A stretch of DNA of 30,688 nucleotides from a virus (IMGVR_UViG_3300031227_000262:1-30688), one strand, 5' to 3'. Counted from the first letter of the stretch, positions 1-30,688 are shown. Program-made: numbers and translations. Notes: generated by a model not told the origin, from the sequence alone.

Positions 1-79
1 GCTTGATCTCTTTCTTCCAAGGCCCGAGAGAGATTTTCTTTCCGAATTTTGTATCGTGGCCGATATATACCGGTATCAT
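1..79 (-). CDS. hypothetical protein, truncated by the window edge
   Basis: Only the first 26 codons are present; the reading frame runs off the left edge of the window. The ATG overlaps the stop codon of the preceding 33-residue gene by four bases (ATGA), and a GGAG ribosome-binding site lies about nine bases upstream, inside that gene. The visible start reads MIPVYIGHDTKFGKK, followed by a basic, Trp-containing stretch. Too little is present to assign a family. It belongs to the left unit, downstream of the recombination genes. Confidence 0.6.
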   Translation of the reverse strand, partial: MIPVYIGHDTKFGKKISLGPWKKEIK

Positions 80-177
80 TTTTTACTTCTCCACCTGTGC
101 TTTCTCGATAGCCATAAAATCATAGTGAAAGCACCGAGTATCACTCCTAACAGGGTATTCAGCATAATTTGTATCAT
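76..177 (-). CDS. 33-residue single-pass membrane protein
   Basis: A 33-residue ORF beginning MIQIMLNTLLGVILGAF and ending with a strongly basic tail (RKHRWRSKK). About 20 hydrophobic residues followed by the positive cluster suggest one transmembrane helix with a cytoplasmic C-terminus. A near-perfect AAGGAG site lies eight bases before the ATG, which supports real translation despite the small size. The stop overlaps the next start by ATGA. It sits between the RecT gene and the truncated ORF. Function is unknown; nothing beyond membrane insertion can be read from it. Confidence 0.6.
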   Translation of the reverse strand: MIQIMLNTLLGVILGAFTMILWLSRKHRWRSKK

Positions 178-197
178 CTTCTCGGCTCCTTTCTTAA

Positions 198-254
198 CAA
201 GGCGAGCATGGACTCGAACCATGTGGTGCGCGCGCCATAACCGTCACCGCCTTG
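198..254 (-). other. tRNA-like element with a T-arm and acceptor stem but too short for a tRNA
   Basis: On the minus strand a perfect 5-bp T-stem (CATGG/CCATG) encloses a canonical TTCGAGT loop. An 8-bp acceptor-like stem (CAAGGCGG with TCGCCTTG, one G-U) closes the element. Only about 23 bases lie between the 5' acceptor strand and the T-arm, so D-arm and anticodon arm cannot both fit, and no good anticodon stem forms. It may be a decayed tRNA, a tRNA-derived attachment core, or a structural mimic. It sits between the recT stop codon and the next small ORF, in the transcribed direction. Confidence 0.35.
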
Positions 255-268
255 CAATGTCACTATAT

Positions 269-1129
269 TTAAGCGCCGCCAGGAAACGCATCGTCTAATG
301 GATCGAACAGCGTACCTTTTTTAGCTGACGCCTTCGATGCCTTCTGCTTAACAGATACATCGGGCTTAACCTCTTCGACCTTCTCGGTAACTTCGCCGGT
401 ATCCGTGTCAACATTGGTATCGACCTCATCGATCACTACATTTTTGACATCTCCATAACCAAGCAACTCAGCAACCTTCTCGGTTCTTGGTTTGTCCTCT
501 TCGACTGAGAACTCGGCATCAACGATATTCTCAACCTCATCAACTGTGTAGATACCCTTAAGCACATCAGGGTAAACATCTCTGATACAGAAAGTGCGTG
601 CCCTGTTAAGAAGCATCCGATCAGGATAAAACGTCCAAGGACCTTCTTTTCCCCAAAGCTTCGCTTTTTTGGCATCACCAACAGTGAAGATATAAGTATA
701 TTCATCTCTGCCAACGCGCTTAGTAATGTATTTATACCCATAATTATCCGGGTATGAGCCATCGGCTTTGCGCTCGCCGAACTTAGCAGGATATCCATAT
801 TCCTGTTTGCCTGACGACTCCACAAGCCCCGGCACAGCATCGCCCCAGAGGCAAGGACGTTTGTTTATTACAGCGATATTCTGAATAGACTGCATCGGGG
901 ATAAGCCAAGCTCGAACCCGAACTGGAGCGCGACCACGACTCCTTCGGCCTTGTCAATCCCTTTTGGCGCAAGCCCTGAAGTAATAACATATCCGGCAAA
1001 CCGCCACATATCATCAAGGGAAGATAGTTGGAGACCTTTCCCTTTGGCTTTGATGGTTGCCGGTAGAGGTTGTTTTACTTCTTTCGGAAGGTCCGGGAAT
1101 TTCTCAACTGCTGTTTTATTTTCCTTCAT
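269..1129 (-). CDS. recT: RecT-family single-strand annealing protein
   Basis: A 286-residue protein with the conserved core seen in phage RecT-type annealing proteins: a stretch near residues 65-100 containing ALQFGFELGLSPMQSIQNI followed by AVINKRPCLWGDA. The C-terminus is acidic and Lys-rich and looks disordered. Proteins of this family coat single-stranded DNA and anneal it to complementary strands, working with a 5'-3' exonuclease. The expected partner, a YqaJ-type nuclease, is encoded four genes upstream in the same unit, separated by small proteins and a coiled-coil protein. A GAGGGAAG site precedes the ATG. The family call is firm from the motif; activity is inferred. Confidence 0.85.
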   Translation of the reverse strand: MKENKTAVEKFPDLPKEVKQPLPATIKAKGKGLQLSSLDDMWRFAGYVITSGLAPKGIDKAEGVVVALQFGFELGLSPMQSIQNIAVINKRPCLWGDAVPGLVESSGKQEYGYPAKFGERKADGSYPDNYGYKYITKRVGRDEYTYIFTVGDAKKAKLWGKEGPWTFYPDRMLLNRARTFCIRDVYPDVLKGIYTVDEVENIVDAEFSVEEDKPRTEKVAELLGYGDVKNVVIDEVDTNVDTDTGEVTEKVEEVKPDVSVKQKASKASAKKGTLFDPLDDAFPGGA

Positions 1130-1143
1130 TACTTCCCTCTATG

Positions 1144-2025
1144 TTAAATTGGTTGTGTGAAAACATTACCACAATTAGGGCATGTGGCCTGAATTGACTT
1201 GCAGGGCTTTTCCTCAACAACGGCCTTTAGTTTGGCAAGCTCATCCTCGTGCTTTTTTTTCTCTATTCCAGCGAGGCGCTTGGACTCACGGAGAGAGGCG
1301 TCGGCCTTTTCCCGCACAATACGCTTCTCTTCTTCGGCCTTCTCGCGCTCTTCTCTGGCCTTTGCCGCAACCGTGCGAGCCTTTTCTTCGAGAGCTTCTT
1401 TTTCCTTGCGAGCTTTCTCCTGCTCTTTACGTCTCGCCTCTTCGATCTTCTTTTGATGCAATAATGCCATTTTACGTTCTGCAGAAGCCAGACGATCTTT
1501 CTCCTCGATCTCTTTTTTGAGTTTTTCGTTCTCGCGGCGAACGCGCTCCTGCTCTTTGCGCTCTATTTCGAATAAGCGGGCAGCCTCTACCATCTCGGCT
1601 TTCTCCCGTGCGAGCCGATCCTCTTCCTCTTTAGCATGAGCGAGCCGGAGTATTTCCTCGTCCTTCTTTGCTTTTGCGATCTGGACGAAACATTCTTGCT
1701 GTTTAAGATAGTCCTCAAGAGGAATAATCAGCGCCTTGAGTGTCTTGGATATACCATCAATAGCCTGACCTTCGCGCAATGAGTTTTCTTTCATGAGCTT
1801 TCGGGTCTTTTCTAACTCAATGCGTTTGCCCGAAAGTATCTTCCGGCCGACCGCCGCCTTCTCTATAATCTCTGTTTGCGAAGCATCGGTCACAACAAGC
1901 TCCTTGGCCTCTTTTTCCCATTTGGCAGCGACCTCAAAATAATCCGTGAATTTATCGAGTATTATCTGTGCTTTTGACTTTTCGAGCCCGCTTTCATCAA
2001 CTATAATTTGCAGTTGGTTATCCAT
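1144..2025 (-). CDS. long coiled-coil protein with C-terminal zinc ribbon
   Basis: A 293-residue protein. Residues about 1-110 look globular or helical. Residues about 115-265 are an almost unbroken run of Glu/Lys/Arg/Ala heptads typical of a long coiled coil. The end carries a Cys cluster (CKSIQATCPNCGNVF) whose CPNC pair and upstream Cys suggest a zinc knuckle. Phages often encode a protein of this type beside RecT and YqaJ, and the position supports a role in recombination or DNA handling, but no enzyme motif is visible. It lies 14 bases upstream of recT and just after a 67-residue small gene. A GGTGG site precedes the ATG. Function not established. Confidence 0.75.
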   Translation of the reverse strand: MDNQLQIIVDESGLEKSKAQIILDKFTDYFEVAAKWEKEAKELVVTDASQTEIIEKAAVGRKILSGKRIELEKTRKLMKENSLREGQAIDGISKTLKALIIPLEDYLKQQECFVQIAKAKKDEEILRLAHAKEEEDRLAREKAEMVEAARLFEIERKEQERVRRENEKLKKEIEEKDRLASAERKMALLHQKKIEEARRKEQEKARKEKEALEEKARTVAAKAREEREKAEEEKRIVREKADASLRESKRLAGIEKKKHEDELAKLKAVVEEKPCKSIQATCPNCGNVFTQPI

Positions 2026-2028
2026 TAT

Positions 2029-2232
2029 TTACCACCCTATAGATTTAGAGGAACGAACATGCTCTGCATTGCCATCCGGCTGTGAACGCAACTCTTTCAT
2101 TCTTTCGCCCCAGTATTTACCTGTTTCTCCTTGAAACCACGGGCTGCCTACTGGTGCATTTCTCCATTGAGATAGGAGCCCTTCGTATGACATAGAGTCG
2201 ATGTGCTTTTTGTTTTCAGGTGTTAATTCCAT
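2029..2232 (-). CDS. small conserved-looking phage protein, unknown function
   Basis: A 67-residue protein beginning MELTPENKKHIDSMSYEGL. It has a Trp-rich middle with WRNAPVGSPWFQGETGKYW. It resembles small proteins often found near phage recombination genes, but no function is known to me. The start is the second in-frame ATG, because GAGGGG lies four bases before it; the earlier ATG at 2244 overlaps the previous stop and lacks a site of its own. Soluble, with no signal peptide or membrane segment. It sits between a 74-residue gene and the coiled-coil gene in the recombination operon. Confidence 0.65.
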   Translation of the reverse strand: MELTPENKKHIDSMSYEGLLSQWRNAPVGSPWFQGETGKYWGERMKELRSQPDGNAEHVRSSKSIGW

Positions 2233-2240
2233 TATGCCCC

Positions 2241-2465
2241 TCATTCTGGTATTTCTTCAATAGGTTTTGGAGCCATGGCCTTCCGCAACTCCGCAAATGC
2301 TTCTTTCCAATCATGCCCGCTATAGAACCCCTGCGGGTCTTTTACATATATAGAGCATTTTGTTTTAACCGTACCATCCTCGTTATATGTTTTATCATAT
2401 TCTAAAGAACGATATTTGTTGCCAGCAATCCTTTTGAGTTTTTTCTCGGCATCTATAAATTTCAT
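2241..2465 (-). CDS. small hypothetical protein in the recombination operon
   Basis: A 74-residue soluble protein rich in Lys and aromatic residues, starting MKFIDAEKKLKRIAGNKY. I do not recognise a family. The ATG overlaps the stop of the YqaJ-type gene (TGATG), and an AAAGGG site lies five bases upstream, so translation is probably coupled to the nuclease. A GTG one codon earlier is possible but less well placed. No catalytic motif, membrane segment or Cys cluster is visible. Its context suggests an accessory recombination or DNA metabolism role, which is inference only. Confidence 0.65.
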   Translation of the reverse strand: MKFIDAEKKLKRIAGNKYRSLEYDKTYNEDGTVKTKCSIYVKDPQGFYSGHDWKEAFAELRKAMAPKPIEEIPE

Positions 2466-3403
2466 CACTTCCCTTTCTTTATCCGAGCAACTCGGTATGC
2501 GTTAGGCGTGGAGATTATATCGTAAACTTCAGGGTAATTAGCCTTCAGGAGCTTTCTGTCAATTAGATCAGCGCCGTTCTGCTTTAGATATGTAAACATA
2601 GAACCATCAGACATTGTTACACCTTCCGCATCGCCAAGATGTAATAGTATTTCGGCAAACGAGAGCTTTTCAGCCCTTTCTGTTGCAATCCTCAGCCCCC
2701 TCATTTCCACCCACTTCGAGATGAGATTTTCGTCTACATCAGCAAAAGAACCAGGTTGCCTGACAATTTTCTTGAAAACATTAATGTTACCGACCTCTGA
2801 GTCAGGCGGCGGTGTCTTCGTGAGAACATAGTTATTCCAGAACTGTTCGCCACGTTGTATTATGGCATTTATTATGTTCTCGTCACGGTTTACTACATAC
2901 ATCTCCTCGGTTAAACTAAACCGCCCCATAAGAACGGCTATGTGAGCCTTCTCCATGCCCGTACAGAGCATTTGTTGATGAACTTGGACGATTACCCTGT
3001 ATGGCACATCGTCAGTACCAGGCTCGCCCCATTCGCTTGTGAGGCCTGTTGTCTTGGCTTCGACTATCTCAGGCTGGTCTGTTATTGTTTTGCCGTCAAG
3101 GTTACAAGCAAATAGTGGATGCTCTTTACAGATAAATCTCATTTTCTCAGGAGTAGTAATTATCTCCATTCCTAACTCTTGCCGGGCAAATTCTATCAAT
3201 GCCGATTCATACCTGTGCCCGATAGACATCGCTTTCGATTCTTTCTCGCCTTTCTCCTGCGTGAATGTCTTTAACGCCCATACGTCAGCAGCAGTTTTGA
3301 AAGGATCGAGACTTTTGCCATCGTCATCAGTGAACAATGCTGCCATGTCACTTGAGCCGAGGAATTTCTTCCGTTCTTCTCGTTGTTGTTCAGTTATCGC
3401 CAT
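2465..3403 (-). CDS. YqaJ-type (lambda-exonuclease-like) viral recombinase
   Basis: A 312-residue PD-(D/E)XK nuclease of the YqaJ/lambda exonuclease type. Visible signatures are GSSD near residue 16, GHRYES with a conserved Glu near residue 66, the catalytic Asp in NLDG at 103, the E-A-K dyad at 115-117, and a Gln/His pair (VQVHQQM) near 140-145. Such enzymes resect double-stranded ends 5' to 3' and hand the single strand to a RecT-type annealing protein, which is present downstream. AAGGA precedes the ATG with eight-base spacing. Full length for the family. No sign of damage. Confidence 0.88.
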   Translation of the reverse strand: MAITEQQREERKKFLGSSDMAALFTDDDGKSLDPFKTAADVWALKTFTQEKGEKESKAMSIGHRYESALIEFARQELGMEIITTPEKMRFICKEHPLFACNLDGKTITDQPEIVEAKTTGLTSEWGEPGTDDVPYRVIVQVHQQMLCTGMEKAHIAVLMGRFSLTEEMYVVNRDENIINAIIQRGEQFWNNYVLTKTPPPDSEVGNINVFKKIVRQPGSFADVDENLISKWVEMRGLRIATERAEKLSFAEILLHLGDAEGVTMSDGSMFTYLKQNGADLIDRKLLKANYPEVYDIISTPNAYRVARIKKGK

Positions 3404-3443
3404 ATTAATTTCCTTGCTTGTCGAGGTTATAGGTTATCATTGC

Positions 3444-3548
3444 TTACCAACTCCCGGTCATAAGAGCAACGATGATATGAATGCCAAAATAAGCGAGCGC
3501 GAATGCGAAAAACAGTCCGTAGATTAAATATTGTTTTGACTTTTCCAT
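3444..3548 (-). CDS. 34-residue single-pass membrane protein
   Basis: A 34-residue ORF starting MEKSKQYLIYGLFFAFALAY. The Lys-containing N-terminus is followed by about 22 hydrophobic residues, then MTGSW and the stop, so one transmembrane helix is likely. GAAGGG at the very end of the preceding hexapeptide-repeat gene gives a well-spaced ribosome-binding site, and the ATG is one base after that gene's stop. It is too short for most gene finders. Function unknown. It sits between the repeat protein and the YqaJ-type nuclease. Confidence 0.6.
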   Translation of the reverse strand: MEKSKQYLIYGLFFAFALAYFGIHIIVALMTGSW

Positions 3549-3549
3549 A

Positions 3550-4266
3550 TTACCCTTCTTTTTTTAACATCATTTTACAGAGAGCTACCGTCTGCCTGTA
3601 TATCTCTGTGTCCTCTTTTGATACACCATGCTTGAGAGCTATTTTGTCAACGTCTTTCTCCCAAACATCAATAGTCTGTAGCTCACAACCTATCTGTATT
3701 AAATCGGCGTATGCAGTAATGTCAAAACAACCCTGTGATATAATATTTATTACATTGCCGTAGACCTGAGCATCGCCGGAGACCTGAGCATTGCCGTAGA
3801 CCTGAGCATTGCCGTAGACCTGAGCATTGCCGGAGACCCAAGCATTGCCGGAGACCCAAGCATTGCCGTAGACCCGAGCATTGCCGGAGACCTGAGCATT
3901 GCCGTAGACCTGAGCATTGCCGTAGACCTGAGCATTGCCGGAGACCCAAGCATTGCCGTAGACCCGAGCATTGCCGGAGACCCAAGCATTGCCGTAGACC
4001 CGAGCATCGCCGTAGACCTGAGCATTGCCGGAGACCTGAGCATTGCCGTAGACCCAAGCATCGCCGTAGACCTGAGCATTGCCGGAGACCTGAGCATTGC
4101 CGTAGACCCAAGCATTGTTATTGTGATTCAAATTATTATGGCGTTGTATGTATCCGCCTTTCTCGCCTTTCTTCACATCGCCAAAGTTTCTTAGCGCTAC
4201 AATGCGGTGCAGCTTTTTTCCACCAACCACCACGAAATCTTTTTTGTCGTATTTATACTTTTTCAT
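3550..4266 (-). CDS. hexapeptide-repeat (left-handed beta-helix type) protein
   Basis: A 238-residue protein in three parts. Residues 1-50 form a basic head. Residues 51-170 consist of exactly twenty hexapeptides of the pattern [N/D]-A-[W/Q/R]-V-[Y/S]-G. Residues 171-238 form a helical, charged tail with one Cys pair. Hexapeptide repeats with small and aliphatic residues at fixed positions form left-handed beta-helices, about 18 residues per turn, giving six to seven turns here. Enzymes of this fold are usually acyltransferases, but no catalytic His is present in the repeats, so a structural or binding role is more likely. GGGGGAG precedes the ATG. Second gene of the left unit. Confidence 0.75.
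   Translation of the reverse strand: MKKYKYDKKDFVVVGGKKLHRIVALRNFGDVKKGEKGGYIQRHNNLNHNNNAWVYGNAQVSGNAQVYGDAWVYGNAQVSGNAQVYGDARVYGNAWVSGNARVYGNAWVSGNAQVYGNAQVYGNAQVSGNARVYGNAWVSGNAWVSGNAQVYGNAQVYGNAQVSGDAQVYGNVINIISQGCFDITAYADLIQIGCELQTIDVWEKDVDKIALKHGVSKEDTEIYRQTVALCKMMLKKEG
3757..4116 (-). repeat. twenty tandem 18-bp coding repeats
   Basis: An uninterrupted array of 20 units of 18 bp, exactly 360 bp, encoding hexapeptides. Units differ at only a few positions: AAT/GAT at codon 1, TGG/CAG/CGG at codon 3 and TAC/TCC at codon 5. The unit is a multiple of three and has no stop in any minus-strand frame, so all three frames stay open through the array. Copy number could change by slippage or recombination without breaking the protein. 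Confidence 0.95.
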
Positions 4267-4277
4267 GTCTCCCCCTG

Positions 4278-4460
4278 TTAAAATATATCCTCAACTTCGC
4301 AACCCAATACTTCCGCCCATCGTTTCTTTTCATCGTCAGTGAGAGTAGCGCGCTCATTTACTACCCGGCTTACTTTTGCTTCCTGCTCGCCGATGATCTG
4401 CGCGTAATTTGCCTGATTGAAATAACAGTCAATGATCTGCATCCTCAGTTTCTTGTTCAT
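4278..4460 (-). CDS. Cro-like helix-turn-helix regulator
   Basis: A 60-residue protein, MNKKLRMQI onward, with a predicted helix-turn-helix around residues 18-41 (NYAQIIGEQEAKVSRVVNE), the size and pattern of small XRE/Cro-type DNA-binding proteins. The start at 4460 is chosen over an upstream in-frame ATG at 4640 because GGAGAG lies five bases before it and the longer version would read through the terminator and promoter region. It is the first gene after its own promoter, and TTGT/ACAA palindromes overlap that promoter, so autoregulation is likely. It may control the left (early-type) unit. Confidence 0.75.
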   Translation of the reverse strand: MNKKLRMQIIDCYFNQANYAQIIGEQEAKVSRVVNERATLTDDEKKRWAEVLGCEVEDIF

Positions 4461-4502
4461 AATCTCTCCGACATTTAGGTTTAACTCTGTTATTTTCTCT
4501 TG

Positions 4503-4538
4503 TTGTAACAAATAAAACAATATTGTTGCAGTTGTCAA
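4503..4538 (-). promoter_or_regulatory. candidate sigma70 promoter for the left unit with overlapping operators
   Basis: On the minus strand a perfect -35 TTGACA lies at 4538-4533. A 17-bp spacer leads to TTATTT as a -10 at 4515-4510, about 50 bases before the HTH start codon. A perfect 12-bp palindrome AACAATATTGTT (4516-4527) fills the spacer, and TTGTAACAA (4503-4511) overlaps the -10 and start region. The -10 is weak compared with consensus. Confidence 0.55.
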
Positions 4539-4562
4539 GTAAATAATGTATTCCCATAACCT

Positions 4563-4574
4563 ATTGTAAACAAT
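4563..4574. promoter_or_regulatory. third TTGT/ACAA palindrome, candidate distal operator
   Basis: ATTGTAAACAAT is an inverted repeat with ATTGT and ACAAT arms. It shares the TTGT/ACAA half-sites found in the two palindromes overlapping the promoter at 4503-4538 and lies about 25 bp upstream of the -35. It also overlaps the tail of the late-unit terminator. Binding by the HTH protein is inferred from the shared half-site, not shown. Confidence 0.4.
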
Positions 4575-4605
4575 AAAAAAGGCCATACAATTAAGTACAG
4601 CCTTT
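4571..4605 (-). terminator. intrinsic terminator of the late unit
   Basis: On the minus strand an 11-bp stem (AAAGGCTGTAC with GTATGGCCTTT, including two G-U pairs) encloses a 6-base TTAATT loop and runs directly into a T-rich tract (TTTTTTATTG). This is a classic rho-independent terminator. It lies about 40 bases after the last lysis-region gene and separates the late unit from the promoter of the left unit. Confidence 0.85.
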
Positions 4606-4622
4606 ATTCTGTGATGTCGGGA

Positions 4623-4639
4623 TGTTGCAAAAAGCAACA
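4623..4639 (-). other. small perfect hairpin after the last late gene
   Basis: TGTTGC and GCAACA form a 6-bp stem with a five-base T loop on the minus strand, directly after the stop codon at 4645. It has no following T run, so it may protect the 3' end or help pause RNA polymerase ahead of the main terminator. Confidence 0.4.
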
Positions 4640-4644
4640 CTATT

Positions 4645-5013
4645 TTATATGTTTGGGAGCTTCGCTTTCAGTTTATCGGGAAGTAATTCTATGAGTGCTT
4701 TGACGGCTCCGCGCAGACTTTCAAAGATATCTGTCCATTCCTCGGGCGTTACCTTGTCGCCACCGGCACTATCAATCTCTCTCGCCCTGCTGTATTTATT
4801 AAATGCTTCAACGAGATTAATAATTAATGACCTGAATTTTAATACCTTTGCGCCAAAGAACAAAGAAAGCACGGTAAATACACCGGCGATTATTGCTGCC
4901 GCCGCCTGATCCACTAAAAAATCTTTAATGGTTTCTCCGATGCCCGCATAAGCAACAGATGCAAATAATATGACCATGAGCAATGTAGCACTGAATACAT
5001 TAATACGTTTCAT
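4645..5013 (-). CDS. small exported or membrane protein in the lysis region, holin candidate
   Basis: A 122-residue protein. Residues 1-23 look like a signal peptide: basic KR, a hydrophobic core (TLLMVILFASV), then AYA before Gly. A second hydrophobic stretch lies at about 36-58, followed by an amphipathic, charged C-terminus (KVTPEEWTDIFESL onward). One leader plus one transmembrane helix next to a lysozyme gene suggests a holin or antiholin-type role. Some tail-tip or tape-binding proteins also look like this. It begins four bases after the lysozyme stop and is the last gene before the terminator. Function is inferred from position and topology. Confidence 0.6.
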   Translation of the reverse strand: MKRINVFSATLLMVILFASVAYAGIGETIKDFLVDQAAAAIIAGVFTVLSLFFGAKVLKFRSLIINLVEAFNKYSRAREIDSAGGDKVTPEEWTDIFESLRGAVKALIELLPDKLKAKLPNI

Positions 5014-5017
5014 TCTG

Positions 5018-5476
5018 TCAACCCTTCTTTATTAAATCAACTATTTTAGGCGATCTCTCGCCTACTTGTTCGTACCATTCCGAATCTATTAATTCGTCTG
5101 CCGCTTCATTCCAATCATCCGATTTAACAGCATCTATAAACTTTACAAATTTCCGCAATCTTGTCATTCCCAAATTGAACATTAAATCAATAAGAGCCAT
5201 CTTGCGGTTATGACTATACTTATAATAATCAGGGAATATCCCGTACAGGTCACGGATTGCATCGCCTATATCTTCTTGGAGTATCATGCGACTCACTTTT
5301 TCGCTTATCGGTTTAGCGTCAAGATTATGACCGTATCCTATGGTTAGATATCCGGCAGGGCATATATAAGCTTTCCCGCTAAAGCCCTCATTCTCCATTA
5401 ACATATCGAGTAATTTATCATCCATAGTAGCTTCTCGTTTCTTGCCGAATATTTTCATTATCTGGTTTAGTATCAT
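5018..5476 (-). CDS. GH24 (T4-type) lysozyme, endolysin
   Basis: A 152-residue peptidoglycan-cleaving enzyme of the T4 lysozyme family. The catalytic pattern Glu-x8-(Asp/Cys)-x5-Thr is present as E30, C39 and T45, in ENEGF and CPAGYLTIGYGHN. Cys in the middle position is a known variant of the family. Conserved GYGH and the FNLG segment near residues 113-116 complete the fold. No signal peptide is obvious, so release would need a holin from the flanking membrane proteins. The ATG lies one base after the previous stop. The next in-frame ATGs (residues 7 and 18) remain possible starts, since the first 17 residues precede the domain. Confidence 0.9.
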   Translation of the reverse strand: MILNQIMKIFGKKREATMDDKLLDMLMENEGFSGKAYICPAGYLTIGYGHNLDAKPISEKVSRMILQEDIGDAIRDLYGIFPDYYKYSHNRKMALIDLMFNLGMTRLRKFVKFIDAVKSDDWNEAADELIDSEWYEQVGERSPKIVDLIKKG

Positions 5477-5477
5477 T

Positions 5478-5723
5478 TTATTTGCGAGCGTCCTCTAATA
5501 CTTCCAGCCGAGAAATACGCCTCTCATACTCGGAAACCTTCACAGCGTAAACATCTTTCCACACGACATCATGCCTCAAACCTTCTATTGCGACTGTCAA
5601 GCAAGTAATATCTACCCGTAATTGGCGGACAGTGAGCATCAATACGACAACCAAAATAATCAGCGCAAATAGTATGCCCGGGGTGCTGTATTTAATGAGC
5701 CAAGCCAATGACATAAATTCCAT
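5478..5723 (-). CDS. membrane-anchored coiled-coil protein of the lysis region
   Basis: An 81-residue protein with one strong transmembrane segment near residues 13-35 (GILFALIILVVVLMLTV), followed by a charged helical tail with heptad-like spacing ending RRISRLEVLEDARK. This topology resembles small spanin-like or holin-like proteins and also tail-anchored phage membrane proteins. The start is the ATG at 5723 because AAGGA lies four bases upstream; a TTG four codons earlier and another ATG three codons later are alternatives. It lies directly upstream of the lysozyme with a one-base gap, which supports a lysis role. The exact type cannot be decided. Confidence 0.65.
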   Translation of the reverse strand: MEFMSLAWLIKYSTPGILFALIILVVVLMLTVRQLRVDITCLTVAIEGLRHDVVWKDVYAVKVSEYERRISRLEVLEDARK

Positions 5724-5758
5724 TACTTCCTTCAATCCATTACATGATTAATATTAAG

Positions 5759-8596
5759 TTACCACTGTCCATTTTTCGCCCGCGCGAATATTTTCCACGA
5801 CCGCCCTATCCCTGTATCTCCTGCCTTTGCCAACGATATTGTATCAGCATCAGCGTTCCATCCTGCAAACGTATTCCAGCCCCACGCATCGTCTATACCG
5901 AGGCTTTCCCGTAATGAGTCTAATATTGCCGGAGTCTTATCAACAAAGAACGTATCACCAGCAGAGGACACGAACATAATACTATACAGAGTATTTGCCG
6001 GGAGACTTGTTCCGGCGGTATCAGGTGCGGCGAACGTAATAAATGCTTTGACTGAATCCCCATTCGTTACAACGAGTTCATAACCGATACTATCCGCAAG
6101 AGCAACGGCGAAAGTATAGGCACTGTCCGCAGCCGAGTCTTGCCCGTCAAGAGCTCCTCCTTTCACCTGTACTTCCCAATCGTATAGAGTGTTCGGTATC
6201 AGTGAGGTTATCTGTTTCGTTTCGGTATTGGCAGCCACACTATCGACATACGCACCTCCTGTTGTCTCGACTATACGGAAACCATCTTCATTGAGTGTGT
6301 TGTCAGTCCATGTCACCGTTACAGTTGTCGAGCCGTCAGACGTTACCACTACATCAGAAGGTACTCCTGCCGCTACAGTCCAAGCAAATTTTAGCACCGT
6401 TGCGGTAGTGTCCAGTACAACATATTCCGCTCCGGCTGGCTCAGACTGCACAGAATCTTGATTTGACACTAAAAGAAAGGATGCTTCACCGCCTCTTGCA
6501 ATCGTAGCCTCAAGTGTATCTTCTCCAGCTTGGTTAAATATTATGTTAAATATTCCGGGCGATATTCCACTTGTGCCAAGCCCTGTTCCTATTGAAGCGT
6601 CAAAAGCCGTAGACTGATTATACCCGACAAAGTTCTTATATAATGCTCCGGTAGCCCCGAATGTTTGTTTCGTGTTGTAAATGTCAATAAAGAAGTCGGC
6701 TGTTGAACCGTCAGCATCAATGTCAATAGAAAGCGTATCTCCCAATATAGAGAAGTTACTTGTACTCACATACGGCAGCGTAGTCACATTGAACGCCATG
6801 CCGAGACGGTAAACATTAAAGTCATTATTAGCGTTTTTATATTGCCCGATAGTGTCAGCATCAACGGTTGATAGAAATGCCAAGTCAACGGCTTGCCTTA
6901 CGTTGGTGTAAGATGTTCGAGTAGAATCCGGCTCGAACTTCGCTGTTTTTGCATCGGACACCGGTATCGACAAATAATAAGTATGGTTAAATGCAAACTT
7001 GGTGACATCGGTATCAGTGTTAGAATTATTTGAGTATCCAATAGAATTGTAAGCAACAACATACAGTTCATAAGTTTGCCAAGGATTTAATCCCTCCACA
7101 GTCGCAGCTTCAACGTCAGCGCCTACAACTGCAACCGTTGTTGTGTCAGCAGCATTTTTCACAAAGAATCCAACTTCATCGTCAGAATCATCAGACCATG
7201 TGACATCAAATCCAACTGTCGATGAATCAACTATTGCGAATGACGAAGGTGCTGTTGGTACGGAGGCATAAGTGAATGACAAATATGCACCAGTTGCTCC
7301 TAAACCACCGGCTGTGAAACTCACAGATTCTGAATCCGTTGGTTCAGAATTATCATAATCTTCTTTTGATATTAAGACTATCCATAAAGTGTCATTTGCA
7401 GCAGCTACTACAGAATCACGGCCAGCAGAATTAAATATAATCGTATTCCAATCAGCAGAGTATGAAGCTGTGTTCCATGTATCATTAAGCACTGTTCCTG
7501 TATGAGCACCTCCAGAAACCCAACCATCAAACTCATTATAGTCTGCTGTTGTCAAAGTTGGGCCGTATGTTGAGGATAGTATATATACATCAAAGTCGTC
7601 AGTAGAGCCGTTACTCGAGCCGTCAACAAATAAAGAACATGCGGACACAGCAGCCAATTCTGGTATAATAAAGCTCGCGTCTGCCCTCATGACACTGAAT
7701 CCAGTTAATTGCCCGATTAAAAAATATGTTCCTCTAGTTTCTGCTGTTTCGGGGTCTCTTGCGTCTGAATACGTTAACTCGTGGCCCATTGCCAGATAGC
7801 CATCTTCGGCATAAATAGGGTCTACGGTAGTGTTTGGGTCAACGGTTATCGGGAACACCTCTTCGCCTGTCAGGTTCACCTCATAGACAAGAGTATCGCC
7901 CACAACGCTTGAGCTTACAATTACATTATCTTTATTGGCATCCCAAGCCGTTGGTTTTGTGACTCTGAACTTGAACTCGCCTGCGTCATCTCTAAATATC
8001 AATTCGCTATTTGAGTCTGCTCCGTCCATGACAGCGTTTGTTTCCATTGCCCACTTGAGCGTAAACGTAGCATTATCATCTTCGAGGATATAGTTTTGCT
8101 TGACGCCCGTATTCGTTGGGATTGTTTCAATAGTGATACTCTCCGTGTCCGATAGAAATTCGTACTTGATTGAATAGTCGCCGCTCTTGTCGAAATAAGT
8201 ATAGTCGTGTTGCTTGCCGTTCATCCATGTAGCTTTATAGTTTCCGGCATCGACATATTTGTCGTGTTTCCTGAGCGGGTTTAATTTAGCAAGAGCCGAG
8301 ATTTCTTTCTCTGTTAAGTCGATAGGTTTGTAGGTAAAATCATCACTATCAAAATAATTAACAGGATTAGAATATACATGAGCCTGACGCTTATTATCCT
8401 TGCCCTTGAATATCTTAATATTGTCCCGCTTCTCGCCCTTTTTCAGCTTCACGACATGCGTTATTTCTTCGCCGACTTTGTACTCAGACAGAGGTCTATT
8501 ATCAACAACAGAGCCCTTATCTCCAACAAGAAGCAAGAGTGTCGCTATAACCGCCGGAACACCCGCTCCTGCCAGCCATTTTTTATTCATTGCCAT
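5759..8596 (-). CDS. large FN3/DNRLRE-like protein with N-terminal hydrophobic anchor, candidate receptor-binding or surface protein
   Basis: A 945-residue protein. Residues 5-25 form a hydrophobic segment after a Lys pair, either a signal peptide without a clear cleavage site or an anchor. Residues about 30-258 form a beta-rich domain ending FPITVDP, a phrase common before DNRLRE-type domains. Two DNRLRE-like domains (about 260-443 and 535-740) alternate with two fibronectin type III domains (about 446-533 and 742-830). The C-terminal ~115 residues are not recognised. It lies between a fibre protein and the lysis genes, where receptor-binding proteins are often found. GGGAGG lies eight bases before the ATG. 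An exported adhesin is the main alternative. Confidence 0.75.
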   Translation of the reverse strand: MAMNKKWLAGAGVPAVIATLLLLVGDKGSVVDNRPLSEYKVGEEITHVVKLKKGEKRDNIKIFKGKDNKRQAHVYSNPVNYFDSDDFTYKPIDLTEKEISALAKLNPLRKHDKYVDAGNYKATWMNGKQHDYTYFDKSGDYSIKYEFLSDTESITIETIPTNTGVKQNYILEDDNATFTLKWAMETNAVMDGADSNSELIFRDDAGEFKFRVTKPTAWDANKDNVIVSSSVVGDTLVYEVNLTGEEVFPITVDPNTTVDPIYAEDGYLAMGHELTYSDARDPETAETRGTYFLIGQLTGFSVMRADASFIIPELAAVSACSLFVDGSSNGSTDDFDVYILSSTYGPTLTTADYNEFDGWVSGGAHTGTVLNDTWNTASYSADWNTIIFNSAGRDSVVAAANDTLWIVLISKEDYDNSEPTDSESVSFTAGGLGATGAYLSFTYASVPTAPSSFAIVDSSTVGFDVTWSDDSDDEVGFFVKNAADTTTVAVVGADVEAATVEGLNPWQTYELYVVAYNSIGYSNNSNTDTDVTKFAFNHTYYLSIPVSDAKTAKFEPDSTRTSYTNVRQAVDLAFLSTVDADTIGQYKNANNDFNVYRLGMAFNVTTLPYVSTSNFSILGDTLSIDIDADGSTADFFIDIYNTKQTFGATGALYKNFVGYNQSTAFDASIGTGLGTSGISPGIFNIIFNQAGEDTLEATIARGGEASFLLVSNQDSVQSEPAGAEYVVLDTTATVLKFAWTVAAGVPSDVVVTSDGSTTVTVTWTDNTLNEDGFRIVETTGGAYVDSVAANTETKQITSLIPNTLYDWEVQVKGGALDGQDSAADSAYTFAVALADSIGYELVVTNGDSVKAFITFAAPDTAGTSLPANTLYSIMFVSSAGDTFFVDKTPAILDSLRESLGIDDAWGWNTFAGWNADADTISLAKAGDTGIGRSWKIFARAKNGQW

Positions 8597-8692
8597 TTAA
8601 ACGACCTCCCAATATTTAATAACCGATAGTATAATTATCCCAACAATCTCAACTGCATAAACATATATTATTTTATCTATTATATAGTCCAT
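8597..8692 (-). CDS. 31-residue membrane micro-protein between two fibre genes
   Basis: A 31-residue ORF, MDYIIDKIIYVYAVEIVGII onward, ending SVIKYWEVV. It is mostly hydrophobic and could form one transmembrane helix. AGGG lies about eleven bases upstream of the ATG, at the end of the preceding gene. Its own final codons (TGGGAGG) form the ribosome-binding site of the 945-residue gene, whose ATG follows the TAA directly. It may be a true micro-protein or a leader that couples translation of the large gene. No function is known. Confidence 0.5.
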   Translation of the reverse strand: MDYIIDKIIYVYAVEIVGIIILSVIKYWEVV

Positions 8693-8694
8693 TA

Positions 8695-10560
8695 TTATCG
8701 ATCCCTCGCCTCGCCCTGCTCAAGTGTTATCGTGAATTCATTATCATTGTCAGGAGTCAATGCCGATTGGACCGTATATTTAATCCTGTTTACACCGTCT
8801 GCATACTGAATATCTACACCCGTTGCCGTTACTGCGACCCATACTCCTGTCGATGTTTCGTACATCCATCCGGCTATCTCTGAGGCACTTGTTTTGTCAA
8901 TTACTGAAACATCGCCGCCGTCTGTTGCCCGGATTCTGAAGAACAGGTATGTTCCACCTCGGATAGATGCCATGACTCCCTGAAATATCGGGGTAGTATC
9001 TTCATCGAAAGTAAAGCCATCAGAATTTACCAGTGTAACGACTGCCGGTCTATTATTTAGGCTGAACGCAGTTGCAATAGTTCTTTGTTCTCCTGCATCT
9101 CCACCTGACGGCGATACATCATAAGGCGTGGCCCGTACCCATACTGACGAGGTTTTCTTTTCGCTCTCGCCTGCATCTGTATATGAATCCCAATAGAACG
9201 TATGCGCGACCCCATCTTCATCGGTACTCAATACTCTCGGGCTTTCGCCTCTGACTTCATCAGAAGCAATGCTCGTAGCGGCGGTCGGTGCATCTGTGAA
9301 TCCGTATGTATATGCCCCGGTCGTATCAACATGATAAAATAGTATTGTCAGATTGCCAGTGCTCGGAGTAATGGTATATTTTTCTGTTGTCGAACTCCAT
9401 GTAACCGTGAAAGTAATCCCACCCAATGTTATAACTGATCCGGCGTTCATCTTTGACTGAAGCTCTGTTGCCATTGCATCGCCATCGTCATACGAGGCTG
9501 AGTCCAGAGTAATTGATTCTGAGCCTCCGCCTGATGTGAAGCGTATTTTATTATTGGCTGCACCTATCGTAAAAAAGTCCGTGCAATTCGCGAATCCTGT
9601 CGTTGCTGAAGCTTCCGAGTATTGGAATACTACTCTCCCAGGTGTATCTGTCATATTTCTTAATACAAATTCTATCGGCACGGCTCCACTTTGCACAGCA
9701 GCTGGAACATAAAAGGTGAGAGATCCGTCCGCTAAACTATCAGTAACGCTTATTACCCCGGCTGAGGTGAGAGCATTTTGCCATATTAGAGTATTCCCGG
9801 TTGTTATTAATCTTTCGAGATTAGTTGACGGCGATCCCCAATCAAGCAGCGGGAAAGTATTCATAGCTGCTGAGTTTGCAGAGAACGCCGTTTCAGTTCC
9901 AATCTCATTCTTTGCTTTGACCTTGAATGTGTAAGTTGTATAATCTGTGAGTCCGTTTGCTGTTACCCTGCCGGACGCTCCGCCGTTACTCCAATTTGCG
10001 TACGTGTCCCACGTTTCGGCTGCTGCAATTCCATCAGTATCAATATACCCGGCGGTAGTGTTATCATAAACTGCATATTCCACCAATGCAGAATTATCAT
10101 TATCATCAAAATCGAAAGTGATAGTTCCCTGTCCCTCGGCTTCTGAATCGCTCAATATCGATGCTGCCGCCGTCACATCAGCGGTGAATCCGAATGTACT
10201 GGCGGCATCACTGCCAGAAAGCGTAAAAGCAATTGTCCCGGTATCAGTTGTTACTGTGAATATATGAGTTGTCGTATCGTAAGCACAACCGAGAGTAATC
10301 GCCTGAGTATTTGACAACGTATTATCAGCGTTCATTTTAGATGCGAGTTCGGTTGCCAGAGTTGCCCCGGTATAGGTCCCATCGTCTACATCAATGCTTG
10401 CCGTTCCGCCGTCTCCACTCGTTGTCAATACCAGGACATCATTTGAGCTTGAAATATAAAACTGTTTGTTCGTGTTGAATATCGGAGTTCCGGGAACATT
10501 CGCCGGGGTTGCCCCAAACGCTTCAGGGGACAGGTCAGCTACTCTTTTCGATACAGCCAA
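8695..10560 (-). CDS. tail fibre-like protein with FN3 domain and duplicated fibre domain
   Basis: A 621-residue protein with no signal peptide. Residues about 35-143 and 332-440 are two copies of one domain. Both carry a run of the form ATELxSKMNA, a FTVT strand and a late GFT segment ending in TAATSIASD or AAASILSD. An FN3-like domain lies between (about 144-235) with TYTFKVKAKNEIG. The C-terminal 180 residues are beta-rich and unrecognised. Such modular beta proteins after the tail hub are usually fibres or tip appendages. The start is a TTG at 10560, supported by GAGG five to six bases upstream and by no better ATG. It begins one base after the hub gene's stop. Confidence 0.75.
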   Translation of the reverse strand: MAVSKRVADLSPEAFGATPANVPGTPIFNTNKQFYISSSNDVLVLTTSGDGGTASIDVDDGTYTGATLATELASKMNADNTLSNTQAITLGCAYDTTTHIFTVTTDTGTIAFTLSGSDAASTFGFTADVTAAASILSDSEAEGQGTITFDFDDNDNSALVEYAVYDNTTAGYIDTDGIAAAETWDTYANWSNGGASGRVTANGLTDYTTYTFKVKAKNEIGTETAFSANSAAMNTFPLLDWGSPSTNLERLITTGNTLIWQNALTSAGVISVTDSLADGSLTFYVPAAVQSGAVPIEFVLRNMTDTPGRVVFQYSEASATTGFANCTDFFTIGAANNKIRFTSGGGSESITLDSASYDDGDAMATELQSKMNAGSVITLGGITFTVTWSSTTEKYTITPSTGNLTILFYHVDTTGAYTYGFTDAPTAATSIASDEVRGESPRVLSTDEDGVAHTFYWDSYTDAGESEKKTSSVWVRATPYDVSPSGGDAGEQRTIATAFSLNNRPAVVTLVNSDGFTFDEDTTPIFQGVMASIRGGTYLFFRIRATDGGDVSVIDKTSASEIAGWMYETSTGVWVAVTATGVDIQYADGVNRIKYTVQSALTPDNDNEFTITLEQGEARDR

Positions 10561-10561
10561 T

Positions 10562-13429
10562 TTATACCTCGATTGCTGTTAAGCTAATCTGATGGTTATC
10601 AAGATTATCTATTCTTCTTATGACTTCCCATTTCTTTCTATTCATTTCGGCGGTTGTAAACAGGTCATCGAGTCTATTATTCCTGACATTAATATAATCG
10701 CCAAGCTCCACGCCGAGAGCGTTTTGCCATGTAGTTAAATCTACCATCCAGCGCCGCTTTGTTGTGCGCTCAATTAAATACTGAAGTAATTTGTTCGCCG
10801 TTGCTTCATCACGGATCGCCGTTGCTTTAAAAACGAATGTGTTCGTAGTAATAATATTATTATAGGAATCCGCACAAAGCGTTTTAAGGGCAGTTAATGT
10901 TTGACTGTTCTCAAGGTATGCCTCTGTCATATTGGTTTCAACAGAGCCAGCGACACCATCACCATGAGTCATGTATAATACTTCTTCTGTATCGCCGGTT
11001 GCATAATTAACTTTATATTCTAAGGTAAAATCGTTATAGACTTCATCGATAGGAACGGGATATATCCGAATTGAATTCGGCGCTATTGGATGATTGGTAA
11101 ATACTTCGTTAGTAGCCACCGCATCTTCGTCAAATATATCAAGATCGCCAGGGATATATCCAGCGTCAGAATCAGAAGCGTTCGGGTAATCTTCGTCTGC
11201 ATCGAATATATGCACTGATAATTTATCCTCATTATCCCAATACATTCTTGATTTGCTTTGTCTGCTGAGTTTATCAATTATCTCCATTGCTTCTTTACGG
11301 TCCAGTATTTGTAATGCCATTTTCCAAGCTGTTAATGTTGTGGCGGCGGTATCGAAGGATGTTTCGTTCAGGGTATCACTATCGAGTGACATTTCATCAC
11401 GTGCAATTGACTCAATTATGTGCGCCGGGTTTTCGTAGAGAGCATTAAGCGTTGTTATTGTTCCATCTGAATCGTAGTGTCCTTGTCCGTAAGTATATAA
11501 TTCCTTCACTTCGTCAATTGGATAAGTGGCAAAAGCCCATACATCATATATATTAACATCACCCGTACTATCTTCTCTGAATAAATATAATTCGTATTCG
11601 TCAAGGGGGGTATATAGTCTTTCGTTATTAGCATCTACAAGGAAAAATCCGTATTGGTACTGGTCGTCTTTTGTCCAAGGAGTCAGGTTTTGAAGTTGAG
11701 TCCAATCGTCAGCATCGTCATAAGCTGTTTTTTTATTCCTGTTAATCATAAAGTGCAACAATGTCGGGTCGGCTCCTCCTGTAAATTCAGCATAAACCAC
11801 AAACCCAATTAGTGATGCCTTAGAAGCCTTTGCTGGTGACTTGAAATAATATTTGAATGTACCTGTATAATCAGCTAACGTTCCGTATGTATCGGTATCG
11901 GTATCATACGTATTCGCTATGTCTGTAGCGCCTACCCCGGTAGCTGCATGTTTGTATGGCATCACTGCCGATAGTGCCTGAAAACCATGCTCATAAGCAC
12001 CCAGAGCGTCAGGGAATCTTGTTGTGTCTGTATATGGGGTAATTGTCCGTCTTGATTCTCCTGCTGCATCCCACACCACCACACCACCCTTTGACAATAA
12101 CATCACATAGCTATTTGAGTTCGAGTCGAAAGTAAATATAGGGAAACTTCCGCTTTTAATGCGCAATTCACTAAATATAAGTTTAATGCTTTCGTTTAAG
12201 TTTTCAACTATCGGTATTTTAAAGCAATCAGGATAAGCGATATTTATTAAAGTCCCTATTGGACCATACCCGGAGAAATTAGCGACCCCTGTTTTGTGTA
12301 GTAATGTATTCTCAAAATCACCATAAACTATCGGATAAGGTTTTCCCATATTGCTATCAGGGCTATTCGCCCAATTATCATCGGTAATTTTGTTTTTCGG
12401 TATTACAATATCTTTCTTGAAATTGTTCTGTCTCAGTGTTAAGCTTAATGATCTATCATTAATTTCATACGAATCTATGACTCCCGTCCACTCTTTAAGC
12501 ATACTCGTAAGCGCTGACGGGACAGGTTCATAAGCGATATATACTGTTGCTTCTTTATTGTCAAGATTGTAAGTATTGTATTTCAATCTCAACACAACGC
12601 TTTGAGCTACATATTTAATATATTCATCGTAAACTGGCGCGGCACTTCCGGCATAATCGTTCTTGCTCAGTATCATGAGCTTTAATGTACTGCCCGCATT
12701 CGACACAACTGCGGCTCTTCCGTCTGTATTAAATCTGATAGCGTTGGCTATGCTGGACGCGGAGAATTCTTCCGTCCTGTAAGTTTTATTTAATACGGTA
12801 TCTGTGTAAGCTGTCAGCCCACTTTGCCAACCAGCGAAATCATCATACATTAAGGGCGAGCCATATGCTGACCAGTTCGCTTCGATAACATAAATTTCAA
12901 AGTCACTTGCTGCGCTGTCGTTTGATCCGGCGAGAATTAATTCGGCCTCTTCGCAAGAAGTTAATCCGCTCGGGATATCGAACTGAATAAATCCTCTATA
13001 AGTATAATATAGTGCCGGTTCCCCCACGCTCCTTCTTCCTACTGTTATGTTGGCATACGAAATATCGTCTCCCGCAGTAGCTTCTCTCGCTGTCTGGTAA
13101 ACAGAACTGCTTTTTTGGATTCTTCCTGCTCCGGGCGTTGAGACTGTTAACTTGTCGTCTATATCAAGATTAGTGGCAAAATCAATATCTTGCCCGAGAT
13201 CAAGGTTGCGGATTGTAACGCCTGATACTTTCCCCATACCTCCGTATTTATCAATTTCCCAAGTGATAGACCCGCTACTTTTTAATTGATTCTCAAAAGT
13301 ATCTGTCCCTATAGTCGCTGCTTTAGTCCCGAGAAACATATTCGCATCCGGTATATTGACAAAGACGCGCGGTTGTTTGCCAGTATTCAAATAATTATCA
13401 GTAATATTTGCGGGGAGAGTTCTTGCCAT
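10562..13429 (-). CDS. tail hub/baseplate-like protein with an inserted DNRLRE-like domain
   Basis: A 955-residue protein in the place of the central tail-tip protein. The N-terminus (to about 100) and the part after residue 290 read like a phage tail hub, including TGVIDSYEINDR and GKPYPIVYGDF, found in long baseplate proteins. Residues about 104-287 are an inserted beta-domain strongly similar to the two DNRLRE-like domains of the 945-residue protein. The C-terminus (about 750-955) has DYINVRNNRLDD and a closing Ile-rich strand, as in hub proteins. It is probably virion-associated at the tail tip. ATG with a weak AAGAAAG site, three bases after the previous stop. Confidence 0.75.
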   Translation of the reverse strand: MARTLPANITDNYLNTGKQPRVFVNIPDANMFLGTKAATIGTDTFENQLKSSGSITWEIDKYGGMGKVSGVTIRNLDLGQDIDFATNLDIDDKLTVSTPGAGRIQKSSSVYQTAREATAGDDISYANITVGRRSVGEPALYYTYRGFIQFDIPSGLTSCEEAELILAGSNDSAASDFEIYVIEANWSAYGSPLMYDDFAGWQSGLTAYTDTVLNKTYRTEEFSASSIANAIRFNTDGRAAVVSNAGSTLKLMILSKNDYAGSAAPVYDEYIKYVAQSVVLRLKYNTYNLDNKEATVYIAYEPVPSALTSMLKEWTGVIDSYEINDRSLSLTLRQNNFKKDIVIPKNKITDDNWANSPDSNMGKPYPIVYGDFENTLLHKTGVANFSGYGPIGTLINIAYPDCFKIPIVENLNESIKLIFSELRIKSGSFPIFTFDSNSNSYVMLLSKGGVVVWDAAGESRRTITPYTDTTRFPDALGAYEHGFQALSAVMPYKHAATGVGATDIANTYDTDTDTYGTLADYTGTFKYYFKSPAKASKASLIGFVVYAEFTGGADPTLLHFMINRNKKTAYDDADDWTQLQNLTPWTKDDQYQYGFFLVDANNERLYTPLDEYELYLFREDSTGDVNIYDVWAFATYPIDEVKELYTYGQGHYDSDGTITTLNALYENPAHIIESIARDEMSLDSDTLNETSFDTAATTLTAWKMALQILDRKEAMEIIDKLSRQSKSRMYWDNEDKLSVHIFDADEDYPNASDSDAGYIPGDLDIFDEDAVATNEVFTNHPIAPNSIRIYPVPIDEVYNDFTLEYKVNYATGDTEEVLYMTHGDGVAGSVETNMTEAYLENSQTLTALKTLCADSYNNIITTNTFVFKATAIRDEATANKLLQYLIERTTKRRWMVDLTTWQNALGVELGDYINVRNNRLDDLFTTAEMNRKKWEVIRRIDNLDNHQISLTAIEV

Positions 13430-13432
13430 TAT

Positions 13433-13633
13433 TTATCTTTCTTGAGCAATTTTCTTATATGCTATTATTGTGAATGTCTGTTTCCCTGTTAATTTTAAAC
13501 ACCTATATTCATCTTGAGATGGTTTATCTTCAGTCTCTGCTTCAATATTAATACTCTTAATATCAAATTCTATCATTAATTTGTTTAATATTCGCTCTAT
13601 TTGTTTCTCCATAATTCCAGATCGTCCTTTCAT
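13433..13633 (-). CDS. small tail-region protein, unknown
   Basis: A 66-residue soluble protein, acidic in the middle and basic at the end, with a core MEKQIERILNKLM. No family recognised. The ATG at 13633 follows the previous stop directly (TAAATG); a second ATG at 13612 is an equally good start, with GGA close upstream. It sits between a 134-residue tail-tip candidate and the hub, so it may be a small tail-tip or chaperone component; that is positional inference only. Confidence 0.55.
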   Translation of the reverse strand: MKGRSGIMEKQIERILNKLMIEFDIKSINIEAETEDKPSQDEYRCLKLTGKQTFTIIAYKKIAQER

Positions 13634-14038
13634 TTATGTTTCACGTAGTAAAACTGTTATTCGTTTATAGAGTCCATTAGCTGTTGGTTCGTTCTTAATG
13701 CTTGCTATCGAAATCAATTTTACTGTAAATGGGTCGGTATTATAGTCTGTCCAGGTGAAAGCATTGACACCGCCGTTTATATATGTGCTGCTAATGAATT
13801 CTAAGAAGTCAGCGAAGTCAGTAATAGTATCAGCTTTAGGCAATAACATCGTATATTCATAAATGAATTTGTGAACCGCTCTTTTGCTCACCATCATATC
13901 GCCAGCGTATGTAAATTCTACATCCTGCATCAAATCAATATTATCATTGTCGCCGACAAGGTGACCGGGATTCCCTGTGCCGAATGTGAGTGTTTTTGTG
14001 ACGGAGCTCGAATTGGTATAAGAGAAGGTTTCAGCCAT
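13634..14038 (-). CDS. minor tail protein, distal-tail-like candidate
   Basis: A 134-residue beta-rich protein directly after the tape measure. The segment NAFTWTDYNTDPFTVKLI and the closing GLYKRITVLLRE resemble the end of small phage tail proteins in which a W-D segment precedes strands ending in an Arg-Glu. Position between tape measure and hub is typical of a Dit-like or tip-adaptor protein. The ATG lies two bases after the tape measure stop (TAATAATG), so coupling is likely. No Cys or catalytic motif. Function by synteny. Confidence 0.6.
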   Translation of the reverse strand: MAETFSYTNSSSVTKTLTFGTGNPGHLVGDNDNIDLMQDVEFTYAGDMMVSKRAVHKFIYEYTMLLPKADTITDFADFLEFISSTYINGGVNAFTWTDYNTDPFTVKLISIASIKNEPTANGLYKRITVLLRET

Positions 14039-14040
14039 TA

Positions 14041-15789
14041 TTATTCTTTCAGAAAGTCAAGTTTATGATCTCTCCACAAATCACGGAGATTTTCAGCGAG
14101 TTGGATACGATTAGTTTGGTAAGGCTCGCTATTGAAATTCACTGTTAAGTTTGATTGTGCGATTTCTTTATTAGGAACTATTTTTCCGCTTTGTTGAGGT
14201 ACAAATAATTCAGGGCCTTTCTCGCCGACTACATACGGATTACCTGCCGCGACTGCTCCTCCGGCAGCACGAAAGCCGAGGAAACCTTTTAAGCCTCCGG
14301 CTGCTATCCCGAATCCTCCACCGGTGACGAGATTAAACAAAGCGAATATTGCTGCTTTAGCGGCCATTTCTGCGGCCATTCTTAGAAGCATACGCCTGAA
14401 TGCCGTGGTTATATTTTCAAAAGCATTGCCAGCGGTCATTGCGGAATTTGCCAGCACGTTAGATATTTGTTCTCCTAAGCTCACCCAGCCTTGCGACATC
14501 TGTTCCGTTGCCATGACTGACGTATTTTCCAATCCTGCTGACGTATTCTCCCATTCGTTCATTGCTTCCCTTCCCGCGGCGAACTCACCAGCAATTCTTG
14601 TTACTGGCAATGGATCAAATCCAGCAGTCGGTTGCAAGAATGGCGATGTTTTTGTTCCGGCTCCGAGACCGCCAGTATAAGCAACGCGATTATATTCTTT
14701 AATTGCTTCTGTTCTTTTGTCTATTGCATCTGACTCTTTCTTTATATTTTGCCACGGCAGCCCTTTTGTAACTGGCCCTACTCCTCCAGGGAAACCAAGC
14801 TTCCCTCTTTCCGGTTGTGTAATTGAATTTCTGATCGCATTTAGCGTAGGTATTCTACTGTATTGGTCAATTACGAATTTGATATTACTCGCAATCGCAT
14901 CAATGTTTTCTGCTATTTGTACTGATCCTTCAAATACTGATCTAAAAGTTCCTTTGTATTGTTTCAAATATTTAAGGCTATCAACGACATTACCTACATA
15001 TTTATCTACTTTTGTCTTTACTAAATCTTCATTTGCTTTCAACCATTCCGTTGTTTTTAATATTGTTGGTTCAATGGCACGAATTAATTGATCGCCTATT
15101 AATTCCGTAACATCACCAATGTAATTTTTCATTTGTTTCAATTTTGCATTGAAAGAATTCAATTCCTTTTCCGCTGCACCGCCAAATTTCTCAGTTAAAA
15201 CATCCATTGCAAACGCGGCTTTTTCTGTGGCGGACATAGTTTTTAATATAGGATTCGTTGCCGCTTTGAATTCCGAAAGATACCTCCCCATTATTTCTAT
15301 ATTACCGCCCATTGCCAAGCCGACATTCCGAGTTGCGGTTGTAATGTCAAACAAACCGGATGCAGCCACATCCATGGCAAGCTTAGTACCTCTTAATGCC
15401 TCCCCGAAATTATCAGTGAAGATTAACATTTTTTGTAATACTGCGACAGTATCAGTATCGCCGTATTTAGTGGTTGCCTGTAAAGTTTTGGCAAAACTAT
15501 CTATTTCACCTTCGACATCACCCCATGATTTACCTTGTAGTTCTAATTGTGTTTTTAATCGCCTGAATATTTCTTCCTGCTCGGCAGCGACACTAATAAT
15601 TTTTTTTGATGCTAATACAAAGGCGGCGGCAAAAGCTCCAACGGATACTGCGGCTTTCTTTAGATTAATTTTATTGAATCGCCGTTGCGCTTCTTGGGCA
15701 AAGCTACTCGCGGTACGTTTCGCACCTTTCATTTTAGTTTTATACTGAGCGTCATTTACCCCGAGCTTTACAAACAGACTTAACGCCAT
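14041..15789 (-). CDS. tape measure protein (short)
   Basis: A 582-residue protein with features of tape measure proteins: a basic, helical N-terminus with a hydrophobic helix (AAVSVGAFAAAFVLASKK, about 46-63), a long helical middle, and a hydrophobic Ala/Met-rich segment near 475-500. The C-terminus contains the typical NPYVVGEKGPELFVPQQSGK. The protein sets tail length and is packed inside the tail tube. By the usual rule of about 0.15 nm per residue the tail would be near 85-90 nm. It follows the frameshifted chaperone gene by three bases, the standard order. AGAGAGG precedes the ATG. Confidence 0.9.
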   Translation of the reverse strand: MALSLFVKLGVNDAQYKTKMKGAKRTASSFAQEAQRRFNKINLKKAAVSVGAFAAAFVLASKKIISVAAEQEEIFRRLKTQLELQGKSWGDVEGEIDSFAKTLQATTKYGDTDTVAVLQKMLIFTDNFGEALRGTKLAMDVAASGLFDITTATRNVGLAMGGNIEIMGRYLSEFKAATNPILKTMSATEKAAFAMDVLTEKFGGAAEKELNSFNAKLKQMKNYIGDVTELIGDQLIRAIEPTILKTTEWLKANEDLVKTKVDKYVGNVVDSLKYLKQYKGTFRSVFEGSVQIAENIDAIASNIKFVIDQYSRIPTLNAIRNSITQPERGKLGFPGGVGPVTKGLPWQNIKKESDAIDKRTEAIKEYNRVAYTGGLGAGTKTSPFLQPTAGFDPLPVTRIAGEFAAGREAMNEWENTSAGLENTSVMATEQMSQGWVSLGEQISNVLANSAMTAGNAFENITTAFRRMLLRMAAEMAAKAAIFALFNLVTGGGFGIAAGGLKGFLGFRAAGGAVAAGNPYVVGEKGPELFVPQQSGKIVPNKEIAQSNLTVNFNSEPYQTNRIQLAENLRDLWRDHKLDFLKE

Positions 15790-15792
15790 TTG

Positions 15793-16316
15793 TTATTTAC
15801 CTCTCTTTGCCAGAATATCACGTTGTTTCGCTTCAACTTCTTTAATTCTTGAATATGCCATCCATTCAGTCATTTCATAAGACGGTATCCGGTCAAGCAT
15901 TTCACACACGGGCATCTTCAATTCTTCCGCTAAGCTGAAATAGAATCTTCTTTCAGGATGCCCGGTGAGGAGTTTTTTTCTGCTCTCTTTGCCGCTTCCT
16001 CGCCGATGCCATTAAGTGCGAAAGCTTTCCTTGCAATTTGTTCAATTGCGCCTCCGTTCTTCTTTTTAAGAGCCTCAACATCAGACGCTTCAAATATCGG
16101 TTTTTTAGTTTTGGGATCGCACGCGCAGATCACAACCATATTAAAATACAGATTATCTTGGCTTACTATGCCTTCTTCGTCAATAACACCCTCGAATGTC
16201 TTCCCGCGCTCGCTTGCAGTCAGGGATATAATGAGGACATCTACCCCCCATTCTTTGATATTAATAACTTCTGTTGGCAAATCTTTTTTTGCAAGTATTC
16301 TGTCTCTCAACTCCAT
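15793..16316 (-). CDS. tail assembly chaperone, -1 frameshift product (G-T type)
   Basis: The chaperone reads 115 codons in the 0 frame to the AAC of A AAA AAC (15978-15972), slips back one base and continues for 59 codons in the -1 frame to the TAA at 15793-15795, giving about 174 residues. The extension (LTGHPERRFYFSLAEELKM, later MLDRIPSYEMTEWMAY) looks like a true domain; the segment with a final TEWMAY is typical of tail chaperone extensions. Position directly before the tape measure is where lambda-like phages place G and GT proteins. The shift is inferred; no protein data are available. Confidence 0.85.
15930..16316 (-). CDS. tail assembly chaperone, 0-frame product (G type)
   Basis: A 128-residue soluble protein made when no frameshift occurs. 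It has the pattern of tail chaperones: an N-terminal strand (MELRDRILAKKDLPTEV), a short acidic centre and VEALKKKNGGAIEQIARKAF, which matches helices seen after DVEAL in many such proteins. The last 13 residues after the slippery site are unique to this form. The chaperone keeps the tape measure soluble and recruits tail-tube subunits. GAGG lies upstream of the ATG. It sits between the tail-tube and tape measure genes, the expected place. Confidence 0.85.
   Translation of the reverse strand: MELRDRILAKKDLPTEVINIKEWGVDVLIISLTASERGKTFEGVIDEEGIVSQDNLYFNMVVICACDPKTKKPIFEASDVEALKKKNGGAIEQIARKAFALNGIGEEAAKRAEKNSSPGILKEDSISA
15972..15978 (-). promoter_or_regulatory. -1 ribosomal frameshift slippery heptamer A AAA AAC
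   Basis: The heptamer A AAA AAC is in the correct phase: zero-frame codons GAA, AAA, AAC. It lies 13 codons before the 0-frame stop, and the -1 frame stays open for 59 more codons to 15793. Both frames give plausible chaperone sequence on either side of the site. I did not model a downstream pseudoknot. Confidence 0.85.
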
Positions 16317-16347
16317 TCTGTAACCTCACATATTATGTTGTTATGGT

Positions 16348-16761
16348 TTATGATGTGGCGCGGGTAACGTCACCATCAACCATGAATGACGATGGTATTT
16401 CATGGAGCGCGCCGGTTTCTCCATCAATGGGAGTGTAGCTTGTAAGAATAGCATTGAACTGATATTCGGGATTCGTCGCGCCGATTGCATCGGTACTTTT
16501 CCTTACCTTAATTGCAACTGCGGCGCCACCATCATAAACAGCCCATAATGTCGCGTCTACTTCTGCTGAAGCAAAATCCTGCGCCCACTGAATATCAAGA
16601 CTTGCATCATTCAATCCTGGAAGCCTCGCCCGGGAATTGTCGCCCATGCAGGTTTTGTCAATTTCTTCTGTTGACAGTGGGAGCGTTAAGCTTCTCACGT
16701 GATCGCTCAAAGCAACAGTATTAATCATCACATACGCATCTTTTAACACTTCTTTTGCCAT
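16348..16761 (-). CDS. tail tube (major tail) protein, short paralogue
   Basis: A 137-residue protein starting MAKEVLKDAYVMINTVALSD. It contains DKTCMGDNSRARLPGLND, a segment typical of a phage tail-tube family, followed by a beta-rich body and a C-terminal GDVTRATS. It is probably the main tube subunit, since it sits directly before the tail chaperones. The first 75 residues resemble the gene just upstream, so the two are a tandem pair. AGGAGG gives a very strong ribosome-binding site nine bases before the ATG, fitting high expression. Confidence 0.8.
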   Translation of the reverse strand: MAKEVLKDAYVMINTVALSDHVRSLTLPLSTEEIDKTCMGDNSRARLPGLNDASLDIQWAQDFASAEVDATLWAVYDGGAAVAIKVRKSTDAIGATNPEYQFNAILTSYTPIDGETGALHEIPSSFMVDGDVTRATS

Positions 16762-16798
16762 TATACTATCCTCCTGTTTACTGAGATATTCTCAGATA

Positions 16799-17536
16799 TT
16801 AAAATGCTGTTAGTATTCCCATCTCTACTAATATAGTTGAGGCATGAGGCGCCCCACCTTCGACATTCCATACAGCCCTCCACCATGTATCTGTTATAGC
16901 GCCTGACACACGAGTAGCGAATTCAGAGCCGACTGCGGTTAATTGTGTAAATGTTATTCTATCGGACGGAGAAGCGTCAAATGCTTCAGCACTATCAGAT
17001 TGTATTTTCACATCAATAGATGTTCCGGTAAAACTCGTACAGTGAATTGCGGCATACAAATATTGTGTTGCTGTTGCCGCCCCAACTTCGTATGCTGTTC
17101 CGTTGGCATCGGCAGCCTTGTTCCCTGACGCGAGTATCGTTCCTCTTATAATTGGGATACCTTCGGAATGAGACGCCGCCGCAAATGCAAACATATCCCC
17201 GACTTCACCGGCCATTTCATATTTTAGCGAAACACCTTGCGAGAAATATGAGATATCCCCTGCGGTGACACCATCAGGGCATAATGATATCAGCTTATTC
17301 GCTACCCCTAAACTTGGAGATACTACTGTATCAACTAAACCGGACCCGGCGTCAAAAAATCCTGAGTGTTCAATGTCAAAAGCATTTATCCCACTTGCCC
17401 TCCCTCTTGAATTTTCCCCGAACACTGTTTTGTCTTTTGCATCATTTGACAAATCCAATTTTAATTGATTGTGCTCAGACGTTAAATCGAATTCATCATA
17501 ATAGATTCGAGCGGCTTTCAATACCGATTTACTCAT
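16799..17536 (-). CDS. tail tube-like protein with C-terminal decoration-like domain
   Basis: A 245-residue protein. Residues 1-80 resemble the next gene's N-terminus (MSKSVLKAARIYYDEFDLTS, then DKTVFGENSRGRASGIN), so it is a paralogue of the short tail-tube protein. The C-terminal half (about 130-245) is an extra beta-rich domain with SIDVKIQSDS and ITFTQLT, which echoes the insert in the gp6-like connector. The extra domain could face outwards on the tail, as Ig-like tail-tube additions do in other phages. GAGGTGAT lies before the ATG. It could be the main tube subunit or a terminator-proximal subunit. Confidence 0.75.
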   Translation of the reverse strand: MSKSVLKAARIYYDEFDLTSEHNQLKLDLSNDAKDKTVFGENSRGRASGINAFDIEHSGFFDAGSGLVDTVVSPSLGVANKLISLCPDGVTAGDISYFSQGVSLKYEMAGEVGDMFAFAAASHSEGIPIIRGTILASGNKAADANGTAYEVGAATATQYLYAAIHCTSFTGTSIDVKIQSDSAEAFDASPSDRITFTQLTAVGSEFATRVSGAITDTWWRAVWNVEGGAPHASTILVEMGILTAF

Positions 17537-17547
17537 ATCTTATCACC

Positions 17548-17934
17548 TCATTCGTACCAGATAATATAATCTTGGGCTATGTGTTGACGTTCTGATGTCT
17601 GCTCGTATAAATCTATTTCATCTTCAAAGAATATTCGCTGTACTGTACTATCACCCATCGTTCCCGTAAAATCTCTCAATGCTAATTTTACTTGATCGGC
17701 TATGTTTTCCACATCCTCATAAGTTTTGCCCCATATATCTATTTGGTATCGAGGTCGATACGGGCCGCTATCTGTTCCCATAACATGCACTTGAATATCG
17801 CTTATTTGTCTGAATGATATTGCTGGCATCACGGCCTTTGGAGCTAAGATGTTCGGATAAATACGCAGTGCCACAAGTGCAGTAATGGCCGCCGTGCCTG
17901 ATAATTTTGTATATATATCATCTCTAATTGACAT
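17548..17934 (-). CDS. DUF3168-like tail completion/terminator protein
   Basis: A 128-residue protein with the signature order of DUF3168 tail terminators: N-terminal DDIYTKLSGTAAITALV, AVMPAISFRQIS, RPRYQIDIWGKTYEDVENIA, and a C-terminal strand ending QDYIIWYE. Members cap the growing tail tube and join it to the head connector. It follows the HK97 gp10-like gene with a TAATG overlap and precedes the tail-tube genes, the usual position. Weak AAGAAG upstream; expression probably depends on coupling. Confidence 0.85.
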   Translation of the reverse strand: MSIRDDIYTKLSGTAAITALVALRIYPNILAPKAVMPAISFRQISDIQVHVMGTDSGPYRPRYQIDIWGKTYEDVENIADQVKLALRDFTGTMGDSTVQRIFFEDEIDLYEQTSERQHIAQDYIIWYE

Positions 17935-18386
17935 TATGTTATCTTCTTTAGTTTAAGACTGAGTGCTGTTTCAATACTTTTCTTATATTTAGTTCCTTTG
18001 TAGGCATCATATACTGGTCTGAAGAATGGTATAGCTAACATATAAATAGTTCCATATTCGAGAAAGTAAAGGTAAAATGCTTTTGTCCTGTCCACGGCCA
18101 CATAAGCAATTGATCTTCCTTTATCTCTGAACTTCCTTGCATTTATTGACTTCCGCCCTACCCCGGTGCGGGAAGAAACACGGGCTCTCATTTTATTCCG
18201 CATGTCTAACGCGACTTCGAGAACTGAATCTTTAACATCGTCATCATCTGTTATGTTTATTAATTTATCAAATGAACGATTAAATTTGGCATGAGATTTT
18301 TTAACAGCGCCATTATCTGTTATATCAAATAACGCATCAAACGAACGATTAAATTCTTCTTGTGTTCCTGACCGCATCAATGCCAT
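17934..18386 (-). CDS. HK97 gp10-like neck/tail component with an internal duplication
   Basis: A 150-residue protein placed between head closure and tail terminator genes. Its C-terminal part (VALDMRNKMRARVSSRTGVG, then YLYFLEYGT and AIPFFRPVYDAY) is characteristic of HK97 gp10-type proteins. The N-terminus has a tandem duplication of 23 residues (about 12-34 and 35-57), both starting FNRSFD and continuing to ITD. The ATG at 18386 is chosen because it forms a TAATG with the previous stop; the longer TTG start at 18407 has no ribosome-binding site. Confidence 0.8.
   Translation of the reverse strand: MALMRSGTQEEFNRSFDALFDITDNGAVKKSHAKFNRSFDKLINITDDDDVKDSVLEVALDMRNKMRARVSSRTGVGRKSINARKFRDKGRSIAYVAVDRTKAFYLYFLEYGTIYMLAIPFFRPVYDAYKGTKYKKSIETALSLKLKKIT
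18216..18353 (-). repeat. 69-bp tandem duplication inside the gp10-like gene
   Basis: Two adjacent 69-bp copies (18353-18285 and 18284-18216) share long identical stretches such as TTTAATCGTTC and ATAACAGAT, and encode FNRSFD...ITD twice. The second copy has drifted towards more Asp. The duplication is in frame. Confidence 0.8.
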
Positions 18387-18709
18387 TATATAAATGTCTC
18401 TTTGCAAAGCACTATGAGTTGAATATTACTTTCGTTTGGATTTATTGGATACTCGATGTTGAAATATCTGTTGCCAAATTTGAATCGTTTGACTGGTATT
18501 ATCCCGGTGCGATACCAGATAGTTATTTTATGCGTTACTTCTGATTGCGTTTGCCGTGCAGAAAAGAATTCGCTCCCGCTCAGGGTATTAATAGCAGCCC
18601 ATACAGTATCTTCATCTACCCATGTTTCGACTTCTTCGCCTGCACCTGTACGAGTAACCGTTGAATATTGTATTGTAACCCTTTTGTTTAATTTGCCCGC
18701 GCCAACCAC
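18386..18709 (-). CDS. phage head-tail adaptor / head closure protein
   Basis: A 107-residue protein of the SPP1 gp16/HK97-type head closure family. The order is typical: GKLNKRVTIQ at the start, VWAAINTLSGSEFF in the middle, THKITIWYRTGI, then a strand with KFGNRYFNIEYPINP and the C-terminal strand. These small beta-barrel proteins seal the connector after packaging and dock the tail. The start is a GTG at 18709, directly after the connector stop, with GGAG seven bases upstream. It ends in a TAATG overlap with the next gene. Confidence 0.85.
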   Translation of the reverse strand: MVGAGKLNKRVTIQYSTVTRTGAGEEVETWVDEDTVWAAINTLSGSEFFSARQTQSEVTHKITIWYRTGIIPVKRFKFGNRYFNIEYPINPNESNIQLIVLCKETFI

Positions 18710-19657
18710 TTAAAAGCTCCAAATCTTGTAATTGTAAATAATGTTTTCAAGCTGCTCTAATCTGGCAACTGTCTTCCCCTCAATTACTGTTTCCCGATGT
18801 GAATACATATCCGCGCAGAATAATTTGATGTATTGTTTTATAGGAGCCGGAACATCCGATCTGGCGTCACCATACCCAGCAATAATACGAGCGAGCACTG
18901 GATTAGTCGGCCACAAAGTATCAGACGGCCAGCTTTTACCATAATCAAGTTGTATTCGGCCTGGCTGGTGTATTATATCGACTCCATAATCATCAGTTGT
19001 AAGTGTGTTAAGAGTCTCGCCTGAATCGGTATATTTAACATAGGTAACAGATTGTAACGGCGATGCTGGTAACGAGATATAATCTAAGCTCGGCGGGAAC
19101 CTGTCAAAATAAACGTCCCATGTCTGAGTCAATAATGCACGGTTACAAATAGCCTCTGTGTATTCTCGCACTGTTGTTATAAGCGCATCAAGATAATCAT
19201 CCTCTGCGCTTGTCGGAGCATCCTTAATGACGCTCACCGCAAAATCACACGTTGCAACTGCAACGGTACTAACGACTCGGATATATTGTTTTGTTCCGGT
19301 ATACTGTATCTCCTGCACAGCGTTGTCATTGGCCTCTGTGACCTGAGTAAACGCACCACCTGACCAATCAGTATATGAGGCATTAGTATCAACATCCGAC
19401 TCTTGTATTTTTACATCAACGGTTCCGCTCGTTCCATTTGTGCCGGAATTCAGACTCACCAATGAACTAAAGCCAGCCACGGTGACGCCCGATCCCTTGA
19501 GACTGTACGCGGAGGCCACAACATGATCCCCGGGAACAATGCTCTGCTCAACTGACAGATCATCTGCAAAACTTGTTGAGTCGATGCGTAGATGCTCTTT
19601 TAATTCAGTCGTGGTTATCGGCTCAATGGTTGGCGCTGTTACAATAGATTTTACCAC
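18710..19657 (-). CDS. gp6-like head-tail connector with a large inserted domain
   Basis: A 315-residue protein, roughly 110 residues longer than usual for gp6-like connectors. The ends fit the family: EPITTTELKEHLRID at the start, then after residue 150 DDYLDALITTVREYTEAICN, RALLTQTWDVYFD, and SYKLFCADMY-like helical segments (IKQYIKLFCADMYSHRE) near the C-terminus. Residues about 35-147 interrupt this with a beta-rich domain containing GTVDVKIQESD, AFTQVTE and TKQYIRVVST, similar to the decoration-like domain elsewhere in this genome. The start is a GTG with AGGAGG ten bases upstream. Confidence 0.8.
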   Translation of the reverse strand: MVKSIVTAPTIEPITTTELKEHLRIDSTSFADDLSVEQSIVPGDHVVASAYSLKGSGVTVAGFSSLVSLNSGTNGTSGTVDVKIQESDVDTNASYTDWSGGAFTQVTEANDNAVQEIQYTGTKQYIRVVSTVAVATCDFAVSVIKDAPTSAEDDYLDALITTVREYTEAICNRALLTQTWDVYFDRFPPSLDYISLPASPLQSVTYVKYTDSGETLNTLTTDDYGVDIIHQPGRIQLDYGKSWPSDTLWPTNPVLARIIAGYGDARSDVPAPIKQYIKLFCADMYSHRETVIEGKTVARLEQLENIIYNYKIWSF

Positions 19658-19660
19658 CGT

Positions 19661-19876
19661 TTACTTGCCTCCTGCCCTTTTCTTTCGTGCTGATCTCTTC
19701 GATGTGGTTTCAGGCGCCGGGAGAGCAGTCGCGGTTTCGACTTCGACTTCGCCAACGGCTACCGCGTACCCTGCTTTTATAAGTGCTCTGGCAACGGCAT
19801 CGGAGAATTCAATTTCAGAGCCAGCAGAACAATTGTATTGTGGCCCGGCGATATTAGTGTTTACTTTTACTCTCAC
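19661..19876 (-). CDS. small conserved-looking phage protein before the connector
   Basis: A 71-residue protein starting MRVKVNTNIAGPQYNCSAGS, followed by VARALIKAGYAVAV, and ending with a very basic tail (KRSARKKRAGG). Short proteins with an N-terminal IAGP motif and ALIKAGYA commonly precede connector genes in siphophages; their role is unknown. The start is GTG at 19876, after an extended GGGGGG site. The basic tail could bind nucleic acid or a capsid surface. Confidence 0.7.
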   Translation of the reverse strand: MRVKVNTNIAGPQYNCSAGSEIEFSDAVARALIKAGYAVAVGEVEVETATALPAPETTSKRSARKKRAGGK

Positions 19877-19887
19877 ATTACCCCCCT

Positions 19888-21165
19888 TTAATAGATTCGC
19901 TTAATGCTAAACTGTCCTGTAGTTATTATACAATTAGTGTCATCTGTTACATCTTTCACATATATTTCTAAAGTATTAGCTCCAGTTAAAGACACAAAAG
20001 CACTTGCAGATGATGTTCTTGCATCGTCCTGTACTGCAAACTCAGCATGTGCATGTAGAGCATCAAGCCGTGTGGCAAGATGAACAGTACCAACAGACGA
20101 CCAGTCAGTATATGTTCCTGTTGCAATATTTACACCTTCATCGTCTGTTAGTTCAAATGTTTTATCACCTTTATTGGCAATCGTATAAATATTATCATTG
20201 ACTTCAACCATACCTACAACACCGGTAATCTTAACTCTATCGCCGTTAGTTAACCCATGGTCGGTAGAGGTCGTTACAACTCCAGGGGTTGCTTTTGTTA
20301 TACCTGTTATAGCTGTTCCTGCTGCGACTGTTGTTATCTCAAATACATCAACACCATAAACTTTAGCTCCTCCTGCGGACTCTATATCGCCAGAATATGA
20401 AACTTCATAAACTCCAGTAGCTCCAATAGTAATATTATGAGTTCCAAAAGCAGCATTAGAAATTTGCTCTGGCATATCAGCTTCAAATATAGTAAGCTTC
20501 TCGTAAGCATCAACTAAGGCAATAGTTATTGTAGTTGCTGTATCTTTAAGGTACAAACCAGCGAAGTCAGCTCCGACAAGTTTTCCTGCACCGTCATTCC
20601 CGACCATTACTAAATGATCCGAATCGTTTATAGCAAAATTGGCGAGAGCGCCACCAGCAGATATAAAGTTCAGGGTACCACTCAGATTAGCAACATCATC
20701 ACCAATAGTTATTGATGTCTTTGCAAGTAAACCATTCGTCACGGCATTATAATATAACATTCCACCATCAACGATGAGGCTCTTGCCAACAGTGAGGCTA
20801 TCAACTACTGCGGCTTCAGCATCAGCGAAAAAGTTTCCGTCTACCTCTATCGACCCCTCAATGCCTGCGCCTGTAGGAGCATGATCCCAAGTTGGCACAG
20901 AACCACCTATTATCTGCGTGAAAAGACCATTAACAAATGCCGGGTGCGGTATTCTTAACGGATTAACAAAATCACTTCCGGATAAGCTGTTGTCAACTAC
21001 CTTTATTGAATCAACAGAATCACCCGCGAGTTTTGGCAAAGTTACAGCCTCGTCAATTATATCAATAGTCGATATGCTCTTTGCCGTGTTCCTTACCTGT
21101 GACTCTGAAATCAGCGGCGTTAGGAGAAACAGCGATAATATCAGCAGTAGAATTATCTTTTTCAT
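19888..21165 (-). CDS. signal-peptide-bearing fibre-like protein (third of the exported cassette)
   Basis: A 425-residue protein. Residues 1-22 are a signal peptide (MKKIILLLILSLFLLTPLIS, then ESQ). The body starts with a repeated trimer-fibre-like region. Residues about 280-355 contain VTTSTDHGLTNGDRVKITGV and VNDNIYTIANKGDKTFELTD, the pattern seen in a domain common in phage fibre and tail proteins. The C-terminus is beta-rich and ends TGQFSIKRIY. The ATG shares its A with the previous stop (TAATG). Genes of this size in the head module are usually cytoplasmic virion parts, so the leader is unusual. Virion fibre exported for assembly or secreted protein are both possible. Confidence 0.7.
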   Translation of the reverse strand: MKKIILLLILSLFLLTPLISESQVRNTAKSISTIDIIDEAVTLPKLAGDSVDSIKVVDNSLSGSDFVNPLRIPHPAFVNGLFTQIIGGSVPTWDHAPTGAGIEGSIEVDGNFFADAEAAVVDSLTVGKSLIVDGGMLYYNAVTNGLLAKTSITIGDDVANLSGTLNFISAGGALANFAINDSDHLVMVGNDGAGKLVGADFAGLYLKDTATTITIALVDAYEKLTIFEADMPEQISNAAFGTHNITIGATGVYEVSYSGDIESAGGAKVYGVDVFEITTVAAGTAITGITKATPGVVTTSTDHGLTNGDRVKITGVVGMVEVNDNIYTIANKGDKTFELTDDEGVNIATGTYTDWSSVGTVHLATRLDALHAHAEFAVQDDARTSSASAFVSLTGANTLEIYVKDVTDDTNCIITTGQFSIKRIY

Positions 21166-21701
21166 TACTGTTTCCCCCGGGTTGAAACTATGTTTGTGAT
21201 TATTGCATCAGTGCCGCCTGATTCAGCAGAGAAGTTAAGTCTCAGCGAATCCGCTACCGCCACATTGGATGATACAAGCCCCTCATTCCCATCTGATGTA
21301 TAAACTGTCGGATCAATATCGAGATCGGTCCAGCCGGAAGTGCCTGTTTTTGTCTGTAATCCAATTGTGACATTTGTATTAATGTCCGTTATTTCAAACA
21401 AGAAACCGGCGATATTATATCCCCTGACAGAAAGACCGAGTGTTGCTCCTACAGCCGACAGCGATTCACCTGTCGAATCTCCGACTGCATAAGGCGACTG
21501 TAAATTAAAAACCCAATTTTCTCCGTTGTTGATATATGTTGCCCCGGTATCAGTTTCATAAAACGTCTGGCCCTGCCCTGACAATGTTGTTGGCTTTGTA
21601 TCGCTCGAGAGCCCTATAAAAGAAACCTTATTGAGAACCGCTCCCAAAGAGAATAGAAATACCAGCGACAGGACAAAGAATAATAGTAATTTGTTTTTCA
21701 T
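21165..21701 (-). CDS. signal-peptide-bearing virion-like protein (second of the exported cassette)
   Basis: A 178-residue protein with a strong leader or anchor at residues 1-22 (MKNKLLLFFVLSLVFLFSLG). The next segment, GQTFYETDTGATYINNGENW, closely matches a phrase common in phage structural proteins, and the C-terminal 100 residues are a beta-rich domain ending DAIITNIVSTRGKQ. AAGGA lies seven bases before the ATG. An imperfect hairpin lies upstream at 21720-21741. No cleavage site is clear, so it may stay membrane-bound. Function unknown. Confidence 0.65.
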   Translation of the reverse strand: MKNKLLLFFVLSLVFLFSLGAVLNKVSFIGLSSDTKPTTLSGQGQTFYETDTGATYINNGENWVFNLQSPYAVGDSTGESLSAVGATLGLSVRGYNIAGFLFEITDINTNVTIGLQTKTGTSGWTDLDIDPTVYTSDGNEGLVSSNVAVADSLRLNFSAESGGTDAIITNIVSTRGKQ

Positions 21702-21719
21702 GATATATTCCTTTTTAAT

Positions 21720-21741
21720 GGGGACGCACAGAGTACGCCCC
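21720..21741 (-). other. GC-rich hairpin between exported-cassette genes
   Basis: On the minus strand GGGGCGTAC and GTGCGTCCCC pair around a three-base loop, with one bulged T and one G-U pair. It lies 16 bases after the stop of the LamG-type gene. A short A/T stretch follows but no long T run, so it is a weak terminator at best. A similar hairpin at 23821-23846 shares GGGGCGT on its 5' arm. Confidence 0.6.
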
Positions 21742-21756
21742 TATTATCCCTATCGT

Positions 21757-23784
21757 TTACTGGTTATAATATCCTCGGGTGCGAACGTAAAGCTCCCATA
21801 CCTCATCTGATGTTAGCTGAGTGACAGATTGAGAAATATCGCCTAAATCTCCCGTCCACACATTATCAATATTACCATCACCATCTTCATTACCAGAAAC
21901 ATATACCAGTGCAGCAAGGTTCTCCATGCCAGTATATGAGCCGTTATCAACTGCCGTTGCTGCAACAGCCACACCGTCCACATACAGAGTAATTCCAGCC
22001 GAAGCCGAACCACCGCCGGCGCCATCATAAACTGCCGTTACCATATACCACGTAGCCGTTGTTAAGGCAGCGTCACTTTGCATTGATTCATAAGATGGCT
22101 CGCTGTCATCACAGATCATCATTGATAAATATTCATCCTCATCAATAAAGAACGCCCATTCTTCAGCGGTATTCCCAGCCGTCAAATCGTATTTAGCGAG
22201 TATCATTTGTGAATCTGTGCCAGCGACAACGTATACCCAAGCATTTGTCGTGAATCCGTTAGCACCTCCGGCATCATCAAAGAAGAAATCGGTATGGTCG
22301 GTAATAGTTCCACCGTCATCGACACCATCCATATCGAGGGCATATACTAGCCCCTGATCTATTTGATCGTCCGCTGTCATAGTGCCAACATAAGTCATAT
22401 CATGATTATGCGGCGATAAGTCCATCTCTGTAGTTATTGGTGTTATCCACGCCAAAAGTAAATGAATGTCAGCATCAAGAGCCAGAGCGGTGGAGGCAAG
22501 TTGATAAGTGAACATATCATTGAAATCTGTTGATAGATCAACGGGCGCGAGTGTGCCGTCTCTTATCTCTGTAGTCGAGACGATATTCGGCCCGAGGTCA
22601 TCATTGCCGATAGCCCCGGTTGGTATCTTCGTTGAATCAACAGCAGTAGCCGCTAAATCTGCGTTGCCGACTCCAAGATCCCGGAGAGCATTTGTCTCAA
22701 CAGAATTAACCTGATAATCACCCTCGCCTACACCATTATCGGTAATAGTAACCGAGTCAACAGCTGCAAGAGCAGCAAGCGCGCCTACATCTCCACTCAT
22801 AATTATGGATTCATTCCCAATCCAAAGCGTAGTGGAGCCCGCCCCAGAAGTCGTATCGTCAATTAAATTGGCGTCTGCATCTGTGCCTATGGCGATCCCA
22901 TTAGTTACGGCAGGTGTACCACTGATAGTTTCTAATGTTAAAGTAGTCGGAATATCGGCGTCTTCTAAAGCCCTATATGCCGGTGCAGCAGAAGCCCCAT
23001 TGGATTCTAAGAATGTGCCATTCGCACCAAATTCTAATTCTATTATAGTGCTGGCACCATTACTATAGAACGATCTCCAGTTAGTTGGCGTTGCTAATGT
23101 TGCAAGATCAGCATCACCTATATCAATAGCAGCTATTGTACCGTCACGAATCGCATCGGTATCAACGGAATTAACCTGGTAGTTTCCAACGCCTAATCCG
23201 TTCGCCGTAGTATTTGTACTGTCGATCCATGCAGTAATTGTGGCAACAGTAATGTCCACCCCGAAATCCCACGTTCCCCCATCAATATCAACTACATCAC
23301 CATCATTCCATTTAATAGTCGATGTTGAACCGTCTGGTGCGAGGCCGGATATGGTAAATACCCCGCTCGGGATAGATATTACACCTGCCGAATCAGATAG
23401 ATCAGACAAAGGTGCCAGCTTGAAAGTCATTACTCCATTGGTTGTAAGAGTGTCAGTCACAAGCAGATAGTTTGTTCCTCTGTCTCCACTTAAGCCGAGT
23501 ATTTTACTCGCTACCGATGTTCCCAGAGTAACGCCATCGACATAGTTTAGTTCGGCTGCGCTTGATGTGACCTCCACCCCGCCGATTTTCCAAGACCCCC
23601 TAAGAATATCAAGCACCCCGCCGGTTTCGATTGTGATCTGGCCGTCTGTAACAACCTCAAGTGAATCTCCGCCTCCATGAAATATCAGGCCGGTAGAATA
23701 CCCCACCTGAGCGAAAGCGTCTTGGTTGCCGTACCCTGCGACCAGAAATAACGCAATAAGCACAACTAAATAAATTTTTTTCAT
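21757..23784 (-). CDS. signal-peptide-bearing fibre/LamG-like protein (first of the exported cassette)
   Basis: A 675-residue protein. Residues 1-25 are a signal peptide (MKKIYLVVLIALFLVAGYGN, with an AFA-Q cleavage site). The N-terminal half contains phage-fibre phrases: VTSSAAELNYVDGVT and repeated TDAIRDGTIAAIDIGDADL-type Asp/Ala segments. The C-terminal ~230 residues form a concanavalin/LamG-like domain (LVYALDMDGVDDGGTI, ITLYVDGV), which usually binds carbohydrate. GGAG ten bases before the ATG fixes the start at 23784; a further upstream in-frame codon would disrupt the leader. It lies between capsid-associated and connector genes. Secreted or surface-displayed sugar-binding role is inference. 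Confidence 0.75.
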   Translation of the reverse strand: MKKIYLVVLIALFLVAGYGNQDAFAQVGYSTGLIFHGGGDSLEVVTDGQITIETGGVLDILRGSWKIGGVEVTSSAAELNYVDGVTLGTSVASKILGLSGDRGTNYLLVTDTLTTNGVMTFKLAPLSDLSDSAGVISIPSGVFTISGLAPDGSTSTIKWNDGDVVDIDGGTWDFGVDITVATITAWIDSTNTTANGLGVGNYQVNSVDTDAIRDGTIAAIDIGDADLATLATPTNWRSFYSNGASTIIELEFGANGTFLESNGASAAPAYRALEDADIPTTLTLETISGTPAVTNGIAIGTDADANLIDDTTSGAGSTTLWIGNESIIMSGDVGALAALAAVDSVTITDNGVGEGDYQVNSVETNALRDLGVGNADLAATAVDSTKIPTGAIGNDDLGPNIVSTTEIRDGTLAPVDLSTDFNDMFTYQLASTALALDADIHLLLAWITPITTEMDLSPHNHDMTYVGTMTADDQIDQGLVYALDMDGVDDGGTITDHTDFFFDDAGGANGFTTNAWVYVVAGTDSQMILAKYDLTAGNTAEEWAFFIDEDEYLSMMICDDSEPSYESMQSDAALTTATWYMVTAVYDGAGGGSASAGITLYVDGVAVAATAVDNGSYTGMENLAALVYVSGNEDGDGNIDNVWTGDLGDISQSVTQLTSDEVWELYVRTRGYYNQ

Positions 23785-23820
23785 AATATCGTTCTCCGAT
23801 TTTGAATTTATACCGTGTAA

Positions 23821-23846
23821 GGCGGAGCGCATAGAAACGCCCCGCC
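23821..23846 (-). other. GC-rich hairpin upstream of the exported LamG-like gene
   Basis: On the minus strand GGCGGGGCG pairs with CGCTCCGCC over nine positions (one G-U) around an eight-base loop. It sits 12 bases after the decoration-like gene's stop and about 37 bases before the LamG-like gene's ATG. No T run follows. Its GGGGCGT arm resembles the hairpin at 21720-21741. Confidence 0.7.
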
Positions 23847-23857
23847 ACTAACGATAT

Positions 23858-24304
23858 TTATGCCTCCGCCGGACTGACTACCAAAGTGGCCTGAGAAATA
23901 GATGAGTGATCCGAGACAGGAGTTTTCCGCTTATGTGTCAAGATGACACTGCCCGTGCCAAACGCAATGTTTGCCGTTGCGCTTGTGACTGCAATTTGAA
24001 TATACCGTTCTTCCGGCTTGTCAATTTCGAGCACTAAAAGAGTATTATTCAGATCGTCATTAGCTCCTGATGTTGCCGTTGCTGTGGCCCCTGAAAGAGC
24101 CGCCATGCCTGAGTCTGAATCGATTGTATTCTGTTGCCCCGTGATTGTTGCAACGCCAGTATCAGCACAATCCTCAATCGGAACAATGAAGGTCACGCTC
24201 TCATAATTCTGCATGTCAATTCTGTCAGAATTAGTGTCCGTACTACTGGCATTAGAGATGGGATCGAGAACTTGTCGAATTTCTTCATTCTTTATAAGAT
24301 TCAT
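23858..24304 (-). CDS. capsid decoration-like protein
   Basis: A 148-residue beta-rich protein directly after the major capsid gene. It has no leader. The pattern MQNYESVTFIVPIEDCADTG, a central Ala/Thr/Ser-rich stretch and PEERYIQIAVTSATANIAFG followed by a final strand matches a family of small phage proteins usually encoded next to the capsid. The same layout recurs in the inserts of the connector and one tail-tube protein here. A role as a surface decoration or stabilising protein is likely from position and pattern. GGAG lies eight bases before the ATG. Confidence 0.65.
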   Translation of the reverse strand: MNLIKNEEIRQVLDPISNASSTDTNSDRIDMQNYESVTFIVPIEDCADTGVATITGQQNTIDSDSGMAALSGATATATSGANDDLNNTLLVLEIDKPEERYIQIAVTSATANIAFGTGSVILTHKRKTPVSDHSSISQATLVVSPAEA

Positions 24305-24366
24305 GTTTTAATCTCCGTTATAATAAATGTTATTGTTAAATACACCTTAAATTTAGTTGTTAATAT

Positions 24367-25695
24367 TTATCCTAATTTCACGCGAGCAAACGCCTCACTG
24401 AGAACCGGCATACCGTCAGTTTCCAAGCGTCCGATATACCCAACCTGATTCGTTTCGGCATAAAGCTCCGCAAGGCGCTGAATCTGCATGTTAAGAGCAT
24501 CGGCGATGTGATAATAACTGAAGTCGCCATAAATACCAACATATAATCCGGTTGTGAATGTATTCGGCATGAATTCGCTCTCATGGACCGGCTGTCCCAG
24601 AAGGGTATCGGTCGCATCGCCACGAAGTCCGGCCTGCCAAATATACTGACCTTCACCGTTTTTCAGTTTTCGGATTTGCTTGATAGCATCATCGTGAAAG
24701 AGCCATCTGCAATTTACCCGGTAAGCTGAACGGACTTTGTGTTTACATTCAATAAGGCCGTCACCTGTTATTGATGTCGCGGCGTTGTCGGTACTCACAT
24801 CACGACCGGTTGCAATGCCATCGTCAGAGGCAACCATAAGGCCGAGAGGTTGTCCAGCGCCTGTTCCGTTGATAAAGGCGTTCTCTTCGGGATAAGCATG
24901 TTTATAAGCCATCCTCTCCTGCACAAGCCCTTCAACATTTCGTGCCGATGCCCGGAGAAGTTTCGCCGATACCTTGATAAGTTTTGCTAACGGATGCGGA
25001 TTCAATTCACGCTTACCGACTGACATGGTGCTGTCTTCGTTTCCTGTGCCGATTTCCTTCGTCCACGCGGCATCTGCTGGGTCATTATCGAGCGATACCA
25101 TGCCAAGGCTCGCGGCATTTGGAACAGCGTGTTTTGTCGCAAACTGGCGAACTATAAACATCCTGTCTTTGGTTTTAATCATTTCATCGGCGAACTCTTG
25201 AGGCGTTACGAGATAACCGCCGTAGATGTCCTGATCCATCGCCAACGCACGATTAGCGCTCACTTCATCAGCCGTAATAGCTTTTTCTCCGCCCGTCAGA
25301 TACCGATGAAAAATCGAATTCTGCATTGTGTTATATTCTTTATCATCGAGAGCCTTCCGACCATTACTATTGAACTTAACTGCCAATGCCCTTACTTCCT
25401 GTTCCCCGGTTGCCCTGTTCGGCTGCGCACCTTCACCATGCTCAAGGTCTAACGGTGTACCTACTGCATCGCCGAAATCATTCTGACCGTCAAGAAATTT
25501 CGAGCGCTCGTCTCGATCATTTATTACTTTTATATCATCGTTAAGGGTTTTCATATCGGCGTTCATTTTTTCATACTGTGATGTTTCATCGCCGGTGAAG
25601 TCTCTTTTTTCTTCGTGAGTCTTGTCATTAAGCGCTTTCATTTGATCCCAAATCGTTTTGCGCTTTTCCTGTAATTCCAATACTTTATCAGCCAT
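24367..25695 (-). CDS. HK97-fold major capsid protein
   Basis: A 442-residue protein. Residues 3-70 are a charged coiled coil (LQEKRKTIWDQMKALNDK onward), the delta-domain that serves as an internal scaffold and is removed by the prohead protease. The mature part has GGYLVTPQEFADEMI, WTKEIGTG, NPHPLAKLIKVSAKLL and FINGTGAGQPLGLM, the conserved run of the HK97 fold. The ATG at 25695 is chosen because GGAGG lies nine bases before it, inside the last codons of the protease gene, which it overlaps by eight bases. Confidence 0.93.
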   Translation of the reverse strand: MADKVLELQEKRKTIWDQMKALNDKTHEEKRDFTGDETSQYEKMNADMKTLNDDIKVINDRDERSKFLDGQNDFGDAVGTPLDLEHGEGAQPNRATGEQEVRALAVKFNSNGRKALDDKEYNTMQNSIFHRYLTGGEKAITADEVSANRALAMDQDIYGGYLVTPQEFADEMIKTKDRMFIVRQFATKHAVPNAASLGMVSLDNDPADAAWTKEIGTGNEDSTMSVGKRELNPHPLAKLIKVSAKLLRASARNVEGLVQERMAYKHAYPEENAFINGTGAGQPLGLMVASDDGIATGRDVSTDNAATSITGDGLIECKHKVRSAYRVNCRWLFHDDAIKQIRKLKNGEGQYIWQAGLRGDATDTLLGQPVHESEFMPNTFTTGLYVGIYGDFSYYHIADALNMQIQRLAELYAETNQVGYIGRLETDGMPVLSEAFARVKLG

Positions 25696-26329
25696 TAATT
25701 GAATCCTCCATGTCAAGTTTAGTTAATTCGAGATCGCGTCCCCTGAATGCCGATTCATGCCCTTGCAATTCATCTGCATCGTTCCCTTCGCTCCCTTGAG
25801 CGTCAGGATCAGGGTTGTTATTTCTATACTCTTCGAGTGATCTTAATGCCACTTGTGTATCCGGGTATGCCGGATATGTTACCGGGGACACATCGAATAA
25901 TTCAACTTCTACAAGTGTCCGCTCAGTCGTATTTTTCTTGGGGTCTTCATTCCACTCGTCTTTTATAGTCCTAAAACCAAAAGACTGTTGCGTTATGTCC
26001 CCTCTATCTATTTGTAGCATTAAATCGCGGGCGAACTGCGTATCAGGAGGGTCAACCTCCATAAGCAGCCCGGTGTTATCTTCTTTGAGTTTAAGTGTTT
26101 TGTTGGTTGTTCTCCCGAGTACATAATTCGGATCGTGATTGAATAACGCTCGTACATCTGCTTTCCTTATTGTCTTTCTGAAGGCACCAGGAGCTATTTT
26201 TTCACGAAAGCCGTACATTTCTTCGCTCCATGAATCAAAGACAGCAGCATAACCAACTATCTTCTTTTTCCCTTCATCGCCAACAACACGCAATTCAACA
26301 TCCATTACTCTCCGTTCAATATCATTCAT
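25688..26329 (-). CDS. prohead serine protease (HK97 type)
   Basis: A 213-residue protease of the caudoviral prohead family. The catalytic His is in LFNHDPNYVLGR (H65), the Ser in QQSFGF (S116), and the acidic residue lies near 141-146 before VSPVTYPAYPDT, all in family order. It processes the capsid delta-domain and itself inside the prohead. It follows the portal fusion gene by nine bases with an AAGGGGAAG site and overlaps the capsid gene at its end. The C-terminus after residue 165 is acidic and poorly conserved. Confidence 0.93.
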   Translation of the reverse strand: MNDIERRVMDVELRVVGDEGKKKIVGYAAVFDSWSEEMYGFREKIAPGAFRKTIRKADVRALFNHDPNYVLGRTTNKTLKLKEDNTGLLMEVDPPDTQFARDLMLQIDRGDITQQSFGFRTIKDEWNEDPKKNTTERTLVEVELFDVSPVTYPAYPDTQVALRSLEEYRNNNPDPDAQGSEGNDADELQGHESAFRGRDLELTKLDMEDSING

Positions 26330-26338
26330 AACTTCCCC

Positions 26339-28312
26339 TTATCCTGCGGTTATGGTGCAATCACACCCTTGATGTAGAGGTGGGTGCATCGTTGGGCTTT
26401 TTATTTCCATTGTGCCGTCTGCATCGTCTGGATTGAGTATATCGCCTGTTGTTGCAAAGACACCGCCACGGCCTACTTTCTTTCCATTGAGTGATTCACA
26501 GAACGGGCAACTTTCCCCTTGAGTTCTCCATACAAGATCAAACCCAGCTGAAAGAATTACATATGAAGCGAAAGCATTGTCGCCTCTGACTGATTCATTT
26601 AATGCTATCTTGTCCGGGCGCTTCTCTTCCCATTCATCAAGTCTCTGTTCGAGCACTTCGGGAAGTTCTTCTTCGGGCGTTTTATCAACGAGTGATCTTA
26701 TCTGTCCCACCGTTGAATTGACATGGCGCGATGTGTACCCTGCGCTATAATCATCAACATATTTATCGAATTCTACTGTACGCTCGCCTTCTCCGCCAAC
26801 TTCATCATGAGTCGCCGCGAATATTTCGTCTGCAAACGATTGGAATACAGGACTCATGTTTTTTTCGACATAAACAGAATCTTCTTTTTGGAATTCATCG
26901 AGCCATACATTAAATTCATTTAATTCATTATTCTTAATACGTTTGTTTATTTCTTTCTTGATATTATTTACTTCTCCACGCACTACACGAGACGCGGCAT
27001 CATTTATTAATCTTTTATATGCTTTGCTGATACGGTTACGATGCTTAACTGATCGGTTCTCTATCGGTAATGACCTTTTGTTTGATTCAAAACTTCTTGA
27101 GCCTCCATTATCCATTGTCCCGACCTGATCGGCAGGAACCATATTGAGCGGGACAAGATAAACATCGCCGCCCTCTATCGGATTCATATTCTCCCTTGCC
27201 CTGACATCGTTTGCACTGAGGAACCCATTCTGACGACCTATTTGATAAGAACTGTATCTTGCTTCTGTATCGCCCCTCAATAATTCCTGATTATCAAATT
27301 TATAGAAATACGTTTTCTGCTCTTCTTTGGGTAATGTGTCAATATCGAATTGCTGTTCCCAAAGAACTTCCCAAGGCCCCATTGTATCAATATCGTAATC
27401 AGTGTTTGAATGCTCTATGTTCGTGAAATTGGTTTTCTCCATATCTTTGAGTTTATGCGGCGGTATATTGAACCATCGGGCTATTTCAGTGACTTCGAAT
27501 TTCCTCGATGCCAGAAATTCCGCATCTGTCAACGGCATAGTAATTTTATCGAACTTAACTTCACCGCCGCTTATTACTGCAATCTGATGTGATTTGTCGA
27601 GACCGGTTAGTGTTTGATTTAATTCTAATTTGAGTTGATCTTTTGCCACTTGATCCATTCTACCGGGTATATTTGCAATTAATCCGGGGTGAGCTCCATT
27701 GCCAAAGAAACGAGCTGCGAATTCTTCATACGCAATTCCGAGGCCAATAGATTCACGGGCAAGCGACACAACAGAATATCCTTTAATCCCATCAAACCCA
27801 AGCCCGGCGATATGTATTACCTCTTTGGCTCTTAATGTTTTTGGGGTGCTGTTGTTTAATTGATATTCATAAACTATTTTCCCATTCTCTGTTTTTACTG
27901 TCATTTTATCAGGGCGGAGTATATGTAGGCTTTTTATTCTTCCAAGTCTATCATATATTTTTTGTATATAAGCATTCCCCCATAATAACAAATGACTTTG
28001 TAATGTTTGTTTTGCTCTCGCGGCTGTTACTCGCTCATTGAATTTCTTAAATGCAACCCAGTACATATTATGTTCTAAAGCTTTTCTTTTCCCGCCGTCT
28101 GGCATTTCTTGATATAAATAAAATGGCATTTGCATTAATGTTCCTGATATCTGCGCCACGGCACAGTATACCGCAGAAAACGTAAGCGCGTTTGCTTCGC
28201 TTACCTGTACGCCGGAATTAGATTCTGAACCGCCAGAAGCCCAATTGACAAGCCACCGTTCAGGCGTTGCCAATGAGCCCCGAGCCTCATGTAATGTAGG
28301 AAATAGCCCCAT
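26339..28312 (-). CDS. portal protein fused to a MuF-like minor head domain
   Basis: A 657-residue protein. Residues about 35-400 are an HK97-type portal: LTFSAVYCAVAQISGTLMQM, LLWGNAYIQK, EEFAARFFGNGAHPG and FNIPPHKL. After a linker the C-terminal ~230 residues are helical and end in a MuF/SPP1 gp7-like zinc-like module with cysteines at about 602, 605, 650 and 652 (ESCPFCESLNG and HQGCDC). The portal forms the DNA entry ring; MuF-like proteins sit inside the head and may be injected or aid assembly. The ATG at 28312 has AAGGG about eleven bases upstream; a GTG four codons earlier overlaps that site and is unlikely. Confidence 0.9.
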   Translation of the reverse strand: MGLFPTLHEARGSLATPERWLVNWASGGSESNSGVQVSEANALTFSAVYCAVAQISGTLMQMPFYLYQEMPDGGKRKALEHNMYWVAFKKFNERVTAARAKQTLQSHLLLWGNAYIQKIYDRLGRIKSLHILRPDKMTVKTENGKIVYEYQLNNSTPKTLRAKEVIHIAGLGFDGIKGYSVVSLARESIGLGIAYEEFAARFFGNGAHPGLIANIPGRMDQVAKDQLKLELNQTLTGLDKSHQIAVISGGEVKFDKITMPLTDAEFLASRKFEVTEIARWFNIPPHKLKDMEKTNFTNIEHSNTDYDIDTMGPWEVLWEQQFDIDTLPKEEQKTYFYKFDNQELLRGDTEARYSSYQIGRQNGFLSANDVRARENMNPIEGGDVYLVPLNMVPADQVGTMDNGGSRSFESNKRSLPIENRSVKHRNRISKAYKRLINDAASRVVRGEVNNIKKEINKRIKNNELNEFNVWLDEFQKEDSVYVEKNMSPVFQSFADEIFAATHDEVGGEGERTVEFDKYVDDYSAGYTSRHVNSTVGQIRSLVDKTPEEELPEVLEQRLDEWEEKRPDKIALNESVRGDNAFASYVILSAGFDLVWRTQGESCPFCESLNGKKVGRGGVFATTGDILNPDDADGTMEIKSPTMHPPLHQGCDCTITAG

Positions 28313-28313
28313 A

Positions 28314-28481
28314 TTATTTATCACCCTTCAGAAAACCGCCAATTATTATTAACGACCCGACAATCGTTAATGCGATCCACGGCATAAACATCCAAAGCCC
28401 GGATAACAATGTCATGAGCCCGATTATAATAATTATATCACGAATTATATCACGCCTTTTAAAGAATTCTTTTATTTTCAT
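28314..28481 (-). CDS. 55-residue two-helix membrane protein between terL and portal
   Basis: A short ORF, MKIKEFFKRRDIIRDIIIII onward, with two hydrophobic stretches (about 13-31 and 34-50), separated by a Pro-Trp turn, and a basic N-terminus. ATGA overlaps the large terminase stop, which argues for coupled translation. The stop lies within the portal gene's ribosome-binding region. Small membrane proteins at this place are not standard parts of a packaging operon; a small holin-like, anchoring or superinfection role is possible, none shown. Confidence 0.65.
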   Translation of the reverse strand: MKIKEFFKRRDIIRDIIIIIGLMTLLSGLWMFMPWIALTIVGSLIIIGGFLKGDK

Positions 28482-30154
28482 GCTCTGAATACCTCGATTT
28501 TCATATCTTCATACGTCATGGCACGTGAAATTGCCATTATAAGCGCTACAACACCATCTATTTTATTTTCATTATTGTCTTTTGTTGGGTAATAATATTT
28601 TACCGGCCCGCCGCGTCCTTCTTTCCGTACTGTGTTCGATACCATCCATGAAAGAACCGGATCGCCGTTATGTCTGATTTTATTATCATAAATGATGGCT
28701 TCGAGCTCTTTCATCGGCTCAGATATATGTGCCGGGCCCTGCGGAATCTCGACGCACTCGAAATCTCCCCATTCCATGATGTTATTTACTAAATAAGTTG
28801 ACTCTCTCGGATCAAATGCAAGTTCCTGTATATTAAAATCGCTCGAATACTGTTTTAAATCTTCCTCGATATAAAAGAAATCTGTTCTTGCCCCCGGCGT
28901 TTTTGTGAGCCAGCCTTCATGTTCCCATGTTTGGTATTGAGCGTTCTCTGGCAGGTTAATTGTGTCCTCCGGTAGGTAATATTTGCCGAAGACCGCCCAT
29001 TTATCATCTTCCATAGGGAACAGCAGTATTAATGCCGCGATATCAATTTTTGACGCGAGGTCCATACCTAAAAAACAATCACGCCCTTTAAAGTCATTAA
29101 GCGAAAGGCTCACATCCTTACATTTATTCCATAAAGACATATTCATCCAGGCCGATCCCGCGTTCATCCACTGATTGAGATGTTTACATCGATTAATATT
29201 CTGTGTACTGACTCGCTGCAATGATTCCTGATATTTCTCATGCAAGAATTCTTCCGACACGCTTACATTTATATTCGGATTAACTTTTTTCCAGTTCTCG
29301 AAGTTCTCCCAATCCGCATCGTCCTCAAGCGCATAAATCATAATGAACCACCGTTCATCCTCAAGTACCCCATCGAGTATTTTACGGCAATAATCGTCCA
29401 TTTCCTTGCAAGGTGACGATATATCCGTTCCGGCAGTTGTGATAATGAACTGTAAAGGCTGCTGACGGGCTCCCATACCGGTCCACATCGCATCGATCTG
29501 TTCTGATGTCTTATGCTCGTGATATTCGTCACTAATCGCACAGTACGGGCTCTGACCCTCACCTGGCTTACCGATTAAACGATGGAAAAAGCTTAACCCA
29601 TCCTCACGAAAGATTGAAGTAGCGGCCACTTCTAAATTGTACGCCTCTTTTAACCCCTTCGCTTTGTTTACCATCGCTTTCGCTGGTCGGAAAACTTCGT
29701 TTGCCTGGTCCTCTGACGTAGCGCCGCAGTATATTTCGGCGCCCGGCTCCGCTTCGAGTGTCATCATATCAATTCCTACCGGTGCAGCAATAGTAGTTTT
29801 ACCGTTTTTCCTTGGTACGAGCACAAAAGCGCGCCGGAAACGCCGAAGTTTTGTTGATTTATGCTCCCATCCGAACAGATTAACGAACAAAAAGCATTGC
29901 CACGGCTCTAAAACAAGCAGAGTTCCCGCCCATTTGCCCTTAACATGCGGTAAAAGCTCAATAAACGTGCAATTTGCCTCTGCTCTCTCGTTATTAAGTA
30001 CGTATGGGAACTTCTTTGTTTTCGCTCTGTGTAAATCAGTTTTAAACCGCTTGCAAGCCAGTACAATCCATTTACAAGACGGGATACGACCGTTTACTAC
30101 ATCGTCAGCGTATTTCTTGGCTTTCTGGACATGCGGATATTTTATTTCAGTCAT
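28478..30154 (-). CDS. terL: terminase large subunit (HK97 type)
   Basis: A 558-residue packaging motor. The ATPase part has a Walker A-like VPRKNGKTT at 113-121, Walker B with the acidic pair in YCAISDE at 204-210, and the coupling FIITTAGT at 237-244. The nuclease part has acidic residues in GMDLA (D365), FDPR (D448) and KIDGVVALIMA (D533). It cuts concatemers and drives DNA into the prohead through the portal. It overlaps the small subunit gene by ATGA. Full length, intact motifs. Confidence 0.95.
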   Translation of the reverse strand: MTEIKYPHVQKAKKYADDVVNGRIPSCKWIVLACKRFKTDLHRAKTKKFPYVLNNERAEANCTFIELLPHVKGKWAGTLLVLEPWQCFLFVNLFGWEHKSTKLRRFRRAFVLVPRKNGKTTIAAPVGIDMMTLEAEPGAEIYCGATSEDQANEVFRPAKAMVNKAKGLKEAYNLEVAATSIFREDGLSFFHRLIGKPGEGQSPYCAISDEYHEHKTSEQIDAMWTGMGARQQPLQFIITTAGTDISSPCKEMDDYCRKILDGVLEDERWFIMIYALEDDADWENFENWKKVNPNINVSVSEEFLHEKYQESLQRVSTQNINRCKHLNQWMNAGSAWMNMSLWNKCKDVSLSLNDFKGRDCFLGMDLASKIDIAALILLFPMEDDKWAVFGKYYLPEDTINLPENAQYQTWEHEGWLTKTPGARTDFFYIEEDLKQYSSDFNIQELAFDPRESTYLVNNIMEWGDFECVEIPQGPAHISEPMKELEAIIYDNKIRHNGDPVLSWMVSNTVRKEGRGGPVKYYYPTKDNNENKIDGVVALIMAISRAMTYEDMKIEVFRA

Positions 30155-30615
30155 ATCGCCCTGTTTTTAAGATTCTCAAACGGATTGTCTTCTTCTTTCG
30201 GCGGCGTCACATTTATTCTTGTCCTCGCACTCGGCGTCATTCCAAATTCGGTTATCATTTTCGATGCGAGTTCATAAGCTCGATTAGAAATACCCAGCAT
30301 TGGGTTTTGAATAATATTCCCGTTGGTTGTTTTGATTGTCATACCCTTATCTTTGATACTAAGCTCGGCATCAACGTGTCTACCCCACGCCTGACAGTAC
30401 ATCGCCAGTGCAGCACGGTCAATATCGGTAAGCAGTCCGAGTTTATACAATTTCTCTGAAATTCTGCCCCATTCTATCAACGCATGTTTTGAAAGATGGT
30501 CCGGCGCTGATGGAATATTCGGATTAGGCCTTGCTTCGTTCTCGACTGCACGGTCTCTTCGGAATGAACCTTTGAGTAATTTTAGATTTGTTGGTACTGG
30601 CTTACGTCCGGGCAT
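30151..30615 (-). CDS. terS: terminase small subunit (P27 family)
   Basis: A 154-residue DNA-recognition subunit. The start MPGRKPVPTNLKLLKGSFRR is typical of P27-type small terminases, with the Pro-Thr-Asn-Leu and Lys-Gly segments. The middle is helical (LIEWGRISEKLYKLGLLTDIDRAAL), and the C-terminus ends in MTPSARTRINV. It binds the packaging site and directs the large subunit. AAAGGAAGAAG lies directly before the ATG. It ends in an ATGA overlap with terL. Confidence 0.9.
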   Translation of the reverse strand: MPGRKPVPTNLKLLKGSFRRDRAVENEARPNPNIPSAPDHLSKHALIEWGRISEKLYKLGLLTDIDRAALAMYCQAWGRHVDAELSIKDKGMTIKTTNGNIIQNPMLGISNRAYELASKMITEFGMTPSARTRINVTPPKEEDNPFENLKNRAI

Positions 30616-30635
30616 CTTCTTCCTTTTTCTTATAA

Positions 30636-30665
30636 ATAGTATTCAATTTGACCCCTTACCTTCAA
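30636..30665 (-). promoter_or_regulatory. possible promoter upstream of the small terminase
   Basis: On the minus strand TTGAAG (30665-30660) is followed after 18 bases by TACTAT (30641-30636), about 20 bases before the small terminase ATG. The pair fits sigma70 only moderately, and the region is cut at the window edge, so a longer upstream transcript is equally possible. Confidence 0.25.
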
Positions 30666-30688
30666 AGTGTCCTTGTATCTATTTGACT

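Follow-up and report, generated by a model that had tools for sequence, protein, structure and literature searches.

Where is the head of a tailed phage decorated when the genes in its head-fibre slot carry export leaders? The accepted view is that tailed phages assemble and decorate their heads in the cytoplasm, and the combination of leader and slot protein in three consecutive genes of a 30,688-base virus record (the window) raises this question. The explanation preferred here, to which a probability of roughly 0.4 is assigned, is that the genes form a leader-bearing head-fibre cassette whose products would be exported and would then decorate capsids after lysis. Sequence comparison makes it highly probable that genes 1-3 are Sec-exported variants of a head-fibre-slot family; binding of the exported, mature fibres to capsids is proposed tentatively.

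Layout of the head module and the three leaders

The window derives from an uncultivated HK97-type siphovirus, and its structural module runs on the minus strand in the order terminase, portal, protease, HK97-type capsid (PF05065 in Pfam, 3.7e-57), decoration-type protein, genes 1-3, 71-aa protein, connector and tail (Table 1). A first-pass annotation, made from the sequence alone, had placed the three genes between capsid/decoration genes and connector genes. The genes are indeed present at its coordinates, on the minus strand, each with a separate Shine-Dalgarno-like (SD) site, and the PF05065, phrog_5707, phrog_442 and phrog_40 matches agree with the flanks it described.

Table 1 Features of the head-fibre slot and its flanks in the window.
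Feature	Position	Strand	Evidence or remark
Decoration-type protein	23858..24304	-	phrog_5707, E 8.6e-6; precedes slot in the window's phage group
Gene 1 (675 aa): leader, head-fibre-slot base, repetitive body, C-terminal LamG	21757..23784	-	SD-like GGAGAA before 23784
Gene 1 leader, residues 1-25, predicted cut AFA/QVG	23710..23784	-	Rule-based test
Gene 1 base domain, residues 26-61	23602..23709	-	Alignment with leaderless relatives and HMM
LamG/concanavalin-A-like lectin domain, gene 1 residues 507-661	21802..22266	-	Pfam PF13385 Laminin_G_3, E 3.7e-12
Gene 2 (178 aa): leader, adaptor SSDTKPT...ETDTGATYINNGENW, beta-rich body	21165..21701	-	SD-like AAGGA before 21701
Gene 2 leader, residues 1-21, predicted cut LGA/VLN	21639..21701	-	Rule-based; least certain of the three sites
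Gene 3 (425 aa): leader, shaft, E1_FCCH, conserved C-terminal region	19888..21165	-	SD-like GGGGGA before 21165
Gene 3 leader, residues 1-22, predicted cut SES/QVR	21100..21165	-	Rule-based test
E1_FCCH domain, gene 3 residues 293-353	20107..20289	-	Pfam PF16190, E 4.5e-11
71-aa protein, usually closes slot	19661..19876	-	phrog_2616, E 5.4e-8
gp6-like head-tail connector, ends slot	18710..19657	-	phrog_442, E 4.3e-19; phrog_40, E 6.9e-10

Leaders were scored by a rule that demands a basic n-region and an uncharged 9-mer with a mean hydropathy of at least 2.0, and cleavage points were read by eye. The Sec-type leader claimed for all three genes was recovered by this rule in each: lysines at positions 2-4 are followed by an uncharged hydrophobic core of 13-19 residues, and small residues at -3/-1 after the core suit signal peptidase I (SPI), with a weak site in gene 2. 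With the cuts read by eye, the leader of gene 1 is MKKIYLVVLIALFLVAGYGNQDAFA, followed by QVG, that of gene 2 is MKNKLLLFFVLSLVFLFSLGA, followed by VLN, and that of gene 3 is MKKIILLLILSLFLLTPLISES, followed by QV. Neither a lipobox nor a twin arginine was found in these leaders. Elsewhere in the window the rule is positive only for a lysis-region protein (4645-5013) and a 945-aa protein (5759-8596). Since no more than 0.9% of the non-slot genes in related loci (7 of 746) pass it, three leaders in a row by chance are not credible.

At cleavage sites chosen by eye, glutamine occupies the predicted +1 position in genes 1 and 3, not gene 2, and also in four further phages (L004, L002, L019 and L020; L numbers denote related loci and contigs). 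Glutamine at +1 is the pattern of Bacteroidota SPI substrates (PMC5837995), which may point to Bacteroidota as hosts. The three proteins show no enrichment of the periplasmic glycosylation motif D(S/T)(A/I/L/V/M/T). Their bodies contain the fibre-like phrases quoted at first pass, AAELNYVDGVT lying in the repetitive body of gene 1, and the LamG-like domain noted there corresponds to the Laminin_G_3 match of this gene. The AF2 model of gene 2 is all beta (pLDDT 70.7); Foldseek returned no match to it at E 0.001 or better, and the weak ones include beta-sandwiches such as CBM6.

The slot family and its base domain

Alignment of the capsid proteins of the window and of Streptomyces phage Chymera fetched 80 loci. 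Many relatives share the order portal, protease, capsid, decoration, variable slot, small protein and connector, with decoration-type homologs immediately 3' of the capsid gene in most; the order in Chymera is alike, its slot being a single 119-aa protein. As to whether relatives keep the slot between capsid/decoration and connector, a check suggested by the first-pass annotation, the order is widely kept and the contents are variable. Gene 1 sits directly after the decoration protein and before the connector, in the window as in relatives.

In most relatives the slot protein opens with a base of ~35 residues, TYxPKVYxKQGGDExVVASGGxxxVESGG. An HMM of this base found 59 slot proteins, one per locus and two of them from isolate phages. 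The base starts at residue 2-10 in 49 of these, which leaves no room for a leader, and at residue 24-40 in the other 10, which are leader-bearing. Together with gene 1 of the window and the slot protein of L035, whose base is marginal (E 0.03), leader forms amount to 12 of 61 slot fibres versus the 7 of 746 other genes (Fisher p 4e-10). With the search space set to 100 sequences, an HMM built from leaderless bases only recovers the ten leader forms at 1e-11 to 1e-18 and matches the gene 1 base at about 1e-4. The latter is the most divergent base among the leader forms except that of L035; across 117 alignment columns, gene 1 shares 39% identity with the leader-bearing L044 fibre. As for the beta-tulip base fold of the head-fibre family PF11133, the base was modelled with low confidence (pLDDT 62, pTM 0.33), and no solved structure matched the base or the decoration protein in a PDB sequence search.

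Pairs of leader-bearing and leaderless proteins run parallel from the predicted cut onward. In the leader form L014, LLIAALAWA is followed by the cut and ADTTYGPKVYRTDGGDKEV, starting ADTTYGPKVY, and leaderless L018 has its initial M followed by ADTTYQPKCYRKQGGDEFV, starting ADTTYQPKCY. Likewise, GLAINA, the cut and GYQTNVYMKQGGAEQV (start GYQTNVY) in leader-bearing L044 correspond to M and GYNAKVYRKQGGDELV (start GYNAKVY) in leaderless L061. If SPI cuts at the predicted site, the mature N-terminus would equal that of the leaderless relatives after Met removal.

Some leaders could instead be uncleaved anchors: the N-terminus would remain in the inner membrane, the fibre would face outward from it, and membrane fragments or cell remnants would hold the capsids after lysis. 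The long hydrophobic stretches and linker ahead of the base in L029, L040, L041 and L066 resemble signal anchors, and the weak cleavage site of gene 2 also fits this idea. As a general explanation it is unlikely, given the short cores and good SPI-like sites adjoining the base in gene 1, gene 3, L014, L019, L020 and L083.

The leaders might also be functionless, arising from start-site error or assembly artefact, or carried along with captured host exported domains. LamG domains are common in host surface proteins, and the L014 contig, which has minus-strand genes after its fibre gene, may be chimeric from that point; only its capsid-to-fibre part was used. Against such an origin, an SD lies directly before the leader ATG, with no later SD-preceded start, and the leaders precede the phage's own base rather than a host domain. 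A search for internal starts with an SD that would give a leaderless isoform found none, the weak 3-base matches being within or after the base in a few genes. The recurrence of leaders in the slot at the frequency given above likewise speaks against this account, which is very improbable.

Leader switching and the destination of the putatively exported proteins

Mapped onto the capsid tree, which covers 61 phages, leader presence requires 5 changes; well-supported branches force 3 of these, and a topology that unites the leader-bearing phages is rejected (p-AU 6e-58). L014, for example, falls inside a well-supported group with leaderless L012, L013 and L054. As recombination may act on the slot independently of the capsid gene, these changes represent slot switches and not necessarily new inventions of a leader. 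Across the entire fibre gene, L029 and L041 have 56 synonymous codon differences and 12 nonsynonymous ones; in a 42-codon stretch comprising leader core, linker and the beginning of the base, the counts are 7 and 0. Divergence within the opening three or four codons consists of substitution and one additional codon. This single pair favours constraint on the leader as protein, and its 7:0 ratio further opposes a functionless leader. An apparent depletion of K/R directly behind the leader (mean 1.45 versus 2.36, p 0.004) was not significant with independent tree pairs and was dropped.

Multi-gene cassettes are mostly all-or-none for leaders: 3/3 in the window, L044 and L004, and 2/2 in L011 and L019. 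The exception is L052, which pairs a leaderless 82-aa fibre-like protein with a leader-bearing 118-aa protein. No second, leaderless fibre was found in the complete slots of the window, L044 and L011. A likeness of the second slot protein of L011 and L019 to a leaderless 123-aa slot family seemed possible by eye and failed in an iterated search.

Single-protein scans added two further phages, L004 (IMG/VR 3300033145_000127) and L002 (3300014613_002324), together with an identical fragment, L003. The capsid of L004 belongs to another family, phrog_29, with a scaffold, and three consecutive leader-bearing genes stand immediately before the scaffold gene. One of these matches gene 2 (33% over 91 residues, E 3e-16) and one the C-terminal 226 residues of gene 3 (65% identity); the base of gene 1 is not shared. 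Genes 2 and 3 thus need not depend on the capsid type of the window. Homologs of gene 2 bear a leader in L044 and L004 and lack one in L012, L013 and L054. The L002 fibre, truncated at the contig end, is a composite of modules that match gene 1 at 75% and gene 3 at 58%, each over 67 residues; a small leader protein comes next. Neither the capsid protein nor gene 2, each scanned alone, gave a relative, nor did genome collections searched with gene 3 and the gene-1 module. Among isolate phages, the searches returned only the FCCH domain for gene 3, a leaderless base in Azospirillum phage Cd, and, in Synechococcus phages, a match to a brief segment of the L044 fibre; no cultured phage with a leader form was found among them.

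The main competitor to capsid binding, and a close second, is that the proteins are displayed on the infected cell or released into the medium, where they would serve as an adhesin, a receptor mask, a decoy or a barrier to superinfection, and are no longer virion parts. Sec-type leaders and a lectin-like LamG domain suit this destination, as does the recurrence of genes 2 and 3 in L004 beside a different capsid, which fits a host-linked role and weakens a purely capsid-bound reading for these two genes. Exported Q-rule proteins of Porphyromonas gingivalis phages are, moreover, thought to be outer-membrane modifiers (PMC10367356). The position of the slot in the late head operon argues the other way, mildly so for a superinfection-exclusion or moron surface protein. 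The head-slot base is kept behind the leader at the HMM scores given above, and leader forms replace a leaderless fibre rather than being added beside one. The retained base and this one-for-one replacement slightly favour a location on the capsid over the cell surface.

According to the capsid-binding explanation, the leaders would direct the proteins into the Sec pathway during late infection, and SPI would cut off most of the leaders, although a few relatives may retain membrane anchors. Cleavage would expose the same N-terminus that leaderless relatives have once the first Met is gone. The mature fibres would then stay in the periplasm or outside the cell until lysis mixes the compartments, at which point they would bind finished capsids, their lectin-like tips pointing outward and attaching virions to surfaces. 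The first-pass annotation had offered two alternatives, an exported surface fibre or sugar-binding layer and virion fibres assembled through the envelope. Their common element, export, has gained in strength from leaders that precede the phage's own base, protein-level conservation in one pair and repeated switching; the destination may be capsid or cell surface. Passage of virion fibres through the envelope is now a more specific idea, since the proteins of the gene-1 family occupy the head slot and mostly lack a leader.

Relation to known head fibres and exported phage proteins

That the base binds a capsid we infer from position and from weak links to head-fibre families, and the head-fibre identity is itself weakly indicated by the same two lines. 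The family phrog_12102, small proteins of the HK97-type head slot with no annotated function, resembles the gene-1 family in base and position. It matches leaderless L018 and L060 and leader-bearing L014 and L044, whereas gene 1 has no direct match to the profile. Its isolate members (L009, L010 and Azospirillum phage Cd gp35) are leaderless, unlike gene 1. The Pfam head-fibre family PF11133 (Phage_head_fibr) has no match in the window genes, and its C-terminal match in the distant leaderless L009 and L010 is weak (14.4-16.5 bits versus a gathering threshold of 24.6).

The head fibre gene of phi29, gp8.5, lies beside the capsid gene, and its product has an N-terminal base that binds the capsid and a long distal part (PMC6542822); phi29-type head fibres may aid attachment (PMC7602432). 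Gene 1 resembles it in lying near the capsid gene and having an N-terminal base, but capsid binding is shown for gp8.5 and predicted here. We know of no leader on phi29 gp8.5. An accessory role on the capsid surface likens the putative window fibres to capsid turrets and Hoc-like decoration proteins, T4 Hoc being thought to help attachment (PMC7602432). The HFTV1 turret gave a weak fold match to the gene 2 model that is not significant (E 2e-3). Unlike the window genes, turrets and Hoc-like proteins have no reported use of a Sec leader that we could find. The Porphyromonas gingivalis phages (Nixviridae) encode Q-rule signal-peptide proteins of unknown function (PMC10367356), similar to the window genes in their phage-encoded signal peptides and, for genes 1 and 3, in Q at the predicted +1; these are not described as a head-fibre family with leaderless relatives. 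A literature search that covered few subscription journals found no leader-bearing head fibre. Head-slot fibres and signal peptides are each known, and their combination prompts the question posed at the outset.

These comparisons suggest that some tailed phages export part of their shell decoration. The fuller proposition, that such phages route virion head fibres through Sec, have them cut to the N-terminus of their cytoplasmic relatives and decorate capsids from the outside at lysis, switching the arrangement on and off repeatedly, is advanced with more reserve than the reading of the window itself. If true, virion assembly would be tied to the host secretion system, proteins could fold, form disulfides or be modified after leaving the cytoplasm, and the purpose of head fibres could be tested. 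If the proteins stay on the cell, virion fibres would have been recruited repeatedly as surface proteins. Families that occur in leader-bearing and leaderless versions, distinguished by their N-terminus, provide a natural experiment on whether decoration can follow export.

Candidate exported and repeat proteins of the window

A 945-aa protein, encoded by a gene that adjoins the lysis genes, is enriched in the periplasmic glycosylation motif D(S/T)(A/I/L/V/M/T), with 18 occurrences versus 6.9 expected. This protein may be a fourth exported protein of the window. A separate repeat-rich protein contains long runs of hexapeptide-like repeats of the NAQVYGNAWVSG type, and perhaps folds as a β-helix. 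The terminase/portal interval encodes a small hydrophobic protein; at the corresponding position in Azospirillum phage Cd, a membrane protein is annotated.

Features of the window and of related loci
Feature	Coordinates	Remarks
Repeat-rich protein	3550-4266	hexapeptide-like repeats
945-aa protein	5759-8596	hydrophobic N-terminus, fn3 domains
gp6-like connector	18710-19657	inserted domain, residues 50-142
Decoration protein	23858-24304	phrog_5707
55-aa hydrophobic protein	28314-28481	between terminase and portal
Third leader gene of L044	L044:8852-11800	982 aa
Strand switch	L014:3842-5485	directly after fibre gene
Glycosyltransferase-like and methyltransferase-like genes	L004:41-1697; L004:9318-10523	directly upstream of leader cassette; within tail module

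Inserted domain of the connector

The domain inserted into the connector belongs by profile match (E 1.2e-12) to phrog_5707, the family of the decoration protein. The insert is also present in the connector of the related locus L011, while connectors of several relatives comprise ~190 aa.

Leader-bearing loci

The product of the third leader gene of L044, a relative retrieved through its capsid protein, contains 12 cysteines C-terminal to the leader, a number that would fit a protein that folds extracytoplasmically. The change of coding strand in the related locus L014 possibly reflects a chimeric assembly. In L004, a virus with another capsid family, the predicted glycosyltransferase-like and methyltransferase-like genes occur twice, and could function in virion or surface modification.
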